A DNA stretch of 64,000 nt from Hyphomicrobiales bacterium (GTDB taxonomy: Bacteria > Pseudomonadota > Alphaproteobacteria > Rhizobiales > Aestuariivirgaceae), in contig JANYHB010000002.1 in the NCBI GenBank assembly GCA_025359265.1, positions 108,014-172,013 of the forward strand, in the 5' to 3' direction. The notes beneath the pieces were generated by a model that saw only the letters and a program-made list of their open reading frames with translations, was not told where the DNA came from and ran no database searches. Shown here in pieces: positions 1 to 64,000 of this stretch (the first letter of the stretch is position 1; each line of letters starts with the position of its first letter). The translations under genes and the position numbers were made by a program.

Positions 1-682
1 TTTCACACAGTGGCAGGAAGGAGTTGAGCGCTTCCTGTTCAAGCAGCGTGTAACGACCAGCGAGTAAGAAAAGATCAAAGTCACCTTGCTTGGCCAAAGT
101 CTCGGCACCCTGCCACTCGTTGATGCCCGCACCAAATGCCTTGATCACTTTTTCGTCGCGCAGCTTTACCAGGGCTTTGTAACCTCCAGCCATAAAGTCT
201 TTGGCATGCGCATCACGCGCTGCCTCGGATTTATGCGTAAAAACATCAAGATCATGCACATAAACAATATCGATAGAATCAAGGCCCAAGCGCTCCAGCG
301 AGAATTCCAGAGACCGCATGGCACCATCATAACTATAATCATAATTCTCGCGGCGGGTGGGCGTGTCAAAAAATTTTCCGATGCCGGTGCGCTGAAGGGG
401 CGGGCAGGCTGTAAGCAGCCGCCCAACCTTGGTGGAAAGCACGTAGTATTTGCGGTTTTTGCCGCGCAGAAAATGGTTGAGCCGCGTTTCCGAAAGCCCC
501 AGCCCATAGAGCGGTGCGGTATCGATATAGCGATGTCCGGCCTTCCACATGGCATCCAAAACTTTTGCGGCCTGTTCTTCAGTCATTGCATTATAAAGAT
601 TGCCAAGGGGTGCGGATCCAAAGCCCAACTGGGTGAACGGAATCGATGCACCTGACGGTGCCTTAAAAATTTTGCGCTTCAT
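1..682 (-). CDS. Aldo/keto reductase, partial (C-terminus beyond the window edge)
   Basis: Minus-strand frame open from ATG at 682 to the window edge: MKRKIFKAPSGASIPFTQLGFGSAPLGNLYNAMTEEQAAKVLDAMWKAGHRYIDTAPLYGLGLSETRLNHFL..., AKR N-terminal motif. Absent from the ORF track because it has no stop in the window. Confidence 0.85.
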   Translation of the reverse strand, partial: MKRKIFKAPSGASIPFTQLGFGSAPLGNLYNAMTEEQAAKVLDAMWKAGHRYIDTAPLYGLGLSETRLNHFLRGKNRKYYVLSTKVGRLLTACPPLQRTGIGKFFDTPTRRENYDYSYDGAMRSLEFSLERLGLDSIDIVYVHDLDVFTHKSEAARDAHAKDFMAGGYKALVKLRDEKVIKAFGAGINEWQGAETLAKQGDFDLFLLAGRYTLLEQEALNSFLPLCE

Positions 683-729
683 CTGTTCCCTGCTAGTCTA
701 TGCCATACAAATCAGAAATTGAGTGAACC

Positions 730-2262
730 ATGACTTCCGCCACCCAGCAACCCCCTTCCATGCTCCGCCTCAATGATGCAGACAATGTTTTGATTTCCAC
801 GCGCATTGTGGAAAAGGGCGAAAGCTTCGAGGGAATTGCTGCTGTCGCCAAAATCATGCGTGGCCACAAGATGGCAGCGCAGCCTATCGCGCAAGGTGCG
901 GCCATCCGAAAATTTGGTCAGATTATTGGCTTTGCAAAACACAATATCCTCACAGGCGATTGGGTGCATGAGCATAATGTGGTGATGGGTGAGCTGGCGC
1001 ATGACTATGCCTTCGCCAAAGAAAGCAAAAGCGAAAAGTTGTTGCCAGAAAATCAACGCGCCACATTTCAAGGCTTTCGCCGAAAAAATGGAAAAATTGG
1101 TACCCGCAATTATATCGGCATCATGACCTCGGTGAATTGCTCGGCCACGGTTGCCTCGCACATCGCCAAGGAAGTTGAGAAACGCGGCCTGCTCAAAGCT
1201 TATCCAAACATCGATGGCGTGGTGGCCCTCACGCAAGACAATGGCTGCGTGATTGATTATCGCGGCGTGATCTTTGATACGTTCAAGCGCGCCGCCTGGG
1301 GCTATGCCACCAACCCAAATATGGGCGGTGTGATGATGGTGGGTCTCGGTTGCGAAGGCTTTCAAATCCCGCGTTTCAAGGAAGCTTACAAAGTGGAAGA
1401 GGGAGAAACCTTCCGCACCATGACGATCCAGGAAATCGGCGGCACCCGCAAAACCATTGAAGCTGGCGTCACCGCAGTGATGGAAATGCTGCCCACGGTC
1501 AATGATGTGAAACGTGAAACCTGTTCCGCCTCAGAGCTGATCGTGGCTTTGCAATGCGGCGGCTCTGACGGATATTCCGGCATTACCGCCAACCCAGCGC
1601 TTGGCGCTGCGGTAGATATGCTGGTGGCCCACGGAGGCACCGCCATATTGTCTGAAACACCTGAAATTTACGGTGCCGAACATCTTCTCACCCGCCGTGC
1701 CGCCACTCCAGAAGTAGGCGAGAAATTGGTCAAAATTATCCACTGGTGGGAAGACTATGCGCGCCGCAACAATATGGAATTGAACAACAATCCATCGCCG
1801 GGCAATAAGCTCGGTGGCCTCACCACCATTCTCGAAAAGTCACTCGGCGCGGCGGCCAAGGGCGGCACCACAACTTTGCAGGCAGTATACAACTATGCTG
1901 AGCCAGTCACGGCCAAGGGTTTCGTATTTATGGATACACCAGGCTATGATCCGGTTTCGGCCACTGGCCAGGTGGCGGGCGGGGCTAATCTGCTGTGCTT
2001 CACCACCGGTCGTGGCTCGGCCTACGGCAACAAGCCTTGCCCTTCCATCAAACTTGCCACCAACACGCCAATGTACAATCAAATGATTGAAGACATGGAC
2101 ATTAACTGTGGCGATGTGATCGAAGGCGTTTCACTGGCTGAGAAGGGCCAGCAGATTTTCGATCTTATGCTCAAAACCGCTTCCGGGCAGAAAACCAAAT
2201 CCGAGGAATTGGGTTATGGTGAAAATGAGTATGTGCCTTGGTATATCGGTGCCGTGCTTTAG
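730..2262 (+). CDS. UxaA family hydrolase / altronate dehydratase-like (SAF N-domain plus catalytic domain)
   Basis: 510 aa; GTRNYIGIMTSVNCSATVA, TQDNGCVIDYRG, LQCGGSDGYSGITANPALG typical of altronate/galactarate dehydratases. Confidence 0.85.
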   Translation: MTSATQQPPSMLRLNDADNVLISTRIVEKGESFEGIAAVAKIMRGHKMAAQPIAQGAAIRKFGQIIGFAKHNILTGDWVHEHNVVMGELAHDYAFAKESKSEKLLPENQRATFQGFRRKNGKIGTRNYIGIMTSVNCSATVASHIAKEVEKRGLLKAYPNIDGVVALTQDNGCVIDYRGVIFDTFKRAAWGYATNPNMGGVMMVGLGCEGFQIPRFKEAYKVEEGETFRTMTIQEIGGTRKTIEAGVTAVMEMLPTVNDVKRETCSASELIVALQCGGSDGYSGITANPALGAAVDMLVAHGGTAILSETPEIYGAEHLLTRRAATPEVGEKLVKIIHWWEDYARRNNMELNNNPSPGNKLGGLTTILEKSLGAAAKGGTTTLQAVYNYAEPVTAKGFVFMDTPGYDPVSATGQVAGGANLLCFTTGRGSAYGNKPCPSIKLATNTPMYNQMIEDMDINCGDVIEGVSLAEKGQQIFDLMLKTASGQKTKSEELGYGENEYVPWYIGAVL

Positions 2263-2349
2263 GCCGGCTTAATCCGGCCACGATTCCACCGCCATTTGCC
2301 CATTTTGCCTGTTCATGAAAGATCAAGACAACAGGGCTAAACTTCTCCC

Positions 2350-4437
2350 ATGGGAGACAAAAAAAACCGGGGCGGAAAACGCGGGCAAGGCACGCGGCGG
2401 ATAGAGCCACGCCTTTTTCGCAGCGAGGGCCCAATTTTACGTCCTGAAAAGCGTAAATACGGTGCCAAACGCCGATCTTGGTTTTGGCGGTTGGCGGGCT
2501 TTGTGGTTGTCGCAGGATTTTGGGCCGGCCTTGCGGCTGTTTTGGCTTTTGCCTTTATTTGGTTCTCGTTGGATCAACGCGGCTTGTTGCAAATACCCAA
2601 ACGCGAACCGGGGATCATGATCCTTGCCAATGATGGCACGTCGCTGGCGCAAGAAGGTTCATTCTTTGGGGATGCTGCTAAAATTGGCCAACTGCCAGAC
2701 TATGTGCCCAATGCGGTTATTGCCATTGAGGATCGCCGCTTCCGTTCGCATCACGGGATTGATCCCATTGGCTTGGCGCGCGCCATGAGCCGCAATATCT
2801 TGAAGGGCCATTTGGTGCAGGGCGGTTCAACCCTCACCCAGCAACTTGCCAAGAACCTCTTTCTCACCCAGGAAAAGACCCTCACGCGCAAGGCCCAAGA
2901 GGCTGTGCTGGCAATTTGGCTTGAGTCAAAATTTACCAAAGACGAAATTATGCAGCTCTATCTCAACCGGGTTTATTTTGGTTCGGGTGCCTATGGCATT
3001 GAGCAAGCCGCCCATACGTTTTTCAACAAATCATCGTCTGAGCTTACGCTGCTGGAAGCGGCCAGGCTTGCAGCCAGCCTAAAGGCCCCAACCACTTACG
3101 ACCCCGCCAATAATCCAGATGAAAGCACGGCGCGCGCCAAGCTGGTTTTAGCAGCAATGCAAGATCAGAATTACGTCACCAAACAAGATGTCACAGATGC
3201 CCTTGACCAGTCAGCAGATGTGGTAACGGTTGATCACTTGCCGGCGCGCCAATATGTGGTGGATTGGGTTGACGGCCAACTCAACCAACTGGTGAAGACG
3301 TATGATCAATCGATTGTGATCGAAACCACGATCGATCCGGCTATTCAAGCGAATGCCGAAAAAGCGCTGAATATACGCCTGCAACAAAACGGCAAGAAGC
3401 TTGGGGTTTCCCAAGGTGCCATGGTGGTGATTGATAACACCGGTGCGGTGTTAAGTTTAATTGGCGGTCGCTCTTATGCAAAAAGCCAATATAACCGCGC
3501 CTTGAAAGCCGAGCGTCAACCCGGTTCGGCATTCAAAGCCTTTGTGTATCTCACCGCCTTTGAGCAAGGCTTTACACCATCTTCCACGCAGGTGGATGAG
3601 CCGATTAGGATCGGCAACTGGACTCCTGAAAATTACCAACACCGATATGTGGGAGAGGTTTCTCTCGAACAGGCTTTTGCGCAATCAATCAACACGGTTG
3701 CTGCAAAACTGGCCGTGAATGTGGGGCCAGACCAAGTTGCCGCAACCGCCAAACGCCTGGGGATATCATCAACCTTAGGCCATGATGCGTCGCTGGCGCT
3801 GGGCACCTCTGAAGTTACACCCCTTGAATTAACGGCCGCCTTTGTGCCGTTTGCAAATGGCGGAACGGCTGTGGCTCCTTATGTGGTGAAGCGGGTGACC
3901 ACGCGAGATGGTAAAGTGCTCTATCAACGCCAAGGTGATGGTCTGGGCCAAGTGGTTTCAGCAACGGCGGAAGGCGAGATGAACCAACTTTTCCGCGCGG
4001 TTGTGCGGCAAGGAACCGGCACCAAAGCACAGTTTGGAAATTGGGATATCGGTGGCAAAACGGGAACCAGCCAAGATTACCGCGATGCATGGTTCATCGG
4101 ATTTACCCCATATCTTACAGCGGGCGTTTGGCTGGGCAACGATGATAACTCACCCACCAAGCAAGTAACCGGCGGCTCACTTCCCGCACTCATCTGGCGT
4201 GATGTGATGGAACCGGCGCATCAAGGCTTGCAATGGATGCCTCTGCCGGGTGTTCCTGAACCGCAGCGGCCATCATCCAACGCATTGGCTGTGAAGCTGG
4301 ATCAAGATGGTGAGGGCGTCAACCCAGATCTTTTCAATGCGCCCATCCAATCAACGCCGAGGCAGGCAAAGAACATTTTTGAGCTGTTATTTGGGAGACG
4401 CAACCCGGCCCCACCCCAAGGCAACGGCCTCTACTGA
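2350..4437 (+). CDS. Class A penicillin-binding protein (PBP1A-type transglycosylase/transpeptidase)
   Basis: IEDRRFRSHHGIDPIGLARA, GGSTLTQQLAKNLFL (GT51) and GSAFKAF / KTGTSQDYRDAWFIGFTP (transpeptidase) motifs. Confidence 0.92.
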   Translation: MGDKKNRGGKRGQGTRRIEPRLFRSEGPILRPEKRKYGAKRRSWFWRLAGFVVVAGFWAGLAAVLAFAFIWFSLDQRGLLQIPKREPGIMILANDGTSLAQEGSFFGDAAKIGQLPDYVPNAVIAIEDRRFRSHHGIDPIGLARAMSRNILKGHLVQGGSTLTQQLAKNLFLTQEKTLTRKAQEAVLAIWLESKFTKDEIMQLYLNRVYFGSGAYGIEQAAHTFFNKSSSELTLLEAARLAASLKAPTTYDPANNPDESTARAKLVLAAMQDQNYVTKQDVTDALDQSADVVTVDHLPARQYVVDWVDGQLNQLVKTYDQSIVIETTIDPAIQANAEKALNIRLQQNGKKLGVSQGAMVVIDNTGAVLSLIGGRSYAKSQYNRALKAERQPGSAFKAFVYLTAFEQGFTPSSTQVDEPIRIGNWTPENYQHRYVGEVSLEQAFAQSINTVAAKLAVNVGPDQVAATAKRLGISSTLGHDASLALGTSEVTPLELTAAFVPFANGGTAVAPYVVKRVTTRDGKVLYQRQGDGLGQVVSATAEGEMNQLFRAVVRQGTGTKAQFGNWDIGGKTGTSQDYRDAWFIGFTPYLTAGVWLGNDDNSPTKQVTGGSLPALIWRDVMEPAHQGLQWMPLPGVPEPQRPSSNALAVKLDQDGEGVNPDLFNAPIQSTPRQAKNIFELLFGRRNPAPPQGNGLY

Positions 4438-5064
4438 TCATATCACCCGCAGCGCCATGGCGCGACTGGGCACGGTGCCCAATTCCCCTGGCATGGAAAC
4501 ATAAGGAACAGTTTCTTCGAGGATTGCAATTTCTCCGGCCCTCAAAAAATCGGCGATCCGCTGGGCGAATCCGGCATCCCAAAGTGTGTTTTTGACGGTC
4601 ATCACAATCACCCCGCCCTTGCGGCATATGCGAACCAGCTCGTCCAATCCTTCAGCACCAACATGGCCCGTGGTAAAAACCCCCACCGCGATGATACCGG
4701 CATAGGCCCCATCTGCAAAAGGCAAAGTCTCTCCCAGCGCCAATTTATGAAACGCCGTATAAATCTGCTTTTTTCTTGCCACATCAAGCATGCCTTGAGA
4801 AATGTCGAGGGCTTCAACAATCGGGTATCCCATGATGGAAAGCCACTCGCCAATTAAACCTGTGCCAGCGCCAGCATCAAGAATGGGTGCCGCACCATGG
4901 GGCAAGTAGCGTGATAAAAGCGCCAAGCCAATGGCCGGGTGGCGATAACCTGCCCGCGCCATCTCGGCGTCATAACGATTGGCCCAGCCATCATAAAGCG
5001 CGGCCACTTCGGCAGCGCCCTTGGCATCATAAACCGCGCCCAAATGTCCTTCATGTTTTGCCAT
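4438..5064 (-). CDS. Class I SAM-dependent methyltransferase
   Basis: ILDAGAGTGLIGEWL SAM-binding motif; 208 aa. Confidence 0.8.
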   Translation of the reverse strand: MAKHEGHLGAVYDAKGAAEVAALYDGWANRYDAEMARAGYRHPAIGLALLSRYLPHGAAPILDAGAGTGLIGEWLSIMGYPIVEALDISQGMLDVARKKQIYTAFHKLALGETLPFADGAYAGIIAVGVFTTGHVGAEGLDELVRICRKGGVIVMTVKNTLWDAGFAQRIADFLRAGEIAILEETVPYVSMPGELGTVPSRAMALRVI

Positions 5065-5100
5065 TTCACACCTCTCAAAAACAATGTTAGCGTTTTACCC

Positions 5101-6009
5101 ATGACGCCAGAAGAACAAAACCAAGTTCAACAATTGATCAGGGCCATTCCGGAAATCGCCGATGTCAGGGTTCAGCCACAGCGCCTCGGTGGCCTCACAA
5201 ATCGCGTTTACGCCTTGGGCGAATATGTCTTGCGCATCCCCGGCAATGGCACCGAGGAATATATCAACCGTGCGCATGAAGTTACGATGGCAAGAGCGGC
5301 GGCCACGGCCGGTGTGAGCCCGCAGGTTATTTACGCAAATGCACAATCTGGCATCATGATCACGCGCCTGGTGAATGGTGTTACCATGTCGCCTCAGAAA
5401 TTTAAATCTGCGGCGCGTTCTATTGTGAGGGCAGGGCAGGCCCTGTCGACACTGCATCACTCGCAGAGTGCGTTTCCATCACGGTTTGAGCTGTTCGCCG
5501 TTATGGACGATTATGGCAAGATTCTTTCTGCCAAGAATTATGCCTTACCGGATGGGTATCATCAGGCGGTGCAGTCGGCAGAAAATATTCGCAAAGCTCT
5601 GGCATGCAGCCCAACACCCCTTGTTCCCTGCCACTGTGATCCACTGTGCGAAAATTTCCTGGACGATGGCGAGCGCATGTGGATTGTGGATTGGGAGTAT
5701 GGTGGGATGAATGATCCGATGTGGGACTTGGGTGATCTCTCAGTTGAAGGTGCTTTCACACTCGAGCAGGACGAGGCGCTGCTCCAAGCGTATTTCGGCG
5801 GCGGCTCTGGTTCCGCTGCCGATCGCGGGCGAATGGTAATTTACAAGGCAATGTGTGATTTGCTTTGGGCGCTGTGGGGCCTTATTCAACATGCCAATAA
5901 TAACCCCGCCGAAGATTTTGCGGTCTATGCCGCCAAGCGGTTCCAGCGCTGTCAGGAACTGCTGGCAACCAAGGATTTTGCCCGCCATCTCAAAGCGGTA
6001 ACTGCTTAA
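5101..6009 (+). CDS. Choline/ethanolamine kinase-like phosphotransferase
   Basis: PCHCDPLCENFLDDGERMWIVDWEYGGMNDPMWDLGDLSVEG matches the APH/choline kinase catalytic region; ATG at 5101 preferred to the upstream ORF start. Confidence 0.8.
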   Translation: MTPEEQNQVQQLIRAIPEIADVRVQPQRLGGLTNRVYALGEYVLRIPGNGTEEYINRAHEVTMARAAATAGVSPQVIYANAQSGIMITRLVNGVTMSPQKFKSAARSIVRAGQALSTLHHSQSAFPSRFELFAVMDDYGKILSAKNYALPDGYHQAVQSAENIRKALACSPTPLVPCHCDPLCENFLDDGERMWIVDWEYGGMNDPMWDLGDLSVEGAFTLEQDEALLQAYFGGGSGSAADRGRMVIYKAMCDLLWALWGLIQHANNNPAEDFAVYAAKRFQRCQELLATKDFARHLKAVTA

Positions 6010-6749
6010 AAATAACGGTGCACGTCCTTGCCATGGGCCTTCAGCCATTGCTTGGCATGGCGCGCGTGGGGGCAGTGGGTCAAGACCAGGCGCCAAAAGC
6101 GCGGTCCATGATTCATTTCAATCAAATGCGCCACTTCATGAGCGGCGACATAATCGAGAACGAAATCCGGGGCCAGTATCAAACGCCAGGAGTATGAAAG
6201 AACCCCACCGGACGAGCATGATCCCCACCGGCTCTTTTGATCACGAATGCTGATCCGGGCATAACGCGTGCCCATGGCCAGCGCATATTTTTTTGAGGCT
6301 GCAGAAAGCGCTTTCAAGGCCTGGTCTTTCAGATAATCACGCAGCCGTCGCGGCGCGTGCGCAGCATCACCAGGTATGTGCAGTATGCTGTCTGAGGCCG
6401 TAACCACGCCGCGCCTGCCGCCGCTGAAATGCAAGCAGTGCAAATGTCCTTGGTAAAGCATATGCGCACCATCAACAACGGGGGCCACGGGCGCCTGTTT
6501 GCTCAAGGTGCGAACAATCCACTGGCGGGAACTTTCCGCAAAGCGCAGCGCGTCCGAAAGCCCGGTGCGCTTGGGCAAGGTCATCACCAAGCCCTGGTTT
6601 TTGATATCAAGTCTCAAAACCAAACGCCGCGCTTTGGCATTGCGCCGAAACCGCAGGGGAACTTTTCGGCCATCGATATCAAACACGGTTGGCTCAGGTG
6701 CTGGCACGGCAGCGCGCTTGATCAATGGCGTGCGCAGAAATCCGATCAA
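6006..6749 (-). CDS. YgjP-type (DUF45) M48-like metallopeptidase
   Basis: DQKSRWGSCSSGGVLSYSWRLILAPDFVLDYVAAHEVAHLIEMNHGPRFW; HExxH-like HEVAH; TTG start overlaps the upstream stop (TTGA). Confidence 0.82.
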   Translation of the reverse strand: MIGFLRTPLIKRAAVPAPEPTVFDIDGRKVPLRFRRNAKARRLVLRLDIKNQGLVMTLPKRTGLSDALRFAESSRQWIVRTLSKQAPVAPVVDGAHMLYQGHLHCLHFSGGRRGVVTASDSILHIPGDAAHAPRRLRDYLKDQALKALSAASKKYALAMGTRYARISIRDQKSRWGSCSSGGVLSYSWRLILAPDFVLDYVAAHEVAHLIEMNHGPRFWRLVLTHCPHARHAKQWLKAHGKDVHRYF

Positions 6750-7996
6750 GATTTCTGTTGCGAGAGGAACTCGACGATCATCGGTGCCACTTGCGCACGA
6801 TATTTGGAGCCAGAGAAAACCCCGTAATGTCCAACGCCCAGTTGCAAGTGATGCTTTTTCATTGCGGGTGGAATGGCTGAACACAGCGCATGTGCAGCCT
6901 CAGTTTGGCCCAAACCAGAAATATCGTCTCGCTCACCCTCAATGGTCAGTAACGCAGTCGTCGAGATTTTTTCCGGCGCAACTTTGAACCCGCGATAGGC
7001 ATAAGTGCCATTGGGCAAATCGTGATGCATAAAAACCCGCTCGACGGTCTGTAGATAAAACTCGGCCGTTAAATCCATCACCGCCATATATTCATCATAA
7101 AAGTGACGGTGCTTTTCGGCGCTCACGTCTTCGCCATCAATCAGATCGTGGTAAAGATCCCGGTGCGCTTTCAAATGTCTTTCCGCATTCATCGACAAAA
7201 AGCCGCTCAGTTGCATGAAACCCGGATAAACCGCACGGCCCGCACCAGCGTGCGCGCCGGTCACTTCCATGGTCACGTTTTGGCGAAACCATTCAATCGG
7301 CTTATCGCGCGCCAGCTTGTTCACCGCCGTTGGGCTTTTGCGCGTATCAATCGGGCCCCCCATCAAAACCATGGCGAGCGGGGCGAGCTTGTCATTTTTT
7401 GCACTCATCAACGCAACAGCCGCAAGCACAGGCACGGAAGGTTGGCACACCGCCATGACATGGGCGCGCTCACCGAGGTGATGCAAAATTGTTATTATTG
7501 TGTCGGTATAGTCATCAAGATCAAATGGGCCTGCGGATTTCGCAATTTCGCGGGCATCCTGCCAATCCGTCACATAGCAATCAAAATGCGGCAGCATGGA
7601 TTTCACCGTGTCACGCAACAGCGTGGCATAGTGGCCAGACATGGGTGCCACCAGCAAAAGTTTTGGCTGCTTTGAATTCAAGCCCACTTTCGCAAAATGC
7701 AGCAGGTGGCAGAACGGACTTTGCCAAGCAATTTGCTCTTCCACGACAAAGCCTCTGCCATCAACTTGCGTCTCTGCAATCGCAAAACTTGGCTTGGCGT
7801 AACGCCGCGTGGCACGTTCAAACATGGTGAGTGCGGCCGAGGTCTGCTTGGCAAAAAGTGAATTCTTGAAAGGATTAAAGGCATTTTGCCAGAATGAAAG
7901 ACTAGCATCTGCCATCAACCGAAAGGGTTGGCTGGCCGTGTGGTTCATTTCAAACAACGGATAAAGCAAAGCAGCGGGCGCTGGAAAATTGGTCAT
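6746..7996 (-). CDS. phaZ: Intracellular polyhydroxyalkanoate depolymerase (PhaZ-type)
   Basis: MTNFPAPAALLYPLFEMNHTASQPFRLMADA..., HVMAVCQPSVPVLAAVALM nucleophile-Cys lipase-like box, FMHHDLPNGTYAYRG, HYGVFSGSKYRAQVAPMI. Confidence 0.85.
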   Translation of the reverse strand: MTNFPAPAALLYPLFEMNHTASQPFRLMADASLSFWQNAFNPFKNSLFAKQTSAALTMFERATRRYAKPSFAIAETQVDGRGFVVEEQIAWQSPFCHLLHFAKVGLNSKQPKLLLVAPMSGHYATLLRDTVKSMLPHFDCYVTDWQDAREIAKSAGPFDLDDYTDTIITILHHLGERAHVMAVCQPSVPVLAAVALMSAKNDKLAPLAMVLMGGPIDTRKSPTAVNKLARDKPIEWFRQNVTMEVTGAHAGAGRAVYPGFMQLSGFLSMNAERHLKAHRDLYHDLIDGEDVSAEKHRHFYDEYMAVMDLTAEFYLQTVERVFMHHDLPNGTYAYRGFKVAPEKISTTALLTIEGERDDISGLGQTEAAHALCSAIPPAMKKHHLQLGVGHYGVFSGSKYRAQVAPMIVEFLSQQKS

Positions 7997-8158
7997 TGTT
8001 AACACCTTAGCACAAGAAATGGGGCGTCTCCTATTCATTTGCAAGGCTAAATTAGGTGGCAAAACCTAACTGCCGGTAAAAGCCGCCAGGGCCGGTAGAT
8101 TTTGCATCAGTGAAATAAAGCTTCTAAAAGCCCTTGGCCATGTCTCAAATGTTCCAAA

Positions 8159-9493
8159 ATGTCTGAAACCCGCCCAATCAAAACCTTTCCAGAACTTGGA
8201 TTGTTGCGGCTGAGAACTTTGGTGCGGCTGCGCTGGCTTGCGGTCATCGGGCAATCCATTGCGATTTTGATTGTTCAATATCCGCTCGGTTTCAAATTGC
8301 CCATTGCATCTTGCCTGGCGCTAATTGTGGTGAGTGCGGCGCTCAACATATTCCTCGCACTGCGCTGGCGTGGCAGCCAAAAACTTTCGGCCAGGGCGGC
8401 TGGGCTGCTTTTGGGTTATGATGTTCTGCAACTTGCCGGGCTGCTCTATTTAACCGGCGGCCTGCAAAACCCCTTCGCGTTGTTGTTTTTGGTGCCCGTC
8501 ACGGTTTCGGCAACATCACTTCCCATGATTTGGACTGCGGCCTTGGGGCTTCTGGCTTTGGCATGCGCATCAATTCTGGCATTCTTCCATTGGCCTTTGC
8601 CTTGGGACGGGGTGCAAGGCTTTTCCCTCCCACCGCTTTATCTTTTGGGAATGTGGGCGGCCATTGTCAGCGCCACTATCTTTTCAGCCATCTATGCAAG
8701 ACGCATCGCAGAAGAAGCCCGCATCATGTCTTCCGCCTTGCAAGCAACCGAAATGGTGTTGGCACGTGAGCAAAGACTCTCGGCGCTGGATGGCTTGGCA
8801 GCGGCAGCGGCCCATGAGCTGGGAACACCCTTGGCCACAATAGCATTGGTGGCAAAAGAATTGAAACGAGAGCTGCCGCAAAAATTCAAACACCGGGAAG
8901 ATATTGATTTGCTTATTTCGCAAGCCGCACGCTGTCGCGAAATTCTCACCAGGCTTGCCGTGCCCGAACAGCTTTCGGATGACGTCTATCAACAGGTTGG
9001 TCTGGAGGCCATGCTGGAAGACATGGTGGCGCCCCTGCGCGGCTCCGATGTTACAGTGAGTGTAAGCATCATGTCGAAAGATCAAAAGGGGTTCACGGCA
9101 TACCCGGTATTTCGCCGCAATCCGGCAATCACCTATGGGCTTGAAAACCTCCTTGAAAATGCCATCGATTTTGCGACGTCTCGTGTCGATGTGGAAGCCC
9201 ACTGGTCGTTGGCCCAGATCAGCGTTACAGTCTCGGACGATGGCCCTGGCTTTGATCAAAATATTTTTGACCGGTTGGGTGATCCCTTTGTCACCACCAG
9301 GCCAGGTTATGGCAATGCAGCGCTAGGTGATGAAAGCCAGCATGAAGGCATGGGGCTTGGCCTCTTCATCGCCAAAACCTTGTTGGAGCGTTCAGGCGCC
9401 AGCGTAACTTTGGCAAATCGCAAATATCCGCATAAAGGGGCCATGATAGCAATCCATTGGCCGCGTGATGCCGTAGATGTAGGTAAGAATTAA
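8159..9493 (+). CDS. regB: RegB/PrrB/ActS family redox-responsive sensor histidine kinase
   Basis: GGLQNPFALLFLVPV quinone/redox box, HELGTPLATIALVAKEL H-box, QAARCREILTRL containing the family's redox cysteine, N and G boxes. Confidence 0.88.
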   Translation: MSETRPIKTFPELGLLRLRTLVRLRWLAVIGQSIAILIVQYPLGFKLPIASCLALIVVSAALNIFLALRWRGSQKLSARAAGLLLGYDVLQLAGLLYLTGGLQNPFALLFLVPVTVSATSLPMIWTAALGLLALACASILAFFHWPLPWDGVQGFSLPPLYLLGMWAAIVSATIFSAIYARRIAEEARIMSSALQATEMVLAREQRLSALDGLAAAAAHELGTPLATIALVAKELKRELPQKFKHREDIDLLISQAARCREILTRLAVPEQLSDDVYQQVGLEAMLEDMVAPLRGSDVTVSVSIMSKDQKGFTAYPVFRRNPAITYGLENLLENAIDFATSRVDVEAHWSLAQISVTVSDDGPGFDQNIFDRLGDPFVTTRPGYGNAALGDESQHEGMGLGLFIAKTLLERSGASVTLANRKYPHKGAMIAIHWPRDAVDVGKN

Positions 9494-9495
9494 AG

Positions 9496-10029
9496 ATGAC
9501 AGAAAATCTCAAAACTCTTTTATTGGTCGATGACGATAGACCCTTTCTCACCCGCCTTGGAAAAGCCATGGAAGCGCGCGGCTTTGAGGTGCGCCTGGCA
9601 GATACGGTGGCCGAGGGCGTGGCCGAAGTGAAAAAGCTGCCGCCCATGTTTGCGGTGGTTGATTTGCGTTTGGCTGATGGCAATGGTCTTGATGTGATTG
9701 AGGCGCTCCATGCCGCCAAGGCAGACGCGCGTGTCGTTGTGCTCACCGGTTATGGCAACATCGCCACCGCCGTCACCGCCGTAAAACTGGGTGCCATAGA
9801 CTATCTTGCCAAGCCTGCCGATGCCGACGCTGTTTACGGAGCCTTGATCGGAGGTAAGGATCAGCGCAATGTCCTGCCAGATAATCCCATGTCGGCAGAC
9901 CGGGTGCGCTGGGAACATATCCAACGGGTATTTGAACTGTGCAATCGTAACGTCTCTGAAACGGCACGGCGCTTGAATATGCATCGCCGCACGCTGCAAC
10001 GCATTTTGGCCAAACGCGCGCCGAAATAA
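9496..10029 (+). CDS. regA: RegA/PrrA/ActR family response regulator
   Basis: REC domain (LLVDDDRPFLTRL, VVDLRLADGNGL, VLTGYGNIATAVTAVKLGAIDYLAKP) plus Fis-type HTH (NVSETARRLNMHRRTLQRILAKRAPK). Confidence 0.9.
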   Translation: MTENLKTLLLVDDDRPFLTRLGKAMEARGFEVRLADTVAEGVAEVKKLPPMFAVVDLRLADGNGLDVIEALHAAKADARVVVLTGYGNIATAVTAVKLGAIDYLAKPADADAVYGALIGGKDQRNVLPDNPMSADRVRWEHIQRVFELCNRNVSETARRLNMHRRTLQRILAKRAPK

Positions 10030-10079
10030 ACTCCGCTGCATTCATTTTTATAAAACCAACACCCCGCACATTCTCTTGA

Positions 10080-10452
10080 CATTTTTTGCCAGAGGTCCAA
10101 CATCGAATGATCAGCAGCAGTGATTGGCGCTGATGTAAACCTAAAAGTTTAAGCAGAAATTGGAGGGGCCATGACTCCACCAAATTACCACCTCTGATCA
10201 CAATTTTTAATGTGATCACTTTCCGGTTCCGCCGTGCGGCTGAAACCCGTGAATTCCGTACCGGAAGGCCAAGCGCATAAATTTGAATTGCTGAGTGAGC
10301 CTGTCTCACTTTTTATGGGTTCGGATTGATCCGGACCATTTCAAGCTAAAACTCGATCCTCCCGAGGGCCCCGCTGGCGCACCACGTCGCAGCGGGGCTA
10401 GGCTTCTGGGTGATCTGCATCAACAGACGGAAGGCCGTCGGATTGGAACCCC
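10080..10452. other. Hairpin-rich intergenic segment, candidate structured ncRNA/regulatory region
   Basis: Series of perfect short inverted repeats (10195-10218; GAGTGAG-CCTGT-CTCACTTTTT; CCCCGCTG...CAGCGGGG; GACGG-AAGG-CCGTC), TTGACA-N17-AACATC promoter-like start near 10074, no convincing ORF. Confidence 0.45.
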
Positions 10453-11070
10453 CTAAGCCAACACTTCCACATTGGCAGGCAGCGAATTCGCCATCAACGT
10501 ATAGATTGTCGGTACACCAGTCTCCAACTCGCGCTTCAAAATCTGCTCGGGCGTCAAACCTTCAATCGCCATGATCAACGACCGCAGTGAATTGCAATGC
10601 GCCGCAACTAGAACAGTTTTGCCTTCCAGCACATGCGGCTGAATCATGTGCACATAATAGGGCAGTGAACGTGCCAAAGTGTCTTTCAGCGATTCACCGC
10701 CAGGTGGTGGCACATCATAAGAACGACGCCAGACCAGAACTTGTTCTTCACCAAACTTCTTGCGGGCGTCGTCTTTGTTGAGGCCCGTGAGTTCACCATA
10801 GTCGCGCTCATTCAGCGCTTGGTCTCGCGTTTCGGGCAATCCAGTTTGACCGAGCTCATTCAAGATCAGTCTTAAAGTGTGCTGCGCCCGCGTAAGCGCT
10901 GAGGTGAAGCATAGGTCAAACTTCAAACCTTTGGCCCTTAAACGCTGGCCAGCGGCCCGGGCTTCTTCAATGCCTTTGGGCGAAAGATCAGGGTCTTTCC
11001 AGCCGGTGAAAAGGTTCTTCAAATTCCAATCGCTTTGTCCGTGGCGAACCAGCACTAAAGTTCCACTCAT
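10453..11070 (-). CDS. gpmA: 2,3-bisphosphoglycerate-dependent phosphoglycerate mutase
   Basis: [43 protein letters not shown]. Confidence 0.95.
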
Positions 11071-11071
11071 T

Positions 11072-11878
11072 TCATTCCAATCCTAAAACGTCATTCATGT
11101 TATAAAGTCCGGGCTTTTTATCAGCGGCCCACCGGGCGGCTTTCACTGCACCGCGCGCAAACAACTCGCGGTTCTCGGCCACGTGGCGAAGCTCCAGGCG
11201 CTCACCACCGCCCGCAAAAATTACGGTGTGATCACCAATCACCGAGCCGCCGCGCAAAGTGGCAAAGCCAATGTCGCCTGCTTTACGCGCTCCGGTGATG
11301 CCGTCACGGGCGCGCACGGATTTGTCTTTCAGCGAAATGTTACGGCCATCCGCAGCAGCTTGGCCCAACAGATGGGCGGTGCCTGAAGGGGCATCCACTT
11401 TATTGCGGTGATGCATTTCCAGAATTTCAATGTCAAATTCTACACTCAATGCGGCGGCGGCCCTCTTCACCAGTGCCGCCAACATGTTTACGCCCAGCGA
11501 ATAATTGCCAGATTTCATAATCACGGTCTGCGCCGATGCAGCCTGGATGATTGCATCACCTTGGCTATCAATGCCCGTGGTGCCAATCACGTGCACCTTT
11601 TTATGCGCTGCCGTCAGTTTGACCAATTCAAGCGTGGCGGGAGCAATGGTGAAATCTATAATGCAATCGCAAGCAGCCAAAACCATTTCCGGGTTGGCGC
11701 TGATGATGACGCCATTCTTGCCCACACCCATCAGCTCGCCATAGTCTTTGCCCACATCAGGTGAACCGGGCGCCTCAAGCCCGCCCGCAAGCGCGGTGCC
11801 GTCGGTTTCCAGAACGATACGGGCCAGTTCGCGCCCCATGCGGCCAGCGGCACCGGCGATAGCGAGTTTGATGGTCAT
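11072..11878 (-). CDS. dapB: 4-hydroxy-tetrahydrodipicolinate reductase
   Basis: [38 protein letters not shown]. Confidence 0.95.
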
Positions 11879-11918
11879 GAAAAATGCTTTAGCAATGTCA
11901 AGGCAACAGCGAAAGTGC

Positions 11919-12725
11919 TTAAGTATCCCACACTGGGCACCACGCCCCATTCACCAGTCGGTGGTTTTGATCAAGTTTGCGGATGGCGCTCACATCCTCG
12001 GCTGTTAGCTTCAGCTTCTGGGCGTCCCAGTTGCTTTGAATGCGGTCCCGTTTTGACGATGATGGAATGACGATGAGGCCTTCCGCCAGCAAGAAGGCCA
12101 GGCCCACTTGCTCTGGCGGTGCGCCGTGTTTTTTGGCTATGTCCACCAGCCCCGCACTTTCCGAAAGATGCCCCCGCGCCAAAGGGCAATAGGCCGTAAC
12201 GCTGATGCCTTGGGCTTTGGTATAATCCACGATCAGCCGATTTTGCATGAGAACATGGCATTCCACCTGGTTGGTGGCGATGCGCTTTGGGCCCAAAATG
12301 CGCAGCGCCACATCAAGGTATTTCTTGGTGAAATTGGAAACACCAATCTGCATGGCAAGGCCCTTGTCGTGAACTTCACCAAGCTGGGCGACATAATCAT
12401 TGGCATCATGGCGGTCTTGTGGTGAAGGCCAGTGCAACAAATAAAGATCAACTTTATCAAGCCCCAATTTTTCCAGTGAGGCTTTGGCGCAGGGCACAAT
12501 CTGCCCCGGTGCAAAATGTTCCGGGGCTACTTTCGTGGTGATAAAAAGCGCATCTCGCGCAATGCCAGAATCTCTGATCGCGCGGCCCACCGCGCGCTCA
12601 TTGCCATACATTTCAGCCGTGTCGATATGGCGATAGCCAATCTCCAGCGCCTCGCGCACGATGCGGTAAGTCTCATCCTCAGGATGGTTCCACGTGCCGA
12701 AACCAAAGGGGGGGATGGTGTTCAT
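11919..12725 (-). CDS. Aldo/keto reductase (2,5-diketo-D-gluconate reductase-like)
   Basis: GYRHIDTAEMYGNERAVGRAI, DLYLLHWPSP, IGVSNFT, VIPSSSKRDRIQSN. Confidence 0.9.
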   Translation of the reverse strand: MNTIPPFGFGTWNHPEDETYRIVREALEIGYRHIDTAEMYGNERAVGRAIRDSGIARDALFITTKVAPEHFAPGQIVPCAKASLEKLGLDKVDLYLLHWPSPQDRHDANDYVAQLGEVHDKGLAMQIGVSNFTKKYLDVALRILGPKRIATNQVECHVLMQNRLIVDYTKAQGISVTAYCPLARGHLSESAGLVDIAKKHGAPPEQVGLAFLLAEGLIVIPSSSKRDRIQSNWDAQKLKLTAEDVSAIRKLDQNHRLVNGAWCPVWDT

Positions 12726-12802
12726 GCAAGATATCCTTTTTCAAGTAACTGTATGGTTATTTAGTAGGTTTTGCAATGGCGCTGGTCAAATAAGTAGAAT
12801 AG

Positions 12803-12831
12803 TTGTCAATAACTGTTATTGACGATAATAT
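12803..12831 (+). promoter_or_regulatory. TA promoter with overlapping palindromic operator
   Basis: TTGTCA (12803-12808) - 17 bp - TAATAT (12826-12831); perfect inverted repeat GTCAATAAC-T-GTTATTGAC at 12805-12823 fills the spacer. Confidence 0.7.
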
Positions 12832-12852
12832 GCCACCAAAGGAGCACTTCAA

Positions 12853-13101
12853 ATGGCAATCAGCGCTGATCTAGGACCAGTTTTAGAAAACTACGTGAGC
12901 AAGCTTGTTGAAGAAGGGCGTTATAATTCAAAAAGCGAGGTCTTGCGGGAGGGGCTTCGACTGGTTCAGGAACGCGAAGCAAGGCTTGCAGCCCTGAATG
13001 CATCCCTCGATCGGGGTCTCGCCGATTCCGAAGCTGGCCGCGTGACGGATGCAGAGGAAGTTTTTACCCGTCTTGAAGCCAAATATGGCGCGATGAAATG
13101 A
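12853..13101 (+). CDS. ParD-like (CopG/RHH) antitoxin
   Basis: 82 aa, LENYVSKLVEEGRYNSKSEVLREGLRLVQEREARLAAL. Confidence 0.88.
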   Translation: MAISADLGPVLENYVSKLVEEGRYNSKSEVLREGLRLVQEREARLAALNASLDRGLADSEAGRVTDAEEVFTRLEAKYGAMK

Positions 13102-13385
13102 AGCTCGCCCTCACGGACGAGGCGCTGGAAGATTTGCAATCAATTGGAGACTGGATTGCCCATCACAATTCAGCGCGTGCCAAGAGTTTCATCGCAGAAC
13201 TTCGTGAATCTTGCGCCGAAATTTTGAATTTTCCCGACAAATACCAATTGGTCGAGGGTCGGGAAACATCAGGATTGCGGCGCAAGGTGCATGGGGAATA
13301 TCTTATCTTCTACCGTGTCCATTCCGGACGGCTTGATATTGTTCATATCCAGCGGGCATCGCGCGATTTGTGGAAATTCTTTTGA
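13098..13385 (+). CDS. ParE/RelE superfamily toxin
   Basis: 95 aa, ATGA overlap with the antitoxin; LTDEALEDLQSIGDWIA, FPDKYQLVEGRETSGLRRKVHGEYLIFYRV. Confidence 0.88.
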   Translation: MKLALTDEALEDLQSIGDWIAHHNSARAKSFIAELRESCAEILNFPDKYQLVEGRETSGLRRKVHGEYLIFYRVHSGRLDIVHIQRASRDLWKFF

Positions 13386-13398
13386 GCCCGTTACGGCT

Positions 13399-13445
13399 CA
13401 ACCCCCAAACCCATCCCAAAAGGCCTTGGCCTTGCTGATGAAGTT
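13399..13445 (-). pseudogene. Duplicated 3' end of dnaJ (remnant)
   Basis: Minus strand encodes [14 protein letters not shown] versus dnaJ C-terminus [14 protein letters not shown]; nucleotides 13403-13444 align with 14133-14174 at near identity. Confidence 0.75.
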
Positions 13446-13459
13446 GTATCGATCAAATT

Positions 13460-14062
13460 TCAGTTTAACTGCTCCATCCGCACGTCGTCGCCGTAAAAAT
13501 ATTCTATCTTCACATTCAATCTACTATCCGGCGACTTTTGAAACATGCCTTCAGCGAGAGCGGGTAAATTTGTCTCGAGGTCGACGAATATTTTCATCTG
13601 AAAGTGGCTAACTTGATCAGGTTTGATGGTGTAGCTATAGATGGCCTTAGCCTCTTGACCGAAACCTTGGATCCCTTGGCAGGAAACATCTTCCAAACCA
13701 CTGCCCGTGAATCCACTGTCGCGTGCTGCGTCAAAAATGGAGCGGGTAGCCTCATTTGAAAGTGGCTCCCATTTGCCACCGTCGGTCCGGCGCTGACCCT
13801 TGCCGCCAGCCACGATCGTTTCTTTTGTTATTCCATGCGAGCTATCGCTTCTTACGATCGTTGCGGAATCTGGGAGCTGGATTTTAGTATCGGTCTTGTA
13901 CCAACTGCTTTTGCCATCTTCGGTAACATTAAAACTCAGCACCATCCGATATTTGCCAACGCTCAAGTTTCGGTGCGTCAATGCGGTGAAATCTGAATTA
14001 CAATCAGCAAATGCAGACAATGGAGCAACAACAAGCGCAAAACTGACTGCTAAATGTTTCAT
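13460..14062 (-). CDS. Hypothetical secreted/periplasmic protein
   Basis: 200 aa with signal-peptide-like N-terminus MKHLAVSFALVVAPLSAFADC; no family recognised. Confidence 0.65.
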   Translation of the reverse strand: MKHLAVSFALVVAPLSAFADCNSDFTALTHRNLSVGKYRMVLSFNVTEDGKSSWYKTDTKIQLPDSATIVRSDSSHGITKETIVAGGKGQRRTDGGKWEPLSNEATRSIFDAARDSGFTGSGLEDVSCQGIQGFGQEAKAIYSYTIKPDQVSHFQMKIFVDLETNLPALAEGMFQKSPDSRLNVKIEYFYGDDVRMEQLN

Positions 14063-14128
14063 CGTAAGCCCCTTTCAGATCTAGCTTTTCGATTGCAAAA
14101 GCATTTCGTGGTTTATGTGCGTTTAGCT

Positions 14129-15292
14129 CTAGCCCCCAAACCCATCCCAGAAGGCCTTCGCCTTGGCGAAGAAGCCTTCGGACTCGGGGCTGTTCTGGTG
14201 CGAATCCTTGTCGAATTCCTTCAGCAGCTCGCGTTGCTTGCGCGTCAGGTTTACGGGCGTCTCCACGCTCACCTGAATATACATGTCGCCATGTTGGCTG
14301 GAACGCAGCACCGGCATGCCCTTTTGCTTCAGGCGAAATTGTTTGCCGTGTTGGGCACCCTCGGGAATGGTGACGCGGGCCTTTTTGCCATCAATCGTCG
14401 GCACTTCAATTTCGCCGCCCAAGGAGGCTGCCGTCATGGAAATCGGCACTTGGCAGAATAAATCGGCACCCTCGCGCTTGAAGAATTCATGGGGCCGCAT
14501 CGACAGGAAAATGTAAAGATCACCCGTCGGCCCGCCGCGCAAACCCGCTTCGCCTTCACCGGCAAGGCGAATGCGCGTGCCATCTTCAACCCCTTGCGGA
14601 ATGTTGACGGAAAGATTGCGTTCTTTGGTGACGCGCCCTTGGCCGTGGCACACACTGCACGGATCAGCGATCACTTGCCCGCGTCCATTGCACGTGGGGC
14701 AAGCCCGTTCAACGGTAAAGAAGCCAGACTGCGAACGCACCGCACCAGCGCCACCACAGGTGCGGCAGGTGGTGGGCTGCGTGCCGGGCTTGGCGCCAGA
14801 GCCTTTGCAGGTGTCGCATGCAACCGATGATGGAACCCGCACTTGCGCTGTCTTGCCCGTAAAGGCCTCAGTCAAATTGATTTCAAGATTATAGCGCAGG
14901 TCGCTGCCGCGTTGCGCGCCGCTGGCGCCGCGGCCCTTTTGTTGGCGGCCTCCCGCACCACCCATAAAGTCACCGAAGAGATCTTCGAACATGTCAGACA
15001 TCGAAGAGTTAAAGCCCGGCCCGAAACCGGCAGCGCCCGGCCCACGCGCACCGCCGCCTCCACCCCCTTCAAAGGCCTGATGGCCGAACCGGTCATAGGC
15101 GGCTTTTTTTTGCGGATCTTTGAGAATATCGTAAGCCTCGTTCAATTCTTTGAACTTGGCATCGGTTTCACTGCTGCCATGGTTGGCATCAGGATGCAGT
15201 TTTTTGGCGAGAGTGCGATAAGCCGTCTTTAGCGCCTTTTCATCGGCACCTTTGGCAACTCCCAAAATTTCATAATAATCGCGCTTGGCCAT
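14129..15292 (-). CDS. dnaJ: Molecular chaperone DnaJ
   Basis: J-domain with HPD ([10 protein letters not shown]), four CxxCxGxG-type zinc motifs. Confidence 0.97.
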
Positions 15293-15343
15293 TTTGCGGG
15301 AGAGAGCGGGGTTTGGCGCTCAAAACGCCAACCCCGCGCCCAA

Positions 15344-17281
<1,938 letters not shown>

Positions 17282-17397
17282 GTTTATTTCTCCTCTGGCA
17301 GGCTTTTGCTCAGGCCCCAAATTAAGCACCCAAGCCAGCCCCCTGTTGATATCTGCCTTGCAAAGTGATTCCACCCGCAATTGGCGTTCAAGGGGCT

Positions 17398-17426
17398 ATA
17401 TAGGCAGCGCCCCATAGCCCATCAAG
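17398..17426 (-). promoter_or_regulatory. RpoH-type heat-shock promoter upstream of dnaK
   Basis: Minus strand CTTGAT - 16 bp - CCTATAT, matching the alphaproteobacterial RpoH pattern CTTGNN...CYTATNT. Confidence 0.6.
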
Positions 17427-17464
17427 GCTGGGAAATGAAGTTTTTTGTATGAGCGCTCTATAGG

Positions 17465-18067
17465 ATGTTTGAAGGCATCAATTACCATCCCAACGTTCTC
17501 GACCGCCCCGCTCAAGCGGCGCTGGTGGAAGCCCTGCGGATAGCGGTGCAAGCAGCTCCGTTGTTCACACCCGTCATGCCGCGCACGGGCAGGCCCTTCA
17601 GCGTGCGCATGACCAATCTGGGCTCCCTCGGCTGGGTTTCAGACAAGGCCGGTTATCGCTATCAGCCGCACCATCCCGAAACGGGCCAACCGTGGCCTGC
17701 CATGCCGGACGTCGTCTTGGATATTTGGCAGCGCTTTGCGAACTATCCCCGTTTGCCAGAAGCCTGTCTGGTAAACTTTTATCAGCAAGGCGCCAAAATG
17801 GGCCTGCACCAAGATCGCGATGAAGAAGATTTCGCGGCACCCGTGTTGAGCGTTTCATTGGGCGACACCGCAGTGTTCCGTTTCGGCGGCACAACCCGCG
17901 GCGGCAAAACGCAGACTCTGAAGCTCTCATCCGGTGATGTGCTGGTGATGGGCGGAGCATCGCGCCTGTGCTTTCACGGCATTGATCGCGTGTTGAGCGG
18001 AACTTCCACTTTGTTGAAAGAAGGTGGCAGGATAAATCTAACACTGAGACGCGTGACCATGCCTTGA
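17465..18067 (+). CDS. alkB: Alpha-ketoglutarate-dependent dioxygenase AlkB
   Basis: NFYQQGAKMGLHQDRDEEDFAAPVLSVSLGDTAVFRFGG with HxD iron ligand. Confidence 0.92.
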   Translation: MFEGINYHPNVLDRPAQAALVEALRIAVQAAPLFTPVMPRTGRPFSVRMTNLGSLGWVSDKAGYRYQPHHPETGQPWPAMPDVVLDIWQRFANYPRLPEACLVNFYQQGAKMGLHQDRDEEDFAAPVLSVSLGDTAVFRFGGTTRGGKTQTLKLSSGDVLVMGGASRLCFHGIDRVLSGTSTLLKEGGRINLTLRRVTMP

Positions 18068-18099
18068 AATGCGGCCTCTGGATTTGTTGGCGATGGGGG

Positions 18100-18714
18100 T
18101 TAAATCACCAAGTCAGCCGCAATGCTATTGGCCTGAATGGTGCGGATGTTCAGCAGATCATTGCTGGCAATCCAGTTCTTCGCATAAGCCTCATCAAAGC
18201 CAAGCGCATGCCAGCGCTGCATCAGGCGGCGCACCAACAAGGCTTCGGGAACATCAATATAAAGTGTGAAATCAAACAGCGGCTTCAAGTTGCTCCACGG
18301 CGCACTTTTCAACAGCAAATAATTCCCTTCCACCAAAATGAATTTGGTTTCTGCTGAAATGATATCGGCCCCGGCGCGTGAAAGTTCCATCGCGCGATCA
18401 AACACCGCAATGGCAATATCAGGTTCTCTCGCCCTGATGCGCTTCAGCAAAGCCTCAAATCCAGAAACGTCGAAGGTAAAGGGCGCCCCCTTGCGCGGTC
18501 TGTGGCCTCGGGCATTCAAAACCGCATCATCGAAATGAAACCCATCCATTGGCACCACAATGGCGCTTTCCCCCATGGCGATGAAAGCGTCCCGCAGCTC
18601 TGCTGCCCTTGTGGATTTGCCTGCCGCTGGCGGCCCGGCAATGCCAATGATATAGCGCGAAAAAGGCTCTGCCTGGTGGCGAAGCTTTTCTGTGATCTCA
18701 CCAACAGAAAGCAT
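18100..18714 (-). CDS. frcK: Nucleoside-triphosphate-binding kinase of the frc locus (phosphoribulokinase/uridine-kinase-like)
   Basis: IIGIAGPPAAGKSTRAAEL P-loop; PMDGFHFDDAVL; ATGA overlap with the ABC ATPase gene. Confidence 0.8.
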   Translation of the reverse strand: MLSVGEITEKLRHQAEPFSRYIIGIAGPPAAGKSTRAAELRDAFIAMGESAIVVPMDGFHFDDAVLNARGHRPRKGAPFTFDVSGFEALLKRIRAREPDIAIAVFDRAMELSRAGADIISAETKFILVEGNYLLLKSAPWSNLKPLFDFTLYIDVPEALLVRRLMQRWHALGFDEAYAKNWIASNDLLNIRTIQANSIAADLVI

Positions 18715-19640
18715 CAACCGGCCAGCAATTCCTTCGGCGGTTCTTTGGCCCCCGTCATGAAGGCCACGGCGTCCGACATGGAATATTCCTTCGGATTGAT
18801 CACGCACAGCCGTTTGCCCAAGCGGTGAATGTGAATGCGGTCACACACCTCAAACACATGCGGCATGTTGTGGCTGATCAGAACAATGGGCAGCCCGCGC
18901 TTTTTCACATCACGAATGAGTTCCAAAACCCGGCGCGATTCCTTCACGCCAAGCGCTGCCGTGGGTTCGTCCATGATCACAACTTTGGAACCAAACGCAC
19001 AGGCCCGTGCCACGGCCACACCTTGGCGTTGGCCACCTGAGAGGGTTTCTACGGGCTGGTTGATATTCTGAATCGTCATCAGCCCCAATTCGGTTAGTTT
19101 ATCACGCGCAAATTTCTGCATGGCGGCACGGTCCGACATCCGTAAAAATTTGCCCAGAAAACCCGCCTTCTTCAATTCACGCCCCAGAAACATGTTGTCG
19201 GCAATCGACAAAGCCGGCGACAAGGCCAGGTTTTGATAAACCGCTTCAATGCCAGCGGCACTGGCCTCTTGCGGCCCTTTGAAGTTGATCACCTTGCCTT
19301 CCAGTGTGATCTCACCGTGGTCAGGGGTTACAGCACCGGTGATGGCTTTGATCAGGCTGGATTTGCCAGCGCCATTGTCGCCAATCACACCCAAGACTTC
19401 GCCGGGATAAAGGTCAAAGTCTGCGCCGTTCAGTGCCACCACAGTGCCATAGCGCTTGAACAGGCTGCGCGCCTTGAGTATCGGCTCGCCCTTCTCCAAG
19501 TTCGGATTGTTGGGCGCTTTGCTCACGGCTTCAAAATGCACAACTTTCGCGGCTGGTTTTTTTACCGGCCTCTTTTTTGCAATCACTTTCTTGGCGCTTT
19601 CTTGGCGCTCACTTCGAAGCCCTCCGCAACCATTGATCAA
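18714..19640 (-). CDS. frcA: Sugar ABC transporter ATP-binding protein (FrcA-like)
   Basis: GVIGDNGAGKSSLIKAITG Walker A, LSGGQRQGVAVARA signature. Confidence 0.88.
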   Translation of the reverse strand: MINGCGGLRSERQESAKKVIAKKRPVKKPAAKVVHFEAVSKAPNNPNLEKGEPILKARSLFKRYGTVVALNGADFDLYPGEVLGVIGDNGAGKSSLIKAITGAVTPDHGEITLEGKVINFKGPQEASAAGIEAVYQNLALSPALSIADNMFLGRELKKAGFLGKFLRMSDRAAMQKFARDKLTELGLMTIQNINQPVETLSGGQRQGVAVARACAFGSKVVIMDEPTAALGVKESRRVLELIRDVKKRGLPIVLISHNMPHVFEVCDRIHIHRLGKRLCVINPKEYSMSDAVAFMTGAKEPPKELLAG

Positions 19641-20688
19641 TTGCCACGGCGATAATCGTCAAGCAGCCCGAGGCAAACAACTGCCAGTAACTGTCAACGC
19701 CTGCCAGTGACAGACCCGTGTTAAACACGCCCACGATGATGGCCCCCAGAACTGAACCTGCAATTGACGCGCGGCCACCAAACAGCGACGTGCCGCCAAT
19801 CACCACAGCGGTGATTGAATCGAGGTTCACGGTTTCGAATGCAATGGGCGACATGGACTGCACGCGCCCGATGGCAATCCAGGCCCCGATGCCGCAAATC
19901 AAACCGGCCAGAGCATAAACTGAAATCAATGTGCGATCGACTTGAATGCCAGACAACATGGCAGCATCCGCATCATCACCCACAGCGTGCACATGGCGGC
20001 CCCAAGCCGTGCGGTTGAGCATGTACCAGGCAACGCCAGCCAGGATTAACATCGCAATCGTGCCATAGATGATGGCAGAGTTGCCCAGGTTAAAGGGCGT
20101 GCCAAACCACAACAGGCCCGGTGCAAATTGTTCAAGGTCAGCGTTGCGAACAGATTCTGAACCTGTGTACCAAAGTTTAAGCGAGTTAAAAATGTAAAGC
20201 GTGCCCAGCGTTACGATGAAGGGGGGAATGCGGGCCTTGGTCACGAGCAGGCCATTGAATGTGCCCATTAACCCGCCAATGGCAATGCCCATGGGAATAA
20301 CCACAAAAAGCGGATATTGATACATGGCCAAAGTCGCAAAACGCCCCATCACCATGGCTGAAATCACCAGCATTGCGCCAACCGACAAATCAATGCCTGC
20401 TGTGAGAATGACAATCGTTTGGGCAATCGCAATGACTCCGGTAACAGTGACCTGTTTCAGAATCAGGGAAAGCGTGCTTGCCGAGAGGAAATTATTGGCA
20501 ATCAAGCCAAAGCCCAAGACGCTCACCACCAAAATGATAAATGGAATGGCAGTGGGGTTGGCACCCAAAAACTGGCGCGCTCTGGCGACCAAAGTATTGT
20601 CATCGCTTTCGAAGCTGGCAACGTTCTTGTCGGCTTCGCTCAATTTGGCTTCGAAATCGGATATGGTTTTGGTCGGTGTGTCGCTCAT
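19609..20688 (-). CDS. frcC: Sugar ABC transporter permease (FrcC-like)
   Basis: RbsC-type: GIDLSVGAMLVISAMVMG, GLLVTKARIPPFIVTLGTLYI, AVVIGGTSLFGGRASIAGSVLGA. Confidence 0.88.
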   Translation of the reverse strand: MSDTPTKTISDFEAKLSEADKNVASFESDDNTLVARARQFLGANPTAIPFIILVVSVLGFGLIANNFLSASTLSLILKQVTVTGVIAIAQTIVILTAGIDLSVGAMLVISAMVMGRFATLAMYQYPLFVVIPMGIAIGGLMGTFNGLLVTKARIPPFIVTLGTLYIFNSLKLWYTGSESVRNADLEQFAPGLLWFGTPFNLGNSAIIYGTIAMLILAGVAWYMLNRTAWGRHVHAVGDDADAAMLSGIQVDRTLISVYALAGLICGIGAWIAIGRVQSMSPIAFETVNLDSITAVVIGGTSLFGGRASIAGSVLGAIIVGVFNTGLSLAGVDSYWQLFASGCLTIIAVAIDQWLRRASK

Positions 20689-20732
20689 AAACCCCTCGTA
20701 ACGTTTCCTTTGTAAATGGTGCCTCTGCGGGC

Positions 20733-20782
20733 ACTTGATACACGAAGGGCGACTGTAAAGCCGCCCTTCGCTTATTTCAAGT
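20733..20782. repeat. Intercistronic hairpin between frcB and frcC
   Basis: CGAAGGGCG (20743-20751) / CGCCCTTCG (20762-20770) perfect 9-bp stem, plus outer ACTTGA (20733-20738) / TCAAGT (20777-20782). Confidence 0.7.
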
Positions 20783-20795
20783 ATTTAAAGGACGA

Positions 20796-21809
20796 TCAGC
20801 CCCAGCACTTCGCAGTGCCTTCCTTGGAGTCGATCGATTTTACGCCATTGGCTGGCTTATCGGTGATTAAGTTAACGCCAGTGTTGAAGAAGTTCAGACC
20901 ATCAGTTGCCTTCGGCTTGGTGCCATCCTTGGCAAAAGCGGCAATGGCTTCAATGCCTTTGGAGGCCATCAACAATGGATATTGTTGCGAAGTTGCGCCG
21001 ATCACGCCGCTCACAACACTTTTTACACCTGGGCAGCCACCGTCAACGGAAACAATGAGGGCCTGCTTTTCCTTTCCAGCGGCTTTGAGGGCAGCAAAGG
21101 CGCCTTCAGCCGTTGGCTCGTTAATAGTGTAGACGACATTGATGTCAGGGTTCTTGGCAAGCAAGGTTTCCATAGCCTTCTGGCCGCCTTCAGGGCTTGC
21201 TTGTCCAGATTCGTGCCCAACAACGCGTGGATCCTTTTCAGATGCCAGCACTTTGCCGTTTGGAACATCCACGCCGAAGCCTTTCAGGAAGCCTGTATCA
21301 CGCGCAACATCAACCGAGATGTTGTCTTTATTAATGTCGATCATGGCAATCTTGGCTTCCTTGGCCTTGTCGCCCATCATGGCTTTGGCCCAAGAACCGA
21401 TCAGCGTGCCCGCTTCAAAATTGTCGGTGGCAAAGGTCATATCCTGCGCATCCTTGTCACCAATTGCGGTGTCAAGAGCGATCACCAGAACACCCTTGGC
21501 TCGAGCAGCCTTGAGCGCAGGAATGACATCGTCATTAGAAGCTGTAATCAGAATGCCCTTGGCACCCGCGGCAACGCAATTTTCAATGGCGGTGAGTTGG
21601 GGGGCAGCATCGCCATCCTTGATGCCAGCGTAAGCCTGGAAATCGAGACCCGCAGTTTTGGCCATAGCGCCAGCGCCTTCCTTCATCTTGACGAAAAACG
21701 GGTTGGTGTTGTTTTTGGTGATCAAGCAGGCCAGCGTGCCAGCCGATGCGGTTGTCGCAAAGCCAGCAAGAGCGATGCCGACCAGTGCTGTTTTGACGAG
21801 TGCTTTCAT
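20796..21809 (-). CDS. frcB: Sugar ABC transporter substrate-binding protein (FrcB-like)
   Basis: Signal peptide MKALVKTALVGIALAGFATTASAG; ITKNNTNPFFVKMKEGA periplasmic-binding fold. Confidence 0.88.
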   Translation of the reverse strand: MKALVKTALVGIALAGFATTASAGTLACLITKNNTNPFFVKMKEGAGAMAKTAGLDFQAYAGIKDGDAAPQLTAIENCVAAGAKGILITASNDDVIPALKAARAKGVLVIALDTAIGDKDAQDMTFATDNFEAGTLIGSWAKAMMGDKAKEAKIAMIDINKDNISVDVARDTGFLKGFGVDVPNGKVLASEKDPRVVGHESGQASPEGGQKAMETLLAKNPDINVVYTINEPTAEGAFAALKAAGKEKQALIVSVDGGCPGVKSVVSGVIGATSQQYPLLMASKGIEAIAAFAKDGTKPKATDGLNFFNTGVNLITDKPANGVKSIDSKEGTAKCWG

Positions 21810-21918
21810 TTAAGTTTCTCCCATGGTGCTTCGCTTCGCGAAGCTTACTAAGTTACACGTCGAACGCCAGCAGTCCTCGAGGCCTGCCAGATTTCCAAAA
21901 CATCATGGAATCTTTTTT

Positions 21919-21966
21919 AGCGCTCTGTCAATAAGTAAATCGCTCTGATTTATTATTGACAGCGCT
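21919..21966. promoter_or_regulatory. Inverted-repeat operator in the frcB/frcR divergent promoter region
   Basis: AGCGCTCTGTCAATAAGTAAATC (21919-21941) versus GATTTATTATTGACAGCGCT (21947-21966), reverse complements apart from small bulges; each arm holds an outward-facing TTGACA. Confidence 0.65.
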
Positions 21967-22004
21967 TCGCCTGTGCTGGATGGTCTGTTTCAAAAGCAGC
22001 AAAA

Positions 22005-23219
22005 ATGAATATTGAACCGGGAAACAACGATACCAAGCCAAACGATGCCAGAGGCACCAGCCAGCTCGGCATGCGTCTGTATAATGAGCGATTGGCCCTT
22101 TCGCTCATTCGCCAATATGGCCAGTTGCCCAAGGCGGAAATCGCGAGGCTGACGGGGCTTTCCGCCCAAACGGTGTCGGTTATTGTCAGGCAATTGGAAC
22201 GCGACAAGCTGGTCATCAAAGGCGAAAAACAACGGGGCAAAGTCGGTCAGCCGCTGGTTCCCTTCCGGCTGAATCCCGATGGGGCGTTTTCCATCGGCCT
22301 TAAAGTGGGCCGCCGCTCGGGGGATTTGATTTTGCTCGATCTTGCCGGAAAAGTGCGAAAAATTGTCCGCCAACCCTATCATTTTCCCACGCCAAAAGAA
22401 TTCTTGGCCTTTGCCAAAACCGGCATGGCGAAATTGCTGGCTGATTTGCCGCGCGGCGCGCGCGCGCGCATCTCTGGTCTTGGCATCGCTTCGCCTTTCG
22501 AACTTTGGAACTGGGAAGAAGAAGTGGGCGCGCCCCGTGATGTTCTTGAAACCTGGCGCGATTTTGATTTAACCTCGGAGATCGCCAAGCTCGGCAAATG
22601 GCCCGTTCTTTTCTGCAATGATGCAAGTGCGGCCTGCGCTGCTGAATTGTTCTTTGGCCATGGTCGCAACTACCGCGATTTTGCCTATTTTTATGTCGGG
22701 TTTTTTGTCGGCGGCGGCATTGTTCTCAACGGCAGTCTTTATCAGGGCCGCACGGGCAGCGCCGGCGCCATCGGCCCCATACCGGTGCCATCACCCACGG
22801 GCAGTGAGCAATTGATCAGGCACGCCTCGCTTTATCTGTTGGAGCGGCGTTTGATCAAGCAGGGCCATGGCGAACTGGTTTTATCGCAAAACCCGGAAAA
22901 CTGGGCAGGCCTGGGGCAGGACATTGATCAGTGGGTCGAAGATACCGGCAAAAATCTGGCGCAGGCTGCCCTGGCAGCGGCGGGCCTTATTGATTTCGAG
23001 GCGATCATTGTTGACGGCGCAATGCCTGTCACCATCCGTGCGCAAGTTGTGGCGGCCACCAATCGTTATTTTGCCACGCTTGATCGCCGGGGAACGGCAC
23101 CGTTATCCATCATTGCGGGCAGCATTGGCGCCGATGCGCGTGCCTTGGGCGGCGCTGCCTTGTCGTTGATGGCAAATTTCGCCATTGACCGTAATGTATT
23201 ATTCAAAGGGGCTGCGTGA
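22005..23219 (+). CDS. frcR: ROK family transcriptional regulator (FrcR-like)
   Basis: N-terminal HTH (LSLIRQYGQLPKAEIARLTGLSAQTVSVIVRQLE) plus ROK sugar-kinase-like domain. Confidence 0.85.
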   Translation: MNIEPGNNDTKPNDARGTSQLGMRLYNERLALSLIRQYGQLPKAEIARLTGLSAQTVSVIVRQLERDKLVIKGEKQRGKVGQPLVPFRLNPDGAFSIGLKVGRRSGDLILLDLAGKVRKIVRQPYHFPTPKEFLAFAKTGMAKLLADLPRGARARISGLGIASPFELWNWEEEVGAPRDVLETWRDFDLTSEIAKLGKWPVLFCNDASAACAAELFFGHGRNYRDFAYFYVGFFVGGGIVLNGSLYQGRTGSAGAIGPIPVPSPTGSEQLIRHASLYLLERRLIKQGHGELVLSQNPENWAGLGQDIDQWVEDTGKNLAQAALAAAGLIDFEAIIVDGAMPVTIRAQVVAATNRYFATLDRRGTAPLSIIAGSIGADARALGGAALSLMANFAIDRNVLFKGAA

Positions 23220-23647
23220 TGTTGAAGGGACTAAACCCACTCTTGGGGCCAGATCTGTTGCGGGTGCTGCGGGCCATGGGCCACGGCGATGAGATTGCCA
23301 TTGTTGATGGCAACTACCCGGCCGAAACCGATGCTAAGCGCTTGGTGCGCATGGACGGCCATTCTGCAACGGCCATTTTGGATGCGGTTCTTTCGGTTAT
23401 GCCGCTGGATGAAATGGTGCCGGATGCCGTCTTCCGTCCGGCTGCGGGTCTCGATCCCCAGCGCATGGAGCCGGTCTTTGAAGATTTCGAAAAGATTGTG
23501 AAAAAGTGGGAGCCGAGGCGCCACATCACAACACTCGTCGGCGCAGAATTCTACGCCCGCGTCAAAGGCTGCTATGCGGTGGTCGCATCCTCCGAGAAAC
23601 GGCTTTACGGAAATATCGTTCTCAGGAAGGGCGTCATCCACTCTTGA
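23219..23647 (+). CDS. RbsD/FucU family protein (sugar mutarotase-like)
   Basis: LLGPDLLRVLRAMGHGDEIAIVDGNYPAET; ATGA overlap with frcR. Confidence 0.88.
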   Translation: MLKGLNPLLGPDLLRVLRAMGHGDEIAIVDGNYPAETDAKRLVRMDGHSATAILDAVLSVMPLDEMVPDAVFRPAAGLDPQRMEPVFEDFEKIVKKWEPRRHITTLVGAEFYARVKGCYAVVASSEKRLYGNIVLRKGVIHS

Positions 23648-23678
23648 TCTTTGCCATGCCAGGCCCGATGAAGCGCCC

Positions 23679-24656
23679 ATGCTGGTTTTAGCCATTGATA
23701 CATGCCTTGCGCGCTGTGCCGTTTGTGTTTTTGACAGCACTAAAAATCAGGTGTTGGCTGAAGCGCGGCAAGATATGGAACGCGGCCATGCCGAGGCCTT
23801 GGCACCCATGGTGCAACGCGCCATCGCCGCCGCCGGCCAGCATCTGAAAAATCTTGATCGCATTGCACTAACCACCGGCCCCGGCACCTTCACCGGCCTG
23901 CGCATCGGCCTCAGTTTTGCGCGCGCTTTGGGCCTCGCGCTCAACATCCCCGTCCTCGGGCTGGCTACGCTGCACGCATTTCGTCTTGGTATGGATGCAC
24001 AAAGGGTTTTGGCCTTGAGCGCTGGCCACAGCAATTTTGCCTATGTGTTGCGGTTAGGTTCTGATGCTATCGAACTTGTGCCAATCAGCGGGCTGGAAAA
24101 TCAACCTCTGCTCAGCGGCTTTCCGGATCTCGCACGGCTGGCAAACTGGGCATCCGCACAACCCATTCCCGCCGCCATGCCAGAGCCGGTTTATATCCGC
24201 GAGCCTGATGCCAAACTGCCAATCATGGTCAGGCCAGTGGCGGCCGAAGCCGCAGCAGCACTTTCCGCCGTCCATCACGCGGTATTTTCGCGCGGCTGGC
24301 CAACCTCGGAAATTGCACAAATGTTTGCCATTGTGGGAACCCAAGGCTTCCTCGCTGAAATCGCCAATGAACCTGCGGGCATGGTGTTGACGCGCACGAT
24401 AGCCGCACAAGCTGAAATTCTCACCATCGCCACTTTGCCCGCCAGGCAGCGCACCGGCATCGGGGCAAAACTTCTCAACCACGCCATCGCAGCAGCCCGG
24501 GCGCTGGGCGCGCGCACGCTGTTTCTTGAGGTGGCCCAATCCAATATTTCAGCACGCAATCTTTATCTTAAGGCAGGGCTCGCTGAAACCGGTCGGCGCC
24601 AAGCCTATTACAGCAATGGCGAGGATGCGATTGTGATGTCGCGGAGCTTGCCTTGA
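23679..24656 (+). CDS. Fused TsaB (t6A biosynthesis) - RimI (ribosomal protein N-acetyltransferase) protein
   Basis: TsaB: MLVLAIDTCLARCAVCVFD..., TTGPGTFTGLRIGLSFARALGLA; then GNAT: AEILTIATLPARQRTGIGAKLLNHAI...LFLEVAQSNISARNLYLKAGLAETGRRQAYY; one continuous frame. Confidence 0.88.
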   Translation: MLVLAIDTCLARCAVCVFDSTKNQVLAEARQDMERGHAEALAPMVQRAIAAAGQHLKNLDRIALTTGPGTFTGLRIGLSFARALGLALNIPVLGLATLHAFRLGMDAQRVLALSAGHSNFAYVLRLGSDAIELVPISGLENQPLLSGFPDLARLANWASAQPIPAAMPEPVYIREPDAKLPIMVRPVAAEAAAALSAVHHAVFSRGWPTSEIAQMFAIVGTQGFLAEIANEPAGMVLTRTIAAQAEILTIATLPARQRTGIGAKLLNHAIAAARALGARTLFLEVAQSNISARNLYLKAGLAETGRRQAYYSNGEDAIVMSRSLP

Positions 24657-25405
24657 TTCAAACCTGCACGGCGGTTTTTCGGCTGCTGGGGTTCTTGCTT
24701 CTCACCATCCCGCTCATGCCCATGCAATTGGTTTTACAAAAGCTGAACCTCGCGCACGCCAAAACCCTGCCGCACTTTTATCATCGCTTGCTGTGTAAAA
24801 TTATTGCAATCAGAGTGTCGGTCCAAGGCGCTGTTCCCCGGCATGGACTGGTGGTTTCCAACCATGTCTCGTGGACAGACATTGTCGTGCTTTCTGCAAC
24901 ATGCCCTTTAACTTTCATTGCCAAGCGTGAAGTCTCGCACTGGCCTTTTTTCGGCTGGCTGGCCAATTTGCAAGGCTGTGAATTTGTCAACCGCGAAAGC
25001 CGGCAAAGCACCAGGCCAAGCACCGATCGCATCAGAAAAAGATTGCTGCAAGGCGAAACATTGGTGCTGTTTCCCGAAGGCACCAGCGGCAATGGCCGTA
25101 AACTTTTACCCTTCAAGTCTGCCTATTTTGGGGCGGTTGAGAACAGTGATATCGCCATAACCCTGGCCACAATTATTTATGAGGCGCGCCAGGGGCTGCC
25201 CCTTACCCAGAGACAATGGGCCAACGTCTCATGGACAGGCGGCCAATCCCTTTTGCCAAGTCTCTGGCACCTGTTGCGCCACACCCCATTGTCGGTCAAA
25301 GTCATCTTTCAGCCCCTGCCAAAAACGGGTCACAGAAAAGCCATGGCGCACGCTGCTGAACAGGCCATTCGCGCCAACCTTCACGCTGGCGCAAAAATAG
25401 GCTAG
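24653..25405 (+). CDS. 1-acyl-sn-glycerol-3-phosphate acyltransferase (PlsC family)
   Basis: [14 protein letters not shown] (NHxxxxD), [17 protein letters not shown]. Confidence 0.88.
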
Positions 25406-25409
25406 GGCA

Positions 25410-26762
25410 ATGCCCATGATGAAAAAGGTGCTGATCAAAACCTATGGCTGCCAGATGAATGCTTATGATTCATCTCGCATCCAGGACGTGCTCGCACCGC
25501 TGGGCTATGAACCCACCGAAAATGTCGACGCGGCCGATTTTGTAGTCCTCAACACCTGCCACATCCGTGAAAAGGCTTCCGAGAAAGTCTACTCAGAACT
25601 CGGCAGGTTGCGAGATATGAAACTGCAACGCGCGGCCAATGGCCGTGCGATGATGATTGCCGTGGCAGGCTGCGTTGGCCAAGCCGAAGGGGCTGAAATC
25701 ACCCGTCGCAACCCGGCCGTTGATCTGGTCTTCGGCCCGCAAACCTATCACCGCCTGCCAGAGTTGTTGAAACAACGCGGCGATACCGGCGCAGCGGTGG
25801 TTGAAACAGAATTTGAAGTTGCCAACAAGTTCGTTGCTCTGCAATCCCAACCCACCGCCATCCAATCGGTTGCGGCCTTTCTCACCATTCAGGAAGGCTG
25901 TGATAAATTCTGCACCTTTTGCGTGGTGCCTTATACGCGCGGCGCAGAATACTCGCGGCCCCTCCAGCAAATCATCGAAGAAGCCCAAAAGCTGGCAGCC
26001 AAGGGTGTACGAGAAGTCACTTTACTTGGCCAAAACGTCAATGCCTATCGCGGCGCGGGTGATAACGGGCCAGAAAGCCTGGCGCGCCTTGTCACCCACC
26101 TGTCACAGGTGCGGGGTATTGAACGCATCAGATATGTCACAAGCCACCCGCGCGATATGAGTGATGATTTGATTGCGGCCCATGCGCAAAATGAAAAGCT
26201 GATGCCTTATCTGCATCTGCCCGCTCAATCCGGCAATGATGGCGTCTTGAAAGCCATGAACCGTGGCCACACCGCCAGCCACTATCGCAAACTCATTGAG
26301 CGCGTTCGAAAGGCCAAGCCGGATATGGCAATTTCGGGTGATTTCATTGTGGGCTTCCCGGGCGAAACCGCAGCGGCCTTTGCCGATACGCTGCAAATTG
26401 TGCGCGATGTTGGCTATGCCGCAGCTTACAGTTTTAAGTATTCACCGCGTCCCGGAACTCCGGCCGCAGAGCGTGAAGACCAGGTTCCAGAAGCGGTTAA
26501 AAATGAGCGGCTGTCGCGCCTGCAAGCCCTCATCCTGCAACAAACGGCAACTTTCAACCAGGCCTGCGTTGGCCGAAACCTCGCGGTTTTGCTGGAAAAG
26601 CCCGGCCGCCAGGAAGGGCAGCTCATCGGTCGCTCGCCTTATCTGCAATCTGTCCACATTTCTTCGCCGGAACTTAAAATCGGCGATATCGTTCCCATAT
26701 CCATCAAATCAGTTGGCTCCAACTCGCTTTCGGGGCAGTATGATGGGGTGGGGAGAGTTTAA
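25410..26762 (+). CDS. miaB: tRNA-2-methylthio-N6-dimethylallyladenosine synthase MiaB
   Basis: [31 protein letters not shown] radical SAM motif, [18 protein letters not shown]. Confidence 0.95.
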
Positions 26763-26784
26763 TCGATAAAGGAGCCTATAGCTT

Positions 26785-27777
26785 TTGAACCGCAACGCCG
26801 TCGCTCTAAGAGCCGCTGAACTGGATGAGAGCGCCTTGTCGCTCGCCTTCGATGACAACCGCGTTATGGCCCAGCTTTTGGGTGAGCATGACAGCCATCT
26901 GGCGCAGATTGAACACCGATTGGGTGTGGCCATCACCCCGCGTGGCAACCGTATTTCCATTAAAGGTGATAGAGAACAGTCGGAATTGGCCCGCGCTGTC
27001 CTGTTGCATCTTTACAGCAAGGCAGCCCGAGGCGGTGAAATCAATAAAGGCGAAGTAGACGGTGCCATTCGCATGGTCAAAACCGCCGAGCAAAAAGCAC
27101 CGGCAGAAGGCGGCGTGCGCACGCGCCGCAAAACCATCAATGCCCGAACGCCCAACCAACAAGCCTACATCGAACAGATCCGCCGCAATGAGCTCACCTT
27201 CGGCATCGGGCCCGCAGGTACGGGCAAAACCTATCTTGCGGTGGCCTGTGCCGCCGAAGCCTTGATGAATGGCGAAGTAGACCGCATTGTCCTCTCACGC
27301 CCCGCGGTTGAAGCCGGGGAACGCTTGGGCTTTCTGCCCGGTGACATGAAGGAAAAAGTCGATCCTTACCTGCGCCCGCTTTATGATGCGCTTTATGATA
27401 TGATGCCGCAAAGCCTGGTGCAAAAGAGCTTGGCTGAAAACCAGATTGAAATTGCGCCTTTGGCCTTTATGCGTGGCCGCACCCTTGCGTCTGCCTTCAT
27501 CATTCTCGACGAAGCCCAAAACACCACGCCCCAACAAATGAAGATGTTTCTCACCCGCCTCGGTGAAGGCAGCCGCATGGTCGTAACGGGTGATCCAAGC
27601 CAAATCGATTTGCCGTCGGGCGTGGGTTCAGGATTGGTTGAAGCCTCCTCAATTCTCGACGGGGTTAAAGGCATTGGCATTACCCGCTTTGTCAATTTGG
27701 ATATCGTGCGCCACCCTCTCGTTGGCCGCATCGTGCAGGCTTACGACAAGCTGCAGGCCAAGGCGCCCAAAAGGTAG
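26785..27777 (+). CDS. PhoH family ATPase (YbeZ-like)
   Basis: FGIGPAGTGKTYLAVACA, FIILDEAQNTTPQQMKMFLTRLGEGSRMVVTGDPSQIDLP; TTG start. Confidence 0.93.
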   Translation: MNRNAVALRAAELDESALSLAFDDNRVMAQLLGEHDSHLAQIEHRLGVAITPRGNRISIKGDREQSELARAVLLHLYSKAARGGEINKGEVDGAIRMVKTAEQKAPAEGGVRTRRKTINARTPNQQAYIEQIRRNELTFGIGPAGTGKTYLAVACAAEALMNGEVDRIVLSRPAVEAGERLGFLPGDMKEKVDPYLRPLYDALYDMMPQSLVQKSLAENQIEIAPLAFMRGRTLASAFIILDEAQNTTPQQMKMFLTRLGEGSRMVVTGDPSQIDLPSGVGSGLVEASSILDGVKGIGITRFVNLDIVRHPLVGRIVQAYDKLQAKAPKR

Positions 27778-27783
27778 GCGTTG

Positions 27784-28257
27784 ATGCCAATCGACATCGC
27801 TTTTGCTGACCGGCGCTGGAGGCGGATTCCCAAACTCGTCAAGCGCATCGAACAAATCCATGCCTTGAGCTTGACCAAAAGCCTGAGAGCCAAACGCACT
27901 GCCGTTCTGTTGACCGATGACAGCACGGTGCAGAAAATGAATTACAAGTGGCGCGGCAAGAAACAGCCCACCAACGTTTTATCATTCCCCGCAGCGTCAA
28001 TTAACCTGCCGCGCGGCGAATTGAAGGCCTTGGGCGATGTTGCTATCGCCTACGAAACTTGCGCCAAAGAAGCGAAGGCAACCGGCAAAACTTTGGCTGA
28101 TCACACCACACACCTCATCGTGCATGGCCTGCTTCATCTGGCCGGTTATGACCATGAAACCGATGGTGATGCAAAGCGCATGGAAACCAAAGAAATTCGC
28201 ATTCTTGCAAAATTGGGCATTGCCAATCCATATGTGCTAGTTGACGGCGATGAGTGA
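27784..28257 (+). CDS. ybeY: Endoribonuclease YbeY
   Basis: TTHLIVHGLLHLAGYDHETDGDAKRME. Confidence 0.95.
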   Translation: MPIDIAFADRRWRRIPKLVKRIEQIHALSLTKSLRAKRTAVLLTDDSTVQKMNYKWRGKKQPTNVLSFPAASINLPRGELKALGDVAIAYETCAKEAKATGKTLADHTTHLIVHGLLHLAGYDHETDGDAKRMETKEIRILAKLGIANPYVLVDGDE

Positions 28258-29209
28258 ACCTCGAAAGCCATCGCTGCTCACCAAGCTGAAACGCCGGCTT
28301 GGCACCAAGAACGTTGATCTTGAGCAAACCATTGATACGGTGATTGACACCCATGCTGAAGCCACCGGTGAAACCACACTGGATGGTGACGCGCGTTCGA
28401 TGATGCGCAATGTCATTGGTTTTGCTGATATTCGCATCAAGGATCTTATGGTGCCCCGCGCCAACATCACCGCCTTGGATGAAGATGGCACGATGCGTGA
28501 ACTCTTGAGCCTGTTTATCGACGCCAACCATTCCCGCGTTGCCATCTTCCGGGAGTCTCTCGATGACGTGATCGGCATGGTTCACGTGAAGGATTTTTTG
28601 CGGTGGATGACGTCTAAAGGCAAAAAGAAAAAGGCCCGCGGCAGCGCTGAAATGGGCATCGAACTTGCGGCGAGGGAACTCTCATCGGCAGTCAAGCAAC
28701 ACGGCAGCCTGAAGCGTGACGTGCTTTTTGTCCCGCCATCGATGCCGGCCCCTGATTTGCTGTTGAAAATGAAAGCCTCGCATATTCATTTGGCCATCGT
28801 GGTGGATGAATATGGCGGAACCGACGGAATTGTTTCGCTGGAAGACCTTGTTGAAGTGATCGTCGGTGATATTTCTGATGAACATGATACCGACGAGCAA
28901 AGCGATATGCTGATCAAGATGGATGACCAAACCTGGCTGGCCAATGGTCAGGCTGAGATTGCCCATGTCGAGGACGCGCTGGGCTTAAAGCTGCTGGCCG
29001 AGGATCAACAAGAAGCGGTCGACACCTTGGCCGGGCTGGTTTTTGAATTGGCTGGCCGTGTGCCAGCCCGCGGCGAAATAATCAAACACACGTCCGGCAT
29101 TGAATTTGAGATCATTGAGTCTGATGCCCGGCGGATAAAGCGCGTGCGCATTCATGGACGCGCCACGCTCCATCCGGCTGATGAATCACTGGATGCGAAC
29201 AGCGGCTGA
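28250..29209 (+). CDS. CorC/HlyC family protein (CBS-pair and transporter-associated domain)
   Basis: [43 protein letters not shown]. Confidence 0.9.
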
Positions 29210-29210
29210 T

Positions 29211-30299
29211 ATGGCAATTATCAAGCCACCGTCCCCCTTTGTGGATCAGGCCAGCCTGGCTGGCCTTGACCCGCGCTCACGCGAGATTTTTCGCAATATC
29301 GTAGAGGCTTATTTGGCCAATGGTGAACCGGTGGGCTCGCGCACAATCGCGCGCACGTCTGGCGCCAATCTATCGCCCGCTTCCATCCGCAACGTGATGA
29401 TGGATTTGGAAGACTCAGGCCTGATCTATGCGCCCCACACATCGGCCGGCCGCTTGCCAACCCAACTGGGGTTGCGGTTTTTCGTCGATGCGCTTCTGGA
29501 AATAAACACCATTGATGATGCGGAGCGCAGCCGCATCGATGCCGAAGTCAAAGCCTCGCATCGCCAGCGCCGCGTTGAAGAGGTTTTGGGCGAGGCTTCC
29601 ACGATGCTGTCGGGCCTGTCGCAGTGCGCCTCTCTGGTGATGAGCCCCAAATTTAACGCCAAGCTGAAGCATATCGAATTTGTGTCGCTTTCACCGGGCC
29701 GGGCCTTGGTGATTATCGTCAGCGAAGACGGCAGCGTTGAAAACCGGCTCGTTGATGTTCCGCCCGGCCTTCCGGCTTCAACCTTTGTTCAGGCCAGCAA
29801 CTATCTTTCCAGTATTGCCAATGGCCGCAGTATTGATGATGTGCAAAAGCTGGTTGCCGGGCAAGTTGAAGGGCTGCACCGTGAACTTGATGAACTGTCG
29901 GCAAAACTGGTCGAAAGTGGCCTGGCGGTGTGGAGCGGCGGTGATGGATCATCAGCTAAAAATCTCATTGTGCGCGGCCAGGCCAATTTGATTGACCAAC
30001 AGGGCGCGGCACTGGATCTAGAGCGAATTCGGCGTTTGTTTGAAGATATTGAAAATAAGAAAGAGCTGGTTGAGGTTTTGGGGCTGGCCGAAAAAGCTGA
30101 AGGGGTGCGCATCTTTATTGGTTCTGAAAATCGGCTTTTTTCGATGTCCGGTTCCTCGATGATCGTTGCGCCCTTCAAAAATCGGCACGAAGAAATTGTC
30201 GGTGTTCTGGGTGTTATTGGCCCCACGCGCCTGAATTATGCCCGCATCATTCCAATGGTGGATTACACAGCCAAACTGGTGGGCCATCTCCTCTCTTGA
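29211..30299 (+). CDS. hrcA: Heat-inducible transcriptional repressor HrcA
   Basis: SREIFRNIVEAYLANGEPVGSRTIAR, ASIRNVMMDLEDSGLIYAPHTSAGRLPTQLGLRFFVD. Confidence 0.95.
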   Translation: MAIIKPPSPFVDQASLAGLDPRSREIFRNIVEAYLANGEPVGSRTIARTSGANLSPASIRNVMMDLEDSGLIYAPHTSAGRLPTQLGLRFFVDALLEINTIDDAERSRIDAEVKASHRQRRVEEVLGEASTMLSGLSQCASLVMSPKFNAKLKHIEFVSLSPGRALVIIVSEDGSVENRLVDVPPGLPASTFVQASNYLSSIANGRSIDDVQKLVAGQVEGLHRELDELSAKLVESGLAVWSGGDGSSAKNLIVRGQANLIDQQGAALDLERIRRLFEDIENKKELVEVLGLAEKAEGVRIFIGSENRLFSMSGSSMIVAPFKNRHEEIVGVLGVIGPTRLNYARIIPMVDYTAKLVGHLLS

Positions 30300-30331
30300 T
30301 TTTTGGCGCACAATTGCCGATATGCGGGCGC

Positions 30332-30880
30332 ATGAGCGAAGATAACCAAATTCCAGAAACACCCGAGGAAGCCGTTGCCCCGGATGTTGTTGTTGATCCA
30401 CGCGATGTGGAAATCAGTGGCTTGCAGGAAGAGGTGGCCCAAACCAAAGATCGCCTGCTGCGTCTGGCCGCCGAAATGGAAAACTTGCGCAAGCGCACAG
30501 ATCGTGAAAAAGCTGAGGCAACGCTTTATGCCGCCACTAATTTCGCGCGTGATCTTTTAACGGTTGCCGACAACTTGCGCCGCGCGCTTGAGGCATTGCC
30601 GCAGGATGAGCGCGAACACGCGGGCGAAATTGAAAAGAATTTGATTGCTGGTGTGGACGTGACAGAGCGGGAATTGTCCAACGTGTTTCAGCGTCATGGC
30701 ATCCGCAGATTGGAAACCGTGGGCCAGAAGTTTGACCCCAATTTTCACCAGGCGATCTTCGAAGTGCCCACCTCTGAAAAACCCCCCGGCATGGTGATGC
30801 AGGAAATGCAGGCAGGCTATGCCGTGGGTGATCGGTGTTTGCGCCCCGCCATGGTCGGCGTTTCTAAGGCCGAGGGCTAA
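30332..30880 (+). CDS. grpE: Nucleotide exchange factor GrpE
   Basis: KDRLLRLAAEMENLRKRTDREK, FDPNFHQAIFEVPTSEKPPGMVMQEMQAGYAVGDRCLRPAMVGVSK. Confidence 0.95.
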   Translation: MSEDNQIPETPEEAVAPDVVVDPRDVEISGLQEEVAQTKDRLLRLAAEMENLRKRTDREKAEATLYAATNFARDLLTVADNLRRALEALPQDEREHAGEIEKNLIAGVDVTERELSNVFQRHGIRRLETVGQKFDPNFHQAIFEVPTSEKPPGMVMQEMQAGYAVGDRCLRPAMVGVSKAEG

Positions 30881-31314
30881 AATACCGCTTCGGCTTTCAG
30901 CGTTTCAATGCGCCCAAATCCGCCGATGAGATGCACCCAGTCTGGCGTCAATGTCCAGAAGCCAAAATCGCTGAACTCGCCATATCCGGCCGCGTAGGGG
31001 TGTTTAACAATATAACGGGCCTTAACATCAAGTTTTGCCACAGTCATGATCCCGCTGAAATTCACCCGCAGCCCGGCCAACGCATCACCTTCTGATGGAA
31101 TTTCGGCAACCAACAAACTGGCGCGGCGATCCTTTAACAAGCATTGCGTGTGACGCGCCAAACTGGAGAAAAGGAAAATCGGCAGCCCCCTTTCGTCACA
31201 GGCATAATTCACCAGTGCAACATAGGGCCCCCCGCTTTCAGGCTCCATCACCGCCAGTGCACCATGGTACCCGCGCTCCAGCGCCGCCCTTGCCAGTTTG
31301 CCATTTTCACTCAT
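30877..31314 (-). CDS. Pyridoxamine 5'-phosphate oxidase-like flavin-binding protein (HugZ N-domain-like)
   Basis: 145 aa; GYHGALAVMEPESGGPYVALVNYACDERGLPIFLFSSLARHTQCLLKDRRASLLV. Confidence 0.75.
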   Translation of the reverse strand: MSENGKLARAALERGYHGALAVMEPESGGPYVALVNYACDERGLPIFLFSSLARHTQCLLKDRRASLLVAEIPSEGDALAGLRVNFSGIMTVAKLDVKARYIVKHPYAAGYGEFSDFGFWTLTPDWVHLIGGFGRIETLKAEAVF

Positions 31315-31387
31315 GCTCTGGCTTTAACACAAACTTCGGGCTAAACCCCTGCCACAATTTGTTCCAGTTTCATCCTTAACGCCCCAG

Positions 31388-31441
31388 AGTCGACAAAAGT
31401 CGATGAAAGTCGACGAAAAGTCGCCAAAAAGTCGCCAAAAA
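31388..31441. repeat. Five AGTCG-containing tandem units upstream of chvI
   Basis: AGTCGACAAA / AGTCGATGAA / AGTCGACGAAA / AGTCGCCAAAA / AGTCGCCAAAAA, 10-12 bp period, ends 13 bp before the ATG. Confidence 0.85.
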
Positions 31442-31454
31442 GAGAGTAAAACAC

Positions 31455-32153
31455 ATGTCCACAGTGGCCTTAGTAGATGACGACCGCAACATCCTAACCT
31501 CAGTCGGAATGGCACTGGAGGCCGAAGGTTATACCGTACAAAAATACTCCGACGGCGCCGCCGCCCTTCAGGGCCTGCAGGATAATCCACCGGATATGGC
31601 CATTTTTGATATCAAAATGCCCCGTATGGATGGCATGGAACTGCTGCGCCGCATCCGGCAAAAGACTGATCTGCCAGTGATTTTTCTAACCTCCAAAGAC
31701 GATGAAATTGATGAGCTTTTCGGCCTCAAAATGGGGGCTGACGACTTCGTGAAAAAACCATTTTCGCAACGCCTGCTGGTTGAGCGGGTCAAGGCCGTTT
31801 TGCGCCGCGCTGCAACGCGAGAAGGCAGCGCCACCCCCAGTGATCAAACCAAAATCATTGAACGGGGCAAATTGGCAATGGATTCAGATCGCCATGCTTG
31901 CACGTGGTCTGGCCAGCAAGTCACTCTAACTGTTACAGAATTTCTGATCCTGCAGGCCTTGGCCTTGCGCCCCGGCATTGTGAAAAGCCGCGACGCTTTG
32001 ATGGATGCGGCCTATGATGACCAGGTCTATGTGGATGATCGCACGATCGACAGCCATATCAAACGCCTGCGCAAGAAATTCACCCAAGTAGACGAAACTT
32101 TTGACGGCATTGAAACACTTTACGGTGTTGGTTACCGCTTCAAGGAACAATAA
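31455..32153 (+). CDS. chvI: Response regulator ChvI
   Basis: REC plus OmpR-type winged helix; [25 protein letters not shown]..., [17 protein letters not shown]. Confidence 0.92.
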
Positions 32154-32164
32154 CGGTTCAGGCC

Positions 32165-33949
32165 TTGGACAACCCGCAAGCCAATGAATTTGATGATGGT
32201 TTTGCAGCGGATGACGATGGCAAAGCCAAGCCCGCTTTGCCAAAACGCAAATGGTTTGGCCTCGCCAGCCTTGCCACGCGCATTGCACTCATCAACATTC
32301 TCGGCCTGATAATCCTTTCGGCAGGTATTCTGTATTTCAACCAATTTCGCCAAAGCCTCATCAATTCACGCGTCGAAAGCCTTTTAGTGCAAGGCCAGAT
32401 TATTGCGGCAGCAATTGCCGGTGCAGCAACCGCAGACACATCTTCCATCGTCATAGACCCCGGCAAATTGGGCGATGCCACGGGCAATGATCGAAGCATA
32501 GACTTGTCAGCAACTGATTATGATTTTGCCATCACGCCAGATCGGGCCGGCCCGGTTCTACGAAGGCTTTTGGCAAACACCACAATTCGCGGCCAAATCA
32601 TTGATAATGATGGAAATATGGTCGTCGATTCAAGCTTCCTCACAGGCGGCAGCGATATTATTCAAACCAATATTTCCCCAGACGAGCAGCCAACCTTGCG
32701 CAACCGCGCCCTCAATGTGGTAAATGCAATAAGTGATCGCCTGTTCTCCAACGATTATCCGCTCCATGAAGACTATAACTTAGACAACAATCAATCACGC
32801 CCTGAAGTGGCCTCAGCCTTGAACGGCGCCACACTCAGCGTGGTGCGCACCAATCAAAAACGCGAAATCATCGTCTTGGTGGCCGTTCCGGTGCAGCGGT
32901 TTCGCGCGGTGCAGGGCGCACTTCTCCTTTCAACTCAAGGTGGAGATATTGATAATGTATTGCGCAGCGAGAGGCGCATTGTATATCTCACTTTTGCCTT
33001 CACGGCCTTTGTCGGCCTGTTCTTATCTGTCTTACTGGCCCGCACCATTGCCCGCCCCATTCGAAGGCTTTCGGCCGCCGCCGACAGGGTTCGCCGTGGC
33101 ATCAATCATAGCAGGGTTGAAATTCCCGATTTTACGGGAAGAAGCGATGAGATCGGCCAGCTATCGGGTTCATTACGCCATATGACTGATGCTCTCTATG
33201 CCCGCATTGCTGCCATTGAAGCCTTTGCTGCCGATGTGGCGCATGAACTTAAAAATCCGCTCACTTCATTGCGCAGCGCAGTTGAAACATTTCATTACGC
33301 AAAAACCGATTTGCAGCGCGAAAAGCTGGTTGAAATATTGGTGCACGATGTGCAACGGATGGACAGGCTGATCTCGGATATTTCCGATGCCTCGCGCCTT
33401 GATGCCGAACTGGCGCGTGCCGAAGTGCACCCAATTGATTTTTCACTATTGTTACAAAATATTGTAAATCACTCAAATGATATGGCCAAGGACGCAATCG
33501 CAAAGGTGAATGTCACTTTCCAACCTGCCAAGCCCGGTGACGCAACCTATATGGTTTTGGGTCATGATTCGAGGCTGGGCCAAGTTTTGCGAAACCTTAT
33601 AGACAATGCCCGCTCATTCACGGCTAGCGGTACAAGCATACAAATTCGTCTGCGGCGCGTGGGTGAAGAGATTGAAACCCGTGTCGAAGATCAAGGGCCG
33701 GGCATTGCACCAGATAATCTCGAGCGCATTTTTGAGCGATTCTATACAGATCGACCGGAGCAAAATTTTGGCGGCAATTCCGGACTTGGCCTTGCGATCT
33801 CACGTCAGGTGATAGAGGCGCATAAGGGTCGCATATGGGCAGAAAACCGTCTCGGCAAGGCAGCAAATAGCGGCATCAGACCAGTGCTAGGGGCGCGCTT
33901 TGTACTGCGCCTTCCGGCAATGCCGGAAGGGTGGAAAGCCGAAGCGTGA
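32165..33949 (+). CDS. chvG: Sensor histidine kinase ChvG
   Basis: Two TM segments, HAMP, VAHELKNPLTSLRSAVETFHYAKTDLQREKLVEI, ISDASRLDAELARAEV, GLGLAISRQVIEAHKGRIWAEN; TTG start. Confidence 0.92.
   Translation: MDNPQANEFDDGFAADDDGKAKPALPKRKWFGLASLATRIALINILGLIILSAGILYFNQFRQSLINSRVESLLVQGQIIAAAIAGAATADTSSIVIDPGKLGDATGNDRSIDLSATDYDFAITPDRAGPVLRRLLANTTIRGQIIDNDGNMVVDSSFLTGGSDIIQTNISPDEQPTLRNRALNVVNAISDRLFSNDYPLHEDYNLDNNQSRPEVASALNGATLSVVRTNQKREIIVLVAVPVQRFRAVQGALLLSTQGGDIDNVLRSERRIVYLTFAFTAFVGLFLSVLLARTIARPIRRLSAAADRVRRGINHSRVEIPDFTGRSDEIGQLSGSLRHMTDALYARIAAIEAFAADVAHELKNPLTSLRSAVETFHYAKTDLQREKLVEILVHDVQRMDRLISDISDASRLDAELARAEVHPIDFSLLLQNIVNHSNDMAKDAIAKVNVTFQPAKPGDATYMVLGHDSRLGQVLRNLIDNARSFTASGTSIQIRLRRVGEEIETRVEDQGPGIAPDNLERIFERFYTDRPEQNFGGNSGLGLAISRQVIEAHKGRIWAENRLGKAANSGIRPVLGARFVLRLPAMPEGWKAEA
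33910..33930 (+). repeat. Perfect 9-bp hairpin at the chvG/hprK junction
   Basis: CCTTCCGGC-aat-GCCGGAAGG. Confidence 0.7.
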
Positions 33950-34410
33950 TCAACATACACGCCACCTGTGTGGCCTTTGGCCGCTTTGGCATTCTTATTC
34001 GCGGCCCATCAGGTTCTGGCAAATCCAGCCTGGCTCTGCGCGTGATTGATGGTGAGGGCTTTGGCATTGGGGAAACAAAACTTAAAGCCAGGCTTGTTGC
34101 TGATGATCAGGTGATGGTGGAACGCAAAGGTTTGAGCATTTTGGCCAGGCCGCCGGCCGCGTTAGCAGGTAAACTCGAAATTAGAGGGATCGGAATAGTG
34201 CGGGTGGATCACATGAAATCTTGTCAGTTGCGGTTGGTTATAGACTTAGCTGAAACCAACGCAATTGTGCGTCTGCCAGAGGCGACCGATGCCGAAATTG
34301 AATTGTTAAGTCTTACTCTCCCAAGGCTTGTGCTTGATGGAAGATGTGCTGACGCAGCAGCCAAGTTACGAGCAGCCATTGCACACGTTAAACGCAACAA
34401 TACCTTTTAA
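33946..34410 (+). CDS. hprK: Short alphaproteobacterial HPr kinase/phosphorylase
   Basis: INIHATCVAFGRFGILIRGPSGSGKSSLALRVID P-loop; GTG at 33946 (alternative GTG 33931). Confidence 0.88.
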   Translation: MINIHATCVAFGRFGILIRGPSGSGKSSLALRVIDGEGFGIGETKLKARLVADDQVMVERKGLSILARPPAALAGKLEIRGIGIVRVDHMKSCQLRLVIDLAETNAIVRLPEATDAEIELLSLTLPRLVLDGRCADAAAKLRAAIAHVKRNNTF

Positions 34411-34501
34411 TTCTCTTCTTTTTCAGTCAAATATGATTTAGAGCATGTTCCCCAAACCGGGGTTGAAGCGTGAATTCAATTTATGTTGGTATAAAACGCA
34501 A

Positions 34502-34903
34502 ATGATTGGGTTAGTGCTTGTTACCCATGGCCGTTTGGCTTTGGAATTCATTCACGCGCTTGAACATGTTGTTGGCAAACAAGAGGGCATCGAAGCTGTT
34601 TGCATTGGCCCGGATGACCGCATGGATTCGCGGCGCATGGATATTGCTGCTTCCATCGCAAAAGTTGATCGCGGCCTTGGTGTGATGATTTTGACAGACA
34701 TGTTCGGCGGCACACCGTCAAACCTTGCGATTTCACTTTTGGAAGAGGGCAAAGTGGAAGTGGTGGCAGGGCTTAATTTGCCCATGTTAGTTAAGTTGGC
34801 CCGAGTGCGCAAAGATTGCAATCTGCACAAAGCGGCCTCCGCCGCACAAGATGCCGGCCGCAAATACATCAACATCGCTTCGCAAGTCTTGCAAGGTGAC
34901 TAA
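34502..34903 (+). CDS. PTS EIIA (mannose-type) domain protein
   Basis: MIGLVLVTHGRLALEFIHALEHVVG, GVMILTDMFGGTPSNLAISLLE. Confidence 0.92.
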   Translation: MIGLVLVTHGRLALEFIHALEHVVGKQEGIEAVCIGPDDRMDSRRMDIAASIAKVDRGLGVMILTDMFGGTPSNLAISLLEEGKVEVVAGLNLPMLVKLARVRKDCNLHKAASAAQDAGRKYINIASQVLQGD

Positions 34904-35175
34904 TGGCCACCCTGAAACGCACTTTTGCGATTGTCAATCAACGGGGGCTTCATGCGAGAGCATCTGCCAAATTTGTCAAATGTGCCGAGGGTTTTGATGC
35001 CACTATTTCGGTTAGCAAAGATGGGCAGACTGTGCCCGGAACGTCGATTATGGGTTTGATGATGTTGGCTGCCAGCATCGGTACAACCGTGGAGGTGGAA
35101 ACCTCGGGCCCGCAAGCCGAAGCAGCCATGCGGGCCCTAGACGCGCTGGTTGCATCAAAGTTTGATGAGGACTGA
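34903..35175 (+). CDS. HPr family phosphocarrier protein
   Basis: FAIVNQRGLHARASAKFVK (phospho-His), GTSIMGLMMLAASIGTTVEVE (Ser site); ATG overlaps the upstream TAA. Confidence 0.95.
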   Translation: MATLKRTFAIVNQRGLHARASAKFVKCAEGFDATISVSKDGQTVPGTSIMGLMMLAASIGTTVEVETSGPQAEAAMRALDALVASKFDED

Positions 35176-35643
35176 ATGAGCGAGCCGGCCTTAGTGCTTA
35201 AGCCTGATGGCCGCCAATCGGCAACGGCTCTGGCGGTGAGGCGCGGTCTCTCACGGCTGTTGCGTGATCATGATTGCGTATTGCTGACGGAGTTTACCTT
35301 GGCCTCTGGTCGCCGTGCTGACGTCATCGCATTGCGACCGGATGGCAGCTTTTGGATTATCGAAGTTAAGTCTTCGCCAGAAGATTTTTTTGCCGACTAC
35401 AAATGGCACGAATATCTGGAATTCTGCGACCAATTTTCATTTGCGATACCACAAACGATGGACGCTGGCCTCATTCCGGTTGAAGCGGGCTTGGTTATTG
35501 CTGATCAGTGGGGTGCCGAGATCATTCGGCCCGCGTCACAGCACGCTTTGCATACCTCGCGCCGCAAAGCTTTAACCCACAGCTTCGCCCGCAGTGCCGC
35601 CCAAAGACTCCAAATGATCGTAGACCTGTCGTCTGTTCTATAA
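35176..35643 (+). CDS. MmcB family DNA repair protein
   Basis: RGLSRLLRDHDCVLLTEFTLASGRRADVIALRPDGSFWIIEVKSSPEDFFADYKWHEYLEFCDQF (PD-(D/E)xK-like). Confidence 0.8.
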   Translation: MSEPALVLKPDGRQSATALAVRRGLSRLLRDHDCVLLTEFTLASGRRADVIALRPDGSFWIIEVKSSPEDFFADYKWHEYLEFCDQFSFAIPQTMDAGLIPVEAGLVIADQWGAEIIRPASQHALHTSRRKALTHSFARSAAQRLQMIVDLSSVL

Positions 35644-35712
35644 ATGTTCTTGACTTTGCTGACTGGTTCACTCTAGCCTCTGAGTCACGATTGATTGGGC
35701 GGGCAAGAAACC

Positions 35713-37245
35713 ATGACAGCGCGGGCGGCAACAGTAGCATTTCAAGGCATCGAAGCAGTGCCTGTCGACGTGCAAGCCCAGTTTCTCAACGGGCAAGTAA
35801 ATTTCCATATTGTTGGCTTGGGCGATAAGGCTATTTCCGAAAGCAAAGAACGCGTGCGCGCCGCGCTTCACGCTATTGGCCTCGGCTTGCCTGGTAAGCG
35901 TTTGATTGTCAATCTTTCACCCGCTGATCTTCCCAAAGAGGGCAGCCACTATGATTTACCCATCGCCATGGCCATACTTTCAGCCCTTGGCGTTATCCCA
36001 CCAGATTTTTTATCGCGCTATCTGGTGTTGGGGGAATTGTCGCTGGATGGAACGCTATTACCCGTTTCAGGTGTCTTACCTGCCGCCATGACGGCTGTAG
36101 CCCAAGATCTTGGGATGATTTGTCCCAAACTGTCAGGCCGGGAAGCCGCCTGGGCCGGTGAAAAATTAGATATACTTGCCCCCGAAAACCTCGTTCAATT
36201 GATCAACCACGTGAAGGGCACACAGGTGTTGTCTCGCCCAACCGCCCATCTTGCGGTGTTGGATCAGAAGTTGCCTGATTTGAACGAAATTAAGGGCCAG
36301 GAAGCCGCCAAGCGGGCACTGGAAGTGGCAGCAGCAGGGGGCCATCATATGCTTATGGTAGGTCCTCCGGGCGCTGGCAAATCCATGCTGGCGCAGCGTA
36401 TGCCATCTATTCTGCCGCCGCTTGATCCACGTGAGATGCTGGATGTATCGATGATTGCCTCTTTAAGCGGCGAGTTGAAGGATGGCCAGTTGACCAAGCG
36501 CAGGCCCTTCCGCGCACCACATCATTCAGCCTCTATGCCAGCCTTGGTAGGGGGCGGCATCAGACCTAAACCCGGTGAAATGGCTTTGGCCCATCATGGA
36601 GTTTTGTTCCTTGATGAACTGCCAGAGTTCCAGCCGCGCGTTCTTGAGGCTTTGCGCCAGCCGATGGAAACGGGTGAAGCTTTGGTGGCCAGAGCCAACT
36701 ATCACGTCACTTACCCATCGCGTTTCCAGCTGATTGCGGCCATGAATCCTTGCAAATGCGGTTTGGCAGGCGAGCCCGGCCATACCTGCCGCTTGGGCCT
36801 GCGTTGTGCGACAGATTATCAATCGCGCATCTCTGGCCCTTTGCTAGACCGGATGGATATTCAACTGGAATTGCCGGCCGTTCGCGCTACTGATCTGTCT
36901 TTGCCCGCACCTAAAGAATCCAGCGCCGACATAGCCCGGCGTGTGGCATCGGCTCGAAATATTCAGGCGCTGCGTTTCAGTGTTCTTGGACTAGACCATT
37001 TGCGCACTAATGCCCAGGCTGATGGGGAAGTTCTGGATACTATTGCGCCGTTAGACACTGCCGGTATGGCCTTGCTGCGTGATGCTGCCGAAGCCATGAA
37101 TCTTTCCGCACGGGGCTATCACCGTGTGCTGCGCGTGGCCCGCAGCATTGCCGACTTGGCAGGATCAGACCACATCATGCGGTTGCATTTGGCCGAAGCT
37201 CTGTCTTATCGCCAGCGCCCTGCGTCAATGCGTTTGGCGGCGTAG
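35713..37245 (+). CDS. YifB/ComM family Mg chelatase-like AAA ATPase
   Basis: MLMVGPPGAGKSMLAQRMPSILPPL, RPFRAPHHSASMPALVGGG, GVLFLDELPEFQPRVLEALRQPME. Confidence 0.94.
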   Translation: MTARAATVAFQGIEAVPVDVQAQFLNGQVNFHIVGLGDKAISESKERVRAALHAIGLGLPGKRLIVNLSPADLPKEGSHYDLPIAMAILSALGVIPPDFLSRYLVLGELSLDGTLLPVSGVLPAAMTAVAQDLGMICPKLSGREAAWAGEKLDILAPENLVQLINHVKGTQVLSRPTAHLAVLDQKLPDLNEIKGQEAAKRALEVAAAGGHHMLMVGPPGAGKSMLAQRMPSILPPLDPREMLDVSMIASLSGELKDGQLTKRRPFRAPHHSASMPALVGGGIRPKPGEMALAHHGVLFLDELPEFQPRVLEALRQPMETGEALVARANYHVTYPSRFQLIAAMNPCKCGLAGEPGHTCRLGLRCATDYQSRISGPLLDRMDIQLELPAVRATDLSLPAPKESSADIARRVASARNIQALRFSVLGLDHLRTNAQADGEVLDTIAPLDTAGMALLRDAAEAMNLSARGYHRVLRVARSIADLAGSDHIMRLHLAEALSYRQRPASMRLAA

Positions 37246-37345
37246 TTAACTTTGCCGTTTATCTCGCATTTACCGCGTTTACAGAGCGTCATTTTTTAGC
37301 AAGACCTTCCTGTCAGAATGGGCCTGAACCGGAACCCATTTTCAA

Positions 37346-39169
37346 TTGGCGATGCCACAGAACCGAAGCCCAATGCGAGCAAGAGCCCAGAAAATTTTTG
37401 AGCAATCAAACGCGTCTGAGCCGTTGCTAAATTTTATAGCTGCTCTCTGTGCAACAGCCGCAGCAGTTATTTATATAAGCGCAAGCGCGGGCAGTTTCGC
37501 GCCCTCTCTTCTGATTGTGCTGAGTTTCGCAACTTTGGTCGCGCTGGTTTTAAAGTTGCGTATCCAATACCGGAAAAACCTCGCAGCACTGCGCCAAAAG
37601 CTGCGAGATGGGGAAGCGATTCAACATAACGCCGAAGCAAATATGCGACAGAAATCGCGCCTGCTGGCGACCATGAGCCACGAAATCCGAACCCCCCTTA
37701 ACGGCATCACGGGCATGTTGGCGCTCTTGGCCGATACCAACCTAACGGCCGAACAACGCAACTACGTCGAAATGGCCCACGGCTCTGCACGCACACAGCT
37801 TTCGATTATCGATGAAATTCTCGACACCGCAAAATCCGAAACCGCAAATGACGGTAAGTTGAAATCCTTTGAGCTGCGGCCGCAGCTTGAAAAGATCATC
37901 GAGCTATTGGCGCCGCGCGCCCACGCGAAAGGCATTGAGATTTCGGCTTATGTTTCGCCACGTGTGCCAGACGCCCTGATCAGCGACGAATTGCGCCTGC
38001 GCCAAGTTATTTTCAATCTGGCAGGCAATGCCATCAAGTTCACAGAAAAAGGCGGTGTTGCCCTCGCAGTTGACTGGCAGAACAACACGCTCCAGATGCG
38101 CGTTTGCGATTCCGGAATTGGTATGACGGCCAGTGAATCCGCGCGCTTGTTCACAGAATTCGCGCAAGCCAATGAGGCCACGCAGCGCCGCTACGGTGGC
38201 ACAGGCTTGGGCCTTACGATTTCCAAGAAAATTGTTGAAGATCTGGGTGGCCATATCTCGCTTCAATCGCAAAAGGGCACAGGAACCACGTTTGTGGTAA
38301 GTCTTCCCACCAGCCAAATCACGCAACACCATACTAAACAAACTGTCCTTTCCGGGCGCCACTATACTTTGGCGCTAGCCCAAGGTTTTACACGCGATCA
38401 TTTGGCGGCAACCCTGGCCGATCTGGGTGCTACAGTCAGCTTTGTTGAAAATCGTCAACAGCTTGGTGTCGAAATTGCACGGGCAGCGCCACTCACCCAA
38501 TTTATCTGCGCCAGTCTTTATTTCGAAATGCTCAGTAGATGGGCCAAGCAACGCAAACACGGCAAAGGCCCCCCAGCTATCGTTTGGGTTCTGCTGCGCC
38601 CCGAAGAACGCAAAGACCATCTTGATTTATTGCAAGCGCCTTTTGCAGGTTATCTGCTTAGCCCAGTGCGCCATGCAACTCTTCTCGAAAGGTTGGCGGA
38701 GAAAGACAGCAAGGCCTTGAAGCTCACCAGCGCTCTTATGCATCAATTAAAAGGCAAACCCAAAAAATCCAGACCCATTCGAAAGCTTGAAATTCTTTTG
38801 GCCGAAGACAATGCCGTGAATGCCTTATTGGCCAGAACCATATTGGAAAAATTAGGGCATAGCGTAACCGTTGTTGGTGATGGGCAAGCAGCGCTGAATG
38901 CTTTGCAGGCACAGCGCTTTGATCTGGGTGTATTAGATGTTGAAATGCCGATTTTAGGTGGACTTCAAGTGGCGCAGAAACTCCGAAATGATAAAGCCTT
39001 TGCGGCGCACCAAACGCTCCCGCTGTTGGCACTCACAGCCAATGCGATGGAAGAGGATATTGCAGCCTGCAAGTTAGCCGGCATGACAGATCATCTGACC
39101 AAACCGTTTGACCGGTTAGATCTAGAAGAAAGAATTGCGTCTCTGATGCAGCCCCATATTGCCGCATAA
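37346..39169 (+). CDS. Hybrid sensor histidine kinase (two TM, HisKA-HATPase-REC)
   Basis: LLATMSHEIRTPLNGITGML, GTGLGLTISKKIVEDLGG, ILLAEDNAVNALLARTILEKLGH, LTKPFDRLDLE. Confidence 0.9.
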   Translation: MAMPQNRSPMRARAQKIFEQSNASEPLLNFIAALCATAAAVIYISASAGSFAPSLLIVLSFATLVALVLKLRIQYRKNLAALRQKLRDGEAIQHNAEANMRQKSRLLATMSHEIRTPLNGITGMLALLADTNLTAEQRNYVEMAHGSARTQLSIIDEILDTAKSETANDGKLKSFELRPQLEKIIELLAPRAHAKGIEISAYVSPRVPDALISDELRLRQVIFNLAGNAIKFTEKGGVALAVDWQNNTLQMRVCDSGIGMTASESARLFTEFAQANEATQRRYGGTGLGLTISKKIVEDLGGHISLQSQKGTGTTFVVSLPTSQITQHHTKQTVLSGRHYTLALAQGFTRDHLAATLADLGATVSFVENRQQLGVEIARAAPLTQFICASLYFEMLSRWAKQRKHGKGPPAIVWVLLRPEERKDHLDLLQAPFAGYLLSPVRHATLLERLAEKDSKALKLTSALMHQLKGKPKKSRPIRKLEILLAEDNAVNALLARTILEKLGHSVTVVGDGQAALNALQAQRFDLGVLDVEMPILGGLQVAQKLRNDKAFAAHQTLPLLALTANAMEEDIAACKLAGMTDHLTKPFDRLDLEERIASLMQPHIAA

Positions 39170-39198
39170 GCTGTTCATTTGAATGTCACAGTTCTGCG

Positions 39199-40026
39199 TT
39201 GAAAGAGTCAAACGCGGAGGATGACTTGCGGCACGAAGCATTGGCGTTTATGCGCCACCACATGAAAGTGAGATTGGCAAGGTCGCCTGATGAAGTGCGT
39301 GTGGCGCAGCGCCTGCGCTATCATGTTTTTCATGAAGAATGTGGTGCCGTTCATCGTGGAGAGCAAGGTCTTGATGCTGATTGCTTCGACGGTAAATCAG
39401 AACATCTTTTGGTGATTGAACCTCTAACCGGTGAGCCTGGCCCGTTTACACTTGAAGATGGCACACTGGTTGGCACTTATCGCCTCATCACCCAGAATAA
39501 AGCGCAAGGCAATGGCGGCTTTTATAGTGCCAGTGAGTATGATTTGCAGCCCCTGCTTCGGCGCCACGCCAATTTGCGTTTTCTCGAACTGGGAAGATCG
39601 TGCGTTTTGAAACGCGCCAGAGGTACGGCGGTTGTTGAATTACTTTGGCAGGGAATTTGGAATTTCGTCCGCATTTATAAAATTGATGTGATGTTAGGTT
39701 GCGCCAGCTTTGATGGTACTGATCCAACAGCCCACAAAACAGCACTGAGCTTTCTATCACAAAAGGTTCAAACGCCAGATGTTTGGCACACCAAAGCGCT
39801 CCCTGAACGCTTTCAAGATATGAACCTGGCGCCGGAGAGTAGTTACGAGGCCAAGCGTGTATTGGCCAGTTTGCCCCCGTTGATTAAGGGCTATCTCCGT
39901 CTGGGCTGTTATTTCGGCGAAGGCTGCGTGATTGATCACGAATTTAACACCGTGGACGTACTGGTTATCCTTCCGGTCTCTGCCATAAATCCGCGCTATT
40001 TCACTCGCTTTGGTGCCCCCGCCTAA
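39199..40026 (+). CDS. OlsB-like GNAT N-acyltransferase (acyl-ornithine/hemolysin-like family)
   Basis: VRLARSPDEVRVAQRLRYHVFHEE, VGTYRLI, FLELGRSCVLKRARGTAVVELLWQGI. Confidence 0.8.
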   Translation: MKESNAEDDLRHEALAFMRHHMKVRLARSPDEVRVAQRLRYHVFHEECGAVHRGEQGLDADCFDGKSEHLLVIEPLTGEPGPFTLEDGTLVGTYRLITQNKAQGNGGFYSASEYDLQPLLRRHANLRFLELGRSCVLKRARGTAVVELLWQGIWNFVRIYKIDVMLGCASFDGTDPTAHKTALSFLSQKVQTPDVWHTKALPERFQDMNLAPESSYEAKRVLASLPPLIKGYLRLGCYFGEGCVIDHEFNTVDVLVILPVSAINPRYFTRFGAPA

Positions 40027-40057
40027 AACTTGGCGTTAAGCCCTGCCCCTGATATGG

Positions 40058-42760
40058 GTGGGTATGGACGTGCCCACCTCATCAACCGACTTTCATACGG
40101 ATGCCCCAGCCACGCCGATGATGAGGCAATACTTTGAGATTAAGCGCCAACACGCCAATGCTTTGCTGCTTTACCGGATGGGTGATTTTTATGAACTGTT
40201 TTTTGAAGATGCTGTGAAGGCCTCTGCCACCTTGGGCATCGCTCTCACGAAACGCGGCAGGCACAACGGCGCTGATATTGCCATGTGCGGCGTTCCGGTG
40301 CACGCCCTAGACCATTATCTGCAAAAGCTCATTCGCAACGGCCACCGTGTGGCTTTGGCTGAGCAAATGGAAGACCCAGCTGAGGCCAAGAAACGCGGAT
40401 ATAAATCCGTTGTCGCCAGACAAGTCGTTAGGCTCATAACACCCGGCACTTTAAATGAAGATGCGCTGTTGGAGTCAGGTGTCAGTAACTTTCTGGCCTG
40501 CCTCACGGGCGTTAAGTCCACCGGTGAAATGGCCTTGGCCTACGCCGATATTTCCACGGGTAAGTTGGTTGTAACGCCGACAGATGCAGGCAAATTGGCT
40601 ACGGCTTTAGCCAGATTATCGCCCTCCGAAATTTTATTGAACGACGGGCTGCTGGAACTACCTCAGGTTATGGCCAACCTTGCGGAATGTGGGGCTGCCC
40701 TCACACTCTTGCCCGCCAGTCGGTTTGATAGCAGTGCGGCCACACACGCACTTAAAACTTATTTCGATGTGGAAGCACTTGAGGTGTTTGGCACCTTCAG
40801 CCGCCTCGATTTATCGGCTCTGGGTGCTTTGCTGGATTACATCAATCTCACTCAAGTGGGACATATGCCGCATATGCAGCCGCCACAACTTGAAACCCAA
40901 AAAAGCGGCCTTACAATCGACGCTGCCACCAGAGCCAATTTAGAATTATCACGCACTTTGGGCGGTGAACGCAAAGGCAGCCTTCTGGCAACATTGGACA
41001 CAACTGTCACCGCCGCTGGCTCACGTTTGTTTGCCGAGTTTGTGGCCCGACCTCTCGCCGATCCAAGCCTCATCAACGCGCGGCTTGATTCCGTGGCCCA
41101 TTTTTATGATGATGAAGCATTAAGTGAAAGCATCCGCACTATATTGCGAAGTCTGCCTGATATTGAGCGTGCTTTATCGCGCCTCAGCAGTGGGCGTGGC
41201 GGCCCGCGCGATTTGAGTACGATTGGCGCTGGCTTGCTCTCCGCCGAGAAATTGCAGGCCACGTTACGCGGCGCTACAACTTACTTAACTGCTTTGCCTT
41301 CACAAATTGCTGACTTATTAGACCAACTTCATGCAGCCCCTAACGCGCTTGCGCGGGAGATCCTTGCTGCTCTCGGCGATGAATTGCCGCTTCTTGCCCG
41401 AGATGGCGGGTATGTGGCCCACGGCTTTTCGCCTGAACTGGACGAAAACCGCGAACTGCGCGATGATACGCGCCAAGTGATTGCCAATTTGCAAAATGCC
41501 TATGCTGAATCAACCGGCGTGAAAGCGCTCAAGATCAAGCACAACAATATGCTAGGTTATTTTATTGAAGTTACAGCCCAACAGGCTGCGCAGCTGAAGG
41601 TCTCGAATGCTTCACCTAATTTCATCCACCGCCAAACGATCGCAACGGCTGTGCGCTTTACGACAATCGAGCTGGGTGAATTAGAGCAAAAAATTGCGGT
41701 GGCAGGCGCACGCGTTCTTGGCCAAGAGCTGGAGATTTTTCGCAAACTTGCAGATGGCGTGTTGCAACACCGATATGCCTTGTCAAATGCCGCCGCTGCC
41801 TTGGCTGCCCTCGACGTCTATTCAAGCTTGGCTTCACTCGCAAGGCAACGACAATTTGTGCGCCCCAAAGTGGATGCAAGTCTCACTTTCTTCATTGAAG
41901 CAGGCCGCCATCCTGTGGTGGAGCAAGCGTTGAAAGCGCAAGGCGCGCGCGCCTTTTCAGCCAATGACAGCGTGTTGAGTGATAACCAGAAGCGACTATG
42001 GCTTCTCACGGGGCCCAACATGGCCGGCAAATCAACCTACTTGCGGCAGAATGCGTTGATTGCCATCATGGCGCAATGCGGATCTTTCGTTCCAGCAAAA
42101 TCCGCGCATATTGGCGTGCTTGATAAGCTGTTCAGTCGGGTGGGCGCCGCTGATGATCTGGCGCGTGGTCGCTCCACTTTCATGGTGGAAATGATCGAAA
42201 CCGCCGCCATCTTGAACCAAGCAACCGAGCGTTCATTTGTTATTCTTGATGAAATAGGCCGTGGCACGGCCACCTTTGACGGCCTCGCTATAGCCTGGGC
42301 CACGTTAGAACACTTGCATGATGTGAACCGCTCACGCGCTCTCTTTGCCAGCCACTATCATGAGCTCACGGCATTGACCGCTTCATTGCAACACCTGCAC
42401 TGTGCCACAATGAAGGTCAGAGAGTGGGAAGGTGAAATAGTGTTCTTGCACGAAGTTATAGCTGGCACGGCAGAGCGAAGCTATGGCATTCAAGCGGCAA
42501 AATTGGCGGGTTTACCGGCCATCGTCGTTCACCGTGCGACAGAGGTTTTAAAGCGCCTTGAACAGGGCAAAGGCTCTTACAACGCGCAAAGTCTTGCGGC
42601 TGAGTTGCCGCTTTTTGCAGCCAGTCTGAAAGCGCAAGTCATGCCACAGAAAGATGCCTTACGTGAAATGTTGGGCGCCATTTCGCCGGATGAACTTTCA
42701 CCACGCGAAGCGCAAGCACTTATTTATGAGTTGATAGCCAACGCCAAGGAAAAACTGTGA
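40058..42760 (+). CDS. mutS: DNA mismatch repair protein MutS
   Basis: TPMMRQYFEIKRQHANALLLYRMGDFYELFFEDA, LLTGPNMAGKSTYLRQNALI, DEIGRGTATFDGLAIAWA. Confidence 0.97.
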   Translation: MGMDVPTSSTDFHTDAPATPMMRQYFEIKRQHANALLLYRMGDFYELFFEDAVKASATLGIALTKRGRHNGADIAMCGVPVHALDHYLQKLIRNGHRVALAEQMEDPAEAKKRGYKSVVARQVVRLITPGTLNEDALLESGVSNFLACLTGVKSTGEMALAYADISTGKLVVTPTDAGKLATALARLSPSEILLNDGLLELPQVMANLAECGAALTLLPASRFDSSAATHALKTYFDVEALEVFGTFSRLDLSALGALLDYINLTQVGHMPHMQPPQLETQKSGLTIDAATRANLELSRTLGGERKGSLLATLDTTVTAAGSRLFAEFVARPLADPSLINARLDSVAHFYDDEALSESIRTILRSLPDIERALSRLSSGRGGPRDLSTIGAGLLSAEKLQATLRGATTYLTALPSQIADLLDQLHAAPNALAREILAALGDELPLLARDGGYVAHGFSPELDENRELRDDTRQVIANLQNAYAESTGVKALKIKHNNMLGYFIEVTAQQAAQLKVSNASPNFIHRQTIATAVRFTTIELGELEQKIAVAGARVLGQELEIFRKLADGVLQHRYALSNAAAALAALDVYSSLASLARQRQFVRPKVDASLTFFIEAGRHPVVEQALKAQGARAFSANDSVLSDNQKRLWLLTGPNMAGKSTYLRQNALIAIMAQCGSFVPAKSAHIGVLDKLFSRVGAADDLARGRSTFMVEMIETAAILNQATERSFVILDEIGRGTATFDGLAIAWATLEHLHDVNRSRALFASHYHELTALTASLQHLHCATMKVREWEGEIVFLHEVIAGTAERSYGIQAAKLAGLPAIVVHRATEVLKRLEQGKGSYNAQSLAAELPLFAASLKAQVMPQKDALREMLGAISPDELSPREAQALIYELIANAKEKL

Positions 42761-45462
42761 GTACGCCGGAAACCATATTCGCAACAGAACTGACAGTATT
42801 GAAAGGCGATTACACTTTATCGTTACGCAACGCCGCATCGGCGCTTATCCGCACTTGTCTTTCCGAAAGTCGAAGTGCCGCCGAAGCTCAACTGCTGCGC
42901 GACGGTAAAGGAACGGCTTGCGCCGAGGCTCTGTCGTTTACGCAAGATGAAATCATCAAAGGCCTGTTTGCGTTTGCTACACAACACCTTCAAGGCGCTA
43001 GTGCGCTGAAACTGGCGATTGTTGCGGTCGGAGGTTATGGGCGCGGAACATTGGCACCTGGCTCTGATATTGATCTGCTTTTTCTTTTGGCAGGCGAAAC
43101 CTCTCCTGCTGTGAATGCCGTTGTCGAATTTGTGCTTTACGCGCTATGGGACGCACGTCTGAAGGTCGGCCACGCCACCAGAAAGGTTGATGAATGTATC
43201 CGCCTTGCGAAAACCGATAACACCATCCTCACCTCAATCTTGGAATCACGCTATATTTGTGGGGACCGAACGCTTTTCAAAGATCTTTCATGCCGCTTTA
43301 AATCGGACATTGTCGCCACCGAAGCAAAGAAGTTTGTTGCGGAAAAATTAGCTGAGCGCGACGCCAGATACGAAAAAAGCGGTCAAAGCCGCTATGCGGT
43401 AGAGCCCGACTTGAAAGATGGCAAGGGCGGCTTGCGCGATTTACACACCCTGTTTTGGATTGCCAAATTTCTGTTTACCGCCAATTCACCGCAGGAACTG
43501 GCCGTAAAAGGGGCTTTTTCAAAAAGTGAACTGCATACGTTTTTAAAATGCGAAGATTTTCTCTGGGCGGTGCGCTGCCATTTGCATTTTGTTGCCGGTC
43601 GTGGCGAAGATCGATTGAGTTTTGATCGGCAGATGGAATTGGCTCAGCGGCTGCACTACAAAGCTCATGGTGGCCTGCAGGCGGTAGAACGGTTCATGCG
43701 ACATTACTTTTTGATTGCCAAAGACGTAGGCGATCTCACCCGCATTTTTTGCGCCAGTTTGGAACAGAAGCATTTGAAAGATGTGCAAGGCATTTCGCGC
43801 ATCTTCACAAAATTTTTTCCGCAACGAGGCAAAGTAAAAAACTTGCCTGTGGGTTTCAGACTTGACAACGGGCGCGTGAATTTTGCAGTTGAAAACATCC
43901 TTTTGGTTAACCCCATCAACATGCTGCGAATTTTCAAGGTTGTTGCCGAAACGCTGTTCGAGATTCATCCTGATGCCTTGAAGCTGGTGCGCAAATCGTT
44001 CCGTTTGATTGATGACAAATTGCGTACAAACCATGAAGCGAACGCCATATTTTTGGATATTCTGTGTAACTCGCAAAAGCCTGAATCAATTTTACGTTTG
44101 ATGAATGAGGCAGGTGTTCTTGGCCGCTTCATTCCTGAGTTTGGCAAAGTGGTCGCCATGATGCAATTCAACATGTATCATCACTACACCGTTGACGAAC
44201 ATTTGATCCGTTCAGTGGGTGTTTTGACGGGCATTGAAAATGGTACGCTTGCCAATGAACATCCGCGTGCCGCTGAGTTATTCCCCACCATCAGAGCGCG
44301 CCGCGCTCTTTATGTGGCGGCGCTGTTGCATGATATTGCCAAGGGTCGGGTAGAAGATCATTCTATTGCGGGGGAGCGCATTGCACTTGAGCTTTGCCCG
44401 CGGCTTGGCCTTGCGGCAGAGGAGACTGATCTCGTGGCCTGGCTCATTCGCTATCATCTCTTGATGAGCGAAACATCCCAAATGCGAGATTTGAATGATT
44501 ACAAAACCATTCTTGATTTTGTGAAAATCGTTCAAACACCGGAGCGGTTGAAGCTGCTCATTATCCTGACGGTTGCCGATATTCGCGCAGTAGGCCCCGG
44601 TGTCTGGAACGGTTGGAAGGGCCAGCTTTTGCGCTCCCTCTATTTTGAGGCTGAACCGTTGCTTTCTGGCGGCCATGCCTTGACGTCGCGCGGGCAGCGC
44701 GTGCAAGAAGCGCAGGCCGCATTCTTCAACCACCTTGGCATTGTAGACGGAAGTGAAAGGCAAAAACTTGCCGCCCGCCACTATGACGCTTATTGGCTTG
44801 GCGTACCGACCGAGCGACAGCTGCGCCACTTTGCACTCACCGCACATTGGTCGCAAGGCGAAGTCGTCACAGATATAATGACAGATGCATTTGCCGGGAT
44901 AACTGAAATCACGGTTTTTGCGCCCGATCATCCGCGTTTGTTGGCCATGTTGACTGGTGCTTGCGCTGCTTCAGGCGGCAACATTATTGGCGCACACATT
45001 TTCACAACGAATGATGGCATGGCCTTGGATACAATTTTATTGCGGCGAGAGTTTGCATCGGACGAAGACGAAAATCGCCGTGCCTCTCGCATGTGTGAAT
45101 CAATCAAGCGCGTGCTGCACGGGCAAGTGCGCTTGAGCGAAGTGCTTTCAAGGGTTCAGCAAATGCCCGATCGCGCCAGGGCCTTCACCTTGGTGCCGCG
45201 CGTGTTAGTGGACAACGCATCTTCCAACAGGAACACCATACTTGAAATTAGCGGGCTAGACCGTGTCGGTCTGCTCCATGCCGTGACTGAGGGGATTTAT
45301 CATCTCAATCTCAACATCGTTTCGGCCCACATCACCACTTTTGGTGAAAAGGCGGTGGATGTGTTTTACGTCACCGATCTCACCGGGTCCAAAATTGTGA
45401 ATAAGTCTCGCATCAGGCAAATCGAAAATTCCTTGCAAACCGTTATGTCACCTGCGGCATGA
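42757..45462 (+). CDS. glnD: [Protein-PII] uridylyltransferase GlnD
   Basis: VGGYGRGTLAPGSDIDLLFL nucleotidyltransferase, LLHDIAKGRVEDHS HD domain, two C-terminal ACT domains. Confidence 0.96.
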   Translation: MSTPETIFATELTVLKGDYTLSLRNAASALIRTCLSESRSAAEAQLLRDGKGTACAEALSFTQDEIIKGLFAFATQHLQGASALKLAIVAVGGYGRGTLAPGSDIDLLFLLAGETSPAVNAVVEFVLYALWDARLKVGHATRKVDECIRLAKTDNTILTSILESRYICGDRTLFKDLSCRFKSDIVATEAKKFVAEKLAERDARYEKSGQSRYAVEPDLKDGKGGLRDLHTLFWIAKFLFTANSPQELAVKGAFSKSELHTFLKCEDFLWAVRCHLHFVAGRGEDRLSFDRQMELAQRLHYKAHGGLQAVERFMRHYFLIAKDVGDLTRIFCASLEQKHLKDVQGISRIFTKFFPQRGKVKNLPVGFRLDNGRVNFAVENILLVNPINMLRIFKVVAETLFEIHPDALKLVRKSFRLIDDKLRTNHEANAIFLDILCNSQKPESILRLMNEAGVLGRFIPEFGKVVAMMQFNMYHHYTVDEHLIRSVGVLTGIENGTLANEHPRAAELFPTIRARRALYVAALLHDIAKGRVEDHSIAGERIALELCPRLGLAAEETDLVAWLIRYHLLMSETSQMRDLNDYKTILDFVKIVQTPERLKLLIILTVADIRAVGPGVWNGWKGQLLRSLYFEAEPLLSGGHALTSRGQRVQEAQAAFFNHLGIVDGSERQKLAARHYDAYWLGVPTERQLRHFALTAHWSQGEVVTDIMTDAFAGITEITVFAPDHPRLLAMLTGACAASGGNIIGAHIFTTNDGMALDTILLRREFASDEDENRRASRMCESIKRVLHGQVRLSEVLSRVQQMPDRARAFTLVPRVLVDNASSNRNTILEISGLDRVGLLHAVTEGIYHLNLNIVSAHITTFGEKAVDVFYVTDLTGSKIVNKSRIRQIENSLQTVMSPAA

Positions 45463-45505
45463 AACGGTGTGAATTGGTTAATTATTGCCTTGGTAAGCTC
45501 TAGGC

Positions 45506-47065
45506 ATGTCAGTCATTCGCTCTGCCGCAAAAGTTGGTGGGTTTACTTCGATCAGCCGCATTTTAGGCTTCATCCGCGATCAGCTTATTGCCTTCACTTT
45601 GGGCACCGGTGATGTGGCTGATGCGTTCTTCGTGGCGCAACGGTTTCCAAATCTCTTTCGCACGTTATTTGCCGAAGGTGCGTTTAATTCCGCCTTCGTT
45701 CCCATCTTCGCTGGCAAAGTTGAAGCCGAGGGCCTCCCTGCTGCGCGTCAGTTGGCAAGTGACGTTTACGCCGTAATGTTGATTTGGATGGTGCTATTCT
45801 GTGCGCTTTGCATGGCTTTTATGCCATGGTTGATTTATCTCTTCGCTTGGGGTTTTCAAGCATCTCCCCAAAAGATGGCTTTAGTGGTGGGGCTCACGCA
45901 ACTGTGTTTTCCTTATCTGCTGTTCATGACCCTAACGGCACTACAGGGCGGCGTGCTTAACAGTTTGCACCGCTTCACGGCGGCAGCTGCGGCACCCATT
46001 TTGCTCAATTTGGTTTTGATCTTATCCAACGGGGTGGCTTGGCTCATTGGATCTGGGAACTCGGCGCTCACTGGATATATCTTTGCTGGTGGAGTTACGC
46101 TTTCTGGCGTCGCGCAATTTGCTTTACTGGCAGTTTCCTGCAAGCGCGCTGGCGTGCCTCTTATGCCCAAGCGGCCACGCCTCACGCCAGAAGTGAGGCA
46201 GGTGATTGGCCGCTCATTGCCCGGCATTGTGTCGGGTGGCGTGATGCAGATCAACCTGCTCATTGCCACCTCACTGGCTTCGGCAATCCCACATGCGAAT
46301 TCATATCTCTATTACGCCGATCGCCTCTATCAACTTCCACTTGGGGTAATTGGTGTCGCCATTGGCGTGGTGCTCTTGCCTACACTTTCGCGTCGCTTAC
46401 GAGCGGGTGACGAAAGTGGTGCCAAGGACGCAAAGAACCGGGCATTGGAATTTTCTCTGTTCCTGACATTGCCCGCCGCCGCCGCATTGATCGTGATCGC
46501 CGTACCAATATTGCGAACTGTATTCGAACACGGCGCTTTTAAAGCTACAGACACTTTCGCCGTGGCCCCAACTGTTACAGCTTTCGCGATTGGCCTTCCG
46601 GCGTATTCGCTGACCAAAGTTTTTCAACCGGGGTTTTACGCGCGTGGTGATACGAGAACACCGATGAAATTTGCACTTTATTCGGTTTTCGTGAATATCA
46701 TCGGCAGCATTGGGCTTTCATATTTCATTGGCCATGTTGGTATTGCTTTGGCCACCTCGCTGGCCGCATGGACGAATGCCGCACAACTTTATTTCCGCCT
46801 GCGCAAGCTGCGCCATTTTGAATTCGATAAAGGCTCCAGCGCACGCATTCCCCTGATGATCCATTCCACGTTGATTATGGCCGCCAGCTTGCTTATTGCT
46901 CGGGTTATCATGGAAGACCGGTTTACCGCTCAGGCCAGCACCTGGACTGCCGTGCTCGGCTTGGTGGCGCTGGTAATCATTGGGCTCATTTCCTATTTTC
47001 TCGCCTCACAACTCACTGGAGCATGGCGAATTTCTGAGCTAAAGGCCGCGCTGAAAAGGAACTAA
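45506..47065 (+). CDS. murJ: Lipid II flippase MurJ
   Basis: GFTSISRILGFIRDQLIAFTLGTGDVADAFFVAQRFPNLFRTLFAEGAFNSAFVP. Confidence 0.95.
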   Translation: MSVIRSAAKVGGFTSISRILGFIRDQLIAFTLGTGDVADAFFVAQRFPNLFRTLFAEGAFNSAFVPIFAGKVEAEGLPAARQLASDVYAVMLIWMVLFCALCMAFMPWLIYLFAWGFQASPQKMALVVGLTQLCFPYLLFMTLTALQGGVLNSLHRFTAAAAAPILLNLVLILSNGVAWLIGSGNSALTGYIFAGGVTLSGVAQFALLAVSCKRAGVPLMPKRPRLTPEVRQVIGRSLPGIVSGGVMQINLLIATSLASAIPHANSYLYYADRLYQLPLGVIGVAIGVVLLPTLSRRLRAGDESGAKDAKNRALEFSLFLTLPAAAALIVIAVPILRTVFEHGAFKATDTFAVAPTVTAFAIGLPAYSLTKVFQPGFYARGDTRTPMKFALYSVFVNIIGSIGLSYFIGHVGIALATSLAAWTNAAQLYFRLRKLRHFEFDKGSSARIPLMIHSTLIMAASLLIARVIMEDRFTAQASTWTAVLGLVALVIIGLISYFLASQLTGAWRISELKAALKRN

Positions 47066-47068
47066 CTT

Positions 47069-48085
47069 ATGGTCACATTCACCCCACGCGTGCTTTCCGG
47101 CATGCAGCCCACTGGAAATTTGCACCTCGGCAATTATCTCGGTGCAATGGTGAATTGGGTCAAAATGCAAGATACGCATGAAACGCTTTATTGTGTGGTG
47201 GATATGCACGCCATCACGCAACCCACTTCTGTGTGGGGCGGCCCGACCGCATTGCGCAAATCGACGTTAGAGGTGGCAGCGGCCTATATGGCTGCTGGCA
47301 TTGATCCAAAAAAATCCATTCTCTTCAACCAATCGCGGGTGCCTGAACATGCAGAACTGGCGTGGATTTTCAATTGCATCGCGAGACTCGGCTGGTTGAA
47401 CCGCATGACCCAGTTTAAAGAGAAAGCCGGAAAAGACCGCGAGAACGCCTCGGTGGGCCTTTATGCTTATCCTGTATTAATGGCTGCTGACATTTTGATT
47501 TACCGTGCCACCCAAGTGCCCGTGGGCGAAGATCAAAAGCAGCACTTGGAACTATGCCGAGACATTGCGATTAAATTCAACAATGACTTCGGGGTGGATT
47601 TCTTTCCTATCACCGAGCCGGTGATCATGGGCCCGGCCACGCGCGTGATGAGCCTTCGTGATGGCACCAAGAAGATGTCGAAATCCGATCCATCAGACTT
47701 GTCGCGCATTAATCTGACCGATAGCGCTGACGACATTGCCAAGAAAATTCGCAAAGCTAAAACCGATGCCGATGGTTTGCCGTCGGAAAAGGCTGGCTTG
47801 GCAGGTAGGCCTGAAGCTGAAAATTTAGTGGGGATCTATGCAGCCTTGGCCGATCGCACCACAGAAGTGGTGTTGACTGAATTTGGCGGCGGGCAATTTT
47901 CTGCTTTCAAGAATGCCCTAGCAGAACTTGCTGTGGCTAAGATTTCACCGATCAACACCAAGATGAACCAGCTGTTGGCTGAAGTGGGCTATGTTGAGCA
48001 GGTGCTGACTGAAGGCTCGACGCGGGCATCAGCCATAGCAGCGCCCATCATGAAAGACGTGAAAAAGATCGTCGGCTTTGTCTGA
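47069..48085 (+). CDS. trpS: Tryptophanyl-tRNA synthetase
   Basis: [34 protein letters not shown]. Confidence 0.97.
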
Positions 48086-48095
48086 AGAAGGCCAC

Positions 48096-48124
48096 TTTAA
48101 CTCTGCTTCAATAGGGTCTATATA
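48096..48124 (+). promoter_or_regulatory. Putative sigma70 promoter of the NifU-like gene
   Basis: TTTAAC (48096-48101) - 17 bp - TATATA (48119-48124). Confidence 0.35.
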
Positions 48125-48147
48125 ATATCCGACAAGGATACTCAGCT

Positions 48148-48705
48148 ATGTTTATTCAAACCGAAGCCACGCCAAATCCGGCCACTTTGAAATTCCTGCC
48201 CGGCAAGCCCGTACTGCCCGGTTCAACACGGGAATATCGCAAAGCCGCTGATGCGCTGGAAAGCCCATTGGCCGAAAAGCTGTTTTCGGTGATCGGCGTT
48301 TCGGGCGTGTTTCTGGGCCATGATTTTATCACAGTCACCAAAGGTTCGGGCGAATGGCAGCATCTAAAGCCTGCCATTTTGGGCACGATCATGGATCATT
48401 ATGTTTCGGGCACGCCCATGTTGATGGGCGAAGCGCCGATTGATCAGGCAGGCGAAGAATTCTTTGCTGATGAACACAGCGAAATCGTTAAAACCATTAA
48501 AGACTTGCTCGACAGCCGAGTGCGCCCTGCCGTCGCCCAAGACGGCGGTGACATCACCTTCAAAGGCTTCAAAGAAGGCGTAGTCTATTTGAATATGAAA
48601 GGTTCTTGTGCGGGTTGTCCCTCAAGCACCGCCACTTTGAAACACGGCATTGAAAACCTGCTCAAACATTTCGTTCCCGAAGTCAGTGAAGTTCGCCCGG
48701 TCTAA
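48148..48705 (+). CDS. NifU family Fe-S scaffold protein (Nfu N- and C-domains)
   Basis: MFIQTEATPNPATLKFLPG, VRPAVAQDGGDITFKGFKEGVVYLNMKGSCAGCPSSTATLKHGIENLL. Confidence 0.93.
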   Translation: MFIQTEATPNPATLKFLPGKPVLPGSTREYRKAADALESPLAEKLFSVIGVSGVFLGHDFITVTKGSGEWQHLKPAILGTIMDHYVSGTPMLMGEAPIDQAGEEFFADEHSEIVKTIKDLLDSRVRPAVAQDGGDITFKGFKEGVVYLNMKGSCAGCPSSTATLKHGIENLLKHFVPEVSEVRPV

Positions 48706-48708
48706 TTT

Positions 48709-49578
48709 TTACTTCTGGCAAGAAGCGCAGTAGAAACTTGAGCGGCCTGATTGCACCAGACGTTTAATCGGCTTAGCACAATTGCAGCAAGGCTCACCTT
48801 CCCGGTCGTAAACCAAAAAGCGCCGCTGGTATGAGCCTTGTTCTCCATTGGTGCTCTTGAAGTCTTGCAACGTTGAACCGCCGGCCAAAATGGCTTCATT
48901 GAGAATGTCGCGGATGTGACGCACCAATTCTTCGAGTTTTTCAAGCTTCACGCTGCCTGCCTTGCGCTTGGGCGAAATCCGTGAGCGAAACAACGCCTCG
49001 CAAACATAGATGTTGCCAAGCCCTGCAATGATACGCTGATTCAGCAGAATGGCTTTCATCGGCGCTGCTTTGGATTTGAACTGCATGGCCAAATAAGCTG
49101 CGGAAAGTTCATTGCCCAAAGGTTCTACGCCGATGTCTTTGAGCAGCCTGTGCTGACCAACTGTGGAAGTTTCCACCACATCCATCATGCCAAAGCGGCG
49201 CGGGTCTGAATAGACCAGCCGCACGCCTTGTTCGAGATGCAATACAACATGGTCGTGCGGGCCATCAATATCTTGGCCAGTATCAGCCTCGAAATAAAAT
49301 TCGCCCAAATTGCATACGCCCTTCGGTGAGAACAAGGTAAATCGCCCCGTCATGCCCAGATGCACGATCAAACTGAAGCCATTGTCTAAATCTGCCAGAA
49401 TATACTTGGCCCGCCGTGCAAGTGTTTGAACTTTGGCCCCCGAAAGCCGCTCAACAAAACCTTGGGGAAATGGAAAGCGCAAACCCGCTCGCCTTAGCTC
49501 CACCCGCTCAATCTTTCGGCCTTTCAAAACCGGCTCTAACGCTCGTTTAACCGTCTCAACTTCTGGCAATTCTGGCAT
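48709..49578 (-). CDS. mutM: Formamidopyrimidine-DNA glycosylase
   Basis: [17 protein letters not shown]-terminal zinc finger [26 protein letters not shown]. Confidence 0.96.
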
Positions 49579-49612
49579 GTTTACCTTGTCTTACGATGGG
49601 ACGATTGGCGCG

Positions 49613-50407
49613 ATGGCAAAACCCCTCCAGGTAGCCTATCTTAACCATATGGGAGATGATCCACATAACGTTTCTTTCGGCTTTCGCAACGTCGCAGAAG
49701 ATGAGCGCCAAGGGTTAGTGAACGACGTCTTCGCCAAGGCTGCGGCTGACTATGATAAGATGAATGACCTCATGTCCTCTGGCCTGCACAGGCTGTGGAA
49801 AGACGACATGATGACCATGCTCAGCCCACCGAAGAACAAATCCTTCAATGTTTTGGATGTGGCAGGCGGCACGGGCGATATTGCATTCCGCGTTCTGGAT
49901 GCCGGCGGCCCGCAAACCCGCGTGACCATTGCTGACATTTCGCCGCTGATGGTGGGCGAAGGCAAAAAGCGTGGCGAGCGTGAGGGCCGGCTTGATTGCT
50001 GCACCTTCACTGTAGGCAATGCCGAAGAGCTGGCCTTTGAGTCCAATACTTTCGATGCCTACACAATCGCATTCGGCATTCGCAATGTAACACGCATCGA
50101 CAAGGCGTTGAAAGAAGCGATGCGTGTGCTGAAGCCGGGCGGACGCTTTCTCTGCTTGGAGTTTTCGCATCTGGGTAACCATCTGGCGCAAAAACTTTAT
50201 GACGCTTATTCATTCACTGTTATCCCCGCAGTAGGAAAAGTGGTGACGGGTGATGGCCAACCGTATCGTTATCTGGTGGAATCCATCCGCATGTTCCCCA
50301 ACCAGGATGAATTCGCCAAGATGATCGGCGCTGCGGGTTTCGAGCGCGTGAGCTATCGCAATCTCACTGGTGGTGTGGTGGCCATTCACTCGGGTTGGAA
50401 GATTTAA
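49613..50407 (+). CDS. ubiE: Demethylmenaquinone/ubiquinone methyltransferase UbiE
   Basis: [80 protein letters not shown]. Confidence 0.95.
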
Positions 50408-51939
50408 TGGCAAACCCTGTCACCAATGCACTGCGCTTGAGCAAGGCGGGCTTCATCCTCGCGCGCTACGATGCACTTTTGCCGCCGGATCAATCAGCTA
50501 AAGCGCCGTGGCTGGTGCGCATCGGTTCAAAAATTGCGCAAATTGGCGCCGAAAAAAATCTGCAAGGCGGCCAACATAATCGCCTTACATTGGCTTTGTC
50601 TAAACTGGGCCCCAGCTATATTAAACTTGGACAATTTCTCGCCACACGGCCCGATGTGATCGGCGCCAAGCGGGCCTTTGAGTTGAAAGCCCTGCAAGAC
50701 AAACTGCCGCCATTTCCACAAGCAGAAGCCGAAGCAATTGTTGAAAGCGAACTGGGCAAACCGGTCTCACAACTCTTCAAAACGTTTGGGCCATCCATAG
50801 CGGCGGCCTCCATCGCGCAGGTGCATAAGGCTGAAACGCATGAGGGCAAGCAAGTTGCCGTGAAAATTTTGCGCCCAGATGTGGAGCGCCGCTTTGCCAA
50901 CGACATTTCATCATTTGCCTTTGCCGCTCGACAAGCAGAACGGTGGAGCCAGGAAGGCAAGCGCCTGCGCCCTGTTGCGGCGGTCGCCATGCTCGAAACC
51001 TCAATGGTGCATGAATTGGATCTGCGAATGGAAGCTGCAGCCCTATCAGAGATGGCCCAGAATTCCAAAGACGATCCAGGCTTTCGTGTACCGGAAGTAC
51101 AATGGGCTTTGAGCAACAAGCGCGTACTGACCACCGAATGGATCGACGGCACGCCGATGGCAGATGTGGAAGCCCTGCGCACCCGTGGACTTGATCTTTC
51201 ATTGCTGGGCGACACCGTGATCCAAAGTTTTTTGCGCCATGCCATCCGCGACGGCTTTTTCCATGCTGATATGCACCAGGGAAATCTATTCGTGGACCCT
51301 GCGGGCAATCTTGTCGCGCTGGATTTCGGCATCACCGGCCGCCTCTCAGAAGGCGATCGTCTATTCCTTGCGGAAATTCTATATGGTTTTATCACGCGAA
51401 ATTATCGCCGCATTGCGCAGGTGCATTTTGATGCGGGCTATGTGCCTGAAACCGAAGATGTTGAAACCTTTGCGCAGGCCTTACGCGCCATTGGTGAGCC
51501 AATCATGGGCCTGCCTGCGGGTGAAATTTCCATGTCCCGCCTTCTCACGCAGTTGTTTGAGGTAACCGAACAGTTCAACATGCAAGCCCAGCCACAGCTT
51601 TTGCTGTTGCAAAAAACCATGGTGGTGACGGAAGGTGTTGCGCGCACGCTGAACCCCAATCTCAACATTTGGAAAACTGGTGAGCCGGTGGTGCGCTCGT
51701 GGATCGAACGCAAGCTTGGTCCGCTGGGCAAGATTGAGCAGGCCTTGGGCAGCGCTGGAACGCTGGGAAGCTTAGCGTTGCGCGTGCCGCGCCTTGTCGA
51801 CGAGGCCCATAAAGTTCATCGTAAATTGGATGCCTTCGTCACCGCCCAGTCTGCGCCGGCAAACCCTTGGCCGCCGCGGTTTCTCGCCATCTGCGCTTTG
51901 GCTCTGGTTGTCATTGCCACCCGTCTGGTGCTGAGATGA
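50407..51939 (+). CDS. ubiB: Ubiquinone biosynthesis kinase-like protein UbiB
   Basis: LSKLGPSYIKLGQFLATRPDVIG, AAASIAQVHKAETHEGKQVAVKILRP, FFHADMHQGNLFVDPAGNLVALDFGITGRL. Confidence 0.95.
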   Translation: MANPVTNALRLSKAGFILARYDALLPPDQSAKAPWLVRIGSKIAQIGAEKNLQGGQHNRLTLALSKLGPSYIKLGQFLATRPDVIGAKRAFELKALQDKLPPFPQAEAEAIVESELGKPVSQLFKTFGPSIAAASIAQVHKAETHEGKQVAVKILRPDVERRFANDISSFAFAARQAERWSQEGKRLRPVAAVAMLETSMVHELDLRMEAAALSEMAQNSKDDPGFRVPEVQWALSNKRVLTTEWIDGTPMADVEALRTRGLDLSLLGDTVIQSFLRHAIRDGFFHADMHQGNLFVDPAGNLVALDFGITGRLSEGDRLFLAEILYGFITRNYRRIAQVHFDAGYVPETEDVETFAQALRAIGEPIMGLPAGEISMSRLLTQLFEVTEQFNMQAQPQLLLLQKTMVVTEGVARTLNPNLNIWKTGEPVVRSWIERKLGPLGKIEQALGSAGTLGSLALRVPRLVDEAHKVHRKLDAFVTAQSAPANPWPPRFLAICALALVVIATRLVLR

Positions 51940-53150
51940 GGGCCACCTCAAGTCAGGGGATTGGAAAATCGGTTCTGCTCATTATTGGTGGCGGAATTGC
52001 CGCCTACAAATGTTTGGAGCTAATCCGCCAACTTTCCAAGCGTGGGATAACAACACGCGTGATTATGACCAAGGCAGCCGAACAATTTGTAACACCACTA
52101 TCGGTAGTTTCACTCAGCGGCGAGAACGTTTTTACTGATCTCTTCAGCCTGACCGATGAAACCCAAATGGGGCACATTGAGTTGTCACGCTCCACTGATC
52201 TGGTTGTTGTTGCCCCTGCTACCGCAGACTTGATGGCGAAGATGGCGGCAGGTCTTGCGGTTGATCTGGCCAGCACAACCCTCTTGGCAACAGACAAAGC
52301 TGTTCTGCTTGCGCCAGCAATGAATGTGCGAATGTGGCATCATTTGGCGACAGCCCGCAATATAACGCAATTGAAAAAAGATGGCATTCATTTTGTCGGC
52401 CCAAATGAGGGCGATATGGCCTGCGGTGAATTTGGTTTAGGCCGCATGGCCGAGCCGATGGAGATTGTTGCTGCAATCGAATCACTGCTGAGCCCACGGA
52501 TACAGCCTCTCACAGGCAGGCGGGTATTGATCACCGCTGGCCCTACCCAAGAGGCGATTGATCCAGTGCGCTATATTTCCAACCGCTCCAGCGGCAAGCA
52601 AGGCTATGCCCTGGCCGAAGCTGCGGCAAATATGGGCGCGGATGTCACACTGGTTTCCGGCCCTGTCGCTCTGGCAACGCCTTTGGGCGTTAGGCGCGTC
52701 GATGTGACAACGGCAGACGAAATGTTGGTGGCAGTCAAGCAAATTCCAAACACTGATCTCGCAATCTTTTGTGCGGCCGTCGCGGATTGGAAAGTCGCCA
52801 ACCCCGCCAGACAAAAATTGAAGAAGAACGATGCATCAGAGCCGCCGTCGCTTTCTTTCGTACCTTCCCCTGATATTCTTAAAAGTGTCGCAGGTTTGCA
52901 TGAAGGCCGACCCAAAATCATTGTCGGCTTCGCTGCCGAAACAGAGAATGTCATCGCCAATGCCAAAGCAAAACTCAAAAGTAAAGGCTGCGATATTATC
53001 ATCGCCAATGACGTCTCAGAGGGGGTGTTTGGCACCAATAAGAACGTGGTGCATTTTGTTTCAGCTAAGGGCGTCGAAAGCTGGCCAGAGCTTTCCAAAT
53101 CAGAAGTAGCGCAACGCGTTCTTGCGGCTTGCGCAGGACTTCTAAAATGA
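51936..53150 (+). CDS. coaBC: Bifunctional phosphopantothenoylcysteine decarboxylase/synthetase
   Basis: [60 protein letters not shown]. Confidence 0.96.
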
Positions 53151-53587
53151 TGAAAGTCAAAATCATGCGGCTGGCACATGGCAAGGGGTTGCAACTTCCA
53201 TCTTATGCCACGGCGGGTGCTGCCGGACTTGATCTTCGTGCTGCCGAATCTGCAACACTCAAACCCGGTTCACGCATTTTGATGCCAACGGGAATGGCCA
53301 TTGCCCTTCCGCCTCGGCATGAAGCACAAGTGCGCCCGCGCTCTGGCCTCGCAGTTCAGCATGGCGTGACTATACTCAATGCACCCGGCACCATTGATGA
53401 AGATTATCGCGGCGAGATCAAAGTGCCGCTCATCAACCACGGTACAGAAGATTTTGTTATCCAACGCGGCGATCGAATTGCACAAATGGTGATTTCTCCC
53501 GTTGTTCACGCTTATCTGGCCGAAGTTACATCGCTTGATGAAACCAACCGCGGGCAAGGTGGCTTCGGATCATCGGGGAAAAGCTGA
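53147..53587 (+). CDS. dut: dUTP diphosphatase
   Basis: [68 protein letters not shown]. Confidence 0.97.
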
Positions 53588-54399
53588 TGGCCCTCTCATC
53601 TGATGAATTGGAACGTTACGCCCGCCACGTCGTGCTTCCAGAAGTGGGCGGTCCGGGGCAAAATAAGCTGAAAAAATCCCGCGTGTTGGTGATTGGCGCT
53701 GGCGGCTTGGGTGCGCCAGTTTTACAATATCTCGCGGCAGCGGGTGTGGGCACCTTGGGCATCGTCGATCACGATCATGTCGCGCTCTCAAATTTGCAAC
53801 GCCAAATCATCCACACCGTGAGTTTCATCGGCAAGGCCAAGGTAGAGAGCGCCGAACATTTCATCAAATCTTTGAACCCGCATGTGACAGTGGAAAAACA
53901 CAATCATCGCATTACCCCCGAAAACGCGCTAAGTTTGATTTCGCTTTATGATGTGGTTGCCGATTGCTCCGATAACTTCGATACGCGATTTCTGGTTTCT
54001 GATGCCTGCTTTTTTGCCAATAAGCCGCTGGTTGCGGCGGCTGTGGGACAATTCGATGGTCAAATCTCAACCTTCAAACCGTATTTGAAAATGCCAGACG
54101 GATCCCCACTGCCAACTTATCGCTGCTTCATTGGTGATTTGCCGCAGCCCGGCATGTTTCCGGCTTGCGAGGTTGCAGGTATTCTGGGTGCGCTTCCCGG
54201 CATCCTCGGTTCTATGCAGGCGATGGAAGTAATCAAAGAACTACTCGGCATTGGGGAGAGCCTGGCGGGCCGCATTCTAATGTATGACGCGCTATCTTCG
54301 CGATTTTTTGAAACCAGCCTCGGTTGGAATCCGGAAAACCCTCTCAATGGTATCAAACCAACAATCTTCGACATACGCGCAGAAAATTATAGGAGCTAA
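53587..54399 (+). CDS. HesA/MoeB/ThiF family adenylyltransferase
   Basis: RYARHVVLPEVGGPGQNKLKKSRVLVIGAGGLGAPVLQYLAAAGVGTLGIVDHDHVALSNLQRQI. Confidence 0.93.
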   Translation: MALSSDELERYARHVVLPEVGGPGQNKLKKSRVLVIGAGGLGAPVLQYLAAAGVGTLGIVDHDHVALSNLQRQIIHTVSFIGKAKVESAEHFIKSLNPHVTVEKHNHRITPENALSLISLYDVVADCSDNFDTRFLVSDACFFANKPLVAAAVGQFDGQISTFKPYLKMPDGSPLPTYRCFIGDLPQPGMFPACEVAGILGALPGILGSMQAMEVIKELLGIGESLAGRILMYDALSSRFFETSLGWNPENPLNGIKPTIFDIRAENYRS

Positions 54400-54402
54400 C
54401 TC

Positions 54403-55437
54403 GTGAAGGCACTGGTTCTCGAAAAAAAGGGCGTTCTGTCGCTGCGGGAGATTGATCTCCCCAGTGAGCTGGGTGCCGACGATCTCCGCATTGCTATTCA
54501 CACTGTAGGCGTTTGCGGCAGTGATGTACATTATTACACCCACGGTGCCATCGGAAAATTCGTGGTGAATGCGCCAATGGTGTTGGGCCACGAAGCTTCA
54601 GGCACAATAGTGGAACTGGGTGCCAATGTGAAAAACTTCAAAGTCGGAAATAGAGTTTGCATGGAGCCAGGTGTGGCCAACATGAATTCGCGCGCCGCCA
54701 AAATGGGCCTCTATAACTTAGATCGTGATTTAACCTTTTGGGCCACGCCCCCTGATCATGGCTGCCTCACGCCCCACGTGGTTCACCCAGCGGCGTTCAC
54801 TTATAAATTGCCAGATCATGTTTCCTTTGCCGAAGGGGCAATGGTGGAACCATTCGCTGTGGGCATGCAGGCCGCCACGCGCGCGCGCATCAAGCCTGGC
54901 GACGTAGCGTTGGTTACCGGTTGCGGCCCCATTGGAATTATGGTGGCACTGGCGGCACTGGCGGGCGGATGTGCCAAAGTTTTGATTTCTGATGTTTCAA
55001 CCCCGAAACTTAAAATCGCTGGGCAATATGCCGGAATTATTCCCGTAAATATCACCCATCAAAAACTTGAAGAGGTGGTGGGCTCCCAAACCGATGGCTG
55101 GGGTGTAGATGTCTTGTTTGAAGCAAGCGGCAGCGCCAGAGTCTATCCCACCATGTTCGATCTGGTGCGCCCTGGTGGTGCCGTTGTGATTGTAGGTATT
55201 CCCGTTGATCCTGTTGCTTTCGACGTGGCCGCCGCGATGGTGAATGAGCTGCGCATCGAAACTGTATTTCGCTACGCCAACGTCTATGACCGCGCCATCG
55301 ATCTGATCGCTTCAGGCAAGGTAGATCTCAAACCACTCATCAGCGAAACCTTTGCATTTGATGACAGCATCAAAGCCTTTGAACGCGCTGCCGAAGGCCG
55401 ACAAACGGATGTAAAGCTGCAAATCAAACTGGGGTGA
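54403..55437 (+). CDS. Zinc-dependent polyol (xylitol/sorbitol) dehydrogenase
   Basis: [39 protein letters not shown]. Confidence 0.88.
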
Positions 55438-55454
55438 CGGTGTGGTGAAGCCGC

Positions 55455-56591
55455 TTACGGCGACCAGCACTTGGCCAACGTATTCAGCCAGTTATCATGC
55501 GTAATTTTTTTGATTGATGTTTCGTCATAGCCATGCAGATGCATGGCATTTTGCAGCTTGGGCAGTCCAGTAACGTCTGTAATGACATTTGGAACCATAG
55601 CGCCATCGAAATCCGATCCAAAGCCAACATGGTCGATGCCAAGTTTTGAAACCAAATAATCGATATGCCGCAGCATCATTTCAAACGTCGTTGTAGGGTC
55701 CCGCTGGCCGTCTGGATTAAGAAAACAGGTGGCAAAATTGACTCCTACTATGCCGCCCGTTTCCGCTATTGCATCAAGCTGTTTATCGGTGAGATTTCGT
55801 GCATGCGGGCAAATGGCGTGCGGGTTTGAATGCGATGCAATCAGCGGATTTTTGCTTGTTTCCGCTACCTCCCAAAAGCCTTTTTCCGTCATATGCGACA
55901 GATCAATGGCGATGCCGAGTTCATCACAGGCCCTGATTAGAGCTTGTCCGGCATCCGTAAGGCCGGGCCCGGTGTCACCCGTGCTGGGAAAGCGGAATGG
56001 CACGCCATGGCCAAAAATCGTGGGCCTGCTCCACACGGGTCCAAGAGACCTCAAGCCGGCCTGATACAAAACTTCAAGGTTGTCTAAATTGGCATCAATG
56101 GGTTCAGCGCCTTCGAGGTGCATGACGGCAGCGATTGTTCCTGTTGCGAAACAATGGCGCAAATCACTTGCTGTCCGGCACACCTTGAATGCGCCATTTG
56201 AGGATTTTTCGATACGAAACAGGATGGCCGCCATTTCCAGGGCAACTGGCAAAGCATCTTTAGACATTATGAGCGGCGAAAGTGGCACATCGTAGCGCGC
56301 ACCTTGCATCAAGTCATCAAGTGTGCCCAGATCCACGCCCGGCGATTGAATATAGATGGCGAATATGCCGCCACCGAATTTGCCTTCTAACATACGCGGA
56401 AGATCAAGCTGCCCCTTGCCGTCACCGTTGATAAAATCCAGCTCAACGTTTGGTTTATGCTTCAGTAACAACCGCAACAGCACATCATTGTGGCCGTCAA
56501 AAACCGGTTGAATACTGGCGTTTATTTCATCCACAAGTGTCTCCACAAAAGAAAATCGGCGTCTTCGCGCGAATAAGTTGGCTCGCTTCAA
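55455..56591 (-). CDS. Membrane dipeptidase, M19 family
   Basis: VFDGHNDVLLRLLL, DLSHMTEKGFWEV, ASHSNPHAICPHARNLTDKQLDAIAETGGIVGVNF, HVGFGSDFDG; start codon uncertain. Confidence 0.92.
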   Translation of the reverse strand: MKRANLFARRRRFSFVETLVDEINASIQPVFDGHNDVLLRLLLKHKPNVELDFINGDGKGQLDLPRMLEGKFGGGIFAIYIQSPGVDLGTLDDLMQGARYDVPLSPLIMSKDALPVALEMAAILFRIEKSSNGAFKVCRTASDLRHCFATGTIAAVMHLEGAEPIDANLDNLEVLYQAGLRSLGPVWSRPTIFGHGVPFRFPSTGDTGPGLTDAGQALIRACDELGIAIDLSHMTEKGFWEVAETSKNPLIASHSNPHAICPHARNLTDKQLDAIAETGGIVGVNFATCFLNPDGQRDPTTTFEMMLRHIDYLVSKLGIDHVGFGSDFDGAMVPNVITDVTGLPKLQNAMHLHGYDETSIKKITHDNWLNTLAKCWSP

Positions 56592-56612
56592 AAACGCCGA
56601 CTGATATTATAA

Positions 56613-58199
56613 CTACTTCGTTGTCAGATTATAATAGACCACGTCTGAGCTTGATCCCATCACATAGCCCTTAATGTTGGCACGTGTCGCCAACTGCACA
56701 GTATCTTGGAACATGATCATAATGGGGCCTTGATCCATCACGTCTTTTTGCAAATCCAGATACATTTGTTTGCGCTTGTCAGCATCACGTTCACGCACTG
56801 CCGCGTCCGTCCGTTTGGAAAGCTCAGGAATATCCCAAGAGTTCCGCCATGCCAAAGGCTTAGACTTTGGCGCATCAGAATTATCGGTGTTGCGCGCGAA
56901 GGTGTCGGCATTGGTGTGTGGGTCCATATAGTCTGGGCCCCAGTTTTCAATCAACATTTGATGTCCGCGCGCGCGGTATTTGGTCAACACAGCCTTTTCT
57001 TCTCCGGGCACAAGCGTCACCTTCACGCCACCTTTGGCCATACTGTCTTGCACTGCTTGCGCTATCGTGCTGAACGGGGCTTTGTTTGGCGTATCGAGTG
57101 TGAACTCAATGCCGTCCTTGATGCCAGCTTCAGCCAGCATCGCTTTAGCCTTTACAGGATCGTACTTGTATTGATTATCATCAAGGGAAGCCCAGAAGCC
57201 TGATGGCCAGAAGGCTTGATGCACCTTTACTTTGCCCTTCAGAAATGAGTTGGCCATGCCTTCATAGTCAATGAGGTAATGCAGCGCCTGCCGCACTTTT
57301 GGGTTCTGGAATTCTGCGGTTTTCAAATTCATCGCCACGTAATAAAGCGCGGCCTGTGGAATTGTGGAGACAGTGATATCCTTGTTGCCAGCGATGCCGG
57401 CAATTTGGTCAGGCTGCATGTCACGCGCAATGTCCACGTCGCCCTTTTCAATGAGCAGGCGCTGGGCAGCGGGTTCAGCAATATGCTTGATGATGACCCG
57501 CTTTAACTTTGCCACACCACCACGATAATTCGCATTGGCTTCCAACGAAACACTTTCGCTGGCTTTCCAAGATTTCAGATTATAGGCGCCTGAACCAGCC
57601 GAGTTGGTTTTGAGCCAAGCATTGCCCATGTCACCCGAGGCCTCATGTTCCATCGCCACCTTCTTGTCGACAACCGAGCCAACAACCGAAGACAGCAAAG
57701 CCAGCACCAGTGATGGGGAGTAGTCCTCCCCGATCGTAATTGTAAAGGTTGCATCATCAACCAGCTTTACCATGCTTTCCACATTGTCCTTGGTCCACCC
57801 CAACTGGCCCACGAGGAACGCCGGTGTCTTGTCAAGTTTAACAACGCGCTGCAGTGAGAACACCGCGTCAGCGGCGGTGACCGGATTGCCAGACGCAAAT
57901 TTTTGGCCCGCTCGCATTTTGAAGGTGAATGTTTTGCCGTCGGCACTAGCCGTATAGCTTTCGGCCATGCCGGGAACCAGTTTAGTGATATCGGTGGGTT
58001 CAAAGCGCATGATGCGGTCATAGGTGTTGGCAATCACCTCAATACCCATGAACTCATAGGCTTCAGCGGGGTCGAGCGAAATAATATCGTCAATCGTCTT
58101 GGCGATTACCAGGGTGTCAGCTGGCGTTTCAGCATAAGCTTGCGGGGCCAGCGTAAACAGCACGCCGGCAAGAAGTGCAAATTTGAATGTATTCAACAT
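56613..58199 (-). CDS. Dipeptide/oligopeptide ABC transporter substrate-binding protein
   Basis: Signal peptide; family 5 solute-binding pattern (DIISLDPAEAYEFMG, FKMRAGQKFASGNPVTAADAVFSLQR). Confidence 0.9.
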   Translation of the reverse strand: MLNTFKFALLAGVLFTLAPQAYAETPADTLVIAKTIDDIISLDPAEAYEFMGIEVIANTYDRIMRFEPTDITKLVPGMAESYTASADGKTFTFKMRAGQKFASGNPVTAADAVFSLQRVVKLDKTPAFLVGQLGWTKDNVESMVKLVDDATFTITIGEDYSPSLVLALLSSVVGSVVDKKVAMEHEASGDMGNAWLKTNSAGSGAYNLKSWKASESVSLEANANYRGGVAKLKRVIIKHIAEPAAQRLLIEKGDVDIARDMQPDQIAGIAGNKDITVSTIPQAALYYVAMNLKTAEFQNPKVRQALHYLIDYEGMANSFLKGKVKVHQAFWPSGFWASLDDNQYKYDPVKAKAMLAEAGIKDGIEFTLDTPNKAPFSTIAQAVQDSMAKGGVKVTLVPGEEKAVLTKYRARGHQMLIENWGPDYMDPHTNADTFARNTDNSDAPKSKPLAWRNSWDIPELSKRTDAAVRERDADKRKQMYLDLQKDVMDQGPIMIMFQDTVQLATRANIKGYVMGSSSDVVYYNLTTK

Positions 58200-58307
58200 G
58201 GATGTTTCTCCTGAACTGGCTTTGCCAAGGTTTACCAGCTTCTCGCTATGCCTTTGGCCAAGTCATAACAAAGACGCTTTTTCAAGAACTGGCAAGTGGG
58301 TACGGCG

Positions 58308-59069
58308 TCAAGCGGTGCGGCTATATCCGACGCTGGCGGCAAGCAGTTCGGATGTATAATGCTGGGTTGCCTTGTGGTTTCTTAGATCCTCGACATTCAG
58401 GATTTCAACAATTTCTCCTAGTCGCATTACGGCGATGCGACTGCAGAGATGGGCAACCACGGCCAGATCATGGCTGACAAGGATGCTGGTAAGCTGGTAG
58501 GTCAGCCGTAAATTTGAAATCAAATTGAGAATTTCAGCTTGAATTGAGACATCCAAAGCTGAGGTGGGTTCATCCAGCAGCAGAATGCGCGGTTTGAGGA
58601 TGAGTGCGCGGGCAATGGCAACGCGTTGCCGCTGGCCCCCTGAGAGTTGATGGGGATAACGGTACCGGTGCAAAGGTTGCAAGCCAACGTCTGCAAGGGC
58701 TTTTGAAACCTCAGTGTCAATATCAACGATGCCATGAATGATCAGCGGTTCACGTAATATATCATCGACCGTTTGACGCGGATGCAAGGAGCCGTAAGGG
58801 TCCTGAAACACAAATTGCATCAACTTGCGATCGGCCTTGCTGCGCTTTACACCCATCTCTTGGCCTTCGATCAACAAAGAACGCGGCGATGGTTCAATCA
58901 GCCCGGCAATGGCTTTGAGCAATGTAGATTTGCCCGAACCCGATTCTCCAACGATTCCAAAGATTTCACCTTCTGCCACGTGGAAAGAAGCATTTTGAAC
59001 GGCTTTCACAGCACGCCCTTTGTTTTTGAATGTGACGGATAGACCGCGCACTTCGATCATCGCGACCAT
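58308..59069 (-). CDS. ABC transporter ATP-binding protein (DppF-like)
   Basis: [51 protein letters not shown]. Confidence 0.9.
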   Translation of the reverse strand: MVAMIEVRGLSVTFKNKGRAVKAVQNASFHVAEGEIFGIVGESGSGKSTLLKAIAGLIEPSPRSLLIEGQEMGVKRSKADRKLMQFVFQDPYGSLHPRQTVDDILREPLIIHGIVDIDTEVSKALADVGLQPLHRYRYPHQLSGGQRQRVAIARALILKPRILLLDEPTSALDVSIQAEILNLISNLRLTYQLTSILVSHDLAVVAHLCSRIAVMRLGEIVEILNVEDLRNHKATQHYTSELLAASVGYSRTA

Positions 59070-59896
59070 TCCACATCGCGCACAACAACGCTCAAGGTTT
59101 TAACCGGGTGGTTGAGCAGTGGGGCCGCTTTGATGAGGGCTTGCGTGTAAGGATGTTTGGCGCGGTGCAATTCGCTGGCCTTGCATTCTTCTACAATTCT
59201 GCCGCCATACATAACCAGCACTCGGTCGCAAAAGCTTGAAACAATCGTCAAGTTATGGCTTATGAAAATCAGCCCCATGCCCCGATCAGTGACCAGATCA
59301 TCGAGGATTCGCAGCACTTCGTTCTGAACAGTAACGTCGAGTGCCGAAGTTGGTTCATCGGCAATCAGCAGCTCCGGTTCGGCAATCAACATCATGGCAA
59401 TCATCGCGCGTTGGCCCATGCCACCGGAGAGTTGGTGCGGGTAAAGGTGATAGACAGCTTCGGGATCGCGAATTTTTACGGCTTCAAGCATCATCAAAGC
59501 ACGTTGGCGGGCGTCTTCTTTTGAAGTCTTTTGGTGCAGCAGATAAGTTTCCTGGATCTGATGGCCAATCTTGATCACCGGATTGAGCGAGTATTTGGGA
59601 TCTTGCATTACCATGGAAATATGTTGGCCGCGCATCTCTTGCCATTGCCGGTCGTTCAGGCCGGCGAGGCTTTGTCCTTTGAAGTGCATCTGTTTGGCGG
59701 TAACGATCCCCGGCGCCGGAATGAGCCCCAAAAGGGCGCGCCCCGTTGTTGATTTTCCAGAACCCGATTCACCCACAATGCCAAGCCGTTCGCGGCCCAG
59801 CGCAAAACTGATATTGCGAACGGCCTTGGTGGCACCGCCGCGCCCGGGGAAAGTCACGTTAAGATCTTCAACCTCAATCAGAGGGGCTTCACTCAT
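59057..59896 (-). CDS. ABC transporter ATP-binding protein (DppD-like)
   Basis: [51 protein letters not shown]. Confidence 0.9.
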
Positions 59897-60813
59897 GATT
59901 TTTTCGGATCGAACACGTCACGCAACCCGTCTCCGAGAAAGTTAAAACCCAAGCTGACAATAAAAATCGCAAAACCAGGGATTGTTGCCACCCACCATTG
60001 ATCAAGTATGACGTTGCGCCCCGATGCAACCATGGCGCCCCACTCGGCCGCGGGCGGTTGCGCACCCAGACCCAGAAAGCCAAGGCCGGCCGCCGTCAAA
60101 ATAATGCCCGCCATATCGAGTGTCAGCCGAATAATCAGCGATGATATGCACAGCGGTACAATGTGACGAAATAGAATGCGCGCTGTTGATGCGCCCTGCA
60201 ACACAACTGCAGAAATAAAATCACTGTTCTTTATGGCTATGGTTTCGGCTCGCGCCATTCGTGCATAAGGCGGCCAAGCCGTGAGCGAAATGGCAATAAC
60301 CGCGTTTTCGATACCCGGACCCAACGCTGCTGCAAAAGCCAAGGCCAAAACCAACCGTGGGAAAGCCAAAAACACATCCGTGACGCGCATTAAAACGATA
60401 TCAACCCAGCCGCCAAGGTAACCGGCAAGCGTTCCTACCGCCAGGCCAATGGGTGCAACCAGAATTGATACGAGCAGCACGATGGTAAGTGTAACACGCG
60501 CACCATAGACAATGCGCGCGAATATATCGCGGCCCAGTTCATCCGTTCCAAACCAATGCGTAGTGCTGGGCGCTGCCAGCCGCTCAGCCAGAATTTGGGC
60601 GTATGGCGACACACCATGGGTAATCACGCCCGCAAACATGGCAATCAGTATCAGAATGCTGATGATGATCAGCCCGGTGAAGGCAGCAGGATTGGCCGTC
60701 ACTGCGCCGATGCTTTGATAGACACGGCTGCTCAGCGCCTGCACGCGCGATGTGGGCGTTTCACTGGCAAGCCAATCATGCCAAGTCATGGTCGATGATT
60801 GCGCGCTGCTCAT
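59893..60813 (-). CDS. ABC transporter permease (DppC-like)
   Basis: HWFGTDELGRDIFARIVYGARVTL; ATGA overlap with the upstream permease. Confidence 0.9.
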   Translation of the reverse strand: MSSAQSSTMTWHDWLASETPTSRVQALSSRVYQSIGAVTANPAAFTGLIIISILILIAMFAGVITHGVSPYAQILAERLAAPSTTHWFGTDELGRDIFARIVYGARVTLTIVLLVSILVAPIGLAVGTLAGYLGGWVDIVLMRVTDVFLAFPRLVLALAFAAALGPGIENAVIAISLTAWPPYARMARAETIAIKNSDFISAVVLQGASTARILFRHIVPLCISSLIIRLTLDMAGIILTAAGLGFLGLGAQPPAAEWGAMVASGRNVILDQWWVATIPGFAIFIVSLGFNFLGDGLRDVFDPKKS

Positions 60814-61856
60814 GCCCGGCTCAGCCTTGGATCGAATATCCGATAGAGAAAGTCGCAAAGCGCATTCACACCAATAAACACCGCACCGACAACAAGTGTG
60901 CCACCTAGCACCGCGTTCATGTCAGCACTAAACAGGGATTTGGTAATATAAAGCCCCAAGCCCGGCCAAGCGAACACCGTTTCAGTGAGAACTGCACCCT
61001 CAAGCAATGAGGCATAACTCAAACCAATCACGGTGATCAGCGCAACCATGATGTTGGGAAAGGCGTGTTTCCAAACAGCACCCCAGAAAGAGCGGCCCTT
61101 GATGCGTGCCGCCACGATATATTCCTGGCTCAATTGTTCGATCATGAAACTGCGCGTCATGCGCGCGATATAGGCAATGGAGAAATAGCCCAGAATGCTG
61201 GCGGGCAAGATGATGTGGCTCAAGGCATTGTGGAACACTGACCATTCACCTTCAATGGCGCTGTCGATAAGGATCACGCCGGTGTGGGCTGTGACGATAT
61301 CATCATAGCCAATATCTAATCGCCCGGGCCCCGACACCCAGCCCAACTTTCCATAAAATATGAAAAGACAAACCAAGCCCACCCAAAAGACCGGAATGGA
61401 ATATCCAAACAATCCCACAATGCGAACCACTTGGTCGGGCCACTTGCCTTTTTTAGCCCCCGCTACAACACCAGAGGGCACGCCAACAGCTACGCCGAGA
61501 AGCGTGGCAATTGTTGCCAACTCCAATGTTGCCGGAAAAAAATGCAAAAGGTCTTCTAAAACCGGATGCGAGGTCATCACTGATTTGCCAAAATTACCCA
61601 CGGCAATTTTGCTAAGATAACTCAGATATTGAATAGGAATGGGTTGGTTGAGGCCCATTGCTTCACGTGCTTTGTCATAAACGGCTTGCGGCGCCTTGTC
61701 GCCCACCACACCCAGCACGGGGTCTACTGCCATAAACCGCGAAATAAAGAATGTAACCGCAGTGAGGCCGATAAAAGTCAAAAGCAGGGTTCCAACAAAT
61801 GACAGAACGCGCAGTGTTGTTTGCATCTGTGAGTTTTCAATTGTGGCGTCGCTCAT
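60810..61856 (-). CDS. ABC transporter permease (DppB-like)
   Basis: Multi-TM; LNQPIPIQYLSYL, GNFGKSVMTSHPVLEDL, ARMTRSFMIEQLSQEYIVAARIKG, LEGAVLTETVFAWPGLG. Confidence 0.9.
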   Translation of the reverse strand: MSDATIENSQMQTTLRVLSFVGTLLLTFIGLTAVTFFISRFMAVDPVLGVVGDKAPQAVYDKAREAMGLNQPIPIQYLSYLSKIAVGNFGKSVMTSHPVLEDLLHFFPATLELATIATLLGVAVGVPSGVVAGAKKGKWPDQVVRIVGLFGYSIPVFWVGLVCLFIFYGKLGWVSGPGRLDIGYDDIVTAHTGVILIDSAIEGEWSVFHNALSHIILPASILGYFSIAYIARMTRSFMIEQLSQEYIVAARIKGRSFWGAVWKHAFPNIMVALITVIGLSYASLLEGAVLTETVFAWPGLGLYITKSLFSADMNAVLGGTLVVGAVFIGVNALCDFLYRIFDPRLSRA

Positions 61857-61912
61857 AACCAACCCTAAATACCGTGTCGCTTGATACTGCCCTGCGTCGG
61901 TAGGAACGCAAG

Positions 61913-62443
61913 TCAAATCGTTGGGGGGTCAGAAATCAAGCCGTTGGCTTTTTGATAGGCCAACAGAGAGGGCGCGGCGAGTTCTGCGTCAATATAAGAC
62001 ACACGCTCTGGCGTAAAATGGCGTTCAACGTCCAGCACATTGATTGTCGCCACCAGTTCACCCTTAACAATCAACGGCAGATTGACAACCGAGCCGCACC
62101 CCAAAAGCCGGATTTTCTCATGATCAGGAAAAACGGCAGCGATCTCATTGATGGTATTGGCCACAAAACTGCGTTTTTGCCGATGTACCACGTCAAACCA
62201 CGCGTCATAGTGAATGGGCTTGGTACCCGACACTGGATAGGCATCACGGTTACTGGAGTAAGCCCGCCGTGCCAATTCATGTTTCATGTCCACCGTCATC
62301 ACCGTGAACAGCTTGCACCCAACGCCATCAGCAAACAGTTTCCGCAGCGCGTCCCAACACTGCTCAGCGCTGGTTGCTGTCTCAATCAAACGTGAGAAGT
62401 GAATAAAAGTTTGCTTTGAGCCGGGGTGCGCAGAAATCGCCAT
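61913..62443 (-). CDS. GAF domain-containing protein
   Basis: 176 aa; ETATSAEQCWDALRKLFADGVGCKLFTVMTVD..., GCGSVVNLPLIVKGELVATINVLD. Confidence 0.8.
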   Translation of the reverse strand: MAISAHPGSKQTFIHFSRLIETATSAEQCWDALRKLFADGVGCKLFTVMTVDMKHELARRAYSSNRDAYPVSGTKPIHYDAWFDVVHRQKRSFVANTINEIAAVFPDHEKIRLLGCGSVVNLPLIVKGELVATINVLDVERHFTPERVSYIDAELAAPSLLAYQKANGLISDPPTI

Positions 62444-62493
62444 CCGCCCACCTTAATGCCGCTCAATGAAAACCGCCAGCAATGAGCCCTTGA

Positions 62494-62740
62494 TTAAATC
62501 AGTGAAGCAATCTGCAGCTGGATGTTCTTATGGGAAGACGATTGGGTGTTTGTTTCAATTCGCGAACCGGTTGAACCAAACATCGCAAGTGCAATACACA
62601 GATCGGTTATGAGGCCGGAAACATGGGTTGTCCGAACCCGTGCGCCCGAGACAATCGGCAGGTTAAGCCCAGGAACCCGATCAATGGTCTCAGCTGAGAC
62701 GAGATACGGCAGAAGATAAAAGGCTAAGCGACCGGAATGT
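62494..62740 (-). pseudogene. Degenerate DUF1275 (YoaK-like) membrane-protein fragment
   Basis: Start-less minus-strand frame GRLAFYLLPYLVSAETIDRVPGLNLPIVSGARVRTTHVSGLITDLCIALAMFG..., resembling the family's VRTTHxTGxxTDLGI segment; closed by TAA at 62494-62496 and by an upstream in-frame stop. Confidence 0.45.
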
Positions 62741-62789
62741 CGGTGTTATTCGGGCGCTGGTTGGGGGTGGGGTTTTATCCGGAACTGAA

Positions 62790-62834
62790 TGGTGGAGCCA
62801 GGCGGGATCGAACCGCCGACCTCTTGCATGCCAT
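62790..62834 (-). other. 3' fragment of tRNA-Ala(GGC), probable attachment site of an integrative element
   Basis: Minus strand ATGGCAT-GCAAG-AGGTC-GGCGG-TTCGATC-CCGCC-TGGCTCC-ACCA: anticodon loop to CCA; the 5' tRNA half is absent. Confidence 0.85.
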
Positions 62835-62963
62835 ACCGTTTTTCATGATTCCTCCACTTACTCTGAATTGCATTATTTTTAACAAATTCAATAAGATGAC
62901 TTCCCACGATTTCCCGGCATGTCCAATTGATACCCGCAAATATCACTGTTATTTGGTTGCTAG

Positions 62964-63863
62964 ATGGTTGCTAGAAATCAAGTGGGCACACGAATGGCTT
63001 CAGTTCGAAAGCATATCACAAAATCGGTTGTCGATGCCATGACGTCTGGTGAGATCATTTGGGACACCAAGCTGATTGGCTTTGGCGTACGCTATCAGCG
63101 GCGGGACAAGGTGTTCGTTTACAAGTGTCGAATTGGTAACAGGCAGCGTTGGTTCGCCATTGGCAAGTATGGTCAACCTTGGACCGTGTCGGACGCTGAG
63201 AACCGCGTGAAGGTGATCCAGGGCGACATTGCCAAAGACCTCGATCCGGCAGCCATCAGAGACGAGCGCGTCAACAATCCAACTCTTCGACAGGTCGGCG
63301 CAATCTTTCTCGAGACGGTTGTGTCCAAGAGGCGAAGGGGCACCCAAATTCTATACAATGACTTTCTTTACCGTTTGATCTACCCCAAGCTGGGAGATGT
63401 GAAAGTCGCGCAGATCAAGTTCAGCGACATTGCCCTCCTGCACTATGGCTTACGCAATACGCCCACGACGGCCAATCGAGTTATTGCTTCACTCTCAGCT
63501 CTGTTCTCATGGTGCGAGCGATGCGGCCTGAGACCGAAGCATTCGAACCCCGTTCAAGGCGTTGAGAGATTTCCTGAGAAAAGCAAAGAGCGCTTTCTGT
63601 CAACTCGTGAGCTAGGTCGTTTGGGCGTTGCGCTTGCGCGAGCCGAGCGCCACAACACAGAATCAGCCTTTGCACTTGCTGCTATCCGACTATTGATATT
63701 CACAGGATGCCGCCGCAACGAAATTCTCGAACTGCAATGGAAGGACGTGAATGTCGAAAGAGCCATGCTCTTGCTTCCAGAGACAAAGACCGGAGCAAGG
63801 CCAGTCTACCTCTCCGCACCAGCCCTTTCAGTGCTGGCAGGGCTTCCCAGGGTCAGCAGGTGA
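62964..63863 (+). pseudogene. Truncated tyrosine recombinase (phage/island integrase), catalytic C-terminus missing
   Basis: KLIGFGVRYQRRDKVFVYKCRIGNRQRWFAIGKYG N-domain; AAIRLLIFTGCRRNEILELQWKDVNVERAMLLLPETKTGARPVYLS (catalytic Arg); ends LPRVSR* at the IS boundary before the H-x-x-R...Y motifs. Confidence 0.88.
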
Positions 63864-64000
63864 ATAGCCCCTAGATTTGTAGACACTTTGCCCCTTTAAA
63901 ATGAGGCAAGGAGACGATCATGGGCCAAGGTAATTTCACTGAAGACTTTAAGCTGGATGCGATTAAACAAATAACTGAACGCGGACATTCTGTTGCTGAT
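63861..64000 (+). mobile_element. IS3-family-like insertion sequence, left end (continues beyond the window)
   Basis: TGAATAGCCCCTAGATTTGTAGACACTTTGCCCC resembles IS3-family terminal repeats, followed by a transposase orfA start. Confidence 0.75.
63920..64000 (+). CDS. IS3-family transposase OrfA, N-terminus (partial)
   Basis: MGQGNFTEDFKLDAIKQITERGHSVAD, HTH_Tnp_1-like. Confidence 0.85.
   Translation, partial: MGQGNFTEDFKLDAIKQITERGHSVAD

Follow-up and report, generated by a model that had tools for sequence, protein, structure and literature searches.

Background

The reading of translation elongation by RNA is known mainly from leaders that act in cis. In Salmonella, translation of the proline codons in a short ORF of the mgtL leader reportedly sets the fate of the structured RNA; mgtL acts in cis on mgtA, whereas the RNA described below is without a downstream gene. 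We know of no described class of RNA that works via a diprolyl-paused ribosome without a downstream gene.

Further ribosome-reading systems resemble the present locus in part. The rnTrpL RNA (peptide, peTrpL) of Sinorhizobium meliloti is an alphaproteobacterial small RNA in which a very short ORF is translated and hairpins depend on the ribosome, and it is a leaderless tryptophan attenuator from the trpE 5' UTR (PMC10117765). In CruR, the copper uORF of Bordetella with the RAPP arrest motif, a Pro-Pro-based ribosome arrest is used for regulation (PMC9426467). In the duf1127 leader of S. meliloti, the start of a uORF within a structured leader reads ribosome availability, and an sRNA containing the uORF was observed (PMC12218461).

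The locus studied here shares the general plan of rnTrpL, with an ORF whose translation is predicted, but differs from it in having a Shine-Dalgarno sequence, a diproline motif and a promoter of its own, and in lacking an associated operon. It differs from CruR, in which a far longer ORF arrests the ribosome in cis close to its C-terminus (residues 139-142) and EF-P is not involved (PMC9426467), and from the duf1127 leader, which has a 29-residue uORF and a C-rich attenuation element and acts in cis (the word 'proline' is absent from PMC12218461). The RNA would function like these leaders (mgtL, CruR, duf1127 uORF and rnTrpL) minus the downstream gene that defines them. A description of the motif or family was not found in the open-licence literature (most subscription journals fall outside this scope); a rhizobial RNA-seq study may already have recorded the RNA as an unnamed sRNA.

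Homology searches and distribution

Homologs were collected with BLAST and with three covariance models, of which R1 comprised the 3' part without the ORF, and R2 and R3 comprised the core of Shine-Dalgarno sequence, ORF and hairpin H2. Members used for statistics were accepted after reading of the Shine-Dalgarno sequence, the M-x-P-P start and H2; the tabulated search matches were read in part. Weak covariance-model matches (L041, L102-L104, L108, L121-L124, L137 and L138) were set aside after reading. A terminator-pattern scan also caught unrelated terminators (Cupriavidus, Microbacterium and others), and its matches were retained only when the Shine-Dalgarno sequence and ORF lay upstream.

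Conservation in relatives, which the initial annotation had named as a check, was recovered by BLAST and by all three models. Among 69 genomes of the same family, positions 10071-10399 were matched in same-genus genomes with identity up to 78%, and within the genus (Aestuariivirgaceae) the RNA was found in 13 of 37 genomes (a 14th match is doubtful). With R1, a second genus yielded five homologs, and further families of Hyphomicrobiales also proved to contain the RNA; R3 matched 44 of 398 genomes of this order (18 genera) at E <= 0.01, of which 40 passed E < 3e-4. Three genomes from other alphaproteobacterial orders (L134, L135 and L136) carry the RNA, the last with a weak match (E = 0.005) that reads as a member. 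Among the named carriers are Aestuariivirga sp. YIM B02566 and Taklimakanibacter lacteus.

The RNA gene and its surroundings

The whole stretch of DNA analysed (the window) is 64,000 nucleotides long. As the initial annotation had it, the gap that hosts the RNA gene lies between regA (ActR/PrrA/RegA family, 309 bits against a cut-off of 250), which ends at 10029, and the convergent gpmA (phosphoglycerate mutase, 350 bits against a cut-off of 316; 10453-11070, minus strand). Positions 10071-10399 of the plus strand almost certainly form a freestanding RNA gene, conserved and structured, with a promoter, a structured body of ~295 nt and a GC-rich terminator-like hairpin (Table 1). The block conserved in BLAST runs from the TTGACA box to the end of the GC-rich hairpin, and the source genome holds a single copy of the gene. 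Beyond gpmA, the segment 12853-13385 (plus strand) holds a ParD-family antitoxin gene (TIGR02606, 76.6 bits) and, overlapping it, a 95-aa ORF that, by reading, resembles a ParE/RelE-type toxin.

Table 1. Features of the RNA gene, in window coordinates
Feature	Position	Strand	Evidence
Promoter, CTTGAC-N17-CAACAT	10075-10103	+	Equal spacing kept in relatives with other flanking genes
RNA gene body (predicted transcript ends)	10108-10400	+	3' limit, end of BLAST block (10399); start inferred from promoter
H1, 5' hairpin, ATCAGC/GCTGAT	10110-10134	+	Other letters in relatives, pairing kept (by eye)
Shine-Dalgarno, GGAGG	10162-10166	+	Stretch rich in GGAG between -9 and -5 in almost every one of the 42 members
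Mini-ORF, MTPPNYHL*, diproline at codons 3-4	10171-10197	+	Start codon and x-P-P in 42 of 42
H2, TGATCACA-N8-TGTGATCA	10195-10218	+	7 of 8 pairs with double-sided changes (27 sequences)
H3, TTCCGGT/ACCGGAA, inner CCGC/GCGG	10221-10266	+	Double-sided pair changes within genus; unalignable outside genus
AGTGAG/CTCACT hairpin	10294-10310	+	Position and pairing kept, letters differ (by eye)
H4, GGTTCGGA/TCCGGACC	10318-10337	+	5 of 7 counted pairs with double-sided changes
H5, CTCG/CGAG	10352-10366	+	Weak: 93% of cells paired, zero double-sided changes
H6, terminal GC-rich hairpin, terminator-like	10368-10398	+	99.5% of cells paired

The location beside regA that the initial annotation gave proved incidental, because the neighbours differ between relatives. 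Both regA and gpmA flank the RNA in the window and in L009, and in L004 this test showed regA only; elsewhere, with gene names read from translated ORFs, recQ lies upstream (L005-L008), hisD lies beside the RNA (L010, L012 and L014), or a decarboxylase gene and uvrA do so (L011), and many other genes adjoin it in further relatives. The genes past the terminal hairpin are unrelated and run in either direction; the next gene is convergent in the window (gpmA) and in many relatives. Since the promoter and the terminal hairpin are kept while the contexts change, the gene probably forms an independent transcription unit. A constant co-directional gene directly downstream was found in none of about 40 loci from several families (neighbours taken as the longest ORFs), and a cis-acting leader (riboswitch or attenuator) was rejected.

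Comparison with known RNAs

The earlier failure to match the region to a known RNA class was borne out. No Rfam 15 family, SRP RNA, RNase P RNA and riboswitches included, reached its gathering score in the whole window, and 15 homologous loci were without a match at E <= 1; at E <= 5, positions 9900-10600 gave nothing credible, with two listings, che1 RNA (RF02935) and the mir-2834 microRNA family, the former a chance match scoring 18 bits (gathering score, 54.1; E = 3.5) on the opposite strand. 6S RNA (RF00013) was rejected, as the 6S RNA of this genome lies elsewhere (G000:C41:22449-22609, 62.7 bits), and ARAGORN found neither tRNA nor tmRNA in the window. A seed conserved across families was not found.

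Secondary structure and covariation

All of the motifs listed in the initial annotation were located in the window, and most of them belong to the RNA gene: TTGACA (10076-10081), N17 and AACATC (10099); TTCCGGT (10221) and ACCGGAA (10260) around CCGC-CGT-GCGG (10229); AGTGAG-CCTGT-CTCACT followed by TTTT; CGGAT (10322) and ATCCG (10329); and CCCCGCTG (10369) with CAGCGGGG (10390). GACGG (10426) and CCGTC (10435) are present but lie outside the RNA, past both the terminator-like hairpin and the end of the conserved block (10399), as does the second of the two copies of GGAAGGCC (10263 and 10429). TGGAG (10161) and CTCCA (10175) are likewise present; their letters are those of the Shine-Dalgarno sequence and codons 2-3, and a hairpin sequestering the former was rejected, since its pairing is not conserved (one inner pair becomes A-G in five of 13 close relatives, with ACG as codon 2). 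H2, the best-supported helix, had been overlooked.

The single-sequence fold was no stabler than shuffles (z = -1.36 for the plus strand and -1.20 for the minus strand), so the stems alone are no proof of structure and the case rests on relatives. In an alignment of 19 sequences, the 30 pairs of four helices were formed in 96.5% of cells and double-sided changes occurred at 13 pairs; the covariation score was 0.317, shuffles averaged 0.169, and none of the 500 shuffles reached the observed value. Relatedness inflates such counts, but in a control that preserves relatedness, with partners slid by one column, pairing still fell to about 40%. The set of 27 sequences, which spans several families, had H2 and the terminal hairpin formed in 96.3% of cells. 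In summary, 10 of 16 pairs had double-sided changes with 96% of cells paired, and 0 of 500 shuffles matched; covariation, which the initial annotation had suggested as a check, is strong.

Most relatives keep a T-rich tail after H6 (5-10 T), but this tail has degenerated in the window copy (four of the 12 positions 10399-10410 are T), whose 3' end may be formed differently from those of the relatives. In other families, a GCGAGG/CCTCGC stem takes the place of the AGTGAG/CTCACT hairpin. In L087-L096, which come from several families, H2 and the downstream stem have arms with identical letters (GCGAGG/CCTCGC), and alternative pairings between the two are possible; mutually exclusive pairing is not claimed, as the two stems do not vary jointly in every clade (L012, L036 and L088). 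Separately, conservation around CCCCCGGTTGTGAGGACGG in L090, L092 and L094 (genus g132), about 100 nt 5' of the ORF, suggests an RNA with a longer 5' domain in this genus.

Mini-ORF and coding constraint

A Shine-Dalgarno sequence and a mini-ORF, overlooked in the initial annotation, are conserved in the 5' part of the RNA. Read by codon, the alignment has the general pattern GGAGG, a few bases, and ATG-ACN-CCN-CCN. The start codon is ATG in 40 of the 42 members (CTG and TTG in one each). Codon 2 encodes Thr (31), Ser (five, by AGT and TCA), Asn (four), Asp (one) or Ile (one). Codons 3 and 4 encode Pro in all 42, a count that is partly circular outside the R1 set because a CCNCC screen was applied to later homologs; all five second-genus homologs from R1, in whose selection the ORF was not used, carry it. 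Codon 3 is CCA in 39 of 42, and codon 4 draws on all four Pro codons (CCG 20, CCT 11, CCA nine and CCC two).

Between similar members, substitutions in codons 2-5 numbered 32, 103 and 224 at the first, second and third positions, and those in codons 6-8 of the longer ORFs numbered 53, 59 and 57, without third-position bias (both sets are from non-independent sequence pairs). The bias in the former and its absence in the latter indicate that selection on the protein acts on the first residues of the peptide but not on the codons that follow. The ORF length is 7-24 residues (eight in the window copy); the commonest form, of 19 codons, is present in 18 of 46 sequences, which belong to different families.

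The initial annotation was therefore right about a structured RNA gene, as conservation and covariation in relatives attest, and was probably wrong in taking it as purely non-coding, because of the conserved Shine-Dalgarno sequence and the M-x-P-P mini-ORF. The RNA has the marks of a dual-function sRNA, namely its own promoter, a terminal hairpin and a conserved Shine-Dalgarno sequence with a coding-constrained ORF, the constraint being confined to codons 1-5.

Predicted pause geometry and EF-P

In 34 of 42 members, H2 starts at +25/+26 (24 or 25 bases past the A of ATG). In toeprinting, the leading edge of the ribosome lies 15-16 bases downstream of the first base of the P-site codon. A ribosome whose P site holds the second Pro codon (+10 to +12) would therefore have its front at +25/+26, where H2 starts in these members.

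At PPG, the paused ribosome has its P site occupied by peptidyl-Pro and its A site by Gly; in E. coli profiling, PPD and PPN occurred only among the pausing motifs, and PPK and PPQ occurred in pausing and non-pausing genes alike (PMC4140641). Codon 5 of the mini-ORF encodes Gly in 23 members, Asp in 12 and Asn in four, so that 39 of 42 carry a predicted diprolyl-pause motif (PPX, X = G, D or N); the window copy reads PPN. Lys, Met and Gln occur once each.

EpmA, the EF-P lysylation enzyme, is encoded in the source genome and in 35 of the 37 genus genomes, against 13 of 37 for the RNA; no link between the RNA and EF-P modification emerged, as EpmA is present with or without the RNA. The RNA is also absent from the two genus genomes without an above-cut-off EpmA (G015 and G022), which are fragmented drafts; this may be chance.

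Proposed mechanism and alternatives

The gene, the promoter, the terminal hairpin, the covariation, the coding constraint on codons 1-5 and the fixed spacing were all read from the sequences compared here. The explanation that we prefer, tentatively and at somewhat short of an even chance, is a translated freestanding regulatory RNA in which a ribosome is parked or timed at a diprolyl pause and the structured body is the effector. A ribosome would load at the strong Shine-Dalgarno sequence, synthesise fMet-x-Pro-Pro and halt before residue 5 (Gly, Asp or Asn) in a classical EF-P-dependent diprolyl pause, with H2 beginning at its front. Two states of the RNA would then occur, one in which the ribosome waits in front of H2 and one in which a ribosome that got past has entered H2; the fold, stability and pairing of the RNA would report how readily ribosomes cross the Pro-Pro block. 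H3-H6, the 3' body, would serve as effector, in trans because there is no associated downstream gene. Transcription, translation, the pause, EF-P dependence and action in trans are deduced from the features above. The presence of EpmA in the source genome agrees with this explanation. Points against it include K, M or Q at codon 5 in three members, CTG as the start codon of one member, a patchy RNA in a genus where EpmA is nearly universal, and an effector region that is unalignable across families. It is possible, if rather doubtful, that the ribosome paused at M-x-P-P|G beside H2 switches or protects a trans-acting RNA that serves as a cell-wide gauge of elongation or of EF-P capacity.

The main rival is an ordinary trans-acting sRNA whose single-stranded GGAGG/AUG/CCNCC segment is a seed that pairs with target mRNAs or the 16S 3' end, the reading frame being incidental; we consider it unlikely. 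It would fit a freestanding gene without a downstream partner and codons that are not constrained as protein from codon 6 onward, and the preference for CCA at codon 3, stricter than the coding of Pro requires, points to some extra constraint at the RNA level. However, a pairing seed should not vary at third positions with positions 1 and 2 fixed, whereas codon 4 takes all four Pro codons and Ser at codon 2 is written by both AGT and TCA; nor does a seed need a start codon after a Shine-Dalgarno sequence.

The RNA might instead be a small mRNA that works through its peptide of 7-24 residues, with hairpins that merely tune translation and stability. The strong Shine-Dalgarno sequence, the conserved start, the coding constraint on codons 1-5 and the recurrence of the 19-codon ORF across families agree with this, but the variable length (only eight residues in the window copy), the unconstrained codons 6-8 and ~200 nt of conserved 3' structure, superfluous for a mini-mRNA, make it improbable. 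The uORF, the hairpins and the terminator-like hairpin also resemble alphaproteobacterial ribosome-reading leaders (PMC12218461, PMC10117765), as would be expected of the remnant of a leader or attenuator (similar to amino-acid or stress leaders) that formerly controlled a downstream gene in cis and now stands alone; the lack of a constant downstream gene in ~40 loci of several families, with the next gene often convergent, renders this very improbable. Chance stems or a decayed mobile repeat, to which the unremarkable single-sequence fold and the shifting locus might point, are refuted by the covariation and are practically negligible, given also the single genomic copy, the deep conservation and the absence of phage copies (window query) and of plasmid copies (L107 query).

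Conclusions

The RNA constitutes a new family, absent from Rfam 15, that extends across several alphaproteobacterial orders. A seemingly non-coding intergenic stretch may conceal a mini-ORF that is detectable only by comparison. From the conserved parts a testable prediction follows, namely a start-proximal diprolyl pause exactly before a covarying hairpin. If this is true, a freestanding RNA would read translation elongation (EF-P supply, proline charging or antibiotics) and act in trans.
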